Of a stretch of 64,000 bases of DNA, positions 1-64,000 are shown piece by piece. Numbering within the stretch: position 1 is the stretch's first letter; every line of letters starts with the position of its first letter. Origin of the DNA: Maritimibacter dapengensis (GTDB lineage Bacteria; Pseudomonadota; Alphaproteobacteria; Rhodobacterales; Rhodobacteraceae); the NCBI RefSeq assembly GCF_019218265.1, contig NZ_JAHUZE010000006.1, forward strand, positions 22,023-86,022. Direction: 5' to 3'. Under the pieces are notes generated by a model, which was not told where the DNA came from, searched no databases, and saw only the letters and a program-made list of their open reading frames with translations. A program made the position numbers and the translations under genes.

Positions 1-288
1 CGTGATCTCGCCAGCAGGCGCCATTGAACTTACGCCTTCGGCGTTGGTTTTCGTCTCATGGATCTCGGGCATCATGGCCAATGGTGTTGTAAGCCCGGTC
101 AGCGTGACCGTGTCTTCACCGGTGTTGCGCACAGTCATATAGGCGGCACCAGGGCGGTTGACGCCGATTGAAGCACGGGACCACGCGTTTTCGACGACCA
201 CATCCTCCGAACCGGCAAATACCGGAGTCGACGTGCCCGAGAGCAGTAAGAGAAGGCTCAAGCCCTTGATGTAGGGTAGTTTTTTCAC
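1..288 (-). CDS. PCuAC-family copper chaperone (3' end outside window)
   Basis: This is a periplasmic copper chaperone of the PCu(A)C (DUF461) type, which delivers Cu(I) to the CuA or CuB site of cytochrome oxidase together with SCO proteins. The GTG start at 288 follows a GGAGAA ribosome-binding site. The first 25 or so residues form a signal peptide ending in VFA. The mature part reads ENAWSRAS, RPGAAYM, then a metal-ligand region with Met-Met-Pro-Glu-Ile-His and a downstream Met-Ala-Pro, as expected for the His/Met copper site. Only 96 codons lie in the window; the C-terminus is missing. It is the fourth gene of a leftward operon with dsbA-like, dsbB and SCO1, which supports a copper and thiol role. 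Confidence 0.8.
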   Translation of the reverse strand, partial: MKKLPYIKGLSLLLLLSGTSTPVFAGSEDVVVENAWSRASIGVNRPGAAYMTVRNTGEDTVTLTGLTTPLAMMPEIHETKTNAEGVSSMAPAGEIT

Positions 289-316
289 GAACAATTCTCC
301 TGTATCTAACCGAGCG

Positions 317-976
317 TCAATTTTGGCTGGCCGCAACTTCCGCAGCCACCAGCCGCCGTAGTTCGGCCTCACCGAACGGGTCTAGCGGTTTGGCGTTAAC
401 GAAGAACGTAGGCGTTTGTCGCACGCCTACCGCTTCGACATCAGCGCCGTCCTGGTTGAGCACTGCCACGACACCGGGGGCCAGCATCTGTGTCCGAGCC
501 GCTTCGACATCCAGACCACCGCTTGCGGCAATCTCAAGGATCAAACCCGGTGCCGGAGTGCCATGGGACGCCCATCGCGGCTGCTCGCGCAGGACCGCTT
601 CCAGTACGGGTTCGAACACATCCTGCATCCGCGCAGCTTCGAGAACGCGGATCGCTTCCACCGAAGCGTCCCCATGAAAGGCAGTGTATCGAATTACGAC
701 ACGGACCGCATCACCGTGCTCAGCCATTATATCTTTGACCACGGGATAGAATGCGCGGCAGGCCTCGCAAGCTGGATCGAAAAACTCGACAATCGTGACA
801 GGTGCCGTTTCGGGGCCGAGGATCGGGGAATAGGACCGGATCAGCAAATCGTTCACTTCGGGCGCGACAGGTACTGCCTCTGCCATGGGTTGGGGGCGGG
901 TGGCATACCAGGCCGCGCCGCCAAAACCTGCGGCACCAACAGCCAGAACGGATAGAATGAGTCCGCGTCGATTCAT
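317..976 (-). CDS. DsbA-like thioredoxin-fold oxidoreductase
   Basis: A periplasmic thiol:disulfide oxidoreductase. The ATG at 976 gives 219 residues with an N-terminal membrane anchor or signal (residues 6-25). The redox motif is Cys70-Glu-Ala-Cys73 after EFFDPA, and the cis-proline loop reads RQTPTFFV near residue 195. A longer upstream reading in the same frame lacks family similarity, so I start at MNRRG. The start overlaps the dsbB stop as ATGA, implying translational coupling. With DsbB as its quinone-linked reoxidant next door, and SCO1 and PCuAC in the operon, it probably controls the thiol state of copper-handling Cys pairs or general oxidative folding. Confidence 0.85.
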   Translation of the reverse strand: MNRRGLILSVLAVGAAGFGGAAWYATRPQPMAEAVPVAPEVNDLLIRSYSPILGPETAPVTIVEFFDPACEACRAFYPVVKDIMAEHGDAVRVVIRYTAFHGDASVEAIRVLEAARMQDVFEPVLEAVLREQPRWASHGTPAPGLILEIAASGGLDVEAARTQMLAPGVVAVLNQDGADVEAVGVRQTPTFFVNAKPLDPFGEAELRRLVAAEVAASQN

Positions 977-1395
977 GTTTGTTTTTCCTTCAGTGAAATG
1001 GCCGACAGCATCCCGATCATCGTGAAGGCGACAAGCGCCATCAGCGGAATCGGAATGCCGAAGACCACCTGGTTGTCGTCGGTACAAGAGGGGCCGGTCG
1101 CCGTGCAGGGCTGGATCGCCTCGGGGATCAGCCCGACATAGAGGCCGATGTGATACAACGCCACTGCCGCCCCCCCAAGCGCCAGTGCAACGCCATAGCG
1201 TCCCACGCGCGGATCCTGCCACCACAGCCCGAGCCCAAGAACGATAGCCAGGGGGAACATGAAGGCGCGCTGGAACCAGCAAAGGACGCAAGGCGTTTGA
1301 CCAAGGACTTCACCGATGAAGAGCACGGCAAGCGACGCGGTGAGCGCAATGATCCACGCTAGGCCAAGGGGCGTGTGTCCGGAAAGTCGGGTCAT
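973..1395 (-). CDS. dsbB: DsbB-family disulfide bond formation protein
   Basis: An inner-membrane quinone reductase that reoxidises DsbA. The 140-residue protein has four predicted membrane helices. The first Cys pair is Cys36-Val-Leu-Cys39 in the TPCVLCWFQR motif typical of DsbB, and the second periplasmic pair is Cys97 and Cys104 in QPCTATGPSC. The ATG at 1395 lies six bases after the SCO1 stop codon. It is placed immediately before the DsbA-like gene with a 4-base overlap, so the two form a matched redox pair. Confidence 0.9.
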   Translation of the reverse strand: MTRLSGHTPLGLAWIIALTASLAVLFIGEVLGQTPCVLCWFQRAFMFPLAIVLGLGLWWQDPRVGRYGVALALGGAAVALYHIGLYVGLIPEAIQPCTATGPSCTDDNQVVFGIPIPLMALVAFTMIGMLSAISLKEKQT

Positions 1396-1400
1396 GGCGA

Positions 1401-2003
1401 TTAGATCCTCTCTCTCAGATCGGCGAGGATCTCTTCGGCGGGTGTGCCATAGGGCCAAGAGTCCGCGAAGCCAGCTTGCGTGTCGAAAAGGAAAAGATGC
1501 GATGTGTGCCCCATTGTATAGCCATCCGGCGCGCTGGCCTCTTCGATCCGTTCGAAGTAGATCGGAAAGGTTTCAGCGGTTTCAGCGATCTGATTGGATG
1601 TTCCGGTCAGACCGATGATGCCTGCATCAAAGCGCGGCACAAAGTCGGCAAGAGTCATTGGCGTATCGCGTTCGGGATCAATCGAGATGAAGATCGGCTG
1701 CACTTTTGCGGCATCCTCGCCAAGTCCATCCATGACCGCCGCCACTTCTGCAAGCGTCGTCGGGCAGACATCGGGACAATTGGCAAACCCGAAGAACACA
1801 AGCATCCAGCGGCCCGCAAAGTCTTCTTCGGTGCGGATCATGCCTGTGTGATCCGTCAGTTCGAATTTCGCAAAGAAAGGTTGTCCGTCCTCGGCTTCGG
1901 CGCGGTCGGCGCGGTAGTCTGCCCACAGTAATAGCCAGATGAAAACGAGCGCCGCGACGCCCGCCAAAACCCATAGCACTTTTTGAAGACCCGAAAGCTT
2001 CAC
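1401..2003 (-). CDS. SCO1/SenC family copper-handling protein
   Basis: SCO1/SenC proteins are membrane-anchored, thioredoxin-fold copper metallochaperones for cytochrome c oxidase. The 200-residue protein has one N-terminal membrane helix (residues 9-27). The copper site is complete: Cys76-x-x-x-Cys80 in NCPDVCP and His166 in MGHTSHLFLF. The start is GTG at 2003 behind a GGCGGAG sequence. This is the first gene of the leftward operon, and a MerR-type promoter lies 37-67 bases upstream, so metal-induced transcription is likely. Confidence 0.9.
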   Translation of the reverse strand: MKLSGLQKVLWVLAGVAALVFIWLLLWADYRADRAEAEDGQPFFAKFELTDHTGMIRTEEDFAGRWMLVFFGFANCPDVCPTTLAEVAAVMDGLGEDAAKVQPIFISIDPERDTPMTLADFVPRFDAGIIGLTGTSNQIAETAETFPIYFERIEEASAPDGYTMGHTSHLFLFDTQAGFADSWPYGTPAEEILADLRERI

Positions 2004-2039
2004 GCCGCTCCGCCCGAATTTGATTCTATATTTTTAGAG

Positions 2040-2070
2040 CGTTTACACCCTCTAGCTACTGTAGGTTCAA
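2040..2070 (-). promoter_or_regulatory. MerR-type promoter/operator for the SCO1 operon
   Basis: Read leftward, a TTGAAC -35 (2065-2070) and TAAACG -10 (2040-2045) are 19 bp apart, the over-long spacer of MerR-activated promoters. The spacer contains CTACAGTAGCTAGAG, which matches the other MerR-type sites at 2948, 3785 and 6127. Confidence 0.75.
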
Positions 2071-2142
2071 GTCCTATTCTGGAAGAAAAAGCGGTGTTCA
2101 CCGACCTGTGACATGCCGAGCGGAACTTGTGCCGCAAAACGC

Positions 2143-2166
2143 TTGAAGCTACACGGACTGTAGATA
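2143..2166 (+). promoter_or_regulatory. Candidate MerR autoregulatory site
   Basis: TTGAAG is followed by the dyad CTACA-N5-TGTAG just ahead of the merR gene. A matching -10 at 19 bp is not convincing because that position runs into the ribosome-binding site. I call this an operator-like site and not a mapped promoter. Confidence 0.4.
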
Positions 2167-2181
2167 GTTTGGAGAGATGGT

Positions 2182-2610
2182 ATGTTTACAATCGGCACTC
2201 TGGCTAAAAAGACCGGAACAAAGGTGCAGACGATCCGCTATTATGAGCAGATCGGACTCTTGCCCGAGCCTGGGCGATCGGCTGGCGGTCAGCGGCGCTA
2301 TGGCGATAGCGAGCTTGACCGCTTGTCTTTCGTCCGGCATGCGCGGCAACTCGGGTTCTCGCTGGACGCGATCCGTGAGCTTCTCGATCTGAGCGATCAT
2401 CCAGAAAAGTCTTGCGCGGAGGCCGATGCCATCGCTCGCCGACAACTCAAGCAGGTTGAGCAACGTATGGTCCGACTTGAAGCCCTTCGGACGGAATTGC
2501 AGAGGATGGTGCATGAATGCAGCGGCGGGCACACGGCCGATTGCCGTGTGCTGGAGGTGTTGCGCGACCATTCCGAATGCCTGACGGACCACGACGAGAT
2601 TGGCGCCTGA
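2182..2610 (+). CDS. MerR-family heavy-metal regulator
   Basis: A transcription activator/repressor of the MerR family, closest in pattern to PbrR/CadR/ZntR sensors. The 142-residue protein has the N-terminal winged helix ([19 protein letters not shown]), a long dimerisation helix, and candidate metal ligands Cys78, Cys113, Cys121 and Cys133. The spacing Cys78-Cys113 followed by a C-terminal Cys loop resembles lead/cadmium/zinc sensors more than copper sensors. The ATG at 2182 has GGAGAG upstream. It probably controls the four 19-bp-spacer promoters in this block. Which metal it senses cannot be read from the sequence. Confidence 0.85.
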
Positions 2611-2611
2611 G

Positions 2612-2938
2612 ATGCCGGCAGCACTCGCCTATCCGCTCGCGGCATTGGCCGAGATCGCCGGATGCTTCGCCATCTGGGCATGGTGGCGCCTCGGCGCGTC
2701 CGCCCTTTGGCTCGTGCCCGCTGTGGCGGCGCTGGTGGCGTTCGGCTGGCTTCTGGCACAGGTCGACACCGTGGCTGCGGGACGCGCCTTTGCGGCCTAC
2801 GGTGGGATCTATATTGCCGCGTCCATTCTTTGGATGTGGCTCGCCGAAGGGCAGCGGCCGGACAGGTGGGATCTGCTCGGCACCACTGTATGCTTGTTGG
2901 GTGCCGCTATCATCCTCGCGGCACCCCGCGGAGCGTAA
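2612..2938 (+). CDS. YnfA family small membrane protein (copy 1)
   Basis: A UPF0060/YnfA inner-membrane protein of 108 residues, exactly the length of E. coli YnfA, with four predicted membrane helices and the family signatures [16 protein letters not shown] and PDRWD. YnfA is related to small-multidrug-resistance transporters; its native substrate is uncertain. The ATG at 2612 follows the merR stop after one base, so it is cotranscribed with the regulator. A second YnfA gene (26454-26780) sits at the end of the mer operon, again beside metal-resistance genes. Confidence 0.88.
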
Positions 2939-2947
2939 AAAACGGCA

Positions 2948-2978
2948 TTGCTCCTACAGTAGCTTTAGCTTTTACAAC
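2948..2978 (+). promoter_or_regulatory. MerR-type promoter/operator for ccdA-like gene
   Basis: TTGCTC (2948-2953) and TACAAC (2973-2978) are separated by 19 bp. The spacer begins CTACAGTAGCT, identical over 11 bases to the SCO1 operon site. It lies 38 bases upstream of the ccdA-like start. Confidence 0.7.
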
Positions 2979-3016
2979 GGTGCGCGTTTCACAGGCTAAA
3001 GCAAGGCACGAATTGA

Positions 3017-3751
3017 ATGTTCGAAATCTCAGGTGTTGGAATCGTCGCGGCTTTTCTGGGTGGCGCTATATCCTTTCTGTCGCCTTGCGTCTTGCCTCTT
3101 GCACCTGGCTACGTCTCTTACATCGCGGGACAGCCCGCCGCGAAATCCGGGGCGGCGCGCAGCATTGCCGAACGGGCGCGCAGCGTGGTCCTGAGTTTGT
3201 GGTTCGTGCTCGGGTTTTCGACAGTCTTCGTGGCGCTCGGGGCCGGGGCAAGTCTTTTGGGCGGGATGCTCTTGCGCTGGAAATACGAACTCGGGCTTGC
3301 GGGTGGCTTTTTGATCGTCTTGTTCGGACTTGTCATGATGGGCGCGATCAAGATCCCCGCCATGATGCGTGACACGAGGCCCGACGTGAAAGTTGACGGC
3401 GGCAGCGCCGTCGGAGCCTACCTTTTGGGCCTTGCCTTTGCCTTTGGCTGGACGCCCTGCATAGGCCCTGTACTCGGGTCGATCCTGGCAGTGAGCGCGA
3501 CATCTGGAGCGGACGGAATGGCCTTGCTGGCAATCTACTCCGCAGGACTTGGAATGCCGTTTCTGATCATAGCGCTCTTCACCAACGAGATTGCAGGCAG
3601 GCTAAAGCGGATCGGTGCGGCTGGTCGATGGCTCTATCGTATATCGGGCGGTCTGATGGTGCTGATGGGTATCGGCGTGATGACAGGTCAAATCAGCCGC
3701 CTTGCCTTCTGGCTGCTCGAAACCTTCCCGGCCCTTGGCACGATCGGATAA
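3017..3751 (+). CDS. CcdA/DsbD-type transmembrane thiol reductant transporter
   Basis: A CcdA-family membrane protein of 244 residues with about six helices. It passes electrons from cytosolic thioredoxin to periplasmic thiol partners such as cytochrome c apoproteins, SCO or Dsb-like proteins. The two conserved Cys-Pro helices are visible: SFLSPCVLPLAPGY with Cys24, and GWTPCIGPV in helix four. It stands alone between a MerR-type promoter and the next one. Together with the SCO1, DsbA-like and DsbB genes it makes a complete oxidising plus reducing thiol set. Confidence 0.88.
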   Translation: MFEISGVGIVAAFLGGAISFLSPCVLPLAPGYVSYIAGQPAAKSGAARSIAERARSVVLSLWFVLGFSTVFVALGAGASLLGGMLLRWKYELGLAGGFLIVLFGLVMMGAIKIPAMMRDTRPDVKVDGGSAVGAYLLGLAFAFGWTPCIGPVLGSILAVSATSGADGMALLAIYSAGLGMPFLIIALFTNEIAGRLKRIGAAGRWLYRISGGLMVLMGIGVMTGQISRLAFWLLETFPALGTIG

Positions 3752-3784
3752 AATCATGATCGAAAGTGACATTTGAGAAAAGGC

Positions 3785-3815
3785 TTGTCTCTCTAGTCAC
3801 TGTAGAGATTAAGAC
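3785..3815 (+). promoter_or_regulatory. MerR-type promoter/operator for the CDF operon
   Basis: TTGTCT (3785-3790) and TAAGAC (3810-3815) flank a 19-bp spacer holding the dyad CTCTAG-N3-CTGTAGAG. Transcription would start near 3822, which is inside the longest possible reading of the next gene and so argues for its downstream start codon. Confidence 0.75.
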
Positions 3816-3844
3816 TCCTCGTGAACGATTCGAGGAGAGACCCT

Positions 3845-4606
3845 GTGGCACCCACCGTTTCCTATTTAACCGCGACAAGACTGCTGGATTTTGACTCGCC
3901 CTCAATCTCGAACCTGATACGAGATCGTGGCTGGCATGACCTTGCCCGTGTCGACCGGATTGGCGCGGTTTATGACTTTGTGCGAAACGAGATTGCGTTC
4001 GGCTACAACCGCGTCGACGACATTCCCGCCTCTGCGGTGCTGACCGACGGCTACGGGCAGTGCAACACGAAAGGGACGCTTCTCATGGCACTGCTGCGCA
4101 GCGTAGGCATCCGCTGCCGACTGCACGGCTTCACCATCCACAAGGCCCTGCAGCGTGGCGTGGTGCCCGAACTGGTCTACCCCCTCGCACCGTCCGAAAT
4201 TCTGCACTCGTGGGTCGAAGTCGAAACAGAAGAGGGCTGGATCAATCTCGAAGGCTTCATTCTGGACGCCCCCTTCCTGCAGTCGCTTCAGAAGGAATTC
4301 AGCGAAACAGAAAGCCTTTGCGGCTACGGGGCCGGAACGGATTGCCTGAGTGCGCCACCAGTCAGTTGGAGCGGCGGCAGCACTTATATTCAGAAAACCG
4401 GTATCGTTCGTGATTTTGGAACGTTCGAAACCCCCGACGCCTTCTATGCAGAACATGAGCAGAAGTTCGGCCGTTTGCGTGGATGGCTCTACCGCAACAT
4501 CATCCGTCATTGGATGAACGCCCGCGTTCGGGCCTTCCGCGCGGGCCGTCTGAAACCCGACGCGTCCGTTGCGCACCTGCACGGGGGAGAGACCCATGCC
4601 ACATGA
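3845..4606 (+). CDS. Transglutaminase-like cysteine protein
   Basis: A 253-residue protein with a transglutaminase-like (papain-fold) core: Cys73 in DGYGQCNTKGTLL, His121 in ILHSWVEVE, and an acidic residue at Glu136 or Asp141. The substrate is unknown; bacterial homologues act as peptidases or amidases. I start at GTG 3845 because GAGGAG lies at the right distance upstream and because the MerR-type promoter would place the transcript start near 3822, which excludes the GTG at 3821. No signal peptide is evident. The end overlaps the CDF transporter start by 11 bases. Confidence 0.75.
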   Translation: MAPTVSYLTATRLLDFDSPSISNLIRDRGWHDLARVDRIGAVYDFVRNEIAFGYNRVDDIPASAVLTDGYGQCNTKGTLLMALLRSVGIRCRLHGFTIHKALQRGVVPELVYPLAPSEILHSWVEVETEEGWINLEGFILDAPFLQSLQKEFSETESLCGYGAGTDCLSAPPVSWSGGSTYIQKTGIVRDFGTFETPDAFYAEHEQKFGRLRGWLYRNIIRHWMNARVRAFRAGRLKPDASVAHLHGGETHAT

Positions 4607-5534
4607 TCACCACGGTCACAGCCATGCCCATTTGGACCCGTCCAGTGGGGATCGCCGCGTGGCGATTGCGATTTGGGCCAACGGACTTCTGACCGTCGCC
4701 CAGATCGTGGGCGGCATTTTCGCAGGCTCACTCGCGTTGATCGCGGATGCGCTTCACAACTTCTCGGACATGGCCGCGCTCGTCATTGCCTTTGCAGCCC
4801 GAAAGATTGCACGTCGGCCAGCCGATGAACGGATGACGTTTGGCTATGGCCGGATCGAGACGGTGGCAGCCTTGATCAATTACACAACGCTGATCGTGAT
4901 CGGGCTCTATCTTATCTACGAAGGCGGCATCCGCCTGTTTGAACCGCCCGAAGTTAAAGGGTGGACTGTCGTTATCATCGCGGGATTGGCGCTGGTCGTC
5001 GACGCCCTGACGGCGGCGCTGACCTATTCGATGCAGAAGGGCAGCCAGAATATCCGCGCCTTGTTCCTGCACAATCTTTCGGACGCGCTGGCCTCGGTCG
5101 CCGTGATTGTCGGCGGCACACTGATCATACTTTATGACATGCGTTGGGTTGATCCCGCAATCACAATCGGGATCGCGATTTACATTCTGTACCTGGCCTT
5201 CACTGAGATTGGTGGCCCTGTCCGAACCCTCATGCTCGGTTCTCCGCCGGATATTGACGGGGAGCAGGTGGTGGCTGCCCTGCGCCAAACAGATGGCGTC
5301 AGGGACGTGCACCATGTGCACCTGTGGCAGATGGAAGAAAATGCGCCGGCGCTCGATGCCCATGTCGTGGTCGAAGACGCCGCATGGGACCGGTTGGAAC
5401 AGATCAAGGCAGAGCTAAAGACGCAGATTGGTGCAGAATTTGGGATCAATCACTCCACTCTGGAGTTTGAGCGCACAGGTGCCTGTGATGCCGAGGCTCC
5501 ACTGTTCGGTCATGACAAGCGCCAGGGTCAATAG
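4596..5534 (+). CDS. Cation diffusion facilitator metal efflux protein
   Basis: A CDF-family (CzcD/ZitB-like) proton-driven exporter of Zn(II) and related divalent metals, 312 residues with six helices. The N-terminus is His-rich (HDHHGHSHAH). The transport-site residues are present in helix 2 (Asp51, His54-x3-Asp58 in DALHNFSD) and helix 5 (FLHNLSDALAS), the HxxxD pattern usual for zinc transporters. ATG 4596 is preceded by GGGGGAGAG. It is the clearest efflux gene of the MerR-controlled block and suggests Zn, Cd or Co as the inducing metal. Confidence 0.9.
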   Translation: MPHDHHGHSHAHLDPSSGDRRVAIAIWANGLLTVAQIVGGIFAGSLALIADALHNFSDMAALVIAFAARKIARRPADERMTFGYGRIETVAALINYTTLIVIGLYLIYEGGIRLFEPPEVKGWTVVIIAGLALVVDALTAALTYSMQKGSQNIRALFLHNLSDALASVAVIVGGTLIILYDMRWVDPAITIGIAIYILYLAFTEIGGPVRTLMLGSPPDIDGEQVVAALRQTDGVRDVHHVHLWQMEENAPALDAHVVVEDAAWDRLEQIKAELKTQIGAEFGINHSTLEFERTGACDAEAPLFGHDKRQGQ

Positions 5535-5541
5535 GTCTTAG

Positions 5542-6090
5542 ATGTCTGCCGTGCTTGTCATCATCGGTTTTCTGATTGCTGCAGCTACTCTCGGTGCGCT
5601 GGTTTGGTCGATTGTTTATCCTGCGAGACGCATATGGCCGCCGAAAACCTACAGTGCCTGGACGCCAGTCGTCGTCTGGGTTCCAACCTTTGCGTTGTTC
5701 GGGACACTGATCGCACTTGGAGTTATTGGTTGGGGCCAAATGGTGTTGCCGGCTTGGTTGCGATATGGGTTGGGCATCCCAATCGTCGTCTTGTCGAATG
5801 TCGTGGTTTGGAGTGCCGTTAATAGATTCGGGATTGCGCAAACGGGTGGTGCCGAGGGAACGCTAAAGACAAACGGCCTATATCGCTACTCGCGCAACCC
5901 GCAATATGTTGCCGATGCCTTCATGGTTTTTGGGTGGCTGGTTCTTTCTGCATCACCAATTGCTCTGGTGGTAGGAATACTGGCGATTGCCGTACTGATG
6001 ATCGCGCCCTTCGCCGAGGAGCACTGGTTGCGCGAGCGCTTTGGGCGCGAGTTCGATAACTACTGTGCAAAGACGAGACGCTACCTGTAG
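5542..6090 (+). CDS. ICMT/PEMT-like membrane methyltransferase
   Basis: A 182-residue integral membrane protein of the isoprenylcysteine carboxyl methyltransferase-like family. The C-terminal SAM-binding signature reads YRYSRNPQYVAD, then EEHWLRERFGREFDNYC. Bacterial members often sit next to metal-resistance or lipid genes; the methyl acceptor is unknown. The start is seven bases downstream of the CDF stop, so it is the third gene of that operon. It has about four helices and no cytosolic domain. Confidence 0.75.
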   Translation: MSAVLVIIGFLIAAATLGALVWSIVYPARRIWPPKTYSAWTPVVVWVPTFALFGTLIALGVIGWGQMVLPAWLRYGLGIPIVVLSNVVVWSAVNRFGIAQTGGAEGTLKTNGLYRYSRNPQYVADAFMVFGWLVLSASPIALVVGILAIAVLMIAPFAEEHWLRERFGREFDNYCAKTRRYL

Positions 6091-6126
6091 ACAGGTTAAC
6101 TCACGAAAACGTCAACCTTGCACCTA

Positions 6127-6157
6127 TTGAACCTCTAGCTACTAGAGGCACTACCAA
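6127..6157 (+). promoter_or_regulatory. MerR-type promoter/operator for the L,D-transpeptidase gene
   Basis: TTGAAC (6127-6132) and TACCAA (6152-6157) are 19 bp apart. The spacer contains a perfect palindrome CCTCTAG-CTA-CTAGAGG (6132-6148), the most symmetric copy of the operator in the window. Confidence 0.75.
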
Positions 6158-6193
6158 TTCAATTAAAGAGTAATCAGAAAAGAGGCTAAGAGT

Positions 6194-6763
6194 ATGAAGC
6201 TCGATGTCCGCTCAAGACGCCAATTTCTATGCACGGCTGCGGCCGGAATCCTATCTGTGCCAGGGTTGCTTCGCGCCCAAGAGCCAGAGCCAAATGCCGT
6301 GCGAAGAAACATCTCATCGTTCAAAGTCGACTCTTGGCAGGAGCACTTCGATGATCTTGAACATGGCGCAATCCTTTGCGATATCAATTCGCGGGCGGTT
6401 CAATTCTGGTCTGAGGACGAAAGCGTCTATAAGCTCTATCCATCAAGCGTACCGGCGTCTGAAGAACTAACGCGCCGTGGCTATACTCGCGTTATCCGGA
6501 AGGTCGAAGGCCCAAGTTGGCGACCCACGCCGTCCATGAAAGAACGCAATCCTGAGTGGCCGGACTATTGGCCTCCGGGTCCGGACAATCCCCTCGGGAC
6601 ACACGCTCTTTATCTTTCCTGGCAATACTATCGAGTTCATGGCACCGGCGACACTCGCAAGATCGGACGCCAGTCTTCCAACGGTTGCATCGGCCTCTAT
6701 AACGAGCACATTGCGGAGCTTTTTGATTTGGCGGAGGTTGGTACGCAGGTCAGGATTTTCTAG
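6194..6763 (+). CDS. L,D-transpeptidase (YkuD) family protein
   Basis: A secreted cell-wall cross-linking enzyme of the YkuD family. The 189-residue protein begins with a Tat-type signal (SRRQFL then a hydrophobic stretch ending LLRAQ). The catalytic motif is HGTGDTRKIGRQSSNGCIGL, with the HG..S.GC.. order of L,D-transpeptidases and an active-site Cys. It follows a MerR-type promoter by about 36 bases. Envelope remodelling by metal stress is the natural reading. Confidence 0.88.
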   Translation: MKLDVRSRRQFLCTAAAGILSVPGLLRAQEPEPNAVRRNISSFKVDSWQEHFDDLEHGAILCDINSRAVQFWSEDESVYKLYPSSVPASEELTRRGYTRVIRKVEGPSWRPTPSMKERNPEWPDYWPPGPDNPLGTHALYLSWQYYRVHGTGDTRKIGRQSSNGCIGLYNEHIAELFDLAEVGTQVRIF

Positions 6764-6927
6764 ATGCCGGCTTCTTATTCAAGCATCGTAGTGCGTCGGT
6801 GAATAAATGTCACAAAATACGCTTTCGGAACTCCGAAGAGAAGCGTTATTATTTTACATAAACTTCACTATCGGATCTTGACGTTCACACGCCGGGTTTC
6901 CCCGGCTCCAACGCCTGGCAAGCGAAG

Positions 6928-7770
6928 CTACCTGGAAATTTCCCCTGCTAACACCGCTCGTCCGTGCACTGCCAACGTCGCTGAAAACCTCTGACACCCA
7001 AACTGGCGGATTACATCCAGTACACGCGCTTCGTAGGCAGCGTGACCGATCAAACGACACAGGTCGGACGCATGGAACTGGCGGTTCGCAGTCGGGGCGG
7101 CTTGCATCTGTCTCAGCAATTCGCGCTCTTTGGGGTCTGGTACCCGTTTCTGCGATGATTTCACCTCGGGACGAGGCGGAGTCCCCGGCGAATTCCGCCA
7201 TCGGCGCATGAAGCCAAGCAGGAAGCCGGCCGGCACCTTCCCGTTGCCTCGGGACCGGTTGAAGGCGAGGAAGCGATCCCAGATGACCTGGGTGTCAACG
7301 TTCCAGCAGGGCAGCGTGGCCTTCGCTGCTTTGATGAGCTCTGCCCAACTGGTCTGAAAAACGTGCGAACTCGCGGTGATGTCGATCAGTCCTGAGAAGA
7401 TAGTTTTGTTATTATTATCTCTAGATAGTGATGTGTCACCTTCACCTGACACGAGATCATGGGTTTCAATCTCCTCGTCGAAGGCGGAAAACCGAAAGAT
7501 CCAAGGCGCGAACTTGCCATTCGGCTTCGCCCGCTCGAGCTGCAACTCCGACGTCTCAAGTTCGCTCAAAAGAACTGAAAGATATTGTCGTGAGACACCC
7601 ATCTTCTCCGCCAGAGCAGAGAGGGTGAAGGCTGCCGTTCCGCGCGACAAACCGTTGTAGCCGTCCTTCCAGGCGATGGCATCAAGGATGAGGGTGGCCA
7701 GCTTGTGCGCTGCAACAGAAAGATTTGTCTGCGTGATCCGTCGCAGGATCAGGCCGGTCGTAGGTTCCAT
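6928..7770 (-). CDS. Helix-turn-helix protein of unknown function
   Basis: A 280-residue cytoplasmic protein with a winged or simple HTH near residues 50-70 (FTLSALAEKMGVSRQYLSVL). The rest has no family I recognise; a basic stretch reads LLGFMRRWRNS. The ATG at 7770 has AAGGAG nine bases upstream. Its position beside the conjugation operon and its replication-initiator-like HTH suggest a plasmid regulator or initiator, but this is inference. A GCCGGG/CCCGGC hairpin (6891-6906) lies just past the stop without a T-run. Confidence 0.6.
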   Translation of the reverse strand: MEPTTGLILRRITQTNLSVAAHKLATLILDAIAWKDGYNGLSRGTAAFTLSALAEKMGVSRQYLSVLLSELETSELQLERAKPNGKFAPWIFRFSAFDEEIETHDLVSGEGDTSLSRDNNNKTIFSGLIDITASSHVFQTSWAELIKAAKATLPCWNVDTQVIWDRFLAFNRSRGNGKVPAGFLLGFMRRWRNSPGTPPRPEVKSSQKRVPDPKERELLRQMQAAPTANRQFHASDLCRLIGHAAYEARVLDVIRQFGCQRFSATLAVHGRAVLAGEISR

Positions 7771-8006
7771 GGTCGAGGTCTCCTTGGAGATCCGACGCCA
7801 TGTCGTGAGAAAACAACATTCTTGCCAGCAAAACAACTTTGCTGGTTGCAGGTGTCTTAGCCGTGCGCTAGGAAACTCTTGTTCACGGAGTTTTCTTGCA
7901 CGGCGTCAGGCTTCACGGTCTGGCGTCGTCTCCTTTTTAGGGGTTTTGCACAGCCTTTCGTGCGGGGTTGTGAGGACGCGCGCGGCAAGACCGCGTGCAG
8001 ATTTTG
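7771..8006. other. Intergenic region with no recognised gene
   Basis: This 236-base gap lies between two leftward genes. It contains the ribosome-binding site of the HTH gene and a GC-rich hairpin GCGCGG/CCGCGT near 7978-7996. I see no convincing small gene in it. Confidence 0.4.
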
Positions 8007-8660
8007 TCAGTAGCGAACTTCTTCAGAACCATAGTTCCCGGCGTGATCACGCCAGTCGACGAAGACGGAGCGGTAGAAGTAGCTGCCGCATCCATTCGGG
8101 ATGCTCAGGCCGGATGCGGCCGGCACTTGGCCCACGTTGGATCTTGTCCATCGGTAATCGCCTTGCACTCCGTAGGACCCCAACCGCGTGGAGTCGCTGC
8201 GATTGCAGTCACCATCTCGGTTTTCGTGCTGCCGGTACTGGATGTGATACACGCGAATGCTCCGAACAAAGTCAAAGGCGTCGCCTGAGATGTCGATGTC
8301 GGCTTGTTCATCCGCTTGGACGCGAACAAGGGGTATCGGAGTCGATTCCTGCGGTTCGGGCGGATCGCGGAACGTGATCTCATAAAGGCGTTCCATGGGC
8401 GACATCGGACTGGGATCGTTTAACGACACACCCATCGGACACCGCCAGATTTGTAAGGGTGGCTCGATCGGCCATGGTGTGATCCGCCGAATGAAGACCG
8501 CTCTAGCATGTGCGCAGGGCGCGGAGGCAGGCCAGCCGCCCGCAAGGCAGAGGAGGATCGCACAGTCCACCTGATAGGCCTGAGCCGGTGCTGACGAGGC
8601 CATTAGTCCGGATATGCTTATTGCTGTGGCCGTGGCCACGCCGTGGATCACGTGCTTCAT
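8007..8660 (-). CDS. Conserved secreted protein next to virB operon
   Basis: A 217-residue exported protein with a signal peptide (hydrophobic residues 8-22, ending APAQA). The mature part begins YQVDCAILLCLAGG and carries several Cys residues, then RITPWPIEPPLQIWRCP. I recognise this type as a conserved hypothetical of alphaproteobacterial conjugative elements, but no function is known to me. ATG 8660 is chosen because the signal peptide starts there. Its promoter (8688-8717) is almost identical to that of the virB operon, so it is probably co-regulated with conjugation. Confidence 0.65.
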   Translation of the reverse strand: MKHVIHGVATATAISISGLMASSAPAQAYQVDCAILLCLAGGWPASAPCAHARAVFIRRITPWPIEPPLQIWRCPMGVSLNDPSPMSPMERLYEITFRDPPEPQESTPIPLVRVQADEQADIDISGDAFDFVRSIRVYHIQYRQHENRDGDCNRSDSTRLGSYGVQGDYRWTRSNVGQVPAASGLSIPNGCGSYFYRSVFVDWRDHAGNYGSEEVRY

Positions 8661-8687
8661 GATGCCGACTCCATCTATAATGGTGCA

Positions 8688-8717
8688 GCGATACGAAACA
8701 ACATTAATGATGGCAAG
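8688..8717 (-). promoter_or_regulatory. Promoter of the secreted-protein gene, twin of the virB promoter
   Basis: Read leftward: TTGCCA, 17 bp, TATCGC. The 30-base block matches the block at 10094-10123 with two mismatches, and both contain ATCATTAATGTTGTTT between the boxes. This is strong evidence for shared regulation. Confidence 0.7.
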
Positions 8718-9133
8718 GAGATTTGATTGATGGTGACCTGCGATTGTTCGCTTGTGTCGCGAGACAGCTTCCAAGATCTGACGCCGGTTTGGGCTCTTGT
8801 GGCGTCTTGAAAGCGGCCAAAATTGCGGCTTCATTTCACGTTAGATGCCAAACAAACATTTGCGAAAAAAGGAAAATGTGGTGTTTCCATGCGGCCACGC
8901 AAGCGGTCACGGAAGAACAGACCGCATGAGCCCGTCAAACGGCGTGTCGCAGCGCCCATGGTCCCAGGAAGGGCAGTGTCGGAAAACTATAGGGCTTGGT
9001 TCCCCGGCTGGAATCCGGGAACGGAAGGGCGGGTGGAGCAACGATCCTGTGTTGTGGCCTATGTTGGGATCGAACATGCGCTTGAAGATTTATAGCAGTA
9101 TCTGATACGATTGAGCATGGATAGGAGAGTCTG
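8718..9133. other. Intergenic region before parDE
   Basis: About 400 bases without a gene I can support. Short open frames here have no family similarity and lack ribosome-binding sites. The right end carries the parDE promoter and operator. Confidence 0.4.
9082..9111 (+). promoter_or_regulatory. parDE promoter with palindromic operator
   Basis: TTGAAG (9082-9087), 18 bp, TACGAT (9106-9111). The perfect palindrome GTATC-T-GATAC (9098-9108) overlaps the -10, as expected for autoregulation by a ParD-type antitoxin. Confidence 0.5.
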
Positions 9134-9376
9134 ATGCCAAACGTCCACCTGACCGAACCGATGCAGAAATATGTGCAGGCGCAGATCGAGTCCGGCGCCT
9201 ACGCCAATCTGAGCGAAGTCGTGCGCGCCGGCGTAAGGATGCTGATGGAGAAGGATGGCGCGCGGCAGTTCTACGCCCTCAAGGCCGATCTCGAGATGGC
9301 AGCCACCCTGGCCGAAAATGGGGACTTCGCCGAGTTCGATGCCCAAGCCTTCGAACCGGATGCGTTTGATCGCTGA
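9134..9376 (+). CDS. ParD-like antitoxin
   Basis: An 80-residue type II antitoxin with an N-terminal ribbon-helix-helix (PNVHLTEPMQKYVQAQIESGAYANLSEVVRAGVR) and an acidic C-terminal tail that would wrap the toxin. AGGAGAG lies at the right distance from ATG 9134. It is followed after five bases by the ParE-like toxin. It likely represses its own promoter through the GTATCTGATAC palindrome. Confidence 0.85.
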   Translation: MPNVHLTEPMQKYVQAQIESGAYANLSEVVRAGVRMLMEKDGARQFYALKADLEMAATLAENGDFAEFDAQAFEPDAFDR

Positions 9377-9381
9377 CCCGC

Positions 9382-9702
9382 ATGACGATTCGGCTTTCCG
9401 GACAGGCCAGGTCCGACCTCGAAGAGATACGCACCTACACCGTCGAGACCTGGGGCAGGGACCAATGGCTCGTCTATTACCGCCAGTTGGTCACCGCCTT
9501 CGAGCGGATCACCGGGGATCCCGAAGCGGGCCGGGACAGGAGTCTCTTTGTCCCGGGGATGCGGTCCGTCAATTGCCAGCGTCACGTGATCTTCTACAAG
9601 CGGCTCGATGCGGCGGATGGCGCGGCAGTCATCCTGCGCATCGTGCATCAGCGCCGCAACATGCCCGCGCTCGTCTACTACGAGGATCTCGACGGCGGTT
9701 AA
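9382..9702 (+). CDS. ParE/RelE-family toxin
   Basis: A 106-residue toxin of the ParE branch, normally a gyrase inhibitor. Family features visible are LSGQARSDLEEIRTYT, the central aromatic and arginine positions, and a C-terminal VILRIVHQRRNMPALV strand. Paired with the upstream ParD-like antitoxin it forms an addiction module that would stabilise the element between the secreted-protein gene and the virB operon. Confidence 0.85.
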   Translation: MTIRLSGQARSDLEEIRTYTVETWGRDQWLVYYRQLVTAFERITGDPEAGRDRSLFVPGMRSVNCQRHVIFYKRLDAADGAAVILRIVHQRRNMPALVYYEDLDGG

Positions 9703-9716
9703 GCCCATGCGATTGC

Positions 9717-9995
9717 TCAGTCCAATAGCTCGACCAGTCTTCCATAGTCTTCACTGACCTCGCGCGCCTCCTGAAACGCGCGTTGGCGCTCGGCATCAAG
9801 GCACAGGAAGTATTCCTGGATATCAGCGATGTAGCCCTCGAAATCAGAACGCAGCAGATCGGCATAGGCACGAATGTCTTCTTGCGACTGCGGCAAGAAC
9901 GGTCGTTCGGGAGGTACGCAATCCGCAGCCGCGGCTACCGGCATGCTTCCAAGCAGGAGAGCGAACAGCAACGGTGCGTTGCGCGCAATAAACAA
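9717..9995 (-). CDS. Small periplasmic protein
   Basis: A 92-residue exported protein with a signal peptide (PLLFALLLGSMPVAAAA) and two Cys residues in the mature part. The rest is predicted helical and acidic. No family recognised. The start is uncertain: TTG at 9995 lies 13 bases after GGAG, and an in-frame CTG six bases further upstream has better spacing. It is transcribed away from the virB promoter. Confidence 0.5.
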   Translation of the reverse strand: MFIARNAPLLFALLLGSMPVAAAADCVPPERPFLPQSQEDIRAYADLLRSDFEGYIADIQEYFLCLDAERQRAFQEAREVSEDYGRLVELLD

Positions 9996-10093
9996 CCGCA
10001 GGGCAAAACTCCTTTGCCGCCTTTAAGATTATCATTCTGTCGGCTATCACCGTTATCGGAGCAAGGCGAACTTCGTCAACACGTTATTATTGT

Positions 10094-10123
10094 CTTGCTA
10101 TCATTAATGTTGTTTTGTATCGC
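10094..10123 (+). promoter_or_regulatory. Promoter of the virB operon
   Basis: TTGCTA (10095-10100), 17 bp, TATCGC (10118-10123). It is a 28-of-30 match in inverse orientation to the promoter at 8688-8717. It lies about 67 bases upstream of the first gene of the operon. Confidence 0.7.
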
Positions 10124-10189
10124 TCACGGTGTTGCGACCCCGTGGGCCTGATACTGCACCCAGGCAGAACAAGGACCCAAGGGAAGGCC

Positions 10190-10516
10190 ATGATAGAAGA
10201 AGCCCCGAATGTGGTTACAGAAGACGGACTGCGCGGCTTGCTCGCCGAGGGCTACCTCATTGAGGTGGTCTGCAAGGAGAGAGCAGAGAAGCGCCATAAC
10301 AGCTGGTACGGCTCGTGGGTCATCCGCGCCGTCGCCACTGATGGGCGTGACGACAAAATGCTCGTCACCAGCCGAAGCGTCCTCAAGCTCCGCGACTTCA
10401 AAACCATCGTTGGTCTTGTCAGTTTCCTGGCCGACATGGGCTGTACGACCGCTAGCATCCCACTTGAGGAAGGTGGCCGCGAGCGCCACGCCGCGCCTCC
10501 GGTCAAAGGCAGCTGA
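10190..10516 (+). CDS. Conserved plasmid-borne small protein
   Basis: A 108-residue cytosolic protein beginning MIEEAPNVVTEDGLRGLLAEGY, with a conserved core ERAEKRHNSWYGSWVIRA. I recall similar proteins annotated as plasmid replication/partition-related next to virB operons, but no activity is established as far as I know. GGGAAGG precedes ATG 10190. Its end overlaps the next gene by about 44 bases if that gene starts at 10473. Confidence 0.6.
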   Translation: MIEEAPNVVTEDGLRGLLAEGYLIEVVCKERAEKRHNSWYGSWVIRAVATDGRDDKMLVTSRSVLKLRDFKTIVGLVSFLADMGCTTASIPLEEGGRERHAAPPVKGS

Positions 10517-11156
10517 CCGCGCGACTGCGCTCGTCGTTGCTTTGGGTACAGGCGTTTGTTCCGCGCCCCCGGCCCTGGCCGACGGTTTCATCTTCTCGGT
10601 TGGCCCAGACGGCCAATTGATTTCCTCTTCTCAAGAGGCAAACGGGCGCCTTTTTCTCTTCGCAAAACCTCGCGTTCCTGACGCAACGAGCGAGCCAGCG
10701 ATCCCGGCTCGATCCGCCGCCCGCGCCACCCCAGAAATCCTCCACGCGATCGAGACCACGGCTCTGCGGTATGCCGGGCATGGTGCGCTGCGTCGCGCAG
10801 GGCTTTCAGTCACTGATTGGGCGCTCCTTTACCGGGCCAATATCGAAGTCGAGAGCGCATACAATCCGGCTGCACGCAGCCCTGTCGGTGCCATAGGCCT
10901 TGGGCAGCTTATGCCAGATACCGCCCGCGACCTCGGCGTGGACCCACATGACATTGCGCAAAACCTCGACGGATCAGCCCGCTACCTGCTGATGATGCTC
11001 GACCAGTTCGGCGAGGGCTCTCTGGCCCTTGCGGCGTACAACGCTGGCCCTGAGGCGGTCACACGCCACGGCGGCATCCCCCCTTTTCGAGAAACCCAAG
11101 GGCATGTGGCCCGTGTGACAGCCGTGTTTGAGCGGCTCAGAGGAGATTCTTCATGA
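10473..11156 (+). CDS. VirB1-like lytic transglycosylase
   Basis: A periplasmic muramidase that opens peptidoglycan for type IV secretion assembly. The catalytic Glu is in RANIEVESAYNP, followed by the SLT motifs GAIGLGQLMPDTA and LALAAYNAGP. A signal-like stretch ending PALA is present. The start is uncertain: GTG 10473 is the best in-frame choice, and TTG 10464 is possible. It ends with an ATGA overlap with virB2. A second transglycosylase gene occurs later in the same operon. Confidence 0.8.
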   Translation: MAASATPRLRSKAADRATALVVALGTGVCSAPPALADGFIFSVGPDGQLISSSQEANGRLFLFAKPRVPDATSEPAIPARSAARATPEILHAIETTALRYAGHGALRRAGLSVTDWALLYRANIEVESAYNPAARSPVGAIGLGQLMPDTARDLGVDPHDIAQNLDGSARYLLMMLDQFGEGSLALAAYNAGPEAVTRHGGIPPFRETQGHVARVTAVFERLRGDSS

Positions 11157-11443
11157 CATCGAGACCTTCGATCGTCGCGCTCGGCGCGATGGCCCTTATC
11201 GTGCTGGCGGGTCCAGCGCTTGCGCAGAGCATTGACCTGTCGCCCGTGCAGACCCTGCTGCAAGGCATCGTCGATGCAATCACCGGCCCCTTGGGTATTG
11301 TGATCGGCACGCTCGCGCTGATCGGCGTGTTCCTCTCCTGGCTCTTCGGCATCCTCGACTTCCGTCAGGCGCTCTGGGTCGTGGTTGCAATCGCGGGCAT
11401 CGCCGCGGCGCCCACCATCGTCGCCGCCATCTGGACCACCTGA
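11153..11443 (+). CDS. virB2: VirB2-type pilin
   Basis: The 96-residue major pilin precursor of the VirB type IV secretion system. It has a signal peptide ending PALAQ and two hydrophobic segments separated by a short loop, the usual TrbC/VirB2 layout. The start overlaps the preceding stop as ATGA. Confidence 0.85.
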   Translation: MTSRPSIVALGAMALIVLAGPALAQSIDLSPVQTLLQGIVDAITGPLGIVIGTLALIGVFLSWLFGILDFRQALWVVVAIAGIAAAPTIVAAIWTT

Positions 11444-11452
11444 GCTCCGTCC

Positions 11453-11731
11453 ATGGCTGACCAGTCCCGCGTGTTCATAGGCCTTCTCAGGCCACCCAAG
11501 CTGATGGGCTTGCCGATCATGTACGCCATGGTCTGGCTCTTCGGCTCGACGCTTCTGTTCCTCTGGGTGCAGAGCTGGGTGGTGGCCGTCTTCGCGGGCC
11601 TGGCCTGGCCGGCGCTTTGGAAAGCCGCGGACTGGGATCCGAACTTCCTCGATGTCCTGGTGATCACCTTGCAGGAAACCCCGCCCACGACGAACCGCAA
11701 GCTCCACGGGGGCGACAGCTATGCCCCGTGA
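11453..11731 (+). CDS. virB3: VirB3-type membrane protein
   Basis: A 92-residue inner-membrane component with the family opening (FIGLLRPPKLMGLPI) and a hydrophobic hairpin. VirB3 works with VirB4 at the inner-membrane platform. Its end overlaps the virB4 start by 11 bases. Confidence 0.85.
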   Translation: MADQSRVFIGLLRPPKLMGLPIMYAMVWLFGSTLLFLWVQSWVVAVFAGLAWPALWKAADWDPNFLDVLVITLQETPPTTNRKLHGGDSYAP

Positions 11732-14105
11732 TGGAATTGCCGATGACGTGGCCGACGCCCTCGATCCGCTCACCGCGCTGCCGGCATGGGTCAAGGGCGA
11801 GAAGCGGCTCTCCGCGATGCTGCCCTATGTGAGCCTCGTGACCGACCGGACGATCCGGACGCGCGGCAATGAGCTGATGCAATGCATCCGGCTGGAAGGG
11901 GTAAACAGCACCACGAGCGAGGACGCGCATCTCGACCGGATCGGCGGGCTCCTCGCCGGGATCGTCGCGCAGGTGGGGACGGAGTTTTCCTTCTACCTGC
12001 ACAAGGTGTCGAAAGCGGTCGACGTGACCCTGCCGCCCGTTCCGGGCGAAGGGTTTGCGGCTGCCGTCGACGAACGATGGCACGCGCATCTCGGCCGCGC
12101 GGGTTTGCGCGACAAGACGCTGACTCTGACCGTGCTGAAGCGACCTGAGACCGGCAGCCGCTTGCCGTTCGGACTTGGGGCGTCTCGCTCGCGACATGCG
12201 GCCGACACCACCCGCCGCTTGCGCAAGCTCGACGAGGTTGTGGGGTTTCTGCTGTCCTCCTTCGATGAGCTGAAGCCTCGCCTGCTGGCTGCAAGCACCG
12301 GCGAGCTTCTGGGCTTCCTCGGTTCACTCAACACAGGCGAGGAGCACCCGCTCTTCCCCCTGTCGCGCCTAGGTGTGATTGCCGAGGACGTAGCCAATAC
12401 GCGCGTCACCTTCCGCGGCACGAGCATCGCACTCTCAGACGGTGCCGTCGGCGACAAGCTCGGGGCGATCTTTGCGGTGAAGAACTACCCGGCCAAGACG
12501 GACAGCCTGATGCTCGACGAGCTGAATCTGCCCGTCGACATGGTGGTCACGCACTCTTTTGTGCCGATCAACGCCAACATCATGGCGGGCCGGATCAAGC
12601 GGCAGCTGCGGCTCATGCAGGCCGCCAATGACGGAGCCGTCAGTCTCGCCCAGGAACTGGAACTCGCGCAGGACGATCTGGAATCCAAACGCCTGATCTT
12701 CGGCGAGCACCACATGACCGTGGCCGTCTATGCCCGCACCCAGACGGCGCTTGACGACATCGCGGCCGAAATCCGCAACATCTCCGCCACTTCCGGGATC
12801 AACCTGATCTCGGAAGCCTTCGGGGCGCGGGCGCATTTCATGGCGCAGCATCCCGGCAATAGCGGGGCGCGCAGCCGCAAGGCCGCAATCACGAACCACA
12901 ACTTCGCCGATCTCGCTACCTTCCACCGCACCCCGCTCGGAAAGACTGGGCGAGAGGTGCCGTGGGGCGTGCCGATCACACTCTTCCCGACGCCGGAGCG
13001 CAGCGGTTTTCGCTTCAACTTCCACGAACAGGGCGCGCCGGATCGCGAGCCCACGGGAGGCCACACGCTGATCTTGGGACGTCCCGGCTCCGGTAAATCC
13101 GTACTGGCGGCTTTCCTGATGACGATGGCCCGCCGCGCCGGTGCGCGGGTCTTCGTCTTCGACTATCGCGCCGGCATGGAAATGGCCGTCCGCGCGCTCG
13201 GCGGCAGCTATTCGACCGTGCGGGCGGGGCGCCCCACGGGCCTCAATCCGCTCCAGACCGAGATCGACGTGCGGGGCCAGGCATGGCTTGCTGATTGGCT
13301 CGCGAGCCTCTTAGAGCGGCGCGATCGACCGCTGACCCCGGTTCAGACCAACCGATTGCAGGAAGTCGTGCGCCAGAACGCGAGCGCAGGACATGCGGGC
13401 CTACGAAACTGGTCGGATTTCGCCTCGCTGCTGGTCTCGACCGACGACGAAGGCGATCTCTTCGAGCGTATGCAGGAATGGACGGCCGAGGGCCGCTACG
13501 GCTGGATCTTCGGGGCCAATGCCGAGGACAGCTTCAGCATCGACGGGGATGTCGCGGGCTTTGACCTCACCGGCATCCTCGATTCCGAGAGCGAGCGGGA
13601 ACGCATGGCGGTCCTGTCATACCTCTTCCGCCGGGTCGAGCGGGTGATCGAGGATCGCAAGCCCACGATCATTGTCATCGACGAGGCCTGGAAGGCGCTC
13701 GACAACGCCTATTTCGCGGAGCGGCTCTCGAACTGGTTGGTGACCGCCCGCAAGCAGAACGCCGTGGTCGTGATGATGACCCAATATGCCAGCCAGCTCG
13801 AGCGCACCCGCACCGGCAAGACCATCGTGGAAGCGGTGCCGACCCAGGTGCTTCTGCCCAACATCCGCGCCTCGGCCGCTGACTACGCGATGCTCGGCCT
13901 GACCGAGAAAGAACTCGACGTGCTTTTGGGCGTCGGCTCGACCTCGCGGCTCGCGCTCGTGCGCGATGACCGGGGTGCTGTGGTGATCGATGCCGATCTC
14001 AGCGCCCTCGGCCACCTCGTGACCATCCTTGGCGGCATGGAGAAAGGCGAGGCCCTCGTTGGCTCCGACTACCGGGACCGCCCTGATTTCTGGAGAGTGA
14101 CATGA
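11721..14105 (+). CDS. virB4: VirB4-type secretion ATPase
   Basis: The 794-residue ATPase that powers pilus assembly and substrate transfer. Walker A is GRPGSGKSV near residue 455 and Walker B is IIVIDEAWKAL near residue 650; the arginine-rich C-terminal region follows. The N-terminal CagE/TrbE/VirB domain occupies the first 400 residues or so. No frameshift or truncation is visible. Confidence 0.93.
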   Translation: MPRDGIADDVADALDPLTALPAWVKGEKRLSAMLPYVSLVTDRTIRTRGNELMQCIRLEGVNSTTSEDAHLDRIGGLLAGIVAQVGTEFSFYLHKVSKAVDVTLPPVPGEGFAAAVDERWHAHLGRAGLRDKTLTLTVLKRPETGSRLPFGLGASRSRHAADTTRRLRKLDEVVGFLLSSFDELKPRLLAASTGELLGFLGSLNTGEEHPLFPLSRLGVIAEDVANTRVTFRGTSIALSDGAVGDKLGAIFAVKNYPAKTDSLMLDELNLPVDMVVTHSFVPINANIMAGRIKRQLRLMQAANDGAVSLAQELELAQDDLESKRLIFGEHHMTVAVYARTQTALDDIAAEIRNISATSGINLISEAFGARAHFMAQHPGNSGARSRKAAITNHNFADLATFHRTPLGKTGREVPWGVPITLFPTPERSGFRFNFHEQGAPDREPTGGHTLILGRPGSGKSVLAAFLMTMARRAGARVFVFDYRAGMEMAVRALGGSYSTVRAGRPTGLNPLQTEIDVRGQAWLADWLASLLERRDRPLTPVQTNRLQEVVRQNASAGHAGLRNWSDFASLLVSTDDEGDLFERMQEWTAEGRYGWIFGANAEDSFSIDGDVAGFDLTGILDSESERERMAVLSYLFRRVERVIEDRKPTIIVIDEAWKALDNAYFAERLSNWLVTARKQNAVVVMMTQYASQLERTRTGKTIVEAVPTQVLLPNIRASAADYAMLGLTEKELDVLLGVGSTSRLALVRDDRGAVVIDADLSALGHLVTILGGMEKGEALVGSDYRDRPDFWRVT

Positions 14106-14317
14106 CCCGCACCATCATTCGCAGCGTCGCGCTGCTCGGGCTCGGCCTGACCCTGACAGCCTGTGCGCAGCATAACCCCCCGCAAGCCAACTGCTTCAAT
14201 TTTCGCGAGGCTCCTGCGCAGGCAGGAACCGCCACCGCCACGATCTCGACCATGGGGGCGGAGGTCACGCGCCGCGACACGGCCTGCGATTTCGTCCTCT
14301 TGGGGGCGGGCGGCTGA
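14102..14317 (+). CDS. Small lipoprotein in VirB7 position
   Basis: A 71-residue lipoprotein with lipobox LTAC (Cys21 or so) after a short signal. The mature part has a few Cys residues and no domain I recognise. It sits between virB4 and virB5, whereas VirB7 normally follows virB6, but the small size and lipidation fit a VirB7-like outer-membrane partner of VirB9. ATGA overlap with virB4. Confidence 0.6.
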   Translation: MTRTIIRSVALLGLGLTLTACAQHNPPQANCFNFREAPAQAGTATATISTMGAEVTRRDTACDFVLLGAGG

Positions 14318-14321
14318 GCCA

Positions 14322-15488
14322 ATGCGGACCTGGCTTCCTCTCTCGATGATCGGCTTTGCACTGGCAGGTCCCACGGCGGGGCCAGCGGTCGCCCAAGGCG
14401 TGCCGACCTTCGATCTGCGCCTCTTCGCAGAGCGGCAGGCCATCCTTGAGCAGACCGATCGGGACCTGGCACTGCAGCAGGACCGGCTAAGCCGCGAGGA
14501 GGAACTGGCCGAAATCGAGCGCCAGCAACTCGCCTCCCTCGAAGGGCTGATGGATGCCATGTCGCTTGGCGCTGGAGACGTGGCCGGAACCGTGGCGGGG
14601 CTCGAGGCGGGGCAGGGGGCGGTAGACGACGTCGAAAGCGCGGCCGCCAGTCTTTATGCGCCCGAGGACACCAATCCAGCGGCAGCGCGGATGTTCGGCG
14701 ATGCCAGGGAGGGGATCGAGGAGCTGATCATCCGCGCAGCACGCGACACCCAAAGTCTGTCCGGGGTCGGCCGCGCAGGTCTTTCGCTCGTGCAATGGCG
14801 CTGTCTCTTGCAGGCGCTGATCTGGCAGGAAAGCCGTTTCCAGATCGGGGCACGCTCACCCGTGGGGGCCTTCGGACTTACCCAGATCATGCCCGGTACC
14901 GCGGGCGATCTCGGGATCTACCCGGCGTATTACGACGATCCCTATCTGCAGGTCACCGGTGGCGCGCGCTACCTCGCCCAGATGCTGAACATGTTCGATG
15001 GCAACATCATTCATGCACTCGCCGCCTATAACGCCGGTCCGGGCAATGTGCAGGATTATGGCGGTGTGCCGCCCTTCGCGGAAACCCAGCACTATGTCGT
15101 GGTGATCCCGCAGCAGTACAACAGCTACCTCGCGGCCGTAGGCGGCATCGATGCGCTCGGCACCATCGACCCTGTGCTCCTCGCCAACGCGAGTTTCAGC
15201 CTCTCGGCCCATGGCGCAGGGGTCTATGGCGACTATTCGCTGGTCTCGGTCCGTGCCGCCGCCCTGCGGGTTCAGGACATCATCACCCGCATTGGTGAGA
15301 CCGAGGATCTCCACGAGGCCATCGCGCTCAACACCTATGCCCGGGCCGAACTGGCCCGGCTGGTTGCAATCCGGACCCGGATCAAGGCCGCCCGAACCGA
15401 GCCACTCAGCGCCGAGCAGATCGCCTTGGCGGCAGCCCAGGCTGTCGAGGGGCAATTCATGGATTTCAGTCAGGAGGATTTGCGTTGA
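14322..15488 (+). CDS. Lytic transglycosylase with coiled N-terminal region
   Basis: A 388-residue exported protein. After the signal (ending AVAQG) the first 100 residues start VPTFDLRLF and form a long charged helix, similar in style to VirB5/TrbJ openings. The SLT domain follows at about residues 150-260, with catalytic Glu in LIWQESRFQ and GAFGLTQIMPGTAGDLG, then LAAYNAGPGNV. This is the second peptidoglycan hydrolase of the operon and may be the structural VirB1 of this lineage. Confidence 0.8.
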   Translation: MRTWLPLSMIGFALAGPTAGPAVAQGVPTFDLRLFAERQAILEQTDRDLALQQDRLSREEELAEIERQQLASLEGLMDAMSLGAGDVAGTVAGLEAGQGAVDDVESAAASLYAPEDTNPAAARMFGDAREGIEELIIRAARDTQSLSGVGRAGLSLVQWRCLLQALIWQESRFQIGARSPVGAFGLTQIMPGTAGDLGIYPAYYDDPYLQVTGGARYLAQMLNMFDGNIIHALAAYNAGPGNVQDYGGVPPFAETQHYVVVIPQQYNSYLAAVGGIDALGTIDPVLLANASFSLSAHGAGVYGDYSLVSVRAAALRVQDIITRIGETEDLHEAIALNTYARAELARLVAIRTRIKAARTEPLSAEQIALAAAQAVEGQFMDFSQEDLR

Positions 15489-16282
15489 ACCTGCGCCTGC
15501 CCCGTTCCCTTTTCGCCGGTAGCATCGCTCTCGCGCTTGCCCTCGATGTCACCGGACCTGTCGCGGCACAGGGTGTGCCCACGGTGGACACCCAGAACAT
15601 TGCCCAGGAAATCCGCCAGCTTCAACAGATGCTGCAGGATTTCGGGATCCAGACCGATCTTCTGGACAATGCGTTGGAGCAACTGGACATGCTGCAAAGC
15701 CAACTCGATCAGCTGAACGAGATGTATGCCTCGCTCACCGGGCCGCGCAGCATCCTCGGACTTGCCATGGGCGGGGACCTCGACACCTTGCTTGAGGCCA
15801 ACTTCGAAGACATCCCCGGCCTGATCCGAGGCATCCAGGCGGGCGATTGGAGCGCGCTCATCGGGCCCAATGCCGGGCCCATGCGCACGCAGATGGAACA
15901 GGCGCTGGCAAGTGCCGGGTTCGACGAGGATTCTCTCCGCGAAATCGCCACCAGCGGCAATCCGGGCGCTGAAGGCGTGGCCACGCGAGCAACCACAGGT
16001 GCTGTGATGTCGGCGGCGGCGCAGAATAGCCACGCAGAGGCGGAACAGTCTCTCGAACGGGTGGAACGTCTGGTCGAGATGATCCCGGACATGGAAGATC
16101 TCAAAGCATCAATGGATCATAACACACGCGTCACGGCGGAACTCGCCATCGCCATGACCCGGATGTGGGAGCTGGAAGCGATCCAAACCCTGGGCGCTGG
16201 CAATGCAGGCGTAGTTGACGCCGCCACCGTTGCTGAAGAACGCCGCTACATGGACTTCACCTTGCCGGATCTTGAGCCGTGA
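15485..16282 (+). CDS. virB5: VirB5/TrbJ-type minor pilus protein
   Basis: A 265-residue secreted protein with a signal peptide ending VAAQG, then GVPTVDTQNIAQEIRQLQQM and helices rich in Gln and Leu, as in VirB5/TrbJ pilus-tip proteins. The TTG start at 15485 overlaps the previous stop as TTGA. Read together with the preceding gene, both mature N-termini begin GVPT, hinting at a shared origin of these two openings. Confidence 0.8.
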   Translation: MNLRLPRSLFAGSIALALALDVTGPVAAQGVPTVDTQNIAQEIRQLQQMLQDFGIQTDLLDNALEQLDMLQSQLDQLNEMYASLTGPRSILGLAMGGDLDTLLEANFEDIPGLIRGIQAGDWSALIGPNAGPMRTQMEQALASAGFDEDSLREIATSGNPGAEGVATRATTGAVMSAAAQNSHAEAEQSLERVERLVEMIPDMEDLKASMDHNTRVTAELAIAMTRMWELEAIQTLGAGNAGVVDAATVAEERRYMDFTLPDLEP

Positions 16283-16944
16283 GTGGGGCAGGGGTGACGA
16301 GTGCGCGCGAACTCGTGGAAGAAGAGCTTGTCTACGGTGCCCTGCGCCGGGAACAGCTCTGGCGGATGATCGGCATTTCCGGGGCTGGCTTTGGCGTATT
16401 CGGCTGTTTGACGGCTGCGGCTGTCGCGCTGATGGTCGAGACGCCGCCTCCCGTGGTTGTGCCCTACGATCCCGCCACCGGGATGGCGCTCCCCAATGCC
16501 ACGGTTGAAACCGTTTCGCTTGCCGAACGACCTGCCGTGATCGAAGCACAAATCTATCGCTACATTCTCGACCGCGAGACTTACAACCAGCTCGACAACG
16601 ATCTTCGTGTCCGCCGCGTCCTGGCACAGTCTTCCGGGTCGGCCGAGGCCGGCATGCGCGCGATGTGGACATCGGGTCAGGAGAGCTATCCGCCGACGCG
16701 ATACGGGGCTGCGGCCGAGATGGCCGTTGAGATCGCATCGATCACTCTGATTGGCGAGAACCGCGCCCAGGTGCGGCTCAGAAAGCGCCTGACAAGCCCG
16801 CAAGGGGTACAGGATGGATCGTTCACCGCCACGTTGATGTTCGAATTCCGGCCGGAGCGGACCCGCGCGATCGACGATGTCTGGCAAAACCCTTTCGGTT
16901 TCACCGTTACCCAATATGCCATCCGATCGGACCGTTCCGAATGA
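16279..16944 (+). CDS. virB8: VirB8-type scaffold protein
   Basis: A 221-residue bitopic membrane protein with one helix near residues 30-52 and the periplasmic NTF2-like VirB8 domain, including the FRYILDRETYN-like segment and the C-terminal NPFGFTVTQY strand. GTG start at 16279, GTGA overlap with virB5. Confidence 0.88.
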   Translation: MSGAGVTSARELVEEELVYGALRREQLWRMIGISGAGFGVFGCLTAAAVALMVETPPPVVVPYDPATGMALPNATVETVSLAERPAVIEAQIYRYILDRETYNQLDNDLRVRRVLAQSSGSAEAGMRAMWTSGQESYPPTRYGAAAEMAVEIASITLIGENRAQVRLRKRLTSPQGVQDGSFTATLMFEFRPERTRAIDDVWQNPFGFTVTQYAIRSDRSE

Positions 16945-17642
16945 CTCGCACTCCAATCTCTGCGCTGCTGGCCGCCGGTATTCTCGCGTTCGCGGGAACG
17001 ACTGCCTTGGCCGAAACTACGCCCCGCCCAGGTTCTCATGACAATCGCGTGCGCGTCGCGACCTGGACTGAAGGCCAGGTTTACCGTGTCGTCACGACTC
17101 TGACCCGCGTCACCACAGTCGAATTCGGTGAGGGTGAAACCATCCGCTCGATCATCGCCGGTGACACGGTCGGGTTTCAATTCGACGGTGTCCCGGGTGG
17201 CCGTGCCTTCGCCATCAAGCCGACAGCATCTGGCGTCGCCACCAACATCACCGTCTACACCAACCGCCGCTCCTACTACTTCCATGTCGTCGAAGCCCGG
17301 GAGACGCCGCATTATGTCGTGCAGTTCCGCTATCCCGAAAACCGCGTGCAACCCACCAGGGCAGTTGCGGCCGATGCGCCGAACGCGAACTATGCGGTCA
17401 GCGCCCGAGAAGAGTTCACGCCGACGGCCATCTGGGATGATGGTACCTTCACGTATTTCCGGTTCGCACGGAATGCGCCGGTGCCCGCCATCTTCCGATA
17501 TTCGAACGGCAGGGAACGCGCGGTGAACAGCCAAGCCTTGAGTGACGGTGTCATCCGCGTGTCCGGTGTCAACCGACAATGGGTCCTTCGCCTTGGCGAA
17601 GTTGTGGTTTGCGTCCAGGACGCAGGGCAGGCCACATCATGA
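16941..17642 (+). CDS. virB9: VirB9-type outer-membrane complex protein
   Basis: A 233-residue periplasmic protein with a signal peptide and the VirB9 core, notably VTTVEFGEGE, NITVYTNRRSYYFHV near the middle and the C-terminal TAIWDDGTFTYFRF. It forms the outer-membrane core with VirB10 and a VirB7-like lipoprotein. ATGA overlaps at both ends. Confidence 0.9.
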   Translation: MTRTPISALLAAGILAFAGTTALAETTPRPGSHDNRVRVATWTEGQVYRVVTTLTRVTTVEFGEGETIRSIIAGDTVGFQFDGVPGGRAFAIKPTASGVATNITVYTNRRSYYFHVVEARETPHYVVQFRYPENRVQPTRAVAADAPNANYAVSAREEFTPTAIWDDGTFTYFRFARNAPVPAIFRYSNGRERAVNSQALSDGVIRVSGVNRQWVLRLGEVVVCVQDAGQATS

Positions 17643-18964
17643 CCGACGGTACGGAAGACCTCGCCGCGCGCCTCGCGGCTCTCGAAGGTTCGACAGGCAA
17701 AGCGAAGGCCAACAAGCGGCCTGCGCCGCTTGCCGCGATTCTTGGAGTCGTCGGCATCGCGGCAGCAGGTGGTCTGGCGTGGGCTGCCCTGCAGCCGTCG
17801 GCAGAAGCGCCAATGGCGACCGCCGCGCCGGAAGAGTTCCAGAGCAGCGGCCCCGGATTCGGAGATCTGGCGCCGATTTCTGCCCCGGAGCCCAGCCAAG
17901 CCCCGCCTACGGACACAGGTCCGAGCGAGTCGGAACTCGCGCTGATGGAAAGTCTTGCGACATTGAGAGCGGAACTCGAGGAACTACGCGCAAGACCGGC
18001 CGAGGCCGCGGACAGCGGGGCGGAGCAGGCGATTGCGGACCTGACGGCGCAAATTGCCACCTTACAGGAAGCATCCGCCGAGGCGCAGCGTGCCCTCGAG
18101 CGGCAGCTGACAGAGCGGGATCGCGAATTGGATCAGCTCCGAATGGACTTGGAACTTGCAAGGCTTGCGCCACCAGAGCCGACCTCATTGGGACCAAGTG
18201 AAGAAGAATTGCGGCTGGCCGAACTCGAAAGGCGGCGCGCAGCCGAAGCCGAGGCCCGCGCAGAGCGTATCGCGTCTCCTATGATCGCCTTCTCCGGGAT
18301 GGGCGCGGGTGCGGATAGGGAGAATACGCTGGAAGCCGCGCGTCTGAATGCAGATGAAGCCTTTGTTCGTTCGGGCGCGCAACCAGCACAGGTGACACGT
18401 GCCGAAGTGATCGCGAACCCATCGAACACGGTTGTTCAGGGCACCATGATTCAGGCTGTGACAGAGACGGCCCTCGCCAGCACACTACCCGGCGCGATCC
18501 GCGCCATCGTCTCGGAAGACGTCCATTCTTTCGATGGAACGCGTATCCTGATCCCGCGCGGCGCGCGGCTGATCGGGCGCTACCGCTCCGATGTCGCACT
18601 TGCCCAATCGCGCGTCATGGTGGCATGGGACCGGATCATCTTGCCCGATAATCAGACCGTGCAGATCAGCGCCTTCGGTGGAGACGAACTCGGCCGTACT
18701 GGCACCACCGGGTTTGTCGACACCCGTTTCGCGCAACGCTTCGGCTCCGCCGCGCTGATCTCCTTGATCGGCGCCCTGCCTGCGGCTGCAGCGGGTCAAA
18801 TCGACAGCGAGGCGGCGGCCGATATTGCGAGTGATGTCGGCACCGACCTGCGCGATAGCACGCAAAGCGTGATGCAGGACTATCTGGCGATCCGGCCAGT
18901 GATACATGTCGATCAGGGTACACGGATCACGGTCATGGTTGATCGTGACCTCGAGATTTTCTGA
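17639..18964 (+). CDS. virB10: VirB10/TrbI-type channel protein
   Basis: A 441-residue protein with a cytosolic tail, one membrane helix (about residues 24-42), a long Pro/Glu/Ala linker with a coiled coil, and the C-terminal beta-barrel domain carrying RILIPRGARLIGRYRSDV. VirB10 spans inner and outer membranes and senses ATP hydrolysis. ATG 17639 is chosen for the ATGA overlap with virB9. Confidence 0.9.
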   Translation: MTDGTEDLAARLAALEGSTGKAKANKRPAPLAAILGVVGIAAAGGLAWAALQPSAEAPMATAAPEEFQSSGPGFGDLAPISAPEPSQAPPTDTGPSESELALMESLATLRAELEELRARPAEAADSGAEQAIADLTAQIATLQEASAEAQRALERQLTERDRELDQLRMDLELARLAPPEPTSLGPSEEELRLAELERRRAAEAEARAERIASPMIAFSGMGAGADRENTLEAARLNADEAFVRSGAQPAQVTRAEVIANPSNTVVQGTMIQAVTETALASTLPGAIRAIVSEDVHSFDGTRILIPRGARLIGRYRSDVALAQSRVMVAWDRIILPDNQTVQISAFGGDELGRTGTTGFVDTRFAQRFGSAALISLIGALPAAAAGQIDSEAAADIASDVGTDLRDSTQSVMQDYLAIRPVIHVDQGTRITVMVDRDLEIF

Positions 18965-18965
18965 C

Positions 18966-20000
18966 ATGGCTGCAAGTTATCTGGAAGCGTCGCTCGACCG
19001 TTTCGGCCCCGAGGTCCTGCGCGACGACACGATCGAGATCTGCATCAATCCCGACGGACAAGTCTGGGGCGAGTTCCAGGGCGATCACTTCATGCGAGGT
19101 CTCGGCAGCCCGCTGAGCCAGACCGAGATCAAGGACCTCGGCAACCAGATCGCCTCCGCCGCCTCGACCACGCTCAGCACCAAGAAGCCCATCGTCTCGG
19201 TCTCGATCCTTTATCGCGACCGACCTATCCGGGCGCAGGTGATCCAGCCGCCGGCAGTCGAGGGCGGTTTCTCGATTTCTCTTAGGTTCTTCTCCTCCCT
19301 GCCGCTTGAGAAGATCAAACTCGGATTCCTTTTCGGCAAGGAACGCAGCCTTGAGGGTCTGCGTCGGGAACGGAACGCCGCGCTGCGCGATGTGGTGAGG
19401 TCCGGCGACATCGACGCCGCGCTGCGGTTTTGCGTCGAGAACAAGCTAAACATGATCGTCTCGGGCGGTACATCGACCGGCAAGACGGTCGCAGCGCGCA
19501 AGATCCTCTCGCTGATCCCGCCCGAGGAACGGATCATCACCATCGAGGAGGCGGCCGAGCTGCGCCCCGAGCAGCCCAATGCCGTGACGTTGATCGCGGA
19601 CCGGGACACGGATGCCCGCAGTGCCGATGTGCTCTTGGCTTCAACGCTTCGCATGCGACCCGACCGGATCGTCCTGGGCGAAGTCCGCGGGCGCGAGGCG
19701 ATGACGTTTCTCGAGGCAATCAATACCGGCCACGGTGGATCGCTGACCACGCTGCATGCCGAGACCCCACAACTTGCTGTTCGCCGCCTCGCCATCGCCG
19801 CCCTGAAAACGGATGTGCCGATGACCTATGCCGACATGATCGATTATATTGAGGGCTCGATCGACGTGATCATTCAGGCAGGCCGCCATGAAGGCACGCG
19901 CGGAATCACCGAGTTCTTCCTCCCGGGTCAAACCACAGATTTGAACCTCGACACGGTCGACGGCAGAGGCAACAAGAGCCCCTCCGTTGCCGCTGAGTAA
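18966..20000 (+). CDS. virB11: VirB11-type traffic ATPase
   Basis: A 344-residue hexameric ATPase of the GspE/VirB11 family. Walker A is SGGTSTGKTV near residue 166, the Asp box reads ITIEEAAEL, Walker B is RIVLGEVRG, and the His box is NTGHGGSLTTLHA. It switches the machine between pilus assembly and DNA transfer. Confidence 0.93.
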   Translation: MAASYLEASLDRFGPEVLRDDTIEICINPDGQVWGEFQGDHFMRGLGSPLSQTEIKDLGNQIASAASTTLSTKKPIVSVSILYRDRPIRAQVIQPPAVEGGFSISLRFFSSLPLEKIKLGFLFGKERSLEGLRRERNAALRDVVRSGDIDAALRFCVENKLNMIVSGGTSTGKTVAARKILSLIPPEERIITIEEAAELRPEQPNAVTLIADRDTDARSADVLLASTLRMRPDRIVLGEVRGREAMTFLEAINTGHGGSLTTLHAETPQLAVRRLAIAALKTDVPMTYADMIDYIEGSIDVIIQAGRHEGTRGITEFFLPGQTTDLNLDTVDGRGNKSPSVAAE

Positions 20001-20016
20001 AAAAGGAACCCCCCAG

Positions 20017-20436
20017 ATGCGAAAACCAATTCTCGCACTCATGCTTGCCGCCTTGGCGGGCCCCCTTGTGGCGCAGACTTCGCCTCCGATCTCAAACGAT
20101 CTCACGGTCGATATGTCGCCTCAAAAGTACCGGATTTGCAACGATCGTCCGGCGCGCCCGACCTGGATGGACGAAATCAATCCGCGGGAAGCCTACAAGG
20201 CAGCAGCTTTGATGGAATTGTACGAAATTCGGGCCTGGGAGGAGATCGCTGAATCTGGCGACTGCGGCTGTGAAACCCGCTTTCCCGCTTGGGGTAGCTC
20301 CGATGGCGAGTATCATGAAAGGTATGCAGGCCTTAGCCAAGCCGAGCATTCAGCGTTTCGCCGCGACTGGATTGAAGTAAGGAAGCAACTCGAGCCGAGC
20401 GTGCGTACAATCTGCGAAGCTCAAGGCAACTGGTAA
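20017..20436 (+). CDS. Small periplasmic protein between virB11 and virB6
   Basis: A 139-residue exported protein with signal peptide (ILALMLAALAGPLVAQ) and four Cys residues in the mature part, including ESGDCGCETRFP, so disulfides are likely. AAAGGAACC precedes ATG 20017. No family recognised. Its position inside the operon suggests a periplasmic assembly or entry-exclusion role, which is a guess. Confidence 0.6.
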   Translation: MRKPILALMLAALAGPLVAQTSPPISNDLTVDMSPQKYRICNDRPARPTWMDEINPREAYKAAALMELYEIRAWEEIAESGDCGCETRFPAWGSSDGEYHERYAGLSQAEHSAFRRDWIEVRKQLEPSVRTICEAQGNW

Positions 20437-21461
20437 TGGGCGTCGTCAGCTGGATGGTCGGAACGGCAGACGCGTTCCTTGTCGATGCGGCTGAGTCCCA
20501 GTTCGGGGCCGTGGCAAGCAATACCGGCACGATCGTCCTGCTGATGGTCACGCTTTCGCTAATCGGCGTCTGCATCAACATGGCATTCCAGTTCCGCAGC
20601 ATGGATGGGGCCAGCTTCTTCTGGTACCTGATCAAGCTGATGCTGATAGGGCTCTTCGCCTTCAACTGGGCAAACTTCAATGCAGTAGCGAACGCCGTCA
20701 TTGGAGGCTTGGACTACGTCGCTGGCGCGCTGGTGTCTTCGGTTGGCGGCGGAGGAGCCGGAGCCACACACTTTGCCGGCGAATTCGACATCCTGATCGA
20801 AAAATTCAGCCAGTACCTGAATGCCATCGGCAGCAATTTGAACTGGATGACGGGCGCGATCCTAGGCGGCATCGGGCTTATTCTTTTGAGCCTCCTTGGC
20901 TTCATGACCGGCATCGTCCTCATATTCGCCAAGATGATGCTGACCCTCATGCTCGGCCTTGCTCCGATCATGATCGCTCTGTCGCTCTTCGACGCGACCA
21001 AGGATTTCTTCCATAGGTGGGTCTCGACGACGGTCAGCTATGCCTTCTACCCCATCGTCATCGCAGCAATGTTTTCGACCGTCGTCGGCATGGCGAATTC
21101 GCTTCTCGCGCAGCTCGGTGATCCAAACTCGGCAACCAACATCGGATCGCTCGTGCCGTTCTTCGTCATGGTGTTCCTAGCCAAGGGCTTCGTCGCTGCA
21201 ACGCCCCTGATTGTGCGGGGGATCTCTGGGAACCTGATGGTAGCCGCAGCGCCCGCTGTGGTCGCTGGATCGACCGGGATCATGCGGGGGATCTTCAATA
21301 CCGACGGCGTGAAGGGCCGGGCGCGGATCGGTGCGCTCACGACAAGCGAAGTAATCGGACGAGGCGCGGTGCAGACGCCTGCCGCTGTGCGGAGCGCCGC
21401 GGCAACGACAAGCGCGCAGGTGGTCAGAATGGCGGAACGAGCAAAACGTTTGCGAGAGTAG
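20436..21461 (+). CDS. virB6: VirB6/TrbL-type polytopic protein
   Basis: A 341-residue inner-membrane channel component with about six helices, a large periplasmic loop near residues 95-140 (Gly-rich) and the conserved FFHRWVSTTVSYAFYP segment. In most virB operons this gene lies between virB5 and virB8; here it is last. The start overlaps the previous TAA by one base. Confidence 0.88.
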   Translation: MGVVSWMVGTADAFLVDAAESQFGAVASNTGTIVLLMVTLSLIGVCINMAFQFRSMDGASFFWYLIKLMLIGLFAFNWANFNAVANAVIGGLDYVAGALVSSVGGGGAGATHFAGEFDILIEKFSQYLNAIGSNLNWMTGAILGGIGLILLSLLGFMTGIVLIFAKMMLTLMLGLAPIMIALSLFDATKDFFHRWVSTTVSYAFYPIVIAAMFSTVVGMANSLLAQLGDPNSATNIGSLVPFFVMVFLAKGFVAATPLIVRGISGNLMVAAAPAVVAGSTGIMRGIFNTDGVKGRARIGALTTSEVIGRGAVQTPAAVRSAAATTSAQVVRMAERAKRLRE

Positions 21462-21575
21462 AAAGGAGAAAGCAGCCTTTCGCCGCACTGTGCATGAACT
21501 CACACAATGCGGGACTTTTCGGGCTTTCGCTGCGCCGTTCACGAAGGTCCGTTGCCCCCTCTTCTTCAGGGTGGA

Positions 21576-21989
21576 CTAAGCATCGAGTAACGCATCGATC
21601 ACCGCGCATTCTGGGGCAGCATCGCCGGTGCATCGCGCAACAGTGTCCGACAGGACGCGCTCGATGCGCTGCAGATCGGCAATCTTGGCCTGAACGTCAG
21701 TCAGATGATCTTCGGCGATGATCTGCACCTCGGCGCATGTCCGGGATCGGTCATCGACCAGCCCAAGCAGCCCGCGAACCTCTTCGAGAGAAAAGCCTAG
21801 ATCGCGGGACCGCATGACGAATTTCAGCCGCTTGACGTGGGCATCGTCGTAGCTTCGGTAGCCCTTCGTACTGCGCGGCGGGTCCGGCATGATCCCGATT
21901 TTCTCGTAATAGCGAATGGTTTCCAGGTTGCAGCCCGTTGCGCGGGCCAAATCGCCCCGCCGAATTGATCTCACGCTTGTGTTACTCAT
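21576..21989 (-). CDS. merR: MerR mercury regulator
   Basis: A 137-residue MerR-family regulator with the Hg(II) ligand pattern Cys85, Cys120 and Cys128, matching the Cys82/117/126 arrangement of classical MerR in spacing. The winged helix is ARATGCNLETIRYYEKIG. It is divergent from merT and overlooks a 19-bp-spacer promoter. It differs clearly from the regulator at 2182, so the window has two independent MerR circuits. Confidence 0.92.
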   Translation of the reverse strand: MSNTSVRSIRRGDLARATGCNLETIRYYEKIGIMPDPPRSTKGYRSYDDAHVKRLKFVMRSRDLGFSLEEVRGLLGLVDDRSRTCAEVQIIAEDHLTDVQAKIADLQRIERVLSDTVARCTGDAAPECAVIDALLDA

Positions 21990-22005
21990 TGTGCCGAAAA
22001 ATCCC

Positions 22006-22036
22006 TTGAGCCTGTATCAACTACAGACCCTAGAAC
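22006..22036 (+). promoter_or_regulatory. mer operon promoter/operator
   Basis: TTGAGC (22006-22011) and TAGAAC (22031-22036) enclose a 19-bp spacer with the dyad CTGTA-N5-TACAG, the architecture at which MerR twists the DNA to activate transcription. Confidence 0.85.
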
Positions 22037-22065
22037 GGTGGAAACATCTGTTCAAGGAAGATTCG

Positions 22066-22473
22066 ATGGAACAACATTTGGCGGAACTTCCGCAATCTCA
22101 GTCGCAGAAAATTGGCGACGAAACCACCAAGGGATGGGGCGTGACCGGCCTCGGCGTCCTCGGTGCGCTGGCGATGACTTCTTGCTGCATCCTTCCATTG
22201 GTGCTGGTCAGCTTTGGCGTGACAGGCGTGTTCATCGCGCAGCTCGGGGCGCTCTATGCCTACAAATGGTACACCTTCGCGCTGAGCGCCGCGTTTTTGG
22301 GATACGGCTTCTACAAGGCTTACAAGCCTGTAGATGCCGAGGCCTGTGCCGATGGCACCTGCGCCCGCCCCATCGACCGCCGCATCATGCGCGCAACCCT
22401 CTGGGCCGCTTCCGCGATTGTCGCTGTCGCCATGATCTTTCCCTACATCACCCCCTTCATCCTGAAATTCTGA
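22066..22473 (+). CDS. merT: MerT mercuric transport protein
   Basis: A 135-residue inner-membrane Hg(II) importer. The first helix carries the Cys40-Cys41 pair in TSCCILPLVL, and a cytosolic loop has a second pair in EACADGTCARP. Three helices are evident. AAGGAAG precedes ATG 22066. Confidence 0.92.
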   Translation: MEQHLAELPQSQSQKIGDETTKGWGVTGLGVLGALAMTSCCILPLVLVSFGVTGVFIAQLGALYAYKWYTFALSAAFLGYGFYKAYKPVDAEACADGTCARPIDRRIMRATLWAASAIVAVAMIFPYITPFILKF

Positions 22474-22482
22474 ACGAGGACC

Positions 22483-22791
22483 ATGACCATGAAGCATCTC
22501 CTGTTATCCGCCCTGGCCATCGTCGCACTCTCGACCCCGGCCCTCGCTGAAGAGCGCCAGGTCGAGATCGCCGTCAGCGAACTGACATGCCCGTCCTGTT
22601 CGTTCATTGTTGCCAGCTCGATGCGCGGTGTTCCGTCGGTCGAGATCGCCGCATTCGAGGACGGCCCCGAATACGGGCAGGGTGTTTACAGCGTGACCTA
22701 CGATGACGCCGAAACTTCCATCGAAAGCATCATCGGCGCGGTGACGGCCAATGGCTATCCGGCGCAGGTGCTGCCCGACACAGCCTCCTGA
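22483..22791 (+). CDS. merP: MerP periplasmic mercury-binding protein
   Basis: A 102-residue periplasmic protein with a signal peptide ending ALAEE and a heavy-metal-associated fold with Cys36-Pro-Ser-Cys39 in ELTCPSCS. It passes Hg(II) to MerT. Two start codons (22483 and 22489) are possible; the second has better spacing from GAGGACC. Confidence 0.9.
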   Translation: MTMKHLLLSALAIVALSTPALAEERQVEIAVSELTCPSCSFIVASSMRGVPSVEIAAFEDGPEYGQGVYSVTYDDAETSIESIIGAVTANGYPAQVLPDTAS

Positions 22792-22795
22792 GCCG

Positions 22796-22835
22796 CCTGC
22801 AATGCGTGACAATCTCCTGCAATGCGTGACAATCT
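22796..22835 (+). repeat. 20-bp tandem duplication at a start codon
   Basis: The 20-base unit CCTGCAATGCGTGACAATCT occurs twice without a gap (22796-22815 and 22816-22835). Each copy holds an ATG. The first ATG opens an 11-codon frame that stops at 22837; the second opens the downstream membrane-protein gene. Confidence 0.95.
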
Positions 22836-23073
22836 GATGGGTGGCCTGCTGGCCTTCGGAATAGCAGCTCCGGTCGTGGTCGTCTGCTGCGGCGGCGGAA
22901 CTGCCGTGCTTGCAGCGTTGTTCGGCGGCGTTGGGGCTTGGCTCTCTGGAATGAGTGGCATTGCCGTGCTGGTTTTGGCGGGTCTGACCTACCTGATCGT
23001 CCGCGCACTGCGTCGTTCGCAAATGAAACGCGCCTCCGGCCCCGACCCATCACAGAGAAAGACGGCTCCTTGA
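22822..23073 (+). CDS. Small Cys-Cys membrane protein of the mer operon
   Basis: An 83-residue protein with two helices and a Cys22-Cys23 pair inside the first (PVVVVCCGGG), the hallmark of Mer importers. It is not clearly MerC, MerE or MerF. The start lies in the second copy of the tandem duplication. The stop overlaps the next gene as TTGA. Hg(II) import or binding is the likely role. Confidence 0.65.
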   Translation: MRDNLMGGLLAFGIAAPVVVVCCGGGTAVLAALFGGVGAWLSGMSGIAVLVLAGLTYLIVRALRRSQMKRASGPDPSQRKTAP

Positions 23074-23456
23074 CTGACACACCTGAAAATTCCGACCGTC
23101 TGCTGAAATGGGGGCTTGGCGGTGCGCTCTTCGCCGCGCTCTGCTGCTTTACACCGCTTCTGGTCGTCATCGTCGCTGGCGTCGGATTGTCGGCCCTCAC
23201 GGGCTGGCTCGATTACGCCCTGTTCCCGCTGCTGTTTTTCAGCCTCGCCGTGGTGGCACAGGCCCTTTGGCTGCGCGCTGGCAAACCGGGACCGGCCCCG
23301 AAACTTTGGGCCACCGGCCTCGCGGTGGCCCTGTCGATCCTGATCATTCTTCTCGAATTCAGGTTCGCAATACGGATCACAATCGGCGTTTTCGCCGCCA
23401 CAGCACTCTACGCGGTTCTCCTGAACCGTGCGCAAAAGAAAGGATCGCTCTTATGA
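23070..23456 (+). CDS. merF: MerF-like mercury transporter, extended
   Basis: A 128-residue membrane protein. Residues 14-60 match MerF: LCCFTPLLVV with Cys25-Cys26, then VGLSALTGWLDYALFP. MerF is normally about 81 residues; this protein has an added pair of helices at the C-terminus (KLWATGLAVALSILIILLEF onward). TTG start at 23070 overlapping the preceding stop. Confidence 0.8.
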   Translation: MTDTPENSDRLLKWGLGGALFAALCCFTPLLVVIVAGVGLSALTGWLDYALFPLLFFSLAVVAQALWLRAGKPGPAPKLWATGLAVALSILIILLEFRFAIRITIGVFAATALYAVLLNRAQKKGSLL

Positions 23457-23590
23457 TGATGGGATGTTGCACCGCCACCGGCATGGTCTTCGGCCTCCTC
23501 GGCATGTTGACACCGCTGATCGCCATCGGCGCGGTCATATATCTGCTCGCCGCCAGACCAAAAGACCCCGAACATGGCGAGGCGCGCTGA
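23453..23590 (+). CDS. Very small Cys-Cys membrane protein of the mer operon
   Basis: A 45-residue single-helix protein beginning MMMGCCTATG, with the Cys pair at positions 5-6 and a basic C-terminus. The ATGA overlap with the upstream stop and the position directly before merA make it a real cistron. It is a candidate for handing Hg(II) to MerA or for MerE-like import; no close family known to me. Confidence 0.6.
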   Translation: MMMGCCTATGMVFGLLGMLTPLIAIGAVIYLLAARPKDPEHGEAR

Positions 23591-23591
23591 G

Positions 23592-25022
23592 ATGAAAGAC
23601 CTGAACAAAACCGACGATGAACAGGGCGGCTATGACCTGATCGTTCTTGGGGCCGGATCGGCGGGGTTCTCCGCCGCAATTACCGGCGCGGATGCCGGAA
23701 AGCGTGTCGCCCTCGTAGGACATGGCACCATCGGCGGAACTTGCGTCAACGTGGGATGCGTGCCCTCCAAGGCGATGATCCGTGCGGCAGAGGCCGTGCA
23801 CTGTGCGGGGGCTGCCAAGCGGTTCCCCGGCCTGTCGGGACGGGCACAAGTGGATGATTGGCAGACGCTCGTTCAGTCCAAGGACGATCTGGTCACGACC
23901 CTGCGCCAGAAGAAATACGCGGACCTTCTGCCGGAATATGAGGATGTCGATTACATCGACGCCGGTCCCGCGCGGCTGATCGAAGGTGGCGTGACAGTCG
24001 GTGAGCGAACCCTGAAAGCACCGAGGACCATCATCGCCACGGGCGGGCGTCCCGTTCTGCCGACCATCGACGGCATCGAGGAAATCGGCGCGCTCAACAG
24101 CACCAGTCTTCTGGAACTCGAAGTACTGCCGAAAAGCCTGATCTTCATCGGCGCGGGCTACATCGGCGCGGAGCTGGCCCAGATGATGAGCCGCATGGGC
24201 GTGAAGGTCACGCTTGTCGCCCGTTCGCATCTGTTGCCCGGCGCGGAACCAGAGGTCTCGGAGGCATTGGCGGCGGCGTTCGAGGCCGAAGGCATCACTC
24301 TTCTGACCGGGTTAAGCTACGACACTGTGCGCCGCGACGACGCGGGCGTGACACTGCGCGTGATCCAGAACGGAAAGCCTGTCGAAGTGACGGCGGATCA
24401 CCTCGTTTCGACCGCTGGCAGGCGGGCCAATACCAAAGATATGGGCCTGGACGCAATCGGCGTGGAAACCGACGCGCGTGGGTCCATCGTCGTCGGCGAG
24501 GACATGCAGACATCGGTGCGCGGCATCTATGCCGCAGGCGATGTGACCGACCGCGACCAGTTCGTCTATATGGCGGCCTATGGTGCAAAGCTCGCGGCCA
24601 AAAATGCGGTTCTCGGCGAAGACCATCGCTACGACAACGCCGCGATGCCCTGGGTGGTGTTTTCCGACCCGCAGGTCGCGGGCGTCGGTCTCGGTGAAGC
24701 CCAGGCGCGGGACGCGGGCCTCGACGTCAAGACGTCCATCGTACCGCTCGATCAGGTGCCGCGCGCACTGGCCGCACGCGACACGCGCGGATTGATCAAG
24801 CTGGTGGCGGACAGAAAGTCCGACCGGCTGCTTGGCGGCCAGATCATCGCGCCCGAGGGGTCCGATACGATCCAGACCCTCGTTATGGCGCTGAAGTTTG
24901 GCATGACCACAAAGGCGCTCGGGGAGACGATCTTCCCCTATCTGACGACCGTGGAAGGGCTGAAGCTGGCGGCGCAAACCTTCGATATGGACGTGGCAAA
25001 GTTGAGCTGCTGCGCCGGATGA
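23592..25022 (+). CDS. merA: Mercuric reductase MerA
   Basis: A 476-residue FAD/NAD(P)H-dependent enzyme that reduces Hg(II) to volatile Hg(0). The redox motif is Cys51-VNVG-Cys56 in GGTCVNVGCVPSK and the C-terminal Cys pair is in KLSCCAG. The N-terminal NmerA metal-binding domain found in many MerA proteins is absent. GAGG precedes ATG 23592. Confidence 0.95.
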   Translation: MKDLNKTDDEQGGYDLIVLGAGSAGFSAAITGADAGKRVALVGHGTIGGTCVNVGCVPSKAMIRAAEAVHCAGAAKRFPGLSGRAQVDDWQTLVQSKDDLVTTLRQKKYADLLPEYEDVDYIDAGPARLIEGGVTVGERTLKAPRTIIATGGRPVLPTIDGIEEIGALNSTSLLELEVLPKSLIFIGAGYIGAELAQMMSRMGVKVTLVARSHLLPGAEPEVSEALAAAFEAEGITLLTGLSYDTVRRDDAGVTLRVIQNGKPVEVTADHLVSTAGRRANTKDMGLDAIGVETDARGSIVVGEDMQTSVRGIYAAGDVTDRDQFVYMAAYGAKLAAKNAVLGEDHRYDNAAMPWVVFSDPQVAGVGLGEAQARDAGLDVKTSIVPLDQVPRALAARDTRGLIKLVADRKSDRLLGGQIIAPEGSDTIQTLVMALKFGMTTKALGETIFPYLTTVEGLKLAAQTFDMDVAKLSCCAG

Positions 25023-25044
25023 AGATCAGGACAAGGACCGGAGA

Positions 25045-26397
25045 ATGAATGAAGACTACGACCTGATCGTCATCGGGGCGGGCATGGCGGGCGTGGCCGC
25101 GGCCAACAAATGTGGCGCGGCAGGATGGCGTGTCGCCATTGTCGATGCGCTGCCCTACGGCGGCACCTGCGCATTGCGCGGCTGCGATCCAAAGAAAATC
25201 CTGCGGCGCGGTGCGGAAATCATGGACGCGGCACGGCTCATGCAGGGCAAGGGGATCGATCCCGGTGATCTGTCGATCAACTGGGCCGATCTGATGGCAC
25301 ACAAGCGTGGCTTCACCGATCCCGTGCCGGACAAGATGGAAAAGGGCCTGTCGGGCAACGGCGTCGAAACCCTGCATGGAGCCGCGCGGTTCACGGGAAG
25401 CAACACGCTGGAGGTCGATGGAACGGCATATCAGTCGGAACGGTTCCTCGTGGCCGCCGGTGCCATGCCCAGGCCGCTGAGCTTCACAGGGGCCGATCTC
25501 GTGATCGACAGCACGGATTTCCTCAACCTGGAGGCCCTTCCCAATCGGGTTCTTTTTATCGGTGGCGGCTTCGTGTCCTTCGAGTTTGCGCATATCGCCG
25601 CACGGGCCGGAGCCAACCCGATCATCGTGGATCGTGGCGCCCGGCCCTTACGCGGCTTCGATCCCGATCTGGTCGAAATGCTGATCGACCGCAGCGGCGG
25701 TATCGGCGTGGACCTGATGCGCGAAACCGAAATCGTGTCGGTCTCGGAAGCCAGTAGAGCATTCACTGTCGAGGTGAAGTCGGGCGATGAAACCCGAACA
25801 ATCGAAACCGATCTGGTCGTGCATGGCGCGGGCCGTGTGGCAGCCCTGGCCGATCTGAATCTTGAGGCGGCTGGTGTTGATTACAGCGACAAGGGCATCG
25901 TTGTAGCCCCGCATCTGCAAAGCACGACGAACAGCGCGGTCTTTGCCGCCGGAGATTGCGCCGACACCGATGGCATGCCGCTGACGCCAGTCGCAGTGAT
26001 CGAAGGGAAGGTCGCGGCCTCCAACATGCTCAAAGACACTCAGACCGCACCGGATTATGCCGGTATTCCTACAGCCGTCTTCACAGTCCCGGAAGTGGCG
26101 CGTGTCGGTATGTTGGAAAGTGAGGCAAGGGACGCCGGGTATGATGTCGATGTTCGGTTCACCGACACTGGCGATTGGTATTCGAACTACCGGATCGGCG
26201 AGACCTCTGCTGCCGCGAAGGTCCTCGTGGACAAGTCGAACGGCAAGATCCTCGGCGCGCACCTGTTCGGCCCGGAATACGGCGAACTGATCAATTTCTT
26301 CGGGCTGGCAATCAAGCTGGGCCTGGCGGCCAAGCAACTTAAGTCGATGACGGCGGCCTATCCAAGTGTTGGATCGGATTTGGGCTCGCTTCTCTGA
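25045..26397 (+). CDS. FAD-dependent class I disulfide reductase-like protein
   Basis: A 450-residue flavoprotein of the glutathione reductase/MerA superfamily, directly behind merA. The redox pair is Cys42-ALRG-Cys47 in GGTCALRGCDPKK. The usual C-terminal HPT..E base is replaced by AAYPSVGSD, so the catalytic His is Tyr. NAD(P) and FAD Rossmann motifs are intact (GAGMAG, GGGFVS, AAGDCA). The substrate is unknown; thiol recycling during mercury stress would fit. Confidence 0.75.
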   Translation: MNEDYDLIVIGAGMAGVAAANKCGAAGWRVAIVDALPYGGTCALRGCDPKKILRRGAEIMDAARLMQGKGIDPGDLSINWADLMAHKRGFTDPVPDKMEKGLSGNGVETLHGAARFTGSNTLEVDGTAYQSERFLVAAGAMPRPLSFTGADLVIDSTDFLNLEALPNRVLFIGGGFVSFEFAHIAARAGANPIIVDRGARPLRGFDPDLVEMLIDRSGGIGVDLMRETEIVSVSEASRAFTVEVKSGDETRTIETDLVVHGAGRVAALADLNLEAAGVDYSDKGIVVAPHLQSTTNSAVFAAGDCADTDGMPLTPVAVIEGKVAASNMLKDTQTAPDYAGIPTAVFTVPEVARVGMLESEARDAGYDVDVRFTDTGDWYSNYRIGETSAAAKVLVDKSNGKILGAHLFGPEYGELINFFGLAIKLGLAAKQLKSMTAAYPSVGSDLGSLL

Positions 26398-26453
26398 ATT
26401 TGAAAGATTTTTCGCAATAGACCCGATCCTCCTCGGAACGTATGTCTGGCCCG

Positions 26454-26780
26454 ATGAAGACGGTTCTTATCTACTTCGCCGCTGCGCTGGCCGAAATTGC
26501 CGGATGCTTTGCTTTCTGGGCCTGGTTTCGGCTGGACAAGAGCGTGTTTTGGTTGGCACCGGGCATGCTGTCCCTTGCCGCTTTCGCCTGGCTACTGGCG
26601 CTCAGCCCCGCCGATCAGGCGGGCCGCGCCTATGCAGTCTACGGTGGCGTTTACATCGTATCGTCCCTGCTGTGGCTATGGGGCGTAGAAGGGCATCGCC
26701 CGGATCAATGGGATGTAGTTGGAGCGGTCATTTGCCTTGTCGGTGCGGGTATTATTCTCTGGGCACCGCGCAGTATTTGA
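26454..26780 (+). CDS. YnfA family small membrane protein (copy 2)
   Basis: A second YnfA protein of 108 residues if started at ATG 26454, which aligns with the E. coli start ([19 protein letters not shown]). A longer start at 26442 is possible. It ends the mer operon, 56 bases after the flavoprotein, and shares AYGGVYI and HRPDQWD with copy 1 at 2612. Confidence 0.85.
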
Positions 26781-27005
26781 GAGGCAGCCGCAGACGGGGT
26801 GAAGCGCTGAATCGTTCGATTAGATCGCCTTTTGGTTCACGCGTTCCGACAACTCGGCGCTGCTTTCCCTCCGCATCGCGGCTGCGATCAAGCAGGTTTT
26901 CTACCGCCCTCGAAAGCAGCGATACATCCTTTACGCAGCATCGGTCAAAGTGGGCTCTTCAGTTACATTCGCCGCGAGGAGAATGAACGTCAACTCCTGC
27001 GAAAC
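26781..27005. other. Intergenic gap between mer operon and virD4
   Basis: A 225-base convergent intergenic region. I find no gene or clear terminator hairpin with a T-run. It marks the border between mer cargo and the transfer region. Confidence 0.4.
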
Positions 27006-28961
27006 TCATCCGTGCTCCGCGATGATAGCTCTCGTTGTCTGAACTGCCGAAGCAAGCGTTGTCCGGTCTGTGTTCGTGATACCTAGGCCCTCAACATCAA
27101 GCGACAGTTGACCTTGGCCACCTCCGCTTGCAGCAGCACGAGCCGCGCGGCCGCGGGCCTTCGCTGCGCTGACAGGGTCAGTTTTCGATGCGTTAGGCAC
27201 ATTGTGGCCGACTTCCCGCGGTCCCGCAGCCGCCCGCACTTCCTGCAGTTCTTGCTTCAACCTCTCCACCGTTTCCCGGGTCTCAGACATCTGCCGATCC
27301 CGCCGCAGGCCGTCCTCGTCCGGATATGGGAAGCTTCCCGATTGACAGGCGTGCAGAACCTTCAACGCCGGGTCCTCGAAATACTTCACCCTTCTTGCCC
27401 GGATCGGCATCTGCGCGTCGATCACGAGGATGACCTCGTCGAGGTCCATGCGTCGGGCCTCATCCTCGGTCAGGAGCGGGGTATCTTCTGTCCTCTCCGA
27501 GACGCTGCGCCCTTCGAATGGATTGCGTCCAACAGCACGGGAGCGGGTCACCACACGCTTGGTGGTCTTGCCGACAGCCTGGCTCAATTCCTCGATGGTC
27601 TTCTGCTCGGACGGGGTGAGGTAGAGCTTTACCCCGGCGCCGCCCTGCAGCGACCTGCGGGTGTTTTCACCATAGATCTCGTCCAGCGCCGGGATCGTCT
27701 GGGTCACGATGGCGAGGTTGCCGCCGAAGGAGCGCAGCGTCTTTATGCTTTCGGCGACGATTGGCATTTTCCCGAGCCGGTCAAACTCGTCGAGCATGAT
27801 CATCACCGGCCAGGGCTCGTCATCGCCGGGTTCCTGTGCTTGCAGCGAGGCGATCAGGTCCGAGAAGAAGAGGCGGATCAGCGGGGCAAGCGGGCGGATC
27901 ATCTCGGATTCGACCGCAAGATAGATCGCATGTGGGCGACGGCGGATATCCCGGAAGGAAAAGTCAGAGGTCGCGGTGGCCGCGTCGATCGCGCGGTTGT
28001 CCCAGGTGTCGAGACCCGATGTCATGAGAAGCGAGAGGTAGGAGGTGAGGGTGTCGTTGTTGGTCGAGGCCATACGCTCGAAGATCAGTTTGGCCGAGGT
28101 GTTCTTCACCTCCTGCGAACGCTTCAGATATTCCTTCTGCTTGTCGCCCCCCGAGGCGGTGATGCGGTAGATCTCGCCGATGGTCGGCACGCCGCGCTCG
28201 AAGGCCAGAAGACCGGCCGCCACGAACAAGTCGATACCGCCTGCGAGAAGGCCGCTCAGCTTTTCGTTGTCGGTCTGCAGGAAGAGCTTCGCGGTGAGTT
28301 TAAGCTCCATCTGCTGCCGGTCGGGGTTGGTCATGGCAGCAATGCGCGCCAGCGGATTATAGCGATGTGTTGGTCGGTCCCAGTCGGTCGGCGCGAAGCG
28401 GAAAACCTTGTCCCCCATGCTGGCGCGGAAGCGCGAGGTCTCGCGGAAGTTCTCGCCTTTCACGTCGAGCACCACGGCGGAGCCCTTGTAGGTCAGCAGG
28501 TTCGGGATCACGAACCCCACGCCCTTGCCCCGGCCTGTAGGCGCCACGATCAGCGCGTGGGGGAAGGTTTTTGAGACTAGGAACGGGCGCTTGGATTTCG
28601 GGGAGCCGAGCTTGCCCAGAAGGAAGCCACCGTCGGGCTTGGCAAAGAAACCGTTCCTGTTCATCTCGCTGCGGGTCTGCCAATGCGTCGTCCCGAAGCG
28701 GGTCAATGCATCCCCCAGAAGCGTGACGCTCAGCATCAGCGATGCCAGGCCGAAGCCGCCAAGGATGAGGTTCACCCAGAGGAAGTCCTTCGGCGCAGAC
28801 TGAGACAGACCCCGATATTCGCGGGCGAGTAGGGTGACGTCGAAACGCGTGGGTGAAAGCCCATAGCGGAACATGACAAAGCCGGTCGCCACGACATAGC
28901 CCATGGCGAGACCGACCAGCACGAGGCTCAACACACCGAGGGCAATCTTGCCTTTATCCAT
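27006..28961 (-). CDS. virD4: VirD4/TraG-type coupling protein
   Basis: A 651-residue membrane ATPase that brings the relaxosome to the secretion channel. Two N-terminal helices precede the ATPase domain. Walker A is APTGRGKGVGFVIPNLL near residue 150 and Walker B is VMIMLDEFDRLG near residue 400. ATG 28961 follows AAGGGGAT and overlaps the relaxase stop by eight bases. The C-terminal 100 residues are low-complexity and charged. Confidence 0.93.
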   Translation of the reverse strand: MDKGKIALGVLSLVLVGLAMGYVVATGFVMFRYGLSPTRFDVTLLAREYRGLSQSAPKDFLWVNLILGGFGLASLMLSVTLLGDALTRFGTTHWQTRSEMNRNGFFAKPDGGFLLGKLGSPKSKRPFLVSKTFPHALIVAPTGRGKGVGFVIPNLLTYKGSAVVLDVKGENFRETSRFRASMGDKVFRFAPTDWDRPTHRYNPLARIAAMTNPDRQQMELKLTAKLFLQTDNEKLSGLLAGGIDLFVAAGLLAFERGVPTIGEIYRITASGGDKQKEYLKRSQEVKNTSAKLIFERMASTNNDTLTSYLSLLMTSGLDTWDNRAIDAATATSDFSFRDIRRRPHAIYLAVESEMIRPLAPLIRLFFSDLIASLQAQEPGDDEPWPVMIMLDEFDRLGKMPIVAESIKTLRSFGGNLAIVTQTIPALDEIYGENTRRSLQGGAGVKLYLTPSEQKTIEELSQAVGKTTKRVVTRSRAVGRNPFEGRSVSERTEDTPLLTEDEARRMDLDEVILVIDAQMPIRARRVKYFEDPALKVLHACQSGSFPYPDEDGLRRDRQMSETRETVERLKQELQEVRAAAGPREVGHNVPNASKTDPVSAAKARGRAARAAASGGGQGQLSLDVEGLGITNTDRTTLASAVQTTRAIIAEHG

Positions 28962-31302
28962 GGGTGATCCCCTTCTCACCATGTGCCGCGGCGTGGCGCG
29001 CGCGCTGCGCCTCGATCTGCTCTTCGGCCAGAGCATCGAGAACGCGCTCCATGGCCGGGCCATGCGCGGTGACCTCGCTGCCTTGAAGATAGGTCTTGGC
29101 GAGTTCCAGCTGGCGCAGCGGATCCTCGGTGAATGTGTCCAGGACGTCCGCGTTACCGGCCCGCAGTGCGTCGATTGCGTCGGGGCTTAGCCGTTCGTTG
29201 ACCTGCCGGACGATGTCCTGCTGCTCTGACTCGGAGAGCGGGCCCTCGACGTCGGCGTTTTGCACAAAGGCCATGACCGTTGGCGCGGTCTCTTCCAGAT
29301 AACGGCGCTCGGCGTAGTCTTGTCGCGCCTGGTCCTCGATCTCGAAACTGCGCTCGCTGATATAGGCACGCGATGCACCGAGTGAACGTAGGTGGTTGAT
29401 TTCGTCCTGGACGGCCTGCCCGAACTCGTCATCCGGCATCTCCGTGCGATAGCGGGCGAGGGTGCGGAGCTCTTCGGTAATCGGACCGAGATGATCCGAA
29501 GGATCCCGCAAGGCGAGGTCCATGTCGCCAGCATGAAGCGTGCGGTCCTGCTCCGATACCGCATATCGCGGCGGCATTCGACTGTCAGTCATCTGTTCCC
29601 AAGCCATCGAGGCCAATTCGGCATGTTGCGGAGATCTCTGCGCATAGGCGTCGAACGCGACGCGGGCCTCTTCAACCTCCACGGCGCCGGCCCGCCTTAC
29701 AGACGGGTCGTCGGAGAACGGATGATCGAAATCCGTCCGACGGAACTGCGCCACCAGCGCCCTGAACGCCTGCCGCTCCGATGGGGCAAAAATGTCGGGC
29801 CCGTCCTTCTCGAGATCACCCCCGGGTGCCGTCAACCGCTCGCCGAGCGCTGGCTCAGCGTTGTCCACCTCGTCGATCTCGGTTGGCGCGCGCAGGACGC
29901 GTACGTCGGTCAGGACATCGCCCAACCGAACATGCACGGCTTCCAGCCGGTCGAGCGCTTCTTCCCGGTCCGCAGATTTCTCCAGATCGAGGTCGCTTGC
30001 TTTGGCAATCCCCTGCAGATCCTGTGCCAGCCACTGGCGCTCCAATGCGGCATTGCCTGCCCCCTCCCGCAGGCGCGCGGCCACAGCCTCGGCATCGATG
30101 CCCGTGCCTTGCAACGCCTCGGCCAGCTTTGATGCCACCTCTCCATCGTCAAGACGCGCGAGGTGATCTTCACTTGCGTTTGACCTTGCATAGATGCCGT
30201 CCCGGGACGGAGCATCGACCAGGGCGGCGGAGCGATCCCCTAGCGGGTTCAAATGCGCGACCGAGGCCAGAACGTCGGTCAGCTTGCGCTCGATCACCGG
30301 CCTCTCGGCCGCCGGCGCCCTGTCAATCGCCGCCTCGATCTGGCGAATGTTCTGAGAAAACTCGGTGATCAGCGTGTCGAACGCCGCTTCGTCTTGGGAC
30401 ATGTAGATGGCTCCGTCAGATTGAATCTGACCGCCACTGGCAAGGATGGTGCTGGCCCTCTCGAGCGCCTCGGCCACGTCGTCGAAATTCGAGCGTGACG
30501 CCTCCGCCGCCAGCCCGCGGTAGATCAACGCATTGTGCCGGACGGTTTCCAGCGCGGCCGCTAGGTCAGCTCCGGTTCTCTGGCGCTCGACAGGGGGACG
30601 GCCCGCATCGCGGGCCTTGTAGATTTCATCGATCTCGGCGCGGTAGGTCGTAACGCCGCGATCCAGACGACGCGTCGCCTCAAGGCGGATCCCATGAACT
30701 TGGGCCGCCTCGACCATCGCCTCGCGAAAGGCGTCGTAGTTGAAGTGATGATCCTTCCCGAGAAAGAACATTTCGCCATCCTTGCTGCGGCGGTTCAGAA
30801 CGATATGCGCATGTGGATGTGCGCGATCTTGGTGTATTGCAGCAATATAGTCGAATTGCGACCCCTCACCTTGAAAGAACTTCTCGCAGACCGCCTGGGT
30901 GATATCGCGCACCTCTTCACCCCTGGTCCCAACCGGGAATGCCATCAGCAGATGCGACGTATGGCCAAGCTTGGGGCTGTAGCGCTCGTTCCACTGGTTC
31001 TCGAACCGCCGCGCCACTCGGTTGATCTCGGCTTCCGAGAGCTGCTTCTTCCCGTCATGGGTGCCGCGGCTGTCGAGGATATGGGTCGACTTCGTCGTGA
31101 GATATGTGAGCTGCGCCCGTAGCTGCGCCCCGGTGTGGCAGCCCCCTTTCGAGATAGCCTTGAAGATCGCGGGCGAATAGCCGCGCGCGGCCCGAACCAT
31201 CTGCGCGCCCTTGGAAAGCCCCTGCCAGGATCCCGAAACCCGGCTCCAGCCGCGGTCGAAGAGCGCCGGGTCGATGCCCCGGACCCGGTCACTCCGCACC
31301 AT
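28954..31302 (-). CDS. VirD2-like (MOB-P) relaxase
   Basis: A 782-residue transesterase that nicks oriT and pilots the strand. The three-His motif reads HQDRAHPHAHIVLNRR, preceded by a Tyr-containing motif I region (LTYLTTKSTHILDSRG) and motif II (LGHTSHLLMAFPVGT). The long C-terminal half is acidic and coiled and would carry the secretion signal. I prefer ATG 31302, which has GGGGGAT upstream, over ATG 31308. It overlaps mobC by 14 bases. Confidence 0.9.
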   Translation of the reverse strand: MVRSDRVRGIDPALFDRGWSRVSGSWQGLSKGAQMVRAARGYSPAIFKAISKGGCHTGAQLRAQLTYLTTKSTHILDSRGTHDGKKQLSEAEINRVARRFENQWNERYSPKLGHTSHLLMAFPVGTRGEEVRDITQAVCEKFFQGEGSQFDYIAAIHQDRAHPHAHIVLNRRSKDGEMFFLGKDHHFNYDAFREAMVEAAQVHGIRLEATRRLDRGVTTYRAEIDEIYKARDAGRPPVERQRTGADLAAALETVRHNALIYRGLAAEASRSNFDDVAEALERASTILASGGQIQSDGAIYMSQDEAAFDTLITEFSQNIRQIEAAIDRAPAAERPVIERKLTDVLASVAHLNPLGDRSAALVDAPSRDGIYARSNASEDHLARLDDGEVASKLAEALQGTGIDAEAVAARLREGAGNAALERQWLAQDLQGIAKASDLDLEKSADREEALDRLEAVHVRLGDVLTDVRVLRAPTEIDEVDNAEPALGERLTAPGGDLEKDGPDIFAPSERQAFRALVAQFRRTDFDHPFSDDPSVRRAGAVEVEEARVAFDAYAQRSPQHAELASMAWEQMTDSRMPPRYAVSEQDRTLHAGDMDLALRDPSDHLGPITEELRTLARYRTEMPDDEFGQAVQDEINHLRSLGASRAYISERSFEIEDQARQDYAERRYLEETAPTVMAFVQNADVEGPLSESEQQDIVRQVNERLSPDAIDALRAGNADVLDTFTEDPLRQLELAKTYLQGSEVTAHGPAMERVLDALAEEQIEAQRARHAAAHGEKGITHG

Positions 31303-31876
31303 TCGCATCCCCCACGGCGAGGCCCGCCAGGGCGGAGCTGATCTCAAGGTCCAGCACGCTGCGCCGCGCACGCGACATCTCCTGGACCTGATCGGCCAGA
31401 TCGAAGACCAGACCGGCAAGTGCGCGGACGTCACGGTGACTTGAGGCCGGGTAGGACAGTCTCTCGCCCCGCACCTTGGCCTCGTTCAGACGTCGCGCGA
31501 TCTGGTTCACGTTGTTGCCGACCCGGTTGAGCGCGGCGCCGAGGCTGCGCAACTCGTCACACATCTCGTCGTCGGGCAGGAAGACACCTTCGGCCGCCAG
31601 CATCAGGCGGCGCATGGCATCCGAGCGGTGCGCAATCCCACGCCGCGACAGCGCCGCGTCGAACCGGCGCAGGTCGTCGTCCGAGACCCGGATCCCCACA
31701 ACCCGCGATCGGCTGCCGTTCGCTGTCTGACGCTCACCCCAGTGGTTCACCACGTTGTAGATCGTCTTAAGGCTGACATCGTAGCGGGCTGCCAACGACG
31801 CCGCGGAGACGCCGTTCCGGCGGTCCTGGGCGATGGTCGATCGCTCGATCTCTGACAGTCTACGACGGCGGGGCAT
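31289..31876 (-). CDS. MobC/VirD1-like relaxosome accessory protein
   Basis: A 195-residue DNA-binding protein. The N-terminal half has an HTH (SAASLAARYDVSLKTIYNVV) and the middle a ribbon-helix-helix-like stretch (VVGIRVSDDDLRRFDAAL). The MobC signature ALNRVGNNVNQIARRLNEA follows. ATG 31876 opens the leftward mobC-relaxase-virD4 operon, and the protein probably binds the palindromes just upstream. Confidence 0.85.
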   Translation of the reverse strand: MPRRRRLSEIERSTIAQDRRNGVSAASLAARYDVSLKTIYNVVNHWGERQTANGSRSRVVGIRVSDDDLRRFDAALSRRGIAHRSDAMRRLMLAAEGVFLPDDEMCDELRSLGAALNRVGNNVNQIARRLNEAKVRGERLSYPASSHRDVRALAGLVFDLADQVQEMSRARRSVLDLEISSALAGLAVGDANGAE

Positions 31877-31910
31877 TTTGAAGTTAACGTTCCTATTTCT
31901 TGCCAACTTC

Positions 31911-31963
31911 GTACAAGCCCGCCGACTCCCAACGCAAGTGGAGTCGGCCATAAGGGCTTGTAC
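31911..31963. repeat. Two-tier inverted repeat upstream of mobC
   Basis: Outer arms GTACAAGCCC (31911-31920) and GGGCTTGTAC (31954-31963); inner arms GCCGACTCC (31921-31929) and GGAGTCGGC (31940-31948). All pairs are perfect, with a 10-base loop and a 5-base bulge on the right side. Confidence 0.9.
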
Positions 31964-31973
31964 TCAATGTAGA

Positions 31974-31996
31974 AAATCGCCCTGCAGGGGCGATTT
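31974..31996. repeat. Inverted repeat AAATCGCCC/GGGCGATTT
   Basis: Perfect 9-bp arms with a 5-base loop (TGCAG). Read leftward, the stem is followed by TTTT, so it could also terminate leftward transcripts entering from the virC1 side. Confidence 0.85.
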
Positions 31997-32040
31997 CCCG
32001 TCCTTAGTCAAATGGATCGCGCCTCGCGCTCATTGCACCA

Positions 32041-32063
32041 CGCGATGCGGTCTCCGCATCGCG
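32041..32063. repeat. Inverted repeat CGCGATGCGG/CCGCATCGCG
   Basis: Perfect 10-bp arms with a 3-base loop in the candidate oriT region. Confidence 0.9.
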
Positions 32064-32080
32064 CATCGCGTCTTTCGCGC

Positions 32081-32111
32081 CCCGTCTCTTGCACCCCGCA
32101 AGACGGGTTTT
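32081..32111 (+). terminator. Terminator-like hairpin in the candidate oriT region
   Basis: CCCGT-CT-CTTGC pairs with GCAAG-ACGGG around an ACCCC loop, with a CT bulge, followed by TTTT (32108-32111). No gene on the plus strand ends here, so this may instead be part of the transfer-origin structure. Confidence 0.4.
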
Positions 32112-32125
32112 GCCGCGTGCTGACC

Positions 32126-32160
32126 GTCTCGCGTCACCCGCAGAACGACATACGCGAGAC
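32126..32160. repeat. Inverted repeat GTCTCGCGT/ACGCGAGAC
   Basis: Perfect 9-bp arms (32126-32134 and 32152-32160) with a 17-base spacer. Confidence 0.85.
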
Positions 32161-32201
32161 TGCCTCCCGTCGTCTGGAGCGCGCTATCCGTCACCTGCAT
32201 T

Positions 32202-32346
32202 CCGTCCGCAGCACATCGCCAAGCGCATCCCGACATTTGGAGGGTGGGTGGTGCCCCGCGAAGAATGCTGAAGGCGCCACGGCAGACGTCGCACGGTCAT
32301 TGCCAAACGCCGTCCGCAGCATGCCAGACGCGGGTCGCATCCCGAC
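32202..32346. repeat. Paired direct repeats upstream of virC1
   Basis: The pair CCGTCCGCAGCA then CGCATCCCGAC occurs twice in the same order: 32202-32213 with 32224-32234, and 32310-32321 with 32336-32346. Such repeats are candidate binding sites for VirC1/VirC2-type proteins. Confidence 0.8.
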
Positions 32347-32385
32347 TTCTGCTTGACCCCTCCGCCTCATGCGTTTAGCGACATT

Positions 32386-32414
32386 TTGGTATTATCGTTG
32401 CGATTCACTATTTT
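32386..32414 (+). promoter_or_regulatory. virC1-like gene promoter
   Basis: TTGGTA (32386-32391), 17 bp, TATTTT (32409-32414), 14 bases upstream of the GTG-free ATG at 32429 with GGAGGA as ribosome-binding site. The transcript leader would be very short. Confidence 0.55.
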
Positions 32415-32428
32415 TGCGGAGGATCAGA

Positions 32429-33148
32429 ATGCCGAACGAAAATCTTGTGGTGGTCGCAGCGATGGCCCGGAAAGGGGGCAGTGGAAAAACGACGCTTTCG
32501 CGCGCCTTGATCAGTGCCGCGATCGCCGCCGGACGCAGAGTGATGTTGATCGACACGGACAGCACGAGGGTACTCGGGGCCTGGCATGCTCGGGCGGAAG
32601 CCGGTGGGCTGAGTTCGCCGCTTCTCTGCTCGGCCACCGTCGAAAGCGTGGCGGGTGTCGAGGATCAGATCGATCAGGTCTACATGGCAGGCACGGCAGA
32701 CTTCATCTTTATCGATACCGCAGGGGTCGGTGCCGAATGGTCAGACGGCATCGCGGTGCTTGCGGACCACATCGTGACGCCCGTCATGCTGTCGACGTCT
32801 GATTTCGATGTCGGAGCGCAGACAGCTGATTGGTTTGAGAAACTGAAATCCCGTGTTGACGACCCCTCTAGTCTTCCGCGCCACCACGTCGTCCTCAACA
32901 TGGTCGACCCGAAAACGACCCGTGCTGACGCCGCCCTGATTGAAGAAGCGCTCACCCGTTTTCCAGTGATAGAGACCGTCATGATGCGACGGAACACTTA
33001 CAAGGAGATGGATCAGAAGGGGCTTCTCCACGCCTTGGCACTGGAAAAGCAATCTGATCCGAACCCGCTGATGCGCCCACATGTACGTCATGTCGTCGAG
33101 GCGCTCGAGGAGGCGACGGACATCCTCAACAATATTCTTGCTGCGTGA
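32429..33148 (+). CDS. VirC1/ParA-family ATPase
   Basis: A 239-residue deviant-Walker P-loop ATPase. The motif is Lys15-GGSG-Lys20-TT, with MLIDTDSTRVLGAW and FIFIDTAGVGAE as the following motifs. ParA-type partition proteins look the same, but the position between the relaxosome genes and a VirC2-like gene favours VirC1, which binds near the transfer origin and recruits the relaxosome to the coupling protein. Role by context, not by direct proof. Confidence 0.8.
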   Translation: MPNENLVVVAAMARKGGSGKTTLSRALISAAIAAGRRVMLIDTDSTRVLGAWHARAEAGGLSSPLLCSATVESVAGVEDQIDQVYMAGTADFIFIDTAGVGAEWSDGIAVLADHIVTPVMLSTSDFDVGAQTADWFEKLKSRVDDPSSLPRHHVVLNMVDPKTTRADAALIEEALTRFPVIETVMMRRNTYKEMDQKGLLHALALEKQSDPNPLMRPHVRHVVEALEEATDILNNILAA

Positions 33149-33158
33149 GGACAGTCGA

Positions 33159-33791
33159 TTGCGCAAGAAGATCCCGACCATCACCAGGCCCGACCCAGCC
33201 TACGCCGCCACCCTGCAACAGGGTGACCGCGAGATTCCCGGGAAGGAAGATGAGGCACAGGTCACAGCAACAAAGACAGGCACCCCAGCCACTGACGTTG
33301 ACGCTGATCGGCACGAGTCAGAGCTTGTGCCGGGAGGTACCGTGGCGCCGCACCAAGTCACCGCGGAAAGCTCGGACCCGCATACCAGCCTGAGAGCTCC
33401 CGTATCGGCGCGCGCATTGAGCCCGACCCGGAAGATCGACATCAGGGTCAACGCACTCGAACGACAGGAAGCTGCGCTAGAAACTTGTGGTGTTGACCCA
33501 GCACATGTGGTGCGTGCCGCCCTGCGCCGTGCAGTCAAAGGCTGGCAACTGTCGCCGGTCTTTGCGCCAATTGCTGAGGAGCGGCGCACTCGAAACACGC
33601 AGTGGCAGGCCCGTACATCTCTGGCAGTAGATGCGGCCAGCCTGGGTGTCCTCCTCCGGGACCACGACCCCCTCGACGTCTTGAGTAAATGGGCTCTGAT
33701 CCGCGGCCAAGTGGAACCACGCATATGGGGCGAGATCGACAAAATCTTGGAAGAAATTGCGGTTCGCGCTGCATCGCCGCATGAACCGTAA
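33159..33791 (+). CDS. VirC2-like DNA-binding protein
   Basis: A 210-residue protein with a disordered N-terminal 85 residues and a C-terminal ribbon-helix-helix type domain (KIDIRVNALERQEAALETCG, then VVRAALRRAV). The overall plan matches VirC2, the partner of VirC1. TTG 33159 is chosen as start because GAGGA lies at the right distance. It follows the VirC1-like gene by 10 bases. Confidence 0.65.
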   Translation: MRKKIPTITRPDPAYAATLQQGDREIPGKEDEAQVTATKTGTPATDVDADRHESELVPGGTVAPHQVTAESSDPHTSLRAPVSARALSPTRKIDIRVNALERQEAALETCGVDPAHVVRAALRRAVKGWQLSPVFAPIAEERRTRNTQWQARTSLAVDAASLGVLLRDHDPLDVLSKWALIRGQVEPRIWGEIDKILEEIAVRAASPHEP

Positions 33792-33821
33792 GATACCTAT
33801 CTGAAAAGATAACTTGCGTTT

Positions 33822-33847
33822 CGCCGGTGGATTTTCGCCCACCGGCG
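33822..33847 (+). terminator. Hairpin downstream of the virC2-like gene
   Basis: CGCCGGTGG (33822-33830) and CCACCGGCG (33839-33847) form a 9-bp stem with an 8-base loop, 31 bases past the stop. No T-run follows, so a terminator role is only likely, not shown. Confidence 0.4.
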
Positions 33848-33952
33848 GAAGCTCGCCTTGCAGTTGCGGAAAGCGTGGCGCTAATGAGCGTCATAGGGAA
33901 TTTCAGACCTCAGTGGTGACGAGTTACGAGGTCCATTTTGGAGGAACGCATT

Positions 33953-34192
33953 ATGAACACGAAGCCCCGCCTGACTGGCGAACCGATCATGCGCATCCTC
34001 TGCAAGACATCTGAAAATCTGGTTGGCTACCTTTACCAATGGAACAATGGTGACGTGCAGCCTGCCTGGTTCGACGGTGCCATGGCGGACGTTCGCTATG
34101 AGCCATTCATTCCAGCGCCGGAACAGAACCCTGTCGATCCAAAGATCCCCAGACCGCGTCAGCAAGATCTGACGCACCTTGAAAAGGCCTAG
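33953..34192 (+). CDS. Small hypothetical protein
   Basis: A 79-residue soluble protein with an ideal GGAGGAAC site before ATG 33953. It starts MNTKPRLTGEPIMRILCKTSENLVGYLYQW-like (two short blocks) and ends in a Pro-rich tail. No family known to me. It stands alone between virC2 and the Fic gene. Confidence 0.55.
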   Translation: MNTKPRLTGEPIMRILCKTSENLVGYLYQWNNGDVQPAWFDGAMADVRYEPFIPAPEQNPVDPKIPRPRQQDLTHLEKA

Positions 34193-34283
34193 CTCAAGGC
34201 CTCGCGTCGGTTTGTGGGTCATACCATCCCGCAGGTCCTTTGAGCGATAGAGTTGACTTCTATGCCTCAGAGGTGATCTAGAT

Positions 34284-34314
34284 ATGAGTTATAGAAAGGA
34301 TGTCTATAACTCAT
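34284..34314. promoter_or_regulatory. 12-bp inverted repeat over the Fic start codon
   Basis: ATGAGTTATAGA (34284-34295) and TCTATAACTCAT (34303-34314) are perfect complements around a 7-base loop. The right arm runs into the ATG at 34313. It can act as an operator for the winged-helix domain of the Fic protein or as an mRNA hairpin hiding the start. Confidence 0.7.
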
Positions 34315-35425
34315 GGCTTGGAACTGGACGCTGCCCGATTGGCCGGATTTCCGGTATGACGCCTCCGCTCTGGAGGCGTTCGAGCAGAAGTTTCTGCTGT
34401 CGTCCGGAGAAATCCTCGGCGCGGTCCATCATGTCAGCCAGCCGGAGCGCGAGCAACTCCGCATCGAACTTCTCAGCGAGGAAGCGATGCAGACGAGCGC
34501 CATCGAGGGTGAAATCCTCGATCGGCTCAGTGTCCAGTCTTCGCTGCGCCGCCATCTGGGCCTCGATCCGGACAGCTACCCTGCCAAACCGCGCGAACAG
34601 GGCGTCGCGGAAATGATGGTCGACGTCTATTCCAATTTTGCAGAGCCGCTGACCCATGAGACACTGTACCGCTGGCATCGGATGCTCCTGTCCCATGATC
34701 GTCGGTTGGAAACCATCGGGGCCTACCGACAACACGCCGAGGCGATGCAAATCGTTTCCGGCCGCCTTGACCGGCCCACGATACATTTCGAAGCGCCACC
34801 CTCGGAGCGGGTCATGCCTGAGATGGAGCGATACGCGGATTGGTTCAACAAGACCGGGCCGGGGGGAGCAGAGCCGCGTCCAGCGCTGACGCGCGCAGGG
34901 CTAAGCCACCTCTATTTCGAGAGCATCCACCCATTCGAAGACGGCAACGGTCGCTTGGGTCGCGCCCTCGCTGAAAAGTCGCTGGCGCAGAATATTGGCC
35001 AGCCGACCCTCATCTCGCTCGCCTTCACCATCGAGAAGCAGCGCAAGGCATACTACGACCAGCTCGAGCAGCATCAAAAAACGCTCGATGTGACCGATTG
35101 GCTCGTCTGGTTCGCGGAAGTTGTCTTGAAAGCCCAACAGGCAACACTCGACCGCGTCGGCTTCTTCATCAGCAAGGCACACTTCTACGATCGTCACAGA
35201 GACCACTTGAACGAACGCCAGGCCAAGGCCATCGCTCGAATGTTGCGGGAAGGCCCTGGCGGTTTCAAAGGCGGCCTCAGCGCCGACAACTACCTCAAGA
35301 TCACCGGAACCTCACGCGCGACCGCGACCCGCGATCTGCAGGATCTGGTCGAGAAGGGCGTGCTCGCTCGAACCGGCGAGCGGAGGCACACGCGATACTG
35401 GTTGAAACTCGACTGGAGTGAATAA
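34313..35425 (+). CDS. Fic-family AMP-transferase with C-terminal winged helix
   Basis: A 370-residue Fic protein. The catalytic motif is complete, HPFEDGNGRLGR near residue 205. An N-terminal inhibitory helix motif TSAIEGE (about residue 63) marks an intramolecularly inhibited class in which Glu blocks ATP. The C-terminal 60 residues form a winged helix (LKITGTSRATATRDLQDLV). Fic enzymes usually AMPylate proteins. The inverted repeat across its start codon suggests autoregulation by its own DNA-binding domain. Confidence 0.88.
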   Translation: MAWNWTLPDWPDFRYDASALEAFEQKFLLSSGEILGAVHHVSQPEREQLRIELLSEEAMQTSAIEGEILDRLSVQSSLRRHLGLDPDSYPAKPREQGVAEMMVDVYSNFAEPLTHETLYRWHRMLLSHDRRLETIGAYRQHAEAMQIVSGRLDRPTIHFEAPPSERVMPEMERYADWFNKTGPGGAEPRPALTRAGLSHLYFESIHPFEDGNGRLGRALAEKSLAQNIGQPTLISLAFTIEKQRKAYYDQLEQHQKTLDVTDWLVWFAEVVLKAQQATLDRVGFFISKAHFYDRHRDHLNERQAKAIARMLREGPGGFKGGLSADNYLKITGTSRATATRDLQDLVEKGVLARTGERRHTRYWLKLDWSE

Positions 35426-35712
35426 AAATTGCATGAAAACAACAATTTATAAAAAATCCGATAATTCGTTTTATGTAACATGATCCGAGACTTGAGCTCA
35501 CGTTGGTGGGCTTGGGAACGCGCCCGACACACTTCGTCACAACCGGTGCTTGTCCGGCAAATCTTTGTTTCCGCAGCACAGATACCCCTTTGGTCGCATC
35601 CCGGAAAAGCTCGGGATGACTCAAGCCTGCCCGAAAGCGAATGGTGAACGGTCTTGCGTGTTGGATTTTCCGACATTATATTGAGAGCAAGACAGCTATT
35701 CGGACATGGACG
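35426..35712. other. AT-rich intergenic region before the accessory locus
   Basis: A 287-base gap that begins with about 60 AT-rich bases, unlike the high-GC surroundings, and ends with the promoter of the next operon. No gene seen. The composition shift fits the border of an acquired module. Confidence 0.5.
35654..35682 (+). promoter_or_regulatory. Promoter of the protease/nucleotide locus
   Basis: TTGCGT (35654-35659), 17 bp, TATATT (35677-35682), about 30 bases upstream of the ACP-like gene. This is the only good sigma70-like promoter I see for the five-gene rightward operon. Confidence 0.55.
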
Positions 35713-36039
35713 ATGCAAACGACCACCAAGACGAAACTGTTTCCGAAGCAGGATCTGGAACTTGTGCTTCGTGACGAGCTCATGCTCGCGGCGGAGGCTG
35801 AAGCCAGCATGCACGGAATTGTACTGCCCGCATCATCTGGGGTGGCGGCAGTCGCACCTGTACCGATGGACTCTCTTGTAGTTGTGGAGCTCTTGTGCGC
35901 GGTCGAACCAGTGCTTGGCTTTACGCCGGCGGATGCGACGGTACGCACTGGCGGATACAACTCGGTGCAAGACGCATTGGATCACTTAATCCCGCGGCTG
36001 GAACAGCAGTGGAAGAAGAAGAATGGAGTGTCAGCATGA
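35713..36039 (+). CDS. Acyl-carrier-protein-like small protein
   Basis: A 108-residue protein. Its second half follows the ACP pattern: Ser54 in PMDSLVVVELL, the position of the phosphopantetheine serine in DSL, then AVEPVLGFTP and a closing SVQDALDHLI helix. The N-terminal 45 residues form a helix and a Gly/Ala linker. No ketosynthase, acyltransferase or phosphopantetheinyl transferase gene is nearby. It could carry an acyl or aminoacyl group, or be a degenerate ACP fold used for protein contact. ATGA overlap with the XRE gene places it first in the operon. Confidence 0.6.
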   Translation: MQTTTKTKLFPKQDLELVLRDELMLAAEAEASMHGIVLPASSGVAAVAPVPMDSLVVVELLCAVEPVLGFTPADATVRTGGYNSVQDALDHLIPRLEQQWKKKNGVSA

Positions 36040-36410
36040 GCGTCGCCAAGCGGACCAACGACGATGACCAAGAAGCTCGGCAGGAGATGGGGGAGCGGCT
36101 GCGGGAAGCACGTCGGTATTTGGGTCTAAAGCAAGACGAGGTGGCCCAGTACCTCAAGATCCAGAGAACCGCGTTGTCTGAGATCGAGGCCGGAAACCGC
36201 CGTGTCGAGGCTCTGGAGTTGAACCGGCTCGCGAAGCTGTATCGACAACCGGTCGCGTATTTCATCGGAGAAGACGATGCAGCTGGGAGTTTGCCGGTAG
36301 ATGTAGCGCACCTTGCACGACAAGCCGCAGACTTGTCTCGGCAAGACCGGGATGAACTGGGGCGTTTTGCCGAGTACTTGCGCGCCCGCTCGGCCGCAAC
36401 CCAGGAGTAA
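36036..36410 (+). CDS. XRE-family transcriptional regulator
   Basis: A 124-residue protein with a lambda-repressor-like HTH (GERLREARRYLGLKQDEVAQYL, split here as the first two helices, then IQRTALSEIEAGNRRVEALEL). The C-terminal helix ends ELGRFAEYLRARS. It lies directly before an ImmA/IrrE-type peptidase, the usual pairing in which the peptidase cleaves or is controlled by the repressor, as for ImmR/ImmA of ICEBs1. It probably represses this operon. Confidence 0.88.
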   Translation: MSVAKRTNDDDQEARQEMGERLREARRYLGLKQDEVAQYLKIQRTALSEIEAGNRRVEALELNRLAKLYRQPVAYFIGEDDAAGSLPVDVAHLARQAADLSRQDRDELGRFAEYLRARSAATQE

Positions 36411-36413
36411 CCA

Positions 36414-37427
36414 GTGGTTTCCAATTATTCGCAGGCAGTTCGCGGCGGAGCAGCTGCGGCGGCTCGAGCACACCGGCAACTAGGCGTGCGAGAGCGGCTC
36501 GAAACGTCAGGCGGTTCAGTCAACGTTTTTGCTCTCATCAATGAACTTGACGTGCCTTTGCTTCTACGGCCGCTCGACGGCTTGCTCGGAGCATATCTTA
36601 ATGCCCCATCGCAAGGGATTCTCGTCACCACTCAGCGCCCCATGAGTATCCAGCGATTTACGGCCGCACATGAGCTCGGCCATTGTCTTCTGAACCATCA
36701 ACCCAGCCTCGACGATGAAGCAAGTATCCTCCGTCGAATGCCAGCCAATTTCGATCCGGGCCACGACTATCAAGAAGTCGAAGCCGACGCTTTCGCAGTC
36801 GCGTTTCTCATGCCCAAATGGCTGCTCGCCCTACATATGAGGCGGCAGAATTGGACTGTGCCAGACTTTCGACGCGCAAACGTGATTTACCAGTTCAGTC
36901 TGCGACTTGGGGTGAGCTACGAGGCGTTGTGCTGGACCCTGGTTCGGTACAGGATGATTGCTGCGAAGCAGGCCCGCGAGCTTTTGCAGACAAAGCCAAA
37001 GGCGTTGAAAGAAGCTCTTCTCGCTGATCATCGACCGACAAACTACCGGGGCGATGTATGGCTACTTACCGAACGCGACGCTGGAGCGCTGATTGATGGC
37101 AGTCGTAACGATCTATTCGTCCTCAAGCTCACCGAGCACAGCAATGGAGGATACCTCTGGAACATCCATCAATTGCAGGAGAGCGGATTCGCCATCGTCA
37201 GTAATGAAATCGAAGCGATCGAAACAGACAGCGTCGGTGATCCTGGAATACGACGCGTCACGGCAATGCCTCCGGAAGAGTACCGAGGTCGCCTTGTGTT
37301 GGATGAAACACGACCCTGGGATCACAATCAGAGCTTCTCCAGGCTCGAGTTGGACCTCGACCTGACAGGCCCCGAAGGTGAAGGCCTTTCACGTGCTGAG
37401 CGGCGAAGACTCCTGGAGGCCGCTTGA
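36414..37427 (+). CDS. ImmA/IrrE-type Zn peptidase fused to a chagasin-like domain
   Basis: A 337-residue cytosolic protein. Residues 35-200 are the ImmA/IrrE (DUF955) metallopeptidase, with zinc motif His86-Glu87-LG-His90 in AAHELGHCLLNH and the third ligand near Glu123 in EVEADAFAVAFLMP. Residues 213-325 look like a chagasin (MEROPS I42) inhibitor: NGGYLW at 244-249 corresponds to the NPTTGYxW loop, and RPW at 300-302 to the conserved RPW loop, followed by a last strand LELDLDL. A papain-like protease, the target class of chagasins, is encoded by the next gene with no gap. GTG start at 36414. Confidence 0.8.
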   Translation: MVSNYSQAVRGGAAAAARAHRQLGVRERLETSGGSVNVFALINELDVPLLLRPLDGLLGAYLNAPSQGILVTTQRPMSIQRFTAAHELGHCLLNHQPSLDDEASILRRMPANFDPGHDYQEVEADAFAVAFLMPKWLLALHMRRQNWTVPDFRRANVIYQFSLRLGVSYEALCWTLVRYRMIAAKQARELLQTKPKALKEALLADHRPTNYRGDVWLLTERDAGALIDGSRNDLFVLKLTEHSNGGYLWNIHQLQESGFAIVSNEIEAIETDSVGDPGIRRVTAMPPEEYRGRLVLDETRPWDHNQSFSRLELDLDLTGPEGEGLSRAERRRLLEAA

Positions 37428-38111
37428 GTGACAGTGACGATAAACGTAGATTTACGGGCGAAATTTGGGCCCGTCAGGGATCAAGGTGCGCGACCAACTT
37501 GCTTGGCGTTTGCCGCCAGCGACGCCCATGCTGCATTGCGCAGCGGCTGGGATCCTCTGTCATGTGAGTTCGCCTTCTACCATGCACAAAAACGTACCGG
37601 GCGCTCTCCAAATAAGGGAGCATTTCTCGACGACATGTTGGCCACGCTTCGCGATACCGGCCAGCCATCGGAAAGTGGATGGCCGTACATTCCGCGTTTG
37701 CCCACGGACCTGAGGCACTATCGCCCCCCATCATCCGTCGGAAATTTATTTGGGCGCGAAGGTCAGAAGACCAGTCACGAAGTCGATCGAGTTTGCGATG
37801 CGTTGGATTCCAACGTCCCTGCTATTGTTCTTTCAGTCCTGACGAGAAGTTTCTTTAATCCGCCATCGGATGGAGTCATCGACCAAATCACCGGTGACGA
37901 AGTTTTTCCGGCGCCGCGACATGCCGTTATCGCGGTCGGCTATGGGGAAGCGGCGACGAAACGTGTCATTCTGGTGCGAAATAGCTGGGGACCAACCTGG
38001 GGTTTGAGCGGGTATGCTTGGCTAACTGAGGATTTTCTGGCTAAGCACATGTATGCCTTGGCAATATTGACGGACGAATGCGATGTATCTGGCCATTCCG
38101 CCACAGCCTGA
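37428..38111 (+). CDS. Cytosolic papain-like (C1) cysteine peptidase
   Basis: A 227-residue C1A-type peptidase. The catalytic set is complete: Gln19 (VRDQG), Cys25 (ARPTCLAFAA), His165 (PAPRHAVIAVGYG) and Asn185 (VRNSWGPTWGLSGY). It has no signal peptide and no pro-region, so it should be made active in the cytosol, which demands an inhibitor; the chagasin-like domain encoded just upstream is the obvious one. GTG start directly after the ImmA stop. The last 29 bases overlap the next gene. Confidence 0.85.
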   Translation: MTVTINVDLRAKFGPVRDQGARPTCLAFAASDAHAALRSGWDPLSCEFAFYHAQKRTGRSPNKGAFLDDMLATLRDTGQPSESGWPYIPRLPTDLRHYRPPSSVGNLFGREGQKTSHEVDRVCDALDSNVPAIVLSVLTRSFFNPPSDGVIDQITGDEVFPAPRHAVIAVGYGEAATKRVILVRNSWGPTWGLSGYAWLTEDFLAKHMYALAILTDECDVSGHSATA

Positions 38112-38859
38112 TTGTGTAAGAACTTGGCGCGAAGCGGTTCGTTGCGTTGATAGCGAACCCGGACATGAGGCGCACAACGTCCTGATGTCTGTTGATGACC
38201 CGACCGCCGGGGCAAAGTTGAGCGACGCGAGCGTCAATGCCGTCAATGAATTCTTGCTACGGCACGACAAATCCGTCCGAACCATCGCCAACACGATCTT
38301 TCCGGAGGCGCTCTATCACAGATATGGTGCCCCGGAATTCTTCGACCGGTTTCGCGACCGAGTTCTGCCCACGGTACGACGCAACGAAAGATGGTCAGGA
38401 TATTATTTCGAGCGGATGGTCGATTGGCCCGGCGCCCCGGCCGGCAATCCGCTTTGGGACATCGTCACGCGTATGAGGGACCCGACGGTCAGGGCAAGGA
38501 ACAAATTTGAGCTTGCTCTTTTCGATCCTGCTCGCGACGTTGATCGTTCCCCTTACGGCGGACAGTGCCTCAGTTTTCTCAGCTTCAAACTGTTGGCAGG
38601 GAATCCGGAGACGCTCACACTCACAGCGATCTACCGGAACCACTACTATGTCGAAAAGCTACTCGGAAACTTGGTTGGTCTCGGCCAGTTGATGTCGTTT
38701 GTGGCCACTGAAGCTGGACTCAATATTGGATCCCTGACCGTGCTGTCGTCACATGCGACAATCGACCTGCCACGATCAACCTGCGGGGGGACTACAACAC
38801 GCGGCGAGCTTCGAGCACTCCTTGACGAGATTGATGGTCTGTCTGCAGCCAATACCTAG
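38083..38859 (+). CDS. Thymidylate-synthase-like protein
   Basis: A 258-residue protein that I align to the thymidylate synthase/dCMP hydroxymethylase fold. Key points: Cys162 in YGGQCLSFLSFKL at the place of the catalytic PPCH Cys, TAIYRNHYYVEKLLGNLVGL at the place of the LYQRS..D.FLG.PFN segment (phosphate-binding Arg and nucleotide Asn present), and LTVLSSHATID at the place of the DTHLY..H strand. The N-terminal half (NTIFPEALYHRYG) resembles TS-like proteins of phage and islands. It may bind or modify dUMP/dCMP or a base analogue. It is not the housekeeping ThyA. Confidence 0.6.
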   Translation: MYLAIPPQPDCVRTWREAVRCVDSEPGHEAHNVLMSVDDPTAGAKLSDASVNAVNEFLLRHDKSVRTIANTIFPEALYHRYGAPEFFDRFRDRVLPTVRRNERWSGYYFERMVDWPGAPAGNPLWDIVTRMRDPTVRARNKFELALFDPARDVDRSPYGGQCLSFLSFKLLAGNPETLTLTAIYRNHYYVEKLLGNLVGLGQLMSFVATEAGLNIGSLTVLSSHATIDLPRSTCGGTTTRGELRALLDEIDGLSAANT

Positions 38860-39542
38860 GCAAACTCAGCGAAAGGCAGAGTTGCCGTTTCCGGTCGCCG
38901 GGCCGAACTTGAGAGATTGTATATTGCCTCGATGCCCGCAATGAACTCACTTTGCCCACCATAGCTCGGATGGCGGACCTGAGATACAGGAAGGTCCAAA
39001 TCTGCTAGAGCTTCTCCCGCATCACGCCCAATTGCCACCAAGCGTTTAGGTTGAAGCATCTCCAGGAGTGCCAACAGAAATGGCCAGGTTGCCGAACGCT
39101 CCGTTTTGCGATGTGAGCGGTTGGTCATGGGATCATCTGGCGCGTGCGGGTGAAGCGGAAACACATTCCACAGCATTACTGGCCTGCCAATTGACGAAAG
39201 AAGCTGCCAAGTGACTGTCGCCGTACGTTCGGCAAGTGCCGGTCCTGTCGTGGCCCGAGCAAGGGTTATTCCGCCAAACAGATGTTCAGCTTCCGTGAGA
39301 TGTGCTTCGTCGGTCAAGGGTACTCCGGTACGCCGTCCCCCCCGGTACCCGAGGTCCCTTGCTATCCAGATAGTATCAGCACGGGCATTCATCGCGGCCT
39401 CAAGACACCGCTTCAGGTTCTCGCGTCGAGCGCGCGCAGCATCGACGGTATCGTGAATGGGGCAGATGTCGCTGTACGGATTAAAGGTGTTCACCAAATC
39501 GACAGCGGCAAGTTCTTCGACAAAGGATTCTGGAGTGTTCAT
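38856..39542 (-). CDS. Uracil-DNA-glycosylase-like protein
   Basis: A 228-residue protein with the UDG-superfamily motifs: motif A as ARDLGYRGGRRTGVPL (residues 61-76), a central NVFPLHPH segment, NRSHRKTE, and motif C as VRHPSYGG near residue 190. It would excise uracil or a modified base from DNA, or bind such a nucleotide. It is the second gene of a leftward pair (ATGA overlap with the MazG-like gene) and ends on the same CTAG that ends the thymidylate-synthase-like gene. Confidence 0.65.
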   Translation of the reverse strand: MNTPESFVEELAAVDLVNTFNPYSDICPIHDTVDAARARRENLKRCLEAAMNARADTIWIARDLGYRGGRRTGVPLTDEAHLTEAEHLFGGITLARATTGPALAERTATVTWQLLSSIGRPVMLWNVFPLHPHAPDDPMTNRSHRKTERSATWPFLLALLEMLQPKRLVAIGRDAGEALADLDLPVSQVRHPSYGGQSEFIAGIEAIYNLSSSARRPETATLPFAEFA

Positions 39543-40714
39543 GTCAACGGCTCGATGTTTAGCCGCCGCTCTACGGCATCTAGGATAACAGTTCCACGGC
39601 GATGTTCACGCAGATAGCGAAATGCTGCGTATCCTTGCAGGATGGCCTCTTCCCACAGCCAGGTCGGACAGTTCTCGGCTTCGTAGCCGCGAACGAACTG
39701 TCTGACCTGCTTCAATAGGTCGAACGGCAACTCCCCGGCCTTCAGGTCTTGAAAGAAATCCATCTCCATGGCCTGTCCGAAAATCCAAGTCGCGATCCCC
39801 TCCTCGATCAATGCGGCGCGGGCTCCGTCTTGGGCCTCGTCGATCTTTGGCCGACTCTTACGTTTCAACCGAAAAAGGGAACGAGTGACCGGCGACCAGC
39901 CAAGGATAGCGACGTAGGCATAGTGGAAGACATCATGGAACCTGTAGTCATCCGGTGTCATAGCGTTGTCCGTCAGTCGATCCCCGATGTTGAGGCCGTT
40001 GCAGGTCTGGAAGACGTAGCGTTTGCCACCAACCTCCCGTTCAAAGATGTTGATCTTGAGGTTTCTGGGCAGCTGTTCTTCCGGGGGCAAGTCCGCATCG
40101 AAGAAGGGCGGGTATGCCTTCTGGATGGGCCATCGGTCTGTCGTCTTTGCTCGATTCTTGATGGCCGCAGCTTCCAGCGTGACGCCCGCTTCATTGGCCG
40201 CGCGAATGAGTATCTCGAGAATCGCGACAAGTCGGGGTCCGAGACGTCGGCGATCCCTTTGGAGCTCGTTGTTCGATTGATCGGCCATAAGAAGCCCGGT
40301 TGCAGCCGCCAACTCGATGAGGGTTGCTTCGAAAGCCGGTGACGGTGACTGTCCAGCGGTCAGTACAGACGGCTGCAAAGCCTCAAAGGTGAGCGGCACA
40401 CCCGTTGCGGATAGCCAGTTCTCGCTATCGCTGGCAAGGTTGGTGACAATATCGGCGAACGAGATTTCTGCCCTAGCAGCAACTAGGTTGAAGTACCAAA
40501 GTACGTCGCCGAGTTCCTCTGTAACCGCAGCCGCGTAGGCGCGATAGGAGATCGGGTCTCTCTGCTTCTTCTTCACTTCAGAGAGAAGGCTCCCGACCTC
40601 TCCAAAGAGGCCAAGCAAAGGGAAGTTGAGGGAATCCGCGTCCCGCCGAAGGTCCGTCGCAAGCGCATCCGTTGAGAAATCCTGCACTGACAATGGAATG
40701 AAATCGTCTGACAT
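39539..40714 (-). CDS. MazG-like NTP pyrophosphohydrolase with C-terminal domain
   Basis: A 391-residue protein. Residues 30-85 have the all-alpha NTP-pyrophosphatase (MazG) pattern: LFGEVGSLLSEVKKK and TEELGDVLWYF. The canonical ExxE is Glu39-x-x-Ser42, so one metal ligand is changed. The C-terminal half is a separate domain with HDVFHYAYVAILGW and ALIEEGIATWIFGQ, whose His/His/Glu arrangement could hold a metal; I do not recognise it. GGAGGAC precedes ATG 40714. Cleavage of a non-canonical nucleotide to its monophosphate fits its glycosylase- and TS-like neighbours. Confidence 0.65.
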   Translation of the reverse strand: MSDDFIPLSVQDFSTDALATDLRRDADSLNFPLLGLFGEVGSLLSEVKKKQRDPISYRAYAAAVTEELGDVLWYFNLVAARAEISFADIVTNLASDSENWLSATGVPLTFEALQPSVLTAGQSPSPAFEATLIELAAATGLLMADQSNNELQRDRRRLGPRLVAILEILIRAANEAGVTLEAAAIKNRAKTTDRWPIQKAYPPFFDADLPPEEQLPRNLKINIFEREVGGKRYVFQTCNGLNIGDRLTDNAMTPDDYRFHDVFHYAYVAILGWSPVTRSLFRLKRKSRPKIDEAQDGARAALIEEGIATWIFGQAMEMDFFQDLKAGELPFDLLKQVRQFVRGYEAENCPTWLWEEAILQGYAAFRYLREHRRGTVILDAVERRLNIEPLT

Positions 40715-40901
40715 CTGTCCTCCAAATGTGTGATAGCTGAATGCGAGGCCACCTATATCTTGTATCTGTCATTTGAATCGATTGCGGTCAGTCCGGCAAG
40801 AAAAAGTGACTTTGCGCTCATCAGACTTTCCAAGAACCGAAGCTAGGCACACCGAACGGCAAGGGCTGGAGCAATCAGAAAGCGGTCTTCTGGTGCGCGG
40901 A

Positions 40902-41174
40902 TCACATCTTGGATGACGACTGGTACCCACGCCGCTTCTTCGTCGCCGACAGCTTCATCAGGGCGTTGACCGCCCTGCCCTCGTCATCGTGTTGCTCGAT
41001 CAGCATCTGGCCACGGTAACCGATCCGACCCCATTCCCGCACCAGGCTCACGCCGCCAAACAGGTCTTGCTGAACGCTCATTCGATAGAAACGCCGCATG
41101 TTGAGAGACGGGTCGATCCGCTTGAGATCGACTGTCGTCGGGAACACCTCCATTTGCTGCGCTTCATCGAACAT
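40902..41174 (-). CDS. WGR-domain protein
   Basis: A 90-residue protein made almost wholly of a WGR domain (FYRMSVQQDLFGGVSLVREWGRIG, then a Gly/Gln turn and an acidic stretch). WGR domains bind nucleic acid or its 5' ends in PARPs and in MolR-type proteins. Here it stands alone. The start is ATG 41174 with GAGGTG upstream; a longer reading from 41228 is possible. Confidence 0.8.
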   Translation of the reverse strand: MFDEAQQMEVFPTTVDLKRIDPSLNMRRFYRMSVQQDLFGGVSLVREWGRIGYRGQMLIEQHDDEGRAVNALMKLSATKKRRGYQSSSKM

Positions 41175-41258
41175 TTTGCGGTCACCTCGTCTGCGACAAC
41201 GATACCAAGTGTATGTCCGTGTTTCCACAATGTTCTCTCCCGAACAGGGAAAGGGGGC

Positions 41259-42191
41259 TCACGCCCCCTTCTCGAACTTCATGACCGGGATGCCGAGCTT
41301 CTTCGCCTTGTCGGCGAGGTTTTCCTGGATACCGGTTCCGGGAAAGACGAGGACCCCGACCGGGAGCACATCGAGCATCGCATCGTTTCGTTTGAAGGGC
41401 GCGGCCTTGGCGTGCTTGGTCCAGTCAGGCTTGAAGGCGACCTGCGTCACGCCCCGGGCCTCGGCCCATTTGGCGGCGATGAGTTCTGCACCTTTGGGGC
41501 TGCCACCGTGCAGAAGGACCATGTCGGGATATTTGGTCCGGACCTGGTCGAGCTTACCCCAGATCAGGCGGTGATCGTTGAAATCGGTCCCGCCGGTGAG
41601 GGCGACCTTGGGGCCGGCGGGAAGCATCACCTCGGTTTCGGCGCGGCGCTTGGCGGCGAGGAAGTCGCGGCTGTCGATCAGGGCGGCGGTCATGTGCTGG
41701 CGGTTCACCATCGAGCCGGTGCGGGGGCGCCAGGTGGATCCTGTGTGCTGAACGAACTCGGATGCGGCGTGATCGCGCATCATGTCCATGCAGTTGCGCC
41801 GTTCGACGAGGGTCAGGCCTTCGGCCGTCAGGCGCTCGAGTTCGACGGATTTCACCTCGGAGCCGTCCTGCTCGCGCTGGAGGCGGCGCTGCGCCTGCTC
41901 GTTGTCATCGAGTGACCGCTCGATCCGTGCCGTGGCGCGGTGGAAGAGGTTGACCTGGCCCCAGAGCACCTCTTCGAGGTCGGGTTCCATACGGGTGTCT
42001 TCCAGGGTCGCAACGAGGGCGTCGAAGATGTCCGCGACGGCGACGGCGAGGCGCTGCCCATCGGGCATCGGGCGCGGATCGGGCTCGTCAAAGGGGCGAT
42101 AGCCATAGAGCTGGAGCTCGTCGAGCGCATGGGCGGTCTGGGATGCGCTATGGGCGGGTTCATACGCGTCGTTGTGGGTGTGGATCGTCAT
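41259..42191 (-). CDS. DUF2493 (SLOG superfamily) protein
   Basis: A 310-residue protein. The C-terminal 120 residues are the DUF2493 Rossmann-like domain of the YspA/SLOG group (VALTGGTDFNDHRLI, then LLHGGSPKGAELIAAKWA and GVLVFPGTGIQENLADKAKK). The N-terminal 180 residues are helical and charged. SLOG proteins bind nucleotides or nucleotide-derived ligands. It is conserved on conjugative elements of this group. ATG 42191 has GGAGG upstream. Confidence 0.8.
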   Translation of the reverse strand: MTIHTHNDAYEPAHSASQTAHALDELQLYGYRPFDEPDPRPMPDGQRLAVAVADIFDALVATLEDTRMEPDLEEVLWGQVNLFHRATARIERSLDDNEQAQRRLQREQDGSEVKSVELERLTAEGLTLVERRNCMDMMRDHAASEFVQHTGSTWRPRTGSMVNRQHMTAALIDSRDFLAAKRRAETEVMLPAGPKVALTGGTDFNDHRLIWGKLDQVRTKYPDMVLLHGGSPKGAELIAAKWAEARGVTQVAFKPDWTKHAKAAPFKRNDAMLDVLPVGVLVFPGTGIQENLADKAKKLGIPVMKFEKGA

Positions 42192-42556
42192 CGGTTTCTT
42201 GCCTCCGGGCCTGTCTCGTCCGCGCGTCATCCCGCGCGGCCTTCATGGGCAGACCCGAGCCGTCGGGGCGGTTGCCCCTTCACCCCGGCTTCACCGGGGC
42301 CGGAACAGCGTGGAGGAGGTCGGCAGGGAAGCTATTTGTCTCGCGATGCAAAGGCGGCTTTGCCGCCGGCGGAAATAGGTTCCCTGCCGACCTTGCAGGG
42401 GCAACCGCTTTGACGGCCTGCCCATCTCTTGAAGGCCGCGCAGGGCTGACGGGTGGATGCGCAAGGCCCGGGATGGGGTGAGGACGACGATCCAGAGCCA
42501 CGACTGGGATGCTGCCCCCTGCCCCGCGCTCCCAGCCCCCCCCTGCGCGATGCAGC
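42192..42556. other. Intergenic region with nested inverted repeats
   Basis: A 365-base gap between the Toprim and DUF2493 genes. Its core (42268-42408) holds four nested or adjacent hairpins described below. No gene is supported. The rest is GC-rich with no further structure that I can read. Confidence 0.6.
42268..42408. repeat. Nested inverted repeats
   Basis: Outer arms GCGGTTGCCCCT (42268-42279) and AGGGGCAACCGC (42397-42408) are perfect. Inside lie CCCCGG/CCGGGG (42283-42299), a long stem GGTCGGCAGGGAA (42318-42330) with TTCCCTGCCGACC (42380-42392) extended past one mismatch by CTATTT/AAATAG, and an apical GGCGGC/GCCGCC hairpin (42353-42367). Confidence 0.9.
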
Positions 42557-43588
42557 TCAGCTGGGCAGGCGATGCCGATCCTCTGGCCCGATCTGACCTG
42601 CCAGATGCTGGCGCAGTGCGTCCTTGCCGTTCGCCCGAAGATCATCGTTGAAATCCCCGAGCCGCGGTTCCAGCACCCGCACGCGCACCCCGACCTCGGA
42701 GGCTCTGGCGCTCAACCTCCCTGCCGCGCGCTGCCCGGCCGGATCGCGATCGATCGCGATGTAGAGGCGCTTCAGCCCCTCTGGCAGCAGGACCGCCCCG
42801 AGGTGACCCGAAGAGAGCGCCGCCCAGACGGGCAGACCTGGGATTGCCTCGGACAGGGACAGCATGGTCTCGATGCCTTCGCCAACGACGAGGATGTCAT
42901 CCTGCGGGGTCAGCCTGACAGCATTGCCGAGGAGGTGACCCATAGCCCGACGCTCTGGATTCACTGCCGCCTTCCCCTGTCCGTCAGGCGCCAACCAGGT
43001 GCGATGCACGCCCTGCACGGCCCCTGCCCCATCGGTAACCGCCGCGATCATCGCCGGTCTGGGGATGCTCCGGGTCTGCCCCTCTTCCCGATGCCAGCAC
43101 TTCGGGTGGAAGCGTAAGGCGCCTTTCGCCCCGAAGTGGGTGATGCCACGGGAACGGAGGTAGGTCTCCGCAAGCGTGCCTGTGATCGGGTTCGAGGCAG
43201 CAAACAAGCGCGCCGCCGCCGCAGGAGTGCCACCGGGCGCCTTGGCCTTCCTCGGCTCTTGCCTATCCGGGACGACCGGCTGCGGACGGCCAAGATGCGC
43301 TCGGGCCTCGGCGAGAAGGTCGGGGAAGCGCGTGATCCCCGTCCGGGCGCGGATGATGTCCAAGAGATCGCCATGCTCGCCTGTGGCCCCATCCGTAAAC
43401 TTGCCCGCTGCCCCTGGCCCCGACGTGGGCCCGGTCAACCGCACGAAGAGCGAGCGGCCAGGATTGTTTTGCAGGTCACCCACGATCCAGTAGGATCCTT
43501 CCCGTCGTCCGGCGGGAAGGTAGGCACGACAAACGCCTTCGGCATTTTCTGCCAGATCGCGCACGAGGTCTTCGGTCTCGGAATACAT
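42557..43588 (-). CDS. Toprim-domain primase-like protein
   Basis: A 343-residue protein with a Toprim domain in the C-terminal half: VVGEGIETMLSLSEA, then LYIAIDRDPAGQRAA as the acidic DxD-type motif. The N-terminal part has the plasmid-primase-like KFTDGATGEHGDLLDII segment. Such proteins occur with a large methylase/helicase on alphaproteobacterial plasmids and may prime transferred strands. It starts four bases past the helicase stop, so the two genes form one operon. Confidence 0.8.
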   Translation of the reverse strand: MYSETEDLVRDLAENAEGVCRAYLPAGRREGSYWIVGDLQNNPGRSLFVRLTGPTSGPGAAGKFTDGATGEHGDLLDIIRARTGITRFPDLLAEARAHLGRPQPVVPDRQEPRKAKAPGGTPAAAARLFAASNPITGTLAETYLRSRGITHFGAKGALRFHPKCWHREEGQTRSIPRPAMIAAVTDGAGAVQGVHRTWLAPDGQGKAAVNPERRAMGHLLGNAVRLTPQDDILVVGEGIETMLSLSEAIPGLPVWAALSSGHLGAVLLPEGLKRLYIAIDRDPAGQRAAGRLSARASEVGVRVRVLEPRLGDFNDDLRANGKDALRQHLAGQIGPEDRHRLPS

Positions 43589-43591
43589 GGG

Positions 43592-46500
43592 TTAACAACC
43601 TCCGCGATCATGTAGCCTTGCGACAGGACAACGTGCAAGCAGACGATCCAGTATCTCGACACCATCGGCGTCGGTCGGGCAGAACAGCCGAAGCTTCCAA
43701 CTGATGATCTCCGAGAAGAAGCCATCGGCCTTGAGCCGATCCTTGGCTGCCTCCGAGAAGCCCGACAGTTCGATCCGGTTCGCGCCCATGACGCGCGAGC
43801 GGTGCAATTCCATCCCTTCCGACAGGCGCACCACGGTCTTGCCCTCCAGAACGAGGGCATGGACCTGTGCGGCCGAGAGCTTGGGCGCATCGGCGGCCAG
43901 CGTGGTCGCGACCCAGGCAGGCGAGACGCGGCGGCCGATGATGCGCTGCCCGTCATCGGTCTGCAGGCGGTAGACGCGAGTTTCATCCTGGGGAAGCTGC
44001 TTCCAGATCGGCAGCAGCAGACCTCCCACGATGTGCAGCGTGGAGTCCGAAAACTCCGGCACCTCGGCCAGTTCCGCAGTCCACGCCGCTGTGAAGGCCG
44101 CGCGGTCGGCCTCGAGCCAGTGGGTGTCCTCCATGATCTTTGCCGGGACTGTGCTGGCATCGGTCGGGCGGATCAGGCGCAGGCGCGGCTCGATGGTCCC
44201 ATCTTCCAGCATGTGACTGGTGGCGGGAACCTGCACGGCAGCCCGGCCCGAGCGGCTGTTGACCAGAAGCCGCGCCTGCAGGTCATCCAGCCATTCGAGC
44301 GCATCGGCCAGCGAGGTAGGCGTGTTGCGGCGCTTTTCCGCGATGGTCAGCAGCTGGGTTTCCGCGCCGGAGCCCGGATGGGTGTAGATGACCTGTACGT
44401 CGGTCACCCGGAAGCTCTCGGCACGGAGTGTCTCGAGCCCGAGATCATAGACCCCGGCGGCGATGGCGCCCTCAATTCTCTGATCGAGCAGCTCCTCGAA
44501 ACCCGCGAACAGCACGGCCTGCATGTCGATCGTCAGCGCCAGCAGGCGATTGAGGAAGGTCGTGATCGGCGGCAGGTCATCCTTCAGCCCGTTGTCATCG
44601 GTCAGGCTGAGCCCGGTCGCATCCTCGAAAGCCCCGAGCGAACATCCGGCCAGATCGCCGCGATAGATGCGGCGGTAAAGCTGGCGCAGGGCGTCGCGGG
44701 CGTAGGGCGACTCGAGGTTGTCTTCGGGCCGGAACAGCCCTTGCCCGCCGGTCTGGCGCTGGCCACGCGTTATAGCGCCAAGCGTGTCGAGACGTCGCGC
44801 AATGGTCGACAGGAACCGCTTCTCCGCTTTGACATCGGTGGCCACCGGCCGGAACAGCGGCGGCTGCGCCTGGTTTGTCCGGTTGGTGCGGCCCAAACCT
44901 TGAATCGCCGCGTCTGCTTTCCAGCCGGGTTCCAAGAGGTAGTGGACCCGCAGGCGCTGGTTCTTCGCCCCGAGATCGGCGTGATAGCTGCGCCCGGTGC
45001 CGCCGGCATCTGAGAAGATCAGGATACGCTTTTCGTCATCCATGAAGGCTTGGGTCTCCGTGAGGTTCGCGGCTCCGGCCCGGTTCTCCACCACGAGCCG
45101 TGCCGAATGCCCTTCGCCCTTCCGCACGATGCGCCGCGAGCGCCCTGTGACTTCGGCCACGAGATCGGTGCCGAAGCGCTGGACGATCTGGTCGAGTGCA
45201 CCCGGCACGGGCGGAAGCGAAGCCAGTTTCTCAATCAGCGCGTCACGACGCCGGACGGCTTCGCGGCACTCCACCGGTTGGCCGTCGCGCGTGACGGGGC
45301 GCGACGAGAGGTTGCCCTCGCTGTCAGTGAAAGGCTCGTAGAGCTGGACCGGGAAAGTATGGGCGAGGTAGTCTAGGACATACTCCCTGGGAGTGATGTC
45401 ACAGCGGATATCGTCCCATTCGTCGATTGGGATCTCCGACAGGCGGCGCTCCATGAGCGCCTCGCCCGTCGAGACGATCTGGATGACGGCGGCATGGCCT
45501 GCCGCCAGATCCCCCTCGATGCTGGAAATCAGCGTGGGGGTCTTCATCGAGGTGAGCAAATGGCCGAAGAAACGCTGCTTGGCGCTCTCGAAAGCCGACC
45601 GCGCGGCGGATTTCGCCTGACGGTTCAGCGTGCCCGACCCGCTCGGCCCGTCGGCCGCGCCGGAAATGTTCGCTGCTTCCAGCGCTGCGGTCAGGTTATT
45701 GTGGATGATGGCGAAGGCCCCGGCGTAGGCATCGTAGATGCCGCGCTGCTCGGGCGTGAGCGCATGTTCCAGCATCTCGTATTCGACACCGTCATAGGAC
45801 AGCGACCGCGCCGTATAGAGGCCGAGCGCCCGGAGGTCGCGGGCCAGCACCTCCATCGCCGCGACACCGCCAGCCTCGATGGCTTCCACGAATTCCGACC
45901 GGGTCGCGAAGGGGAGTGAAAGATGATGCCCCAAAGGGGCAGGCGAAGCTCCAGTGGAGCTTTGCCAATCCTGAACGCCCGGAGCGCAAGCGAAGGGGCC
46001 CCCGCCCCAAAGTCCGAGACGCTGAGCATAGGCGAGGTTGTGGACCGTCGTCGCGCCCGTGGCCGAGACATAGACTACGCGGGCATTCGGAAGTTTGTGC
46101 TGCAGGCGCAGACCCGCCCTGCCCTGCTGCGAGGCCATGGTATCGCCCCGCTCGCCTTTGCCGCCGGCCGCATTCGCCATGGCATGGCTTTCGTCAAAGA
46201 GGATCACCCCATCGAAATCCGCCCCGAGCCAGTCGACGATCTGGTCGACGCGGGATTTCTTGGCACCCCGTTCTTCCGAGCGCAGCGTCGCATAGGTGGT
46301 GAAGAGGATGCCCTCGGTCAGAGGGATTTCGCGCCCTTGTGCGAAACGCGACAGCGGCGTCACCAGAAGCCGCTCCTGGCCAAGCGCCGACCAGTCGCGC
46401 TGCGCGTCCTCGAGGAGCTTGTCGCTTTTCGATATCCAGAGCGCCTTGCGGCGGCCTTGGCACCAGTTGTCGAGCAGGATCCCAGCCGACTGGCGGCCCT

Positions 46501-48064
46501 TGCCCGCGCCGGTGCCATCACCGAGGAAGAAACCCCGGCGGAAGCGGACGGCGTCAGCGGCATCGTCGGGCGCGGCCGAGACCATGTCGCCGGTCTCATC
46601 GACGATCCAAGACCCTGCGAGATATGCGCCATGCGCCTCCCCCGCGTAGATGACGGTCTCGAGCTGCGCGTCGGACAGCAGGCCGTCGCGCAGGATGGTC
46701 GCCGGAAGCTTGGGGCGATAGGAGGTTTTCGGAGGTGCGACATAGGCCATGGCCGCCGATTGCACAAGCTTGGTCGGGTGCGATGCGGCGTCTGGGATGT
46801 CGATAGCCTGCAGACGGAAGGTCTCGTAGATCGCGTCGGACAGCCGTGCGGCGTCTTCGTCCTCGGCGGCGTCGCGGAGTGCGTAGTTTAGTTCCTCGGC
46901 CTCGATCGGTGTGTCTGATTTCGCCGGTTGAGCCGCAGAGGTCGCGCGCGATCGGTTGACGGGCTTGCATGTTGTGGGGGCAGGATTTCCCGGGAAGAGG
47001 GGAGAGTGGCCCAGACCCGCATTTGCGGCCCGTTCCATCTCGAGGCGCGGCGGAACCTCGGCAGTGACCCGGGACATCAGATGTGCCACGTCCGGGGATG
47101 TGGGTTGGCGCAGGTCTGCGGTGATGCCTCCCGGCTCGCCGCCGCGGCATTTATCGAAGACAGAAATCCGCGTCTCGAAGCTGGTGCCGTGCTTGGCGAA
47201 AGCTGCGCCCGACACCGCGCCGGTGAAGATGAGATGGGCCGTCTCGGTCAGACGGCCGAAGGTCTCGGCCCAGGCCGGCGCATCCGGCGCGAAACCGGCT
47301 CCGGTGATGGCGACGAGCCGTCCGCCGGGGGCCAGACGCGCGAGGGCCGAGCGCAGATGCCGGGCCGTCGCCTTGGTCGACCGACCATCGACATTGGCTT
47401 GGGCCGAGAAGGGCGGGTTCATCAGGATGACGCTCGGGCTTGAGGAGGCGTCGAGATGATCGTCGATCTGCGCGGCATCAAACCCCGTGACCGGTCGGCC
47501 CGGGAACAGCAAGCGAAGAAGGTCGGCGCGGGTGTCCGCCAACTCGTTCAGCGCGAGGCTGCCGCCCGCGATCTCTGCGAGGATCGCCAGAAGCCCGGTT
47601 CCGGCGGACGGCTCGAGGACGAGATCGAAGGGCGTGATCTGTGCTGCCGCCAGTGCGGCGAGCCCCATGGGCATGGGCGTGCTGAATTGCTGAAAGCGCT
47701 CCATATCTTCCGACCGCCGGGTGTGCGTGGGCAAGAGGTCAGCCACCTTGGTCAGGATCGGCAACAGCGCCGCAGGCGAGCCGGCCCGGGTCAGCAGCGC
47801 ACGGCCGAACTTCCGCAAGAACAAGACCAACGCCACCTCGCCTGCCTCATAAGCGAGCTTCCAGTCCCAGGCACCGGTCGCATCGGAACCGCCAAAGGCG
47901 CGCGCCATCTCGAAGCGCAGGCGCAGCGCGTCGATCTGAAGCCCTTGCGCCAGATCGGGCTGCAGCGCTTCGGCAACAGCAACGATCGCAGAGGCAGGAT
48001 TTGCTGCCAACGAGACAATGGGCGCAGGCAAGGACGCCTGCGCAACAGGGGCAAGATGGGTCAT
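43592..48064 (-). CDS. DNA methylase/strawberry-notch-type helicase fusion
   Basis: A 1490-residue protein. Residues 145-310 are a class I SAM methyltransferase (LEPSAGTGLLA and ILMNPPFSAQ, the N6-adenine type NPPF). Residues 480-1250 or so are a superfamily 2 helicase of the strawberry-notch type: GDGTGAGKGRQSAG as Walker A, VILFDESHAMAN as the DExH box, then a helicase C domain (LIFSDAGGTGRSYHAD, GLGRTNRTNQAQPP). Such giants are conserved on conjugative elements and may protect incoming DNA. Residues around 689-717 are an in-frame palindromic insertion not expected in the family. Confidence 0.85.
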   Translation of the reverse strand: MTHLAPVAQASLPAPIVSLAANPASAIVAVAEALQPDLAQGLQIDALRLRFEMARAFGGSDATGAWDWKLAYEAGEVALVLFLRKFGRALLTRAGSPAALLPILTKVADLLPTHTRRSEDMERFQQFSTPMPMGLAALAAAQITPFDLVLEPSAGTGLLAILAEIAGGSLALNELADTRADLLRLLFPGRPVTGFDAAQIDDHLDASSSPSVILMNPPFSAQANVDGRSTKATARHLRSALARLAPGGRLVAITGAGFAPDAPAWAETFGRLTETAHLIFTGAVSGAAFAKHGTSFETRISVFDKCRGGEPGGITADLRQPTSPDVAHLMSRVTAEVPPRLEMERAANAGLGHSPLFPGNPAPTTCKPVNRSRATSAAQPAKSDTPIEAEELNYALRDAAEDEDAARLSDAIYETFRLQAIDIPDAASHPTKLVQSAAMAYVAPPKTSYRPKLPATILRDGLLSDAQLETVIYAGEAHGAYLAGSWIVDETGDMVSAAPDDAADAVRFRRGFFLGDGTGAGKGRQSAGILLDNWCQGRRKALWISKSDKLLEDAQRDWSALGQERLLVTPLSRFAQGREIPLTEGILFTTYATLRSEERGAKKSRVDQIVDWLGADFDGVILFDESHAMANAAGGKGERGDTMASQQGRAGLRLQHKLPNARVVYVSATGATTVHNLAYAQRLGLWGGGPFACAPGVQDWQSSTGASPAPLGHHLSLPFATRSEFVEAIEAGGVAAMEVLARDLRALGLYTARSLSYDGVEYEMLEHALTPEQRGIYDAYAGAFAIIHNNLTAALEAANISGAADGPSGSGTLNRQAKSAARSAFESAKQRFFGHLLTSMKTPTLISSIEGDLAAGHAAVIQIVSTGEALMERRLSEIPIDEWDDIRCDITPREYVLDYLAHTFPVQLYEPFTDSEGNLSSRPVTRDGQPVECREAVRRRDALIEKLASLPPVPGALDQIVQRFGTDLVAEVTGRSRRIVRKGEGHSARLVVENRAGAANLTETQAFMDDEKRILIFSDAGGTGRSYHADLGAKNQRLRVHYLLEPGWKADAAIQGLGRTNRTNQAQPPLFRPVATDVKAEKRFLSTIARRLDTLGAITRGQRQTGGQGLFRPEDNLESPYARDALRQLYRRIYRGDLAGCSLGAFEDATGLSLTDDNGLKDDLPPITTFLNRLLALTIDMQAVLFAGFEELLDQRIEGAIAAGVYDLGLETLRAESFRVTDVQVIYTHPGSGAETQLLTIAEKRRNTPTSLADALEWLDDLQARLLVNSRSGRAAVQVPATSHMLEDGTIEPRLRLIRPTDASTVPAKIMEDTHWLEADRAAFTAAWTAELAEVPEFSDSTLHIVGGLLLPIWKQLPQDETRVYRLQTDDGQRIIGRRVSPAWVATTLAADAPKLSAAQVHALVLEGKTVVRLSEGMELHRSRVMGANRIELSGFSEAAKDRLKADGFFSEIISWKLRLFCPTDADGVEILDRLLARCPVARLHDRGGC
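45906..45998 (-). repeat. 84-bp palindromic insertion inside the helicase gene
   Basis: The 9-base GCGAAGGGG occurs at 45906-45914 and 45990-45998, 84 bases apart, so one copy plus the intervening DNA is an 84-bp in-frame insert. It contains GCCCC-AAA-GGGGC (45928-45940) and an 11-bp stem with one mismatch, GGCGAAGCTCC/GGAGCTTTGCC (45942-45966). In protein terms PFA is repeated on both sides of 25 odd residues. Confidence 0.75.
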
Positions 48065-48183
48065 CGGGAAACTCCGGAATGAAGGACAGGATCAGGCCCG
48101 GACACCCTCTCTCGGGCAGCCTCGGACCTGATCTTTCCCGGCCCCTCTCTCCCTCTCGCACCAAGGTGTTCCCGACGCTTGGC

Positions 48184-48212
48184 TTGATTTTGTTCTTGTT
48201 ATGTTCTATGCT
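48184..48212 (+). promoter_or_regulatory. Promoter of the 98-residue protein gene
   Basis: TTGATT (48184-48189), 17 bp, TATGCT (48207-48212), about 30 bases upstream of ATG 48243, which has AAAGGGGGG as ribosome-binding site. Confidence 0.55.
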
Positions 48213-48242
48213 CAGAGCCAAGCCAGAAAGGGGGGTTCCACC

Positions 48243-48539
48243 ATGGAAAGCACCAAGCACGCCCTGCCCGTAACGCCCAATCAGATTGCCTATGCGCGGT
48301 CGCTCGCCCTGCGCAACCGGACGCTCCTGCCCTGGGAGGTTCAGCAAGACCGGCGATCTTTGAGCGCCTGGATCGAGGCTCAGGCCCGGCTGAAGCCGGT
48401 ATCGGACATGGACCGGCTGCCCACGTCCAAGCAGGTAGCCTTCGCTGAGAAACTCGCCCAGATCAAACGGCGCGCCGTTCCGGACGAATGCTTCCGCGAC
48501 AAGCGGCTCATGTCCAAGTGGATCGACGGGAATAAGTGA
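48243..48539 (+). CDS. Small basic hypothetical protein
   Basis: A 98-residue protein with two related halves: TPNQIAYARSLALRNRTLLP followed by SLSAWIEAQ, then TSKQVAFAEKLAQIKRRAVP followed by LMSKWIDG. This internal repeat of a short helical unit, (T/S)xxQxxxAxxLA...(L)xxWI, is reminiscent of small DNA-binding or DUF3072-like repeats. It is divergent from the helicase gene. No function known. Confidence 0.7.
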   Translation: MESTKHALPVTPNQIAYARSLALRNRTLLPWEVQQDRRSLSAWIEAQARLKPVSDMDRLPTSKQVAFAEKLAQIKRRAVPDECFRDKRLMSKWIDGNK

Positions 48540-48581
48540 GCACCGCACCGGCTAGTGACGCTCTGTGCGATCGTCCAGCTT

Positions 48582-48637
48582 TTTGCCACATCATAGTTTG
48601 GCAAACCGAGCGCAGCTGCCAACCTGTAGGTTGGCAG
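48582..48637. repeat. Two adjacent inverted repeats
   Basis: TTTGCCA/TGGCAAA (48582-48605) and CTGCCAACCT-GT-AGGTTGGCAG (48616-48637, perfect 10-bp arms). They lie 40-100 bases past the small basic protein gene and may end its transcript, though there is no T-run. Confidence 0.7.
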
Positions 48638-48805
48638 ACTGGCCCTTCGGGACATCAGCCTCGGTCAAGCTCCTGTCCGAAGGACCAAGGTCTGGTTCCG
48701 GCGGCACGCCGGGATGTGCACCGCTGCGACCTTCGGTAACCACCGCAAGTCGTAGCCGTCTCTCAACCCAGCGTCTTCAGATCTCCCTCCCCTTGGGGCT
48801 AGTCC

Positions 48806-49765
48806 CTAGGTGTTCAGTCCCGGCATCTGGTGGATCGGGTTCAAGATGAATCTGTCCGGCTCTGATGTCCAGATCTTGCAGATGTATTCGTAGGGTGTGA
48901 GCCCGTTGAGGGTCTTGAGCCGGCGCGCGAAGTTGTATGCTGCCATGAAGTCCGAGAGGTGCGTTTGCAGCTGATCATGGCTTTCGTAGTGGAAGCGTTT
49001 GACGGTGGCCTCCTTGATCGTGCGGTTCATCCGCTCGACCTGTCCGTTGGTCCAGGGATGGTTGGGTTTGGTCAGCCGGTGCTCAATCCCGTTGGCCTCA
49101 CAGATCATGTCGAAACGCATGGGCCGAGAATAAGCAGTGTTCCGGTTCCGAGGCTGCTCAGCGAACTGAATGCCATTGTCGGTGAGGACAGTGTGAACCT
49201 GATATGGCACGGCTTCGAGCATGTGTTGCAGGAACTCCCAGGCCGTCTTCCTGTCTGCTTTCTCGACGAGCTGGGTCACCGCAAACTTGCTCGTGCGGTC
49301 GATGCCAACGAACAGGAAGAGCTTTCCTTCAGCAGTCTGCACTTCGGCAATGTCTATGTGGAAGAAGCCGATCGGGTAGCGTTTGAACTTCGACCGCCTC
49401 GGTTTGTCGCCCTCGACGTCAGGCAAGCGTGAGATACCATGCCGCTGTAGACAGCGGTGCAGCGCCGAGCGTGTCAGGTGCGGGATAGACGGCTGAAGGG
49501 CATAGAGGCAGTCATCAAGCGGCAGCAGCGTGTGGCGCCGAAACGCGACGATGGCCGCCTCCTCAGCCTCCGTGAGGACCGTCGAACGTGGCTCCTTTGG
49601 GCCGGTCTTGAGATCATCGACCGTCTGCCGTTTACGCCACTTCGCAACCGTCTTTGGGTTGATCCCTAACTCCCGGCTCAGCGTCGCGAGCGAAGCTTGC
49701 GATCGCTGTATTGCTGCTCTGACGGCGTGCGTGGTCGTGGCGCTTCCGTGACGAACCTGTCCCAT
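48806..49765 (-). CDS. IS481-family DDE transposase
   Basis: A 319-residue integrase-core transposase. The N-terminal HTH reads LATLSRELGINPKTVAKW. The DDE triad is visible as FFHIDIAEV, VLTDNGIQF and GQVERMNRTIKEA. ATG 49765 is the best start; no frameshift is seen, so the element may still be active. Confidence 0.92.
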   Translation of the reverse strand: MGQVRHGSATTTHAVRAAIQRSQASLATLSRELGINPKTVAKWRKRQTVDDLKTGPKEPRSTVLTEAEEAAIVAFRRHTLLPLDDCLYALQPSIPHLTRSALHRCLQRHGISRLPDVEGDKPRRSKFKRYPIGFFHIDIAEVQTAEGKLFLFVGIDRTSKFAVTQLVEKADRKTAWEFLQHMLEAVPYQVHTVLTDNGIQFAEQPRNRNTAYSRPMRFDMICEANGIEHRLTKPNHPWTNGQVERMNRTIKEATVKRFHYESHDQLQTHLSDFMAAYNFARRLKTLNGLTPYEYICKIWTSEPDRFILNPIHQMPGLNT

Positions 49766-49826
49766 AGGGCATCCTTCCATTCCTTCGAAAGGATCACACC
49801 ATCAAACCGTGGGATCAAACACCCTA
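48807..49826 (-). mobile_element. IS481-family insertion sequence
   Basis: An element of about 1020 bp filled by one transposase gene. The left end TAGG-TGTTCAGTCCC and the right end, read inward, TAGGGTGTTTGATCCC are imperfect inverted repeats, and the transposase stop codon sits at the left edge, as is common in this family. I could not identify a target duplication, so the exact ends are approximate. Confidence 0.7.
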
Positions 49827-49930
49827 AGTTCTTTGGAAATGGTGAGATAGGAGCGTCCATAACGCAGGAAAAGCATTTTCATCAAAGAAAACTGTAGATG
49901 TATCTTTGAAAATCTGTCACTTTAGGTATC

Positions 49931-50743
49931 ATGGACACCGCAAGGTCACAGAATCTGAAGAAAGTGCTCGATGCCGTACCCGCCGGGTATCTGGTCGACG
50001 CGGCATGGCTCGTCTCGCAGGGCATCGCCTATGAGAGCTTCCGTGACTATGTGAAACGCGGCTGGCTGGAGCGCATCGCACGCGGTGTCTTCCGCCGACC
50101 AGTCCCGAATATGCAGGCGTCCAACAGCATCGACTGGAAGACCTGCATCCTTTCGATGCAACATATAATGGGTCATGATCTGCATGTCGGGAGCACAACG
50201 GCACTCGGTGAACAAGGACATGCCCATTACCTCCGCCTGGGGGAAAGCGCTCCAGTCTGGGTCTATGGGGACAAGGTCCCGAACTGGCTGATCAAACTGC
50301 CGACGGATGCCCCTTTCAGTATCCGCCCCCGTTCCTTGTTCACCGATCCGAAGCTGGGCGTGATCGAGGGCAAGAATTCTGGCCTGCCATGGGACTGGGG
50401 TCTGACGATGTCGACGCCGGAGCGCGCAATCCTGGAAGCCATGGACGAGTTGCCCCACCATGAGAGTTTCCACACGCTCGACATGGTCTTCGAGAGCCTG
50501 ACAACCCTGCGCCCAAGGCTGATTTCCGACCTCCTGCAAGCGTGCCAGAAAATCAAGGTCAAGCGCCTGTTCTTCGTCTTCGCGGACCGCCACGATCATC
50601 CCTGGCGCAAACGGATCGACCCGCAGGCATTCGACCTCGGCAGCGGCGACCGAGCCTTGATCCAGGGCGGCAAGATCCACCCGCGCTATCGGATCATGGT
50701 GCCAGAAGAATTCGTGAAACCGGAGGCCGAAAATGGCGCGTGA
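49931..50743 (+). CDS. AbiEi-family antitoxin
   Basis: The 270-residue antitoxin of an AbiE (type IV) toxin-antitoxin system. The N-terminal winged helix (VPAGYLVDAAWLVSQGIAYE, then VKRGWLERIARGVFRR) represses the operon; the C-terminal domain is typical of the long AbiEi group. ATG 49931. Its end overlaps the toxin gene by 11 bases. It lies directly beside the IS481 element. Confidence 0.88.
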   Translation: MDTARSQNLKKVLDAVPAGYLVDAAWLVSQGIAYESFRDYVKRGWLERIARGVFRRPVPNMQASNSIDWKTCILSMQHIMGHDLHVGSTTALGEQGHAHYLRLGESAPVWVYGDKVPNWLIKLPTDAPFSIRPRSLFTDPKLGVIEGKNSGLPWDWGLTMSTPERAILEAMDELPHHESFHTLDMVFESLTTLRPRLISDLLQACQKIKVKRLFFVFADRHDHPWRKRIDPQAFDLGSGDRALIQGGKIHPRYRIMVPEEFVKPEAENGA

Positions 50744-51650
50744 GACCTATGAAGCCCAGGTTGCGCTCCTGGTGCGCGTCCTGCCCAATGTCGCGGGCGA
50801 AAGCGTCTTCGCGCTCAAGGGCGGGACGGCCATCAACCTCTTCCACCGCGACCTGCCTCGGCTGTCGGTCGACATCGACCTGACCTACCTGCCAATCAAG
50901 GAACGCGCCGAGAGCCTGGACGAGATCAACGCCGCGATGGATCGCATCGCGGCTTCCATCGAGACCGGAATCCGAGGCGCGAAATCTCAGCGCATCCAAG
51001 GGGGCGGCGGCGGAGCCACCCGGCTCCTGGCGCGCCTCGGGAATGCCGAGATCAAGATCGAAACCTCGCCCGTGACCCGGGGCGTAGTCCACGACCCGGA
51101 AGTCCGGACCGTATCTGCCGCCGTGGAGGATGCCTATGGCTATGCCGAAATGCAGATCGTCTCGTTCGAGGACCTGTTCGCGGGAAAGCTGCACGCCGCC
51201 CTGGACAGGCAGCATCCCCGGGATCTCTACGACGTCACACTCCTCTACGAAAACGAGAGCCTGACGCAGGACCTGTTCCACACCTTCCTGATCTATGTCG
51301 CCAGTTCGCCGCGACCGGCGCATGAGCTGCTCGATCCGAACCTGATCGATCTCGAGCAACCCTACGCGCGGGAATTCGAAGGCATGACCAGAACACCCGT
51401 CCCGCTCGCTACGCTTTTGGCGACGCGCCTCAAGTTGGTCGCCGATCTGCAATCGAGGCTCGATGACAAGGCGAGGCAGTTCCTCCTGACGCTTCAGGAC
51501 GGCGAGCCTGACTTCGCGGCGATCGACCGTTCGCAGGCCGCTGACCTACCGGCCGTGAAGTGGAAACTTCTCAACCTGAACAAACTGAAGCGCGACAACC
51601 CCGAAAAGCACGCAGCGCAGCGCGACGCCTTGTTGAAGCTCCTGGGTTGA
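50733..51650 (+). CDS. AbiEii-family nucleotidyltransferase toxin
   Basis: A 305-residue nucleotidyltransferase toxin. The NTase motif is FALKGGTAINLF with LSVDIDLTY carrying the metal-binding Asp residues, and the lower motif DLFAGKLHAALDRQHPRDLYDV is clear. AbiEii toxins such as MenT block translation by modifying tRNA or use GTP. GGAGG precedes ATG 50733. Confidence 0.9.
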   Translation: MARETYEAQVALLVRVLPNVAGESVFALKGGTAINLFHRDLPRLSVDIDLTYLPIKERAESLDEINAAMDRIAASIETGIRGAKSQRIQGGGGGATRLLARLGNAEIKIETSPVTRGVVHDPEVRTVSAAVEDAYGYAEMQIVSFEDLFAGKLHAALDRQHPRDLYDVTLLYENESLTQDLFHTFLIYVASSPRPAHELLDPNLIDLEQPYAREFEGMTRTPVPLATLLATRLKLVADLQSRLDDKARQFLLTLQDGEPDFAAIDRSQAADLPAVKWKLLNLNKLKRDNPEKHAAQRDALLKLLG

Positions 51651-51732
51651 GCCACGGCCATCACCGTCGTGAGGGGCGCTTTGCGTTGGCCGTCCTCATC
51701 GCGTCGATGGGAGGCGCCGAAGACGGGTGAAC

Positions 51733-51909
51733 TCAGTCGGCGCTTCCAAGCCCTGTGTTTCGCTGAAATGACCGCGTTTTCGCCCGACGAAAGGCAGAGC
51801 GCAGTGCTTCGGTCGGCAAAGGCGGCGAGTCCATCGCTTCAAAGAAGTGCGCATGGTCGATCTGCTTGAGATCGGTGCGGTCAGGGCTTTCAATATCAGG
51901 CGTTGCCAT
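51733..51909 (-). CDS. Small hypothetical protein downstream of RES toxin
   Basis: A 58-residue reading frame with a plausible GGAGG site before ATG 51909 and a natural-looking composition (TDLKQIDHAHFFEAMDS). It would be cotranscribed with the RES-Xre pair. No similarity known to me, so it may be spurious. Confidence 0.35.
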   Translation of the reverse strand: MATPDIESPDRTDLKQIDHAHFFEAMDSPPLPTEALRSAFRRAKTRSFQRNTGLGSAD

Positions 51910-51945
51910 CCTTATAGGCCTCCGGGGCAATTACGGTTTTGCGGA

Positions 51946-52647
51946 TTAGCTGACAGCCGCAATCGAGTAGTGCGGTGTCCCATCCCAAACAAGATCCCAA
52001 GACGCGCCCGGACGAACGTTCTGAATTGCGTGGGGCTCGAAGCAGACCAGGCAATTCCCGCCCGGTGCAGGAGCCCGGACCGAAGGGTAAATCAGGCCCT
52101 TGGATCCGCCCCGACGCAGATGCTGTGCCAGGCTTTGGCCCTCGGGATACCCGACAGCCGGATCCGGATGCAGCGCCGGATGACCTGCCTCATCGGTCAT
52201 GTCGTTGAAGACGCCGATGAAGTCGGCCAGCAATTCCACATAGCGGGCGCTGTCGTGGAAGCTGCCGGTAAAGCCGAGTTCGCGTGTGCGGTGCCAGGCC
52301 ACTTCGCTGACAGAAACCATCACATCCCATGCGCAGTACCAAGCGCCGCGCTCCTCGGCGTTGAAGCGGTTTCCGCCGGCGCGGGTGTAAGTGAAGGCTG
52401 CGTTGACGTGACTGTCCCCATAGATGCGCAGATCGCGGCTACGGCGTTGCCAAGCGAGTTCGCGCGGGTCCAGATGTGGGTTGCGCCCGCGTTCGGCCTG
52501 TAGACGTCCACTGGTCAGGCCCTCGATCTCTGCCAAGATCTCCATCTCGTCATCGGTATCGACGAGACCGCGCAGGGATGGCGGCTTGTGGTAGGTGGCA
52601 GGCAGGAGACGAACGAGACCGCGATCTGAAACCTCGGTCTGCTTCAT
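51946..52647 (-). CDS. RES-domain toxin
   Basis: A 233-residue RES-family toxin, which degrades NAD+ by phosphorolysis or hydrolysis. The Arg-Glu-Ser type residues lie in YTRAGGNRFNAEERGAWYCA, SVSEVAWHR and the C-terminal PSVRAPAPGGNCLVCF. ATGA overlap with the upstream antitoxin gene confirms a RES-Xre pair. Confidence 0.88.
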   Translation of the reverse strand: MKQTEVSDRGLVRLLPATYHKPPSLRGLVDTDDEMEILAEIEGLTSGRLQAERGRNPHLDPRELAWQRRSRDLRIYGDSHVNAAFTYTRAGGNRFNAEERGAWYCAWDVMVSVSEVAWHRTRELGFTGSFHDSARYVELLADFIGVFNDMTDEAGHPALHPDPAVGYPEGQSLAQHLRRGGSKGLIYPSVRAPAPGGNCLVCFEPHAIQNVRPGASWDLVWDGTPHYSIAAVS

Positions 52648-53033
52648 GCCCCACCACGCAACGCATCGAGATAGGTCCGCACCGCGAGGATCTGCGGCAA
52701 GCCACCTTCGATGGCGGTGTCAACCGGACGGCTGCCCCCGAACAGCGGGCCGGTGTTCGGTCGGGTGAACCAGCTTCGCGCGAGCGGCTCGGAGAAGTAG
52801 AGTTCGAGCGACTTGTAGATGCCGATCACCGCACTGAGCCGCAGAAGCTGATCCTTGGTCAGTTCCCCCGCGAAATCCGGCTTCTTGGCGCGCTTCCATG
52901 TGCTCTCTGACATGTCAGCAAGGCCAGCCGCTTCCTTCAAGTTGAGGCCCCAGGCATCAACCACGCGCGCGTAAGCCTTCAACGCAACGGCGTTGACCTG
53001 TGCGGGTTCCCGGATTTTCTCTGCAACGTACAT
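52644..53033 (-). CDS. Xre/MbcA/ParS-type antitoxin
   Basis: A 129-residue antitoxin with an atypical HTH (LKEAAGLADMSESTWKRAKK) and the C-terminal toxin-binding region ending in LFGGSRPVDTAIEGGLPQIL-like sequence. GGAGGACGCC precedes ATG 53033. It would neutralise the RES toxin and repress the operon. Confidence 0.88.
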   Translation of the reverse strand: MYVAEKIREPAQVNAVALKAYARVVDAWGLNLKEAAGLADMSESTWKRAKKPDFAGELTKDQLLRLSAVIGIYKSLELYFSEPLARSWFTRPNTGPLFGGSRPVDTAIEGGLPQILAVRTYLDALRGGA

Positions 53034-53110
53034 GGCGTCCTCCATTGGCTTCAATATAGTCCATATGGACCTACTGTAAAGATCAAATGAACCTTGCACT
53101 TTGATCTCTG

Positions 53111-53755
53111 TTACCCGAACCGCCGCCCTCCTTCCGTGAACGTATACTCATTGACGATGATCCCCTCGTCGATGGCCTCGTCCGAGGTGAGGTGGTCGTA
53201 TTCGGCTTCAAGCTGGCGGTAGAGCCAGCGGGCCAGATCACGCAGCACCTCGGTCACGACTTCTTCCGCGTCCTCAGTCGGCGGCTGCCAGGTCGCGCTG
53301 TCCCGCGTGACGTCGATCGACATGGTATATTCATGGTAATAGCGGCCACGGTGGCTGGCCTCCGCGGCGAGCTGGTAGAAATTCCGCCGCTGAATGGCCT
53401 GCAGCCGGTCGACAATTCCATGCAACGTCACATCCATCGGGGCATAGTCCCGGATGCCCGCGGCAGCGCCCTTGGCGTGGGACCAGTAGCCTTCGAAACA
53501 GGCCCCGTCGCCCTGACTCCAGAAGCCGGAAAACCAGATGCAGGGCTTGACCCGCGTCCCGCCGCCCATCAGACGGACGGGGGTCGTCTTCAGGCGGATG
53601 CCGAGGAGCGCACAGACCCGCTCGAAATCCTCATAGACCGCATCCCACCAATCGTCGTGGGGTCCAAGGTCGCGATACCAGTTGCGGGCCTTCTCCTTGG
53701 CGGCATCCGAGAGCTCGGGGAACTGGTAGACAGTGGTGCAGATCACCTCAGGCAT
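53111..53755 (-). CDS. Conserved plasmid protein
   Basis: A 214-residue soluble protein beginning MPEVICTTVYQFPELSDAAK, with WYRDLGPHDDWWDAVYEDF. I recognise it as a conserved hypothetical of large plasmids and phage-like elements in this clade, sometimes labelled antitoxin-like without proof. It overlaps the preceding gene by eight bases, so both belong to one leftward operon of small element genes. Confidence 0.65.
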   Translation of the reverse strand: MPEVICTTVYQFPELSDAAKEKARNWYRDLGPHDDWWDAVYEDFERVCALLGIRLKTTPVRLMGGGTRVKPCIWFSGFWSQGDGACFEGYWSHAKGAAAGIRDYAPMDVTLHGIVDRLQAIQRRNFYQLAAEASHRGRYYHEYTMSIDVTRDSATWQPPTEDAEEVVTEVLRDLARWLYRQLEAEYDHLTSDEAIDEGIIVNEYTFTEGGRRFG

Positions 53756-54167
53756 CGACGTCCTCCCCGTTCAGCGCCACGACCAACCATTCTTGCGTGC
53801 TGGACCAGCCGATGGATTTACGAGCGCCGAGATCGATGGCATGCGCACCGCCGCCAAAGGCGTCGAGGCGCGACCGGGAGCAGGTCAGGGCATACTGGAA
53901 CCCCCAAAGGCCGGTGAGGTCGAGGTCTTCGGCGAGCCGCAAGACGAAGCGGATGACAGCTTCGACATCGCCGTGTTCGTCGTCGTGGATCCAGAGGCTG
54001 CTGCCCTCGGGGGCATCCTGGTGCACGAGATCGAAGCCAGCGACATCTGGGTCGTCAGCGTCCTGATCCGCAGCGCGAAGTTTCTGAAACAGCGCGAGCG
54101 CGCGGACGGCCTTGTCGGGGCTGCCGACGTCGAGCAGGCATGAGAAATGGGTGAAGTAATCCGCCAT
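53748..54167 (-). CDS. Small conserved plasmid protein
   Basis: A 139-residue acidic cytosolic protein starting MADYFTHFSCLLDVGSPDKA. GGAGGTCC precedes ATG 54167. No domain recognised. It is part of the leftward run of element genes from DUF6878 to 53111. Confidence 0.65.
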   Translation of the reverse strand: MADYFTHFSCLLDVGSPDKAVRALALFQKLRAADQDADDPDVAGFDLVHQDAPEGSSLWIHDDEHGDVEAVIRFVLRLAEDLDLTGLWGFQYALTCSRSRLDAFGGGAHAIDLGARKSIGWSSTQEWLVVALNGEDVDA

Positions 54168-54242
54168 GGGGACCTCCTTAATGGGGAAGACCCGGCCAGG
54201 AGGCCGGGCGATCGATTGGGATGAAGGGGTAGTTGGGAACGG

Positions 54243-54440
54243 TCAGCCGGTCGGCGTGTCGCCCGCCGCCTGTCGTGCGGCATGAGCGCAGAGCATCTGC
54301 CGGTAGAAGCGCTTGCGCGCCAGCCGGAGACTGCAAACAGCGCGCGTGTCGGGGTGTAGCGCCCGGACCGCCGCGCGAACCACTGCCAGTCGCGAAGCGG
54401 TCGGCGGCAAGCCGAGACTTAGATAAGTGGGATCGGTCAT
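54243..54440 (-). CDS. Small basic hypothetical protein
   Basis: A 65-residue basic protein (MTDPTYLSLGLPPTASRLAV onward) that starts one base before the DUF6915 stop on the same strand. The tight spacing suggests a real cistron. No family known. Confidence 0.55.
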   Translation of the reverse strand: MTDPTYLSLGLPPTASRLAVVRAAVRALHPDTRAVCSLRLARKRFYRQMLCAHAARQAAGDTPTG

Positions 54441-54441
54441 G

Positions 54442-54819
54442 TCAGCTGACCTCGACCACGGGCGAGACGAGATGCGGATCGACCTGTGCCTCGATCCGTT
54501 CGGTCCGACCCATCCAAGGCTCGGGCCGAATGGCCTTCACCCAATCGGCGAAGCTCGGGATGAAGCCGAGGTCCTCCTTAACATGCTGCTCGCCGACCCA
54601 CCGGGTCGGGATGATGCGTCCGGTGGAGAGCGTAAGCGTCGGACCAAAGATTGTCTCGGCCATGAAGATGCCCTCGGCATGGTGGCGCAACGCCCGGTGC
54701 CGAAAATCGGCTGTGATCTCCTTGCTATGGTCGAACCAGGAATGCACGGCGAGGTAATCCTCGACCGTGCCGCCCCATTTCTTCACCGAGGACAGGGCGT
54801 GGTGGTAGGGATGTGCCAT
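54442..54819 (-). CDS. DUF6915-like protein
   Basis: A 125-residue protein beginning MAHPYHHALSSVKKWGG, with VHSWFDHSKEITADFRHRALRHHAEG and a C-terminal QHVKEDLGFIPS segment. This is the DUF6915 pattern found on mobile elements; several His residues suggest metal binding. GAGGGGGC precedes ATG 54819, which overlaps the reading region of the frameshifted gene upstream. Confidence 0.75.
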   Translation of the reverse strand: MAHPYHHALSSVKKWGGTVEDYLAVHSWFDHSKEITADFRHRALRHHAEGIFMAETIFGPTLTLSTGRIIPTRWVGEQHVKEDLGFIPSFADWVKAIRPEPWMGRTERIEAQVDPHLVSPVVEVS

Positions 54820-54829
54820 CGCCGCCCCC

Positions 54830-55319
54830 TCAGAAATCGTGGGTGGTGAGTTCGGACGAGGTGAAGCGCTCGTTGAACTCAAGGTGAATGGAGCGCGCGC
54901 GCGTCGAAGCCGAATTCGCCATAAGCGCCGTCGTTGTTTTCCCAACCTCCATGGGTGTCAGACAACCAGTCGTAGGCCAGTTGCTCGACGACATCTTCCA
55001 GCGAAAGCGCCCGCGTCTCGACCTCCGGGTCGTCCCAGGTCAATGCGGCATAGGCGATCTCGGTCTTGGGGAAAGCAACCTCGGTCTCGCCAGCGTAGGC
55101 TTCGATACTTTCAACATGGCCGCTATCGCCATAGCCGTCGAAGCTCACCGTCACATGGGTGATGCCCGCGGCAGTCAGGCCATCGAAGAGGCGCTCCTTG
55201 TTGGCCGGACGCAAAGCTGCGATGCGCGCGTCACGCTCGGACTGCCGAGCCAGCACGGCGGCGAAATCAATCTTGGACGGCGCCATCGGCGCGGCCAGGG
55301 TGGGTTCGATCTTGGACAT
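54830..55319 (-). pseudogene. DUF6878-like gene with CG-repeat frameshift
   Basis: Reading from ATG 55319 gives 146 residues typical of DUF6878 up to HGGWENNDGAYGEFGFDA, then ends early as RALHSP at 54879. In the alternative frame the expected tail continues as RSIHLEFNERFTSSELTTHDF to a stop at 54830. The break falls in a GCGCGCGCGCG run (54893-54903); adding one CG unit restores the full frame. It may be a real truncation, a slippery switch, or a sequencing error. Confidence 0.75.
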
Positions 55320-55433
55320 TGGAAACTCCGAAATGAGCGAAAGGATCTGAACCCCGAGGCTCTCTCTCGTCCTCCTAGGCTCACATCCTCCCCTGCCCTT
55401 CTCTGACTCTCGGGCGTCACGCCGCGATCTGCA

Positions 55434-55471
55434 GGCCCCATCGGAAGGTTTCTTCGTAGAACCACGCTAAG
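55434..55471 (+). repeat. Left terminal inverted repeat of the Tn3-family element
   Basis: 38 bp, read inward starting GGCCCCATCGG and ending ACCACGCTAAG. Its partner at the right end starts GGCCCTATCGG. Confidence 0.88.
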
Positions 55472-55494
55472 GAAGAACGAAGCCTGAACATGAC

Positions 55495-56061
55495 TTATGG
55501 TGTGGCATTTCTGATCGCCTTGTAAGCTGTTGATCTGCCTATGCCGAGGTGTTTTGCGGCTTGAGCGACGGATTTTCCAGCGCTGACGAGATCTTGGAGG
55601 GCTGAGATCGTCTCTGGCGGTAATGCAGGCCGTCCTGGGGTGCGGCCATGCTTTCGAGCGTTGATCAGGCCGTCTTTGGTGCGCTCTGAGATCAAGCGTC
55701 GCTCGAAATGCGCAATGGCCCCAAAGACGTGGAACACGAGTTCTCCAGCGGCTGATGTTGTATCGATCCGTTCCTCGAGGCTGATCAGGTTGATCTCTCT
55801 GGCTTTGAGGTCGTCGACGGTTTCCAGAAGTTCCTTGAGCGAGCGCCCCAATCGATCGAGGCGGATGACGGCGAGGGTATCGTTGGGCCTTGCCTGATCA
55901 AGCAAGGCTGCCAGACCGGGCCGGACGAAAGTTTTGCCGGAGATCACGTCTTCGAACACGCGAATTGCACCGTGTTGCAGCAGTCGGTCTTTTTGGCCGG
56001 TGAGATCTTGGTCGGCGGTTGAGACCCTTGCGTATCCGAGGATGTCGCCAGTGCGTGTCAT
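55495..56061 (-). CDS. Serine resolvase/invertase
   Basis: A 188-residue serine recombinase with the catalytic Ser in YARVSTADQD, the IRLDRLGRS and ERTKDGL motifs, and a C-terminal HTH (VAQAAKHLGIGRSTAYKAI). It resolves cointegrates of the Tn3-family element at a res site in the gap to tnpA. Confidence 0.92.
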   Translation of the reverse strand: MTRTGDILGYARVSTADQDLTGQKDRLLQHGAIRVFEDVISGKTFVRPGLAALLDQARPNDTLAVIRLDRLGRSLKELLETVDDLKAREINLISLEERIDTTSAAGELVFHVFGAIAHFERRLISERTKDGLINARKHGRTPGRPALPPETISALQDLVSAGKSVAQAAKHLGIGRSTAYKAIRNATP

Positions 56062-56201
56062 TGTGTCTCCAAAACGGCCGTTTTAGGGCTTGATTTCCAG
56101 TGGTTGCCGGGAGCGTGGATTTTCGCATCATATCTGTCTTTTTATCAGTCTCTATAATATTCGACGTCTTCAAACTTGCAACACCGTTTTGAGGACACCT
56201 G
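56062..56201. promoter_or_regulatory. Resolvase-tnpA intergenic region with res site
   Basis: The 140-base divergent region contains a perfect palindrome AAAACGGCCGTTTT (56071-56084). The 16-20 bases before each start codon are near-copies of each other, reading CCGTTTTGAGGACACCT before tnpA (56184-56200) and CCGTTTTGGAGACACA before the resolvase, so both genes share a leader and probably res subsites. Confidence 0.6.
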
Positions 56202-59153
56202 ATGGCCCGTCGACTACTTTCATCCCGCGCGCGTGCGGACCTCTTCGGGGTGCCTACAGATTACGAAGCCTTGGTCCGTCGCTATCTGCTAAGCGGGGAT
56301 GACGTTGATCTGATCCGAACCCGTCGCCGCGCCGAAAACCATCTTGGTCTTGCAGTACATATTTCTTTGCTGCGTTATCCCGGCCTTGGGTGGGGCCAAG
56401 ACACGATGCCGCCCGCCGAACTGATCGCGTGGCTTGCAGAACAACTTCAGATCAGCGGGTGTACTCTCGACGACTACGCCGCCAGGCGAAATACGCGTCA
56501 TGAGCACCATGCCCTTGCGATGCGCCATTTGGGATTGGCCCCTTTCGGACCTGAACATGTGCAGCAGGCGGAGGATATCGCCACGACGGCGGCTTTTGCG
56601 ACGGATCATGGCATGAAGATTGTTGAGACGCTGGTTGCGGAGCTGCGCAAGCAACATCTGGTGCTACCGAGCGTGGATACGCTTGAGCGCCTTGCCCTGA
56701 AGGGGCGGGCTCGCGCCCGGCGTGAGGCTGCCGCTGCGTTGTTCGATGTTCTGTCACTGGAGCAACGTGACCAGTTGCAGGCTCTCTTGGTGAACGATCC
56801 GTCTCTTGGGCAAACGCGTCTCACGTGGTTGCGTGGCTATCCGCATTCGACCAGTCCAGCCAGCATGACCGCGCTTCTGGATCGCTTGAACTATCTGCGA
56901 TCGTTGGATTTGCCGCCAAACCTTGGGCACGGCCTCCACCCTGACCGGTTGCTCAAGTTCGCGCGCGAGGGCGCGGTGGCCCCTGTGAGCTTGCTGAACG
57001 ATTTTGGCGAACGGCGACGGATCGCAACGCTCGCGGCGCAGATGGCGGATTTATCCATCACGATCACCGACGCGACCATCGCCATGTTCGAGCGTCTGAC
57101 CGGCCAGCTCTTCTCACGCTCCCGCAATCGCCAGGAGGAGGTCTGGCGCATGGGCAAGACCCGGGTTGGCAAACTGATGCAGCTCTTCGGCGCGTCCATT
57201 GATGCCATGGCCCGCGCACAAGATCTGGACCAAGATCCCTTTGCTGCGTTGGATGCGGATGTCGGGTGGGAGACTCTTCTGGGCAAGCGTGACGAAATCG
57301 CCGACTTCGGGGAGTTGGCAACCAGTGACCCACTCGCTCTGGCGGCTGAGCGCTATGCCTATATGCGCAAGTTTGCTCCTACCTTCCTTGAGGCTTTCGA
57401 GTTCAACGCCACCGATGCAGGGGATGACCTCAAGGACGCAATCGCCTTGCTGCGCGACCAGAACCGCACCGGTAAACGCAAGTTGCCCGATGATCCGCCC
57501 ATGCCCTTCGCAGCCAAGCATTGGCCGTCGCTGATCGTCCAGGACGGTAAGCCACAACGGCGTGTGTACGAGACCGCCGTTGTGTCTACCTTGCGCGAGC
57601 GCCTTCGCGCCGGAGATGTCTGGGTCGACGGCAGCCGTGAATATCGCCGGTTCGACAGCTACCTGAAGCCACGGGACAAAGCCGAAACCATCATGCGGGA
57701 TGCGGGCTTCGAAACCGATCCGGACGCATGGCTATCTGACCGGCGGGCAACGATGGCGAAACGCTTTGACCAGGTTGAGCGCGCCCTGAAGCGCAATGCA
57801 CTTTCTGGTGTCCGCATTGAACGTGGGCGGTTGAAGATTACGCCACATGACGCGATCACACCGCCCGCCGCCGTACGCCTGGAACGGGCGATTGATGCCG
57901 TGATGCCCCGCATCCGCATCACAGAGTTGCTCTGGGAGGTGAACGCGCGGACCGGGTTCCTTGATGCCTTCACCGATCTGCGGTCTGGCAAGCAGCACGA
58001 TGAGCCAGCCGCCGTTCTGGCCACGATCCTGGCCGGGGCCACCAATCTCGGACTGGAGCGGATGGCCCATGCCTCATCGCGTGTCAGCCACGCGCAGCTG
58101 ACCTGGGCGCAAACATGGTACCTTCGGCCGGAAACATTCGCGGATGCCTTGGGTCGTATCGTCGACGCCCATCATAGTTTGCCCTTTGCGCAGCACTGGG
58201 GCGCGGCGGAGCACAGCTCATCGGACGGCCAGTTCTTTGCCGCCAATCGCGGCAGCGGGCTCATCAACGCGAAGTACGGGCCTGATCCGGGCCTGAAAAT
58301 CTACTCCTTCCTGTCAGGCCAATACGGCTCGTTCCATTCCAGCGTCATCGGGGCGACGGCAGGCGAAGCTCCTTTCGTGCTTGATGGTCTCTTGACCAAC
58401 CCGGCCAGCTTCGACCCGCTCGTGCATTACACAGATACAGGCGGCGTGTCGGACCACGTCTTCGCCCTGTTCCATCTCTTGGGGATGACCTTTGCCCCGC
58501 GCCTGCGCGACTTTCCCGACCGGCGGCTGGGATGCTTCGGAAGCGCGAAGGCGTGGCCCACCCTCTCATCCCTCATTGGGAGGCCAATCAACGAAGAGGT
58601 GATCCGGCAGCATTGGGGTGATATCATGCGGCTCGCGGCCAGCATCCGCGACAAGTCTCTCAAACCGTCTGAAATCCTGCGCAAGCTTGGGGCGTATCGC
58701 CAGCAAAACCGGCTGTATCTCGCCCTGGGTGAAATCGGCAGGATCGAGCGCACACTCTTCATGCTCGAATGGATCGAGAACGCCGACCTACGCATGGAAT
58801 GCCACGCTGGCCTCAACAAGGGTGAAGCCCGACACTCGCTAGCGCGGGCCGTCTTCGCCCACTCACAAGGGCGCATTCATGATCGCTCCGACGCGGCCCA
58901 ACAAAAACGGGCCATGGCGCTCAACCTCGTCATCGCCGCCATCACGTTTTGGAACACGATCTACATGGACAAGGCAGCAAACCATCTTGCACAGACCAGT
59001 CCGCTCTACGACGCCAAGCTGCTTGCGCGCACGTCGCCTCTCGGATGGGACCACGTCATCCTCTCCGGTGACTTCGACTGGCATTCCGGGGCCGCAGAGC
59101 GCAAAATTGCGCGGCCACTGAACATCAGGCCATCTAGAGATTGGGGAACGTGA
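56202..59153 (+). CDS. tnpA: Tn3-family transposase TnpA
   Basis: A 983-residue DDE transposase of normal length for the family. It opens MARRLLSSRARADLFGVP and has the conserved YVRLLFARG-class region replaced by FFAANRGSGLINAKYGPDPG, then MECHAGLNKGEARHSLARAV with the catalytic Glu. No interruption is visible. Confidence 0.93.
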   Translation: MARRLLSSRARADLFGVPTDYEALVRRYLLSGDDVDLIRTRRRAENHLGLAVHISLLRYPGLGWGQDTMPPAELIAWLAEQLQISGCTLDDYAARRNTRHEHHALAMRHLGLAPFGPEHVQQAEDIATTAAFATDHGMKIVETLVAELRKQHLVLPSVDTLERLALKGRARARREAAAALFDVLSLEQRDQLQALLVNDPSLGQTRLTWLRGYPHSTSPASMTALLDRLNYLRSLDLPPNLGHGLHPDRLLKFAREGAVAPVSLLNDFGERRRIATLAAQMADLSITITDATIAMFERLTGQLFSRSRNRQEEVWRMGKTRVGKLMQLFGASIDAMARAQDLDQDPFAALDADVGWETLLGKRDEIADFGELATSDPLALAAERYAYMRKFAPTFLEAFEFNATDAGDDLKDAIALLRDQNRTGKRKLPDDPPMPFAAKHWPSLIVQDGKPQRRVYETAVVSTLRERLRAGDVWVDGSREYRRFDSYLKPRDKAETIMRDAGFETDPDAWLSDRRATMAKRFDQVERALKRNALSGVRIERGRLKITPHDAITPPAAVRLERAIDAVMPRIRITELLWEVNARTGFLDAFTDLRSGKQHDEPAAVLATILAGATNLGLERMAHASSRVSHAQLTWAQTWYLRPETFADALGRIVDAHHSLPFAQHWGAAEHSSSDGQFFAANRGSGLINAKYGPDPGLKIYSFLSGQYGSFHSSVIGATAGEAPFVLDGLLTNPASFDPLVHYTDTGGVSDHVFALFHLLGMTFAPRLRDFPDRRLGCFGSAKAWPTLSSLIGRPINEEVIRQHWGDIMRLAASIRDKSLKPSEILRKLGAYRQQNRLYLALGEIGRIERTLFMLEWIENADLRMECHAGLNKGEARHSLARAVFAHSQGRIHDRSDAAQQKRAMALNLVIAAITFWNTIYMDKAANHLAQTSPLYDAKLLARTSPLGWDHVILSGDFDWHSGAAERKIARPLNIRPSRDWGT

Positions 59154-59175
59154 GTATGTTCACGCAATGTTCCAC

Positions 59176-59213
59176 ATTAGCGTGGTTCTACGAAGAGACC
59201 TTCCGATAGGGCC
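59176..59213 (-). repeat. Right terminal inverted repeat of the Tn3-family element
   Basis: 38 bp. It supplies the last codons and the stop of the truncated DUF736-like gene. Confidence 0.88.
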
Positions 59214-59403
59214 AGATGCCGCCGCACTCGACAAGCTTGCCGCGCGGGGAGCGTCCGAGGACACGGTGCGTGGGGGCCATCGGGTTCGCGCTTGCGACGG
59301 GTTCGACCGTGATGTCGAGGTCGAAGGTCAGGGTCGAGATGGAGCCGACGCCCTTGGCGGTTTCGATGTCGGCGCTGGTGAATTTGATGCAGTTCGTGGT
59401 CAT
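59188..59403 (-). pseudogene. DUF736-like gene truncated by the transposon
   Basis: A 71-residue reading from ATG 59403 (AAGGAGAAG upstream). Residues 1-64 fit DUF736 (ISTLTFDLDITVEPV, then MAPTHRVLG and ECGGIW). The last residues, PYRKVSS, are coded by the transposon end. DUF736 proteins normally continue about 30 residues past the Gly-x-Trp; no matching remainder is seen on the other side of the transposon. Confidence 0.7.
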
Positions 59404-60304
59404 TGCTCTTCTCCTTGTTTGCGTTGCAATGATGGTCACCTTGCAGCTGGCCAAGGCCCGGTCACACCGAAGGCGAAGCGTAGCGGAGAGGGGCAGGCGC
59501 CGGTCTATTTGCTCCGCGCGGAATGGCCCGCAGGGACAGGGGAAAAAGATCGGCGACAACCTTTGTGGACGGGTCGACAGCTGCGACCAGCATGTCATGC
59601 AACTCAGACACCAGGAGAAGTGCGGTGGCCGCGAAGAAAGGAGGGTGAACAACCGAATGAGAGAAATGCCTGTGGTGGCGATATTTCTGTCCTCTCGCAC
59701 CGAGCCGCATCCCGGCCAGTCAGAGCTTTGCTGACCCTGCCTCACGTGCCGCGACGGCTGGTTTCCGTGGCAACCCGATCTGTGTTGTCTGGAAGAGCTG
59801 CAGGGAGATCGTCGAAGCCTCGACACCGTTCCGCCCCCCCCGGATTTCGAACGGTCCCTCCACGGCACCCCGTAACGTGCGATCCGCGCAGCACGACCAT
59901 CACCGGCCTGATGCCAGCTGCGGTCAAGGCAATCCGGCGGTCGTAGAACGCCGTTTGCGACCTATGATGACGGGGCGGCACGGCACGTCCGGCAAAGCAA
60001 GGAGCAACACCGGCCGAGACGCGAGATACGAGATCGATGTTGTCACGCGCCCGCCCAAGCGACCGTAACCGGAACGGCCGAGATGAAGCGTTGCCACGAC
60101 CATGCGACGGCTGGCCGGGCTGGCTCCGGAGGAGACTGCACCGCCAGCAGCACGTCGCAGCGAGAGGCGGCGTTTCAGCTCGGGGCGGGCGGCTGCGTGC
60201 AGCCGACCGAGTAGGGCGCGGTCCTGACCAAAGGGCAGGAGGGGCCAATGTTCCCCTTGAATGCTTCAACTTAAGAATCAAAAGTTACTTCAACGGCAGG
60301 GCCA
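59404..60304. other. Region of about 900 bases with no supportable gene
   Basis: Several open frames run through this stretch on both strands, but none has a family match, natural composition or ribosome-binding site. It may be degenerate element DNA next to the transposon. No RNA gene is recognised. Confidence 0.5.
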
Positions 60305-60907
60305 TTGAGACAGGCGGAACACATTTTGATTGAGCTGAAAATCGAACTTGTTGGCATCAAACCACCCATCTGGCGCCGGATCCTCGTGCCGAATGACATC
60401 AGCTTGGACATCCTGCATTCCGTTCTCCAGGGCGCTATGCCTTGGCAAGACTATCATTTGCATGAATTCGAGATTGGCGAAGACAGGTTCGAGGCCCGCG
60501 ACGAAAGTGACGACAGCTGGGACCCAAACGATGGCCGGAAGGACGAAAAGAGCTTTACTCTTGGCGAGCTGGTCAAGAAAGGCAATCAGTTCATATACAC
60601 TTATGATTTCGGCGATGGTTGGCGGCACCTCGTCACTGTCGAGAAGGTTGGCAAACCAACCGGAAGGCCAGATCAGGACTTTCCTGCCTGTGTGGCCGGA
60701 GAGCGCGCATGTCCGCCAGAGGATAGTGGCGGGCCCTATTCCTACGAAGAATTTCTCGACGCGCTGACCGACAAACACCACCCGGAGCATCGCGCTACAA
60801 AGCAATGGGCCGGCGCGTTCGAACCGGAAGTGTTTAGCGTGCAGCAAGCCAATGCTGCCGTCGGTGCGATGTTTGTTTGGGCGAAAGAGCGCAGCCGTCT
60901 AAAGTGA
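60305..60907 (+). CDS. pRiA4b ORF-3 family protein
   Basis: A protein of up to 200 residues with the plasmid pRiA4b ORF-3 domain: IELVGIKPPIWRRILVPND, MPWQDYHLHEFEI, FIYTYDFGDGWRHLVTVEK and GERACPPEDSGGPYSYEEF. Function is unknown; the family is frequent on plasmids and near defence genes. No ATG is available: TTG 60305 or TTG 60326 must serve. Confidence 0.85.
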   Translation: MRQAEHILIELKIELVGIKPPIWRRILVPNDISLDILHSVLQGAMPWQDYHLHEFEIGEDRFEARDESDDSWDPNDGRKDEKSFTLGELVKKGNQFIYTYDFGDGWRHLVTVEKVGKPTGRPDQDFPACVAGERACPPEDSGGPYSYEEFLDALTDKHHPEHRATKQWAGAFEPEVFSVQQANAAVGAMFVWAKERSRLK

Positions 60908-60985
60908 AACCTGAAGCTGGTTTGGCGCATGATCCATATGGCGAACCTCGCAACCATTTTGAAGAACTGAGATCGAGGTACCGAC

Positions 60986-62245
60986 GTGGCTACAAGATCG
61001 ACCATCATGCCGCCGTTGGTGAAAGCATGGGTGGATCAATTCGAAGAAGCGGACCGGGCGGATGCTGCGATCCTCGCGTCCCTCATCCGGCTTGTCCCTG
61101 GTGATGCTTTTCGCCGCGATTTGACGCGGGTCCTTGAAGACCGCCTGAGGATCGGTCCCAACCCCGTGGCGCTTTACAACGAAACAGAGCGTAAGAAATG
61201 GAAAGGGCAACCCAACCGTTTGTTTCCCGAGACGTCCCGCGCGAGTAAAATGCAAAAAGGGAAGAAGACTGTGCGCGCATATGGCCGCGTCGGACCGCCG
61301 CTGGTGCCTCGTCAGCGACAGGTCGCCGAAGAAATAGGCAGTGAAGGGGTTGTCGCCAACGTCCTGACCCAGTTGCACAAGCGCCATCGAAAGTCGATCC
61401 TTCTCAACCCTGGGGCCGACATCATTCGCGAGAAGCGCGTGCGCCGGTTCGTTCTGGTAACGGACTTCATCGGAAGCGGAGATCGCGTCATCGACTATCT
61501 CAATGCCGCATGGAGGCTGCGGACAGTGCGCAGCTGGTGGTCGAGGCGCAGTCATTCCGGCCTTTGTTTCGAAGTGGTGGCCTACGCAGGGACAGAAGCT
61601 GGGGTCGATCGCGTAAAGGATCACGCCTCATCGCCCACCGTCAGCTTGGTGACACGATGCCCAACAATTCAATCGGTCTTTCCCCGAGGAAAAGTCAGGC
61701 GGATGGAAGAGCTGTGTCGTCAATATGCGCCACCAGGGTCCAAACCCCTGGGCTATGGCGAAGTCGGGGCGCTTTTGGCGTTTGATCACGGCATGCCGAA
61801 CAATGCACCTTCGATGTTCTGGAAGGATGCAAGAAGATGGTCGGCGCTGGTACCGGAGCGATCATCCAGTACAGCTGGTTCCCCCTACCAAGAACCGCAC
61901 ACGCCAAAGAAAGAAAGAGCGCGTATTGAAGCGTCTGCCAAGGCGTCGGACACCGGGGCAATTCTGCGCCCGACGAGCTTGGAAACGATCATACTGTCTG
62001 CACTGCGCCGATCTCCCCGTCATTCCGAAGCGATATCGGGTCGTCTCGGCATGAACATCGATGATGTGTCCGAAATCCTTGACCGCTTGAAAGGTTGGGG
62101 TTGGATAAACGCGTCGCATCAACTGACCGAACGAGGGCGGATGGTTGCGTCACGACTGATCCGCCAGGACCGCAAGAGCCCCCTTCCCCAAGGCGACGAC
62201 ACGATGTACTTTCCGAATGCGTTGAGAGCGCCACGCGATGTCTAG
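60986..62245 (+). CDS. Retron-associated PRTase-like/winged-helix protein
   Basis: A 419-residue protein. The middle has a phosphoribosyltransferase-type nucleotide loop, RRFVLVTDFIGSGDRVIDYLN (around residues 154-173), and the C-terminal part a winged helix (SLETIILSALRRSPRHSEAI, then LDRLKGWGWINASHQLTERG). This pairing with a downstream retron reverse transcriptase matches a known retron class in which the PRTase-like protein is the effector; I recall the class from the retron survey literature but do not rely on its number. GTG 60986 follows GAGGT. Confidence 0.75.
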   Translation: MATRSTIMPPLVKAWVDQFEEADRADAAILASLIRLVPGDAFRRDLTRVLEDRLRIGPNPVALYNETERKKWKGQPNRLFPETSRASKMQKGKKTVRAYGRVGPPLVPRQRQVAEEIGSEGVVANVLTQLHKRHRKSILLNPGADIIREKRVRRFVLVTDFIGSGDRVIDYLNAAWRLRTVRSWWSRRSHSGLCFEVVAYAGTEAGVDRVKDHASSPTVSLVTRCPTIQSVFPRGKVRRMEELCRQYAPPGSKPLGYGEVGALLAFDHGMPNNAPSMFWKDARRWSALVPERSSSTAGSPYQEPHTPKKERARIEASAKASDTGAILRPTSLETIILSALRRSPRHSEAISGRLGMNIDDVSEILDRLKGWGWINASHQLTERGRMVASRLIRQDRKSPLPQGDDTMYFPNALRAPRDV

Positions 62246-62444
62246 TGGTTGCCGGGGTAACGACCGGCACCGTTGGTGTCACGTCCTGCCCGCAGGAGGT
62301 GATGCCTGGGCCGTCGATTGCGATGGGCTCACGGTCAAGCTTTCGCTTGATGCTCAACTTGATCGAACCGCACGACCTTGCGGTCGCCGCAGCGGTAGGC
62401 TGACTTGCGATCCGATCAAGCTCACCCTGAAGGGTGGATAGTAG
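62246..62444 (+). ncRNA. Candidate retron msr-msd region
   Basis: The 199 bases between effector and reverse transcriptase form several stems: GCCGG/CCGGC (62251-62268), CAC-G-TCCTGC/GCAGGA-G-GTG (near 62281-62300), TCAAGC/GCTTGA (62335-62350), CGACC/GGTCG (62373-62386), and a long-range pair TTGATCG (62358-62364) with CGATCAA (62413-62419). Retron RNAs are normally encoded right upstream of the RT. The branching G and exact ends are not assigned. Confidence 0.5.
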
Positions 62445-63623
62445 ATGCGAACGTGGAACTCTCAACGCTACTTCGCCGAGGGCCTTGCGGCAGGAGTGGA
62501 TGAATCCATCCTCAAAAATGCAGTTGCGACAGCTGAACACACGTTGCGGCAGGCAAATCCAGGCCCGCCGATCCTGACCCTTGGCCATCTGGGGCATTTG
62601 GCGGGCGTTGATGTTGGTATTTTGAAAGCATATGCCTCAAGGCGGGATGCGGACCCTTATCGGGAGTTCTCGATCCGCAAGCGCCCGATCCCGGGCCAAC
62701 CTCCGCGCTATCGGACAATCGCCGTGCCTGAGCCGCCCTTGCTGAGAGTCCAGACTTGGATCGCGTCCGAAGTCCTGCGCCATGCACCCTGCCACTCGGC
62801 GAGCACGGCGTTTGCACCAGGGTCTCGGTTGGCCCAGGCCGCGGCGCGCCACTGCCGCGCAGTTTGGATGGTCAAGATTGATCTGCGGAACTTCTTCGAA
62901 TCGCTGACCGAAATCGACGTGCATCGGGTGTTTTTGGAGCGGGGCTACCAGCCGCTGGTCGCGTTTGAGCTTGCGCGCTTGTGCACCCGTCTCCGCGACA
63001 AACATCGCAACGATACTGCTGTCTTGCCTCAGCGACGAACGCCCAGATTTCGGCACTCATCCTTGACATCGCTTTATCCACGAGACCTGTTTGGCGTTTT
63101 GCCGCAAGGCGCACCAACCAGTCCAATGTTGGCCAATCTCGCAGTGCGCGACCTAGATGAAAGACTGACTGCTATCGCGAAGACCTACGGCGTCCGATAC
63201 TCGCGCTATGCAGACGATCTCACCTTTTCAACGACACGAAAGTCGTTTGGAAGATCCCGCGCACATGATCTGATAGGGCGAGTGTATGAGATCCTGGCTG
63301 CTCGAGGACTGGCGCCGAACCAATCCAAGACGACGATTGTTTCTCCGGGAGCACGGAAAGTCGTGCTCGGCCTTTTGGTGGACGGAGACACGCCGAAGCT
63401 GACACGCGATTTCCGCTCGCGGCTTCGAAAGCACCTGTATCACATAAGCGCTCCCGATCAGGGGCCGGTTCAACATGCAGCGCGGCGCGGATTCGCCTCC
63501 GTTGAAGGCCTCCGCCAACATCTGTTGGGTCTGATCGCGTTCGCCGGTCAGATCGATCCAGTCTATGCGGCGAAATGTCGGGCGATTTTAGACTCGTCAG
63601 ATTGGTCGCAGACAAGGAGGTGA
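62445..63623 (+). CDS. Retron-type reverse transcriptase
   Basis: A 392-residue RT. Catalytic residues are Asp146 (VKIDLRNFF) and YADD at 255-258. The retron hallmarks GVLPQGAPTSPMLANL and VVLGLLVDG are present. It has no maturase or endonuclease domain, so a group II intron is unlikely. With the upstream PRTase-like protein and the candidate msr-msd RNA it makes a tripartite anti-phage retron. Confidence 0.9.
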   Translation: MRTWNSQRYFAEGLAAGVDESILKNAVATAEHTLRQANPGPPILTLGHLGHLAGVDVGILKAYASRRDADPYREFSIRKRPIPGQPPRYRTIAVPEPPLLRVQTWIASEVLRHAPCHSASTAFAPGSRLAQAAARHCRAVWMVKIDLRNFFESLTEIDVHRVFLERGYQPLVAFELARLCTRLRDKHRNDTAVLPQRRTPRFRHSSLTSLYPRDLFGVLPQGAPTSPMLANLAVRDLDERLTAIAKTYGVRYSRYADDLTFSTTRKSFGRSRAHDLIGRVYEILAARGLAPNQSKTTIVSPGARKVVLGLLVDGDTPKLTRDFRSRLRKHLYHISAPDQGPVQHAARRGFASVEGLRQHLLGLIAFAGQIDPVYAAKCRAILDSSDWSQTRR

Positions 63624-64000
63624 ATTTAATCTGTCCGATGGGCGTCTTCTACCTACGGATTTTAATCAATTTGGAGAAGCTTCTGAGCTCAAATCACCGC
63701 CGGAGAACCTAGAAGGTCTTTCCAGCCTGAGATCGCACTGATTTTGAACCGGTCCTGTGAATTAAGTGTCGGCCTTCTACGTTGCTCCAGTATCTCTGAA
63801 ATCCCAGTCTCTTCATCAGACTGTTCGGGCCGACTATAACACCGCGCGTTTGGCCAAATAGGTGCAGACCGCGCAGGCTACTGTCACTGTACCCTAATTA
63901 ATCAGATTCTGCGGATTGGAAGCGTTTTCGGCAGATTCTGTACCCTTAATTGCAATATATCCACAGGGCGCTGCGTCAGTGGCTGACACAGCTTTGGCGC
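63624..64000. other. Right-end region with direct repeats, no gene seen
   Basis: About 377 bases without a supportable gene. CAGATTCTG occurs at 63903-63911 and 63932-63940, next to TGTACCCTAATTAA (63889) and TGTACCCTTAATTG (63939). The AT-rich repeats could be the edge of another mobile unit beyond the window. Confidence 0.45.

Follow-up and report, generated by a model that had tools for sequence, protein, structure and literature searches.

A conserved cassette on a conjugative element of Maritimibacter dapengensis joins a putatively inhibitor-controlled papain-like protease to predicted uracil-nucleotide enzymes and likely serves in defence

Introduction

What might a carrier protein, a repressor, a metallopeptidase fused to a protease inhibitor, a papain-like protease and three nucleotide- or base-directed enzymes do together in one compact locus? 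This question is raised by seven genes in a 64,000-nt stretch of DNA from Maritimibacter dapengensis (the window), which the original prediction had taken for a possible single co-inherited defence system split into a regulated protease half and a nucleotide half, the protease perhaps being released by nucleotide sensing. The analysis reported here bears out this split and adds a predicted operator, carrier-protein transferases, a swap of UDG for HMUDK, the exact slot of the cassette and a protease-less branch.

Results

All seven open reading frames were found at the positions given for them. On the forward strand, genes for an ACP-like carrier protein (35713..36039), an XRE-family repressor (36036..36410), an ImmA/IrrE metallopeptidase fused to a chagasin (I42) domain (36414..37427), a papain-like C1 protease (37428..38111) and a TS-fold enzyme (38083..38859) make up operon 1. 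A UDG-superfamily protein (38856..39542) and a dimeric-dUTPase-like MazG protein with a MazG_C domain (39539..40714) are encoded on the reverse strand. The predicted junctions are present as well: ATGA between the ACP and XRE genes at 36036, a 29-bp overlap of the C1 and TS genes (38083-38111), a common CTAG stop (38856-38859) and ATGA between the UDG and MazG genes (39539-39542). Pfam returned the expected HTH, Peptidase_M78 plus Inhibitor_I42, Peptidase_C1, UDG and MazG_C plus MazG families. The ACP-like and TS-like proteins lack Pfam matches of their own, but both assignments draw on other evidence, the former on a relative (L012) that matches PF00550 (32.3 vs a cut-off of 20.8) and the latter on NCBIfam and on the fold.

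The cassette occupies a cargo slot (35413..40917) defined by alignment with sister plasmids. These align up to 35,409-35,413 on the left (35,481 for L170, with the left border of L169 out of view) and again from 40,917-40,924 on the right (the right border of L178 is out of view). The conjugative setting claimed for the locus was recovered in the form of a VirB4-type ATPase, a coupling protein, a relaxase and a VirC1/ParA-like protein, together with the Fic and AbiE (AbiEi) neighbours. In 9 of the 10 sister plasmids examined, the same slot holds restriction, BREX, Qat, DarG or similar genes, which supports the defence role originally proposed. The slot occupant of L174 includes no annotated defence gene, which counts against this reading. 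Overall, the cassette likely has a defence role.

With the TS-like gene as anchor, the order ACP–XRE–ImmA–C1–TS on one strand is kept in 79 of 81 loci, in agreement with a single co-inherited system and arguing for a gene grouping beyond chance. A plasmid search also recovered the cassette in the archaeon Haloarcula. The core of the cassette is kept as a unit in bacteria and also in an archaeon. The original prediction had further asked whether the two operons occur independently of each other. Among 289 Alphaproteobacteria the outcome on balance favours a single system, but with exceptions on both sides. All six strong C1 matches lie inside such cassettes, one of them rearranged, and each TS-like cassette seen has a UDG or HMUDK partner; five genomes have UDG–MazG_C pairs without operon 1, and G228 has a 57-residue TS-like piece without a partner. 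Partner genes were also looked for around a Deinococcus C1 match (L009), and none were found.

A protease-less branch of the cassette was found in Streptomyces, cyanobacteria and Rhizobiaceae. The profile of the TS-like protein from C1-less loci matched 25 of 398 genomes, 4 strongly and 21 weakly (G554, G362 and the weak ones were left out thereafter), and in a protein search 4204 of 7999 candidates reached an E value of 0.001 or lower (the best 120 of the 4204 were listed and five rows used). The C1-less loci form one clade with support 100/97, so that the chagasin/C1 match represents a single evolutionary event; the tree rules out many independent events. This single event speaks against a defence cassette with a protease unlocked by a nucleotide, as do the need for this branch to work without C1 and the existence of UDG–MazG_C pairs without the protease.

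A phage origin was considered and rejected, as a tblastn comparison of the whole MazG protein with 50,697 phage records gave nothing at 1e-5. Its C-terminal half matches the phage family PHROG 229 (E 6e-50), thus distant phage relatives exist. A scan of viral contigs yielded one locus, L098, which is protease-less.

In the protease half, the HTH gene (PF13560 and others) adjoins that of an M78 peptidase with HExxH and a distal Glu (PF06114, 42.8 bits), as in XRE–ImmA pairs. ImmA residues H86, E87, H90 and E121 are kept in 82/82 sequences. The C1 protein (PF00112, 48.3 bits) contains a Cys-His-Asn triad, with Q19, C25, H165 and N185 kept in 75-76 of 76, and chagasin loops are present as well, as expected of a papain-type enzyme accompanied by a putative I42 inhibitor. 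The chagasin-family domain (PF09394, 29.5 bits) is fused to the metallopeptidase, and its gene adjoins the protease gene. Profile comparison linked the ImmA protein to amoebiasin-2 (E 1.2e-10) and, at lower significance, to chagasins (E 0.02-0.1).

Upstream of operon 1, a promoter-like site on the forward strand (35654..35682) was read by eye from the window sequence, with a -35 element TTGCGT (35654-35659), a 17-bp spacer and a -10 element TATATT (35677-35682); among the upstream contexts listed for the relatives, many are similarly arranged. Between the two elements lies the palindrome TGTTGGA-TTT-TCCGACA (35659..35675), a predicted XRE operator before the repressor's own operon. Its general form, TGTYN9RACA, occurs in 61 of 77 distinct 150-bp regions upstream of the ACP gene, vs a mean of 0.54 and a maximum of 4 in shuffles. 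In its stricter form, the window site is the sole exact match in the host genome; a wider XRE regulon was therefore rejected, since only one further site, with a mismatch, was found there.

The carrier protein has a predicted phosphopantetheine site at D53-S54, the serine of which is conserved in 72/72 sequences. A phosphopantetheinyl transferase gene lies nearby in 10 of the 103 core loci, one of these cases being weak.

For the TS-like protein, no Pfam family, and thus no thymidylate synthase match (PF00303), was obtained at E 0.1; the NCBIfam model thy_syn_methano matched at E 3.8e-7 with a score far below its cut-off (29.8 vs 174.55). The predicted model has the TS fold with the catalytic Cys, which is C162 in the window, is kept in 81/81 sequences and is accompanied by a conserved N196. 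It is nearest to the phage dCMP hydroxylase AfhB, tied with MilA, both pyrimidine-nucleotide hydroxylases. The column aligned to the folate-holding Asp contains Tyr or Phe in 67 of 77 rows and Asp in one. These rows exclude L063, which has a TS piece only, is identical to L060 and was counted as a miss among the 81 loci, and L017 (Burkholderia arboris), a lone TS-like piece that is too short and for which no partners were found.

The UDG protein narrowly exceeds the PF03167 cut-off (25.0 vs 24.3), which places it in the UDG superfamily, and falls below that of the family-4 model TIGR00758 (24.7 vs 125.3); its counterpart in L007 has no Pfam match. Residues N126, H131, N141 and R142 are kept in 67/67 sequences. 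HMUDK_hel replaces UDG in some loci, a swap that corresponds to three changes on the tree, one of them forced, with several branches long and their placement unsure. The MazG protein matches PF18722 (MazG_C) at 275.4 bits vs a cut-off of 29.7 and PF03819 at 23.2 bits, and its predicted model is closest to dimeric dUTPase. Its viral Foldseek list consists mostly of MazG-like or dUTPase proteins and some unnamed ones. A dCTP deaminase gene is present in 9 of the 103 core loci and absent from the window. Some UDG–MazG_C pairs without the protease adjoin Nmad2, ThsB-TIR or SLOG genes, and in L096 Nmad2 is added to the full cassette.

Discussion

Based on the conservation of the gene set, its position in a slot used mainly for defence genes by sister plasmids, the conserved active-site residues of ImmA, C1, the TS-like enzyme and the carrier, the promoter-region palindrome and the chagasin domain next to the protease, we tentatively propose a defence cassette in which an altered nucleotide, made or read by a set of uracil-nucleotide enzymes, would release a papain-like protease from its bound inhibitor. 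In such a pathway XRE would hold the operon promoter, and ImmA, once triggered, would cleave XRE or itself, which would lift repression and detach the chagasin domain from C1, so that the protease could cut a cell or phage target and stop the infection. The TS-like enzyme might use a dUMP-type substrate, with the MazG/dUTPase-like protein and, where present, dCTP deaminase as its suppliers. The carrier, charged by a phosphopantetheinyl transferase, would bring or receive a group, and UDG or HMUDK_hel would handle the resulting base. The absence of the palindrome from 16 of the 77 upstream regions counts against this proposal, as does the TS-fold comparison, in which the closest structures belong to enzymes that modify pyrimidine nucleotides and not to signalling enzymes. 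A more specific version, which we regard as quite improbable, is that the TS-fold enzyme, working folate-free, joins a group borne by the carrier's phosphopantetheine to C5 of a uracil nucleotide, thereby creating a new immune messenger that opens the ImmA–chagasin lock, with TIR/SLOG relatives reading sister molecules.

The similarity of the TS-like model to AfhB and MilA also fits a rather unlikely alternative, namely that the TS-like enzyme, carrier, MazG and UDG/HMUDK produce a modified thymine with which the element would coat its own DNA against restriction, with the protease and ImmA merely regulating this. The name HMUDK_hel, which comes from a 5-hmdU DNA kinase domain, points the same way. 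However, UDG–MazG_C pairs adjoin TIR and SLOG domains too, which probably make or read nucleotides, a C1 protease with triad and inhibitor loops would have no clear job, and no DNA-acting transferase or polymerase was recognised in the cassette by Pfam.

We also consider a nucleotide depletion or poisoning unlikely, in which the derepressed MazG/dUTPase-like, dCTP deaminase and TS-like proteins would drain or corrupt the pyrimidine dNTPs and so block phage DNA synthesis, with the protease as a switch: the dUTPase-like fold, the occasional deaminase and a UDG that could punish uracil in DNA would suit such a poisoning, but most loci, the window included, lack the deaminase, and the carrier would not be needed. 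An addiction module, with C1 as plasmid-stabilising toxin and the ImmA-chagasin protein as antitoxin, would match the conjugative element, the adjoining inhibitor and protease genes and the predicted operator at the promoter, but is very doubtful, as it leaves the conserved carrier and nucleotide genes and the protease-less branch unexplained.

The proposed unlocking of the protease by an altered nucleotide, if true, would represent a bacterial immune pathway in which the chemistry of uracil nucleotides and a carrier protein are linked to a protease checked by a regulator-fused inhibitor. With clear residues to mutate (ACP S54, ImmA E87, C1 C25, TS C162) and a defined predicted operator, the cassette is directly testable.

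Comparison with known systems

No paper on this gene combination was present among the literature matches listed. The DefensePredictor systems (PMC13092281), predicted as well as validated, have the domain names TS, 5hmdU kinase, NMAD, MazG-C and UDG in common with the cassette; ImmA and papain are absent from the main text of that paper, whose systems may nevertheless overlap with the cassette. The TS-like enzyme shares the TS fold and catalytic Cys with the CMP hydroxymethylase MilA, phage AfhB and ThyA, but differs in its lack of a Pfam thymidylate synthase match and in the Tyr/Phe that mostly fills the folate-Asp column. Chagasin and amoebiasin, which inhibit papain-like proteases, match the profile of the ImmA protein, in which, however, the inhibitor is fused to a metallopeptidase and encoded in one operon with the protease.

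CapH and CapP are the XRE–ImmA regulators of some CBASS. In PADLOC, the window XRE matches capH (E 2.7e-12) and ImmA matches capP (E 3.6e-16); the window differs by the chagasin domain on ImmA and by the lack of a detectable nucleotidyltransferase gene, and no CD-NTase was found among the seven products by Pfam or PADLOC, setting the cassette apart from CBASS. Nor is it a Thoeris or TIR-SLOG system, since Pfam found neither TIR nor SLOG among the seven products.

The nucleotide-centred conflict systems reportedly described by Burroughs et al. in 2015 contain MazG_C, Nmad2, SLOG or TIR. The UDG–MazG_C pair of the window has relatives that adjoin Nmad2, SLOG or TIR genes, whereas the partner of the window pair is ACP–XRE–ImmA-chagasin–C1–TS, with no TIR or SLOG between the slot borders.

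The seven-gene cassette and its inheritance

Seven ORFs in two convergent operons were found at 35713-40714, as laid out in the original prediction. Pfam analysis of the products named an HTH (XRE), a fusion of M78 (ImmA) with I42 (chagasin), a C1 protease, UDG, and MazG plus MazG_C; the ACP-like and TS-like proteins of the window had no Pfam match of their own. PADLOC returned capH and capP among the matches for the HTH and ImmA products and no match for the remaining five cassette products.

Searching genome contigs with a TS-like profile gave 208 relatives. In a set of 81 loci, consisting of the best 80 of these 208 and one viral contig, ACP, XRE, ImmA, C1 and TS lie on the same strand in the same order in 79. 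UDG and MazG are additionally present in 75, with the convergent layout of the window in 73 of these and both genes on the + strand in two. Individual loci deviate: neither UDG nor MazG was found in L033, L060 has UDG without MazG, L063 has TS only, L094 an HMUDK-MazG fusion, L095 HMUDK only, and L098 lacks C1 with HMUDK and MazG present. The 81 loci contain 59 distinct TS ORFs and, by record titles, are mostly from Alphaproteobacteria but include MAGs of Betaproteobacteria (two), Woeseiaceae (one) and Planctomycetes (two). Pooling all sources, and leaving out repeats (L063) and pieces below 200 residues (e.g. L017, a lone TS piece), yielded 77 distinct TS-like rows; XRE and ImmA accompany 77/77, ACP 75/77 and C1 68/77, nine being without C1. 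The gene at the ACP position of L152 and L153 resembles a diverged relative in which the Ser is kept.

Distribution of the two operons in 289 Alphaproteobacteria

The original prediction had treated both operons as one system. Among 289 Alphaproteobacteria, the TS-like profile matched nine places in eight genomes, two of them weak or partial: a piece of 57 residues with no partners in G228, and G271 (E 7.3e-6). The six C1 matches with E < 1e-30 are all inside such cassettes, that of G097 being rearranged, and the remaining 23 (E 4.7e-22 or weaker) are in other genomes. MazG_C was found at 14 places in 12 genomes: six adjoin TS-like or C1 genes, one at a contig end faces an assembly-cut cassette, and seven are elsewhere. 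Strong UDG matches (E < 1e-40) occupy ten places in nine genomes, four with and five without TS/C1; one UDG is cut across two contigs, and at 3/10 places (G261 and both G185 pieces) one in-frame stop interrupts the matched stretch. MazG_C adjoins 9/10 of these places. Thus, operon 1 is accompanied by the nucleotide pair as predicted, but the pair has other partners too, occurring without operon 1 in five genomes.

In G260 (L136) the pair neighbours Nmad2, two ThsB_TIR and SLOG cluster 3, and in G077 (L139) TIR_2 and SLOG cluster 2; the G227 locus (L141) resembles L139 by eye. ThsB_TIR is about 2 kb away in G097 (L137), and none of Nmad2, TIR or SLOG was seen in G274 (L140), at a contig end. 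ThsB_TIR is also present in L142, with HMUDK and MazG_C, and Nmad2 lies within a full cassette in L096. Further nucleotide-centred conflict systems are the UDG/HMUDK–MazG_C units of L136:3971-7995, L139:3016-6354 and L142:2806-6338, which lack operon 1 and have Nmad2(-like) and ThsB-TIR or TIR and SLOG genes as neighbours.

Variants and the protease-less branch

UDG and HMUDK_hel (PF18723) are mutually exclusive in the 103 core loci, near-identical repeats included (87/103 versus 15/103, none with both); the sole locus with neither is L033, at a contig end. All nine loci without C1 (three from Streptomyces, two from cyanobacteria, two on rhizobial plasmids, one from an alphaproteobacterium and one on a viral contig) carry HMUDK and form a single clade (support 100/97). 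The chagasin GYxW loop, scored with a loose pattern on distinct ImmA sequences, is found in 71/72 with C1 (exception L042) compared with 0/9 without; a second loop of the RPW type is found in 68/72 with C1. Since the C1-less loci form one clade, this correspondence represents one event, not many.

Several loci show further peculiarities. L098:5142-9948 is a protease-less version on a 52.9-kb IMG/VR contig. HMUDK and MazG_C form a single polypeptide at L094:8823-10799, a Gemmataceae locus that encodes AcpS and dCTP deaminase as well. At L020:8777-11371 about 1.4 kb of extra sequence interrupts the UDG gene, and all six remaining genes match their profiles in full. A small protein, ribbon-helix-helix-like by eye and 64 residues long in L002, heads operon 2 in L002:10600-10794 and relatives; its profile matches in 44/103 core loci and has no match in the window. 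Caspase-family genes lie upstream of the cassette on two rhizobial plasmids (L002:2700-4622, L006:635-1828).

Conserved residues and the probable carrier protein

Conservation was scored on distinct sequences, short pieces left out and some rows not from full cassettes. Invariant are ACP D53 and S54 (72/72), ImmA H86, E87, H90 and E121 (82/82), C1 His and Asn (76/76), TS Cys (81/81), MazG_C H260 and H264 (82/82) and UDG N126, H131, N141 and R142 (67/67). C1 Cys is found in 75/76 (one gap), TS Asn196 in 80/81 (one gap) and MazG E39 in 76/82 (six gaps). Since phosphopantetheinyl transferase genes lie near 10/103 core loci, in flanks of unequal length, the ACP-like protein is likely to be a real phosphopantetheine carrier. 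Eight of these loci have an AcpS-type gene (four of them profile sources), L008 has an Sfp-type gene that itself served as query, and the match in L145 is weak (E 1.4e-6); in hosts without a nearby gene, their own transferase would have to serve.

Control of operon 1 and proposed mechanism

A palindrome is located at 35659-35675, between TTGCGT and TATATT. The motif TGTYN9RACA occurs in 61/77 distinct 150-bp regions upstream of ACP and is absent from 16, related regions not being independent and the set differing from the 77 TS rows. Controls gave a mean of 0.54 (maximum 4) in 200 mononucleotide shuffles and 23/1540 random windows of the same loci. Regions with the palindrome include three Streptomyces loci, two with weak symmetry, and a stricter form had no second exact site in the host genome.

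We propose that XRE would repress operon 1 and that ImmA would relieve this repression as a switch, C1 then being released from the chagasin domain; the trigger may be linked to a uracil-type nucleotide. The C1-less branch would have to have a different endpoint, perhaps via ImmA.

The cargo slot

Sister plasmids align with the window at about 86-96% identity on both sides, on the left up to 35,409-35,413 (35,481 for L170) and on the right from 40,917-40,924; thus, the seven genes lie between the borders of a cargo slot. The close relatives L019 and L021, which bear the cassette, have the same flanks as the window; in L018 and L020, which also bear it, the left flank breaks off at 35,467 and 35,458. 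Ten sister records were inspected, eight among 15 listed out of 42 matches and two from another search. Their slots hold QatA/QatB and RES–Xre (L169, right side only), a type IIG enzyme (one record), a type III methylase with helicase (two), a restriction endonuclease with ATPase (one), DarG with DUF4433, HigA and ThiF/multiubiquitin (one), type I RM with Abi (two near-alike records), BREX-3 (one), and IS elements with transglutaminases (L174). PADLOC agreed for 8/10 slot proteins submitted; the two without a match were the L172 ATPase and the L173 ThiF protein. A role of the cassette in defence draws its strongest support from these contents; the slot may also accept maintenance genes.

Genes bordering the slot and kept in sister plasmids are SLOG-family (YspA-like, PF10686; 41259-42230) and WGR-family (named from plasmid records; 40902-41228). 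At a different place, the sister plasmid L176 has XRE–ImmA next to a CBASS phospholipase (L176:2373-6631).

Comparison with known systems

The trigger idea itself is not new, since the defence protein DndF is predicted to sense phage-modified nucleotides (PMC10853773). In the portion of DefensePredictor consulted (PMC13092281), validated systems include TS, 5hmdU kinase and NMAD, and predicted systems include MazG, MazG-C and UDG. Neither ImmA nor papain is mentioned in its main text. The domain names TS, MazG-C and UDG are common to those systems and the cassette.
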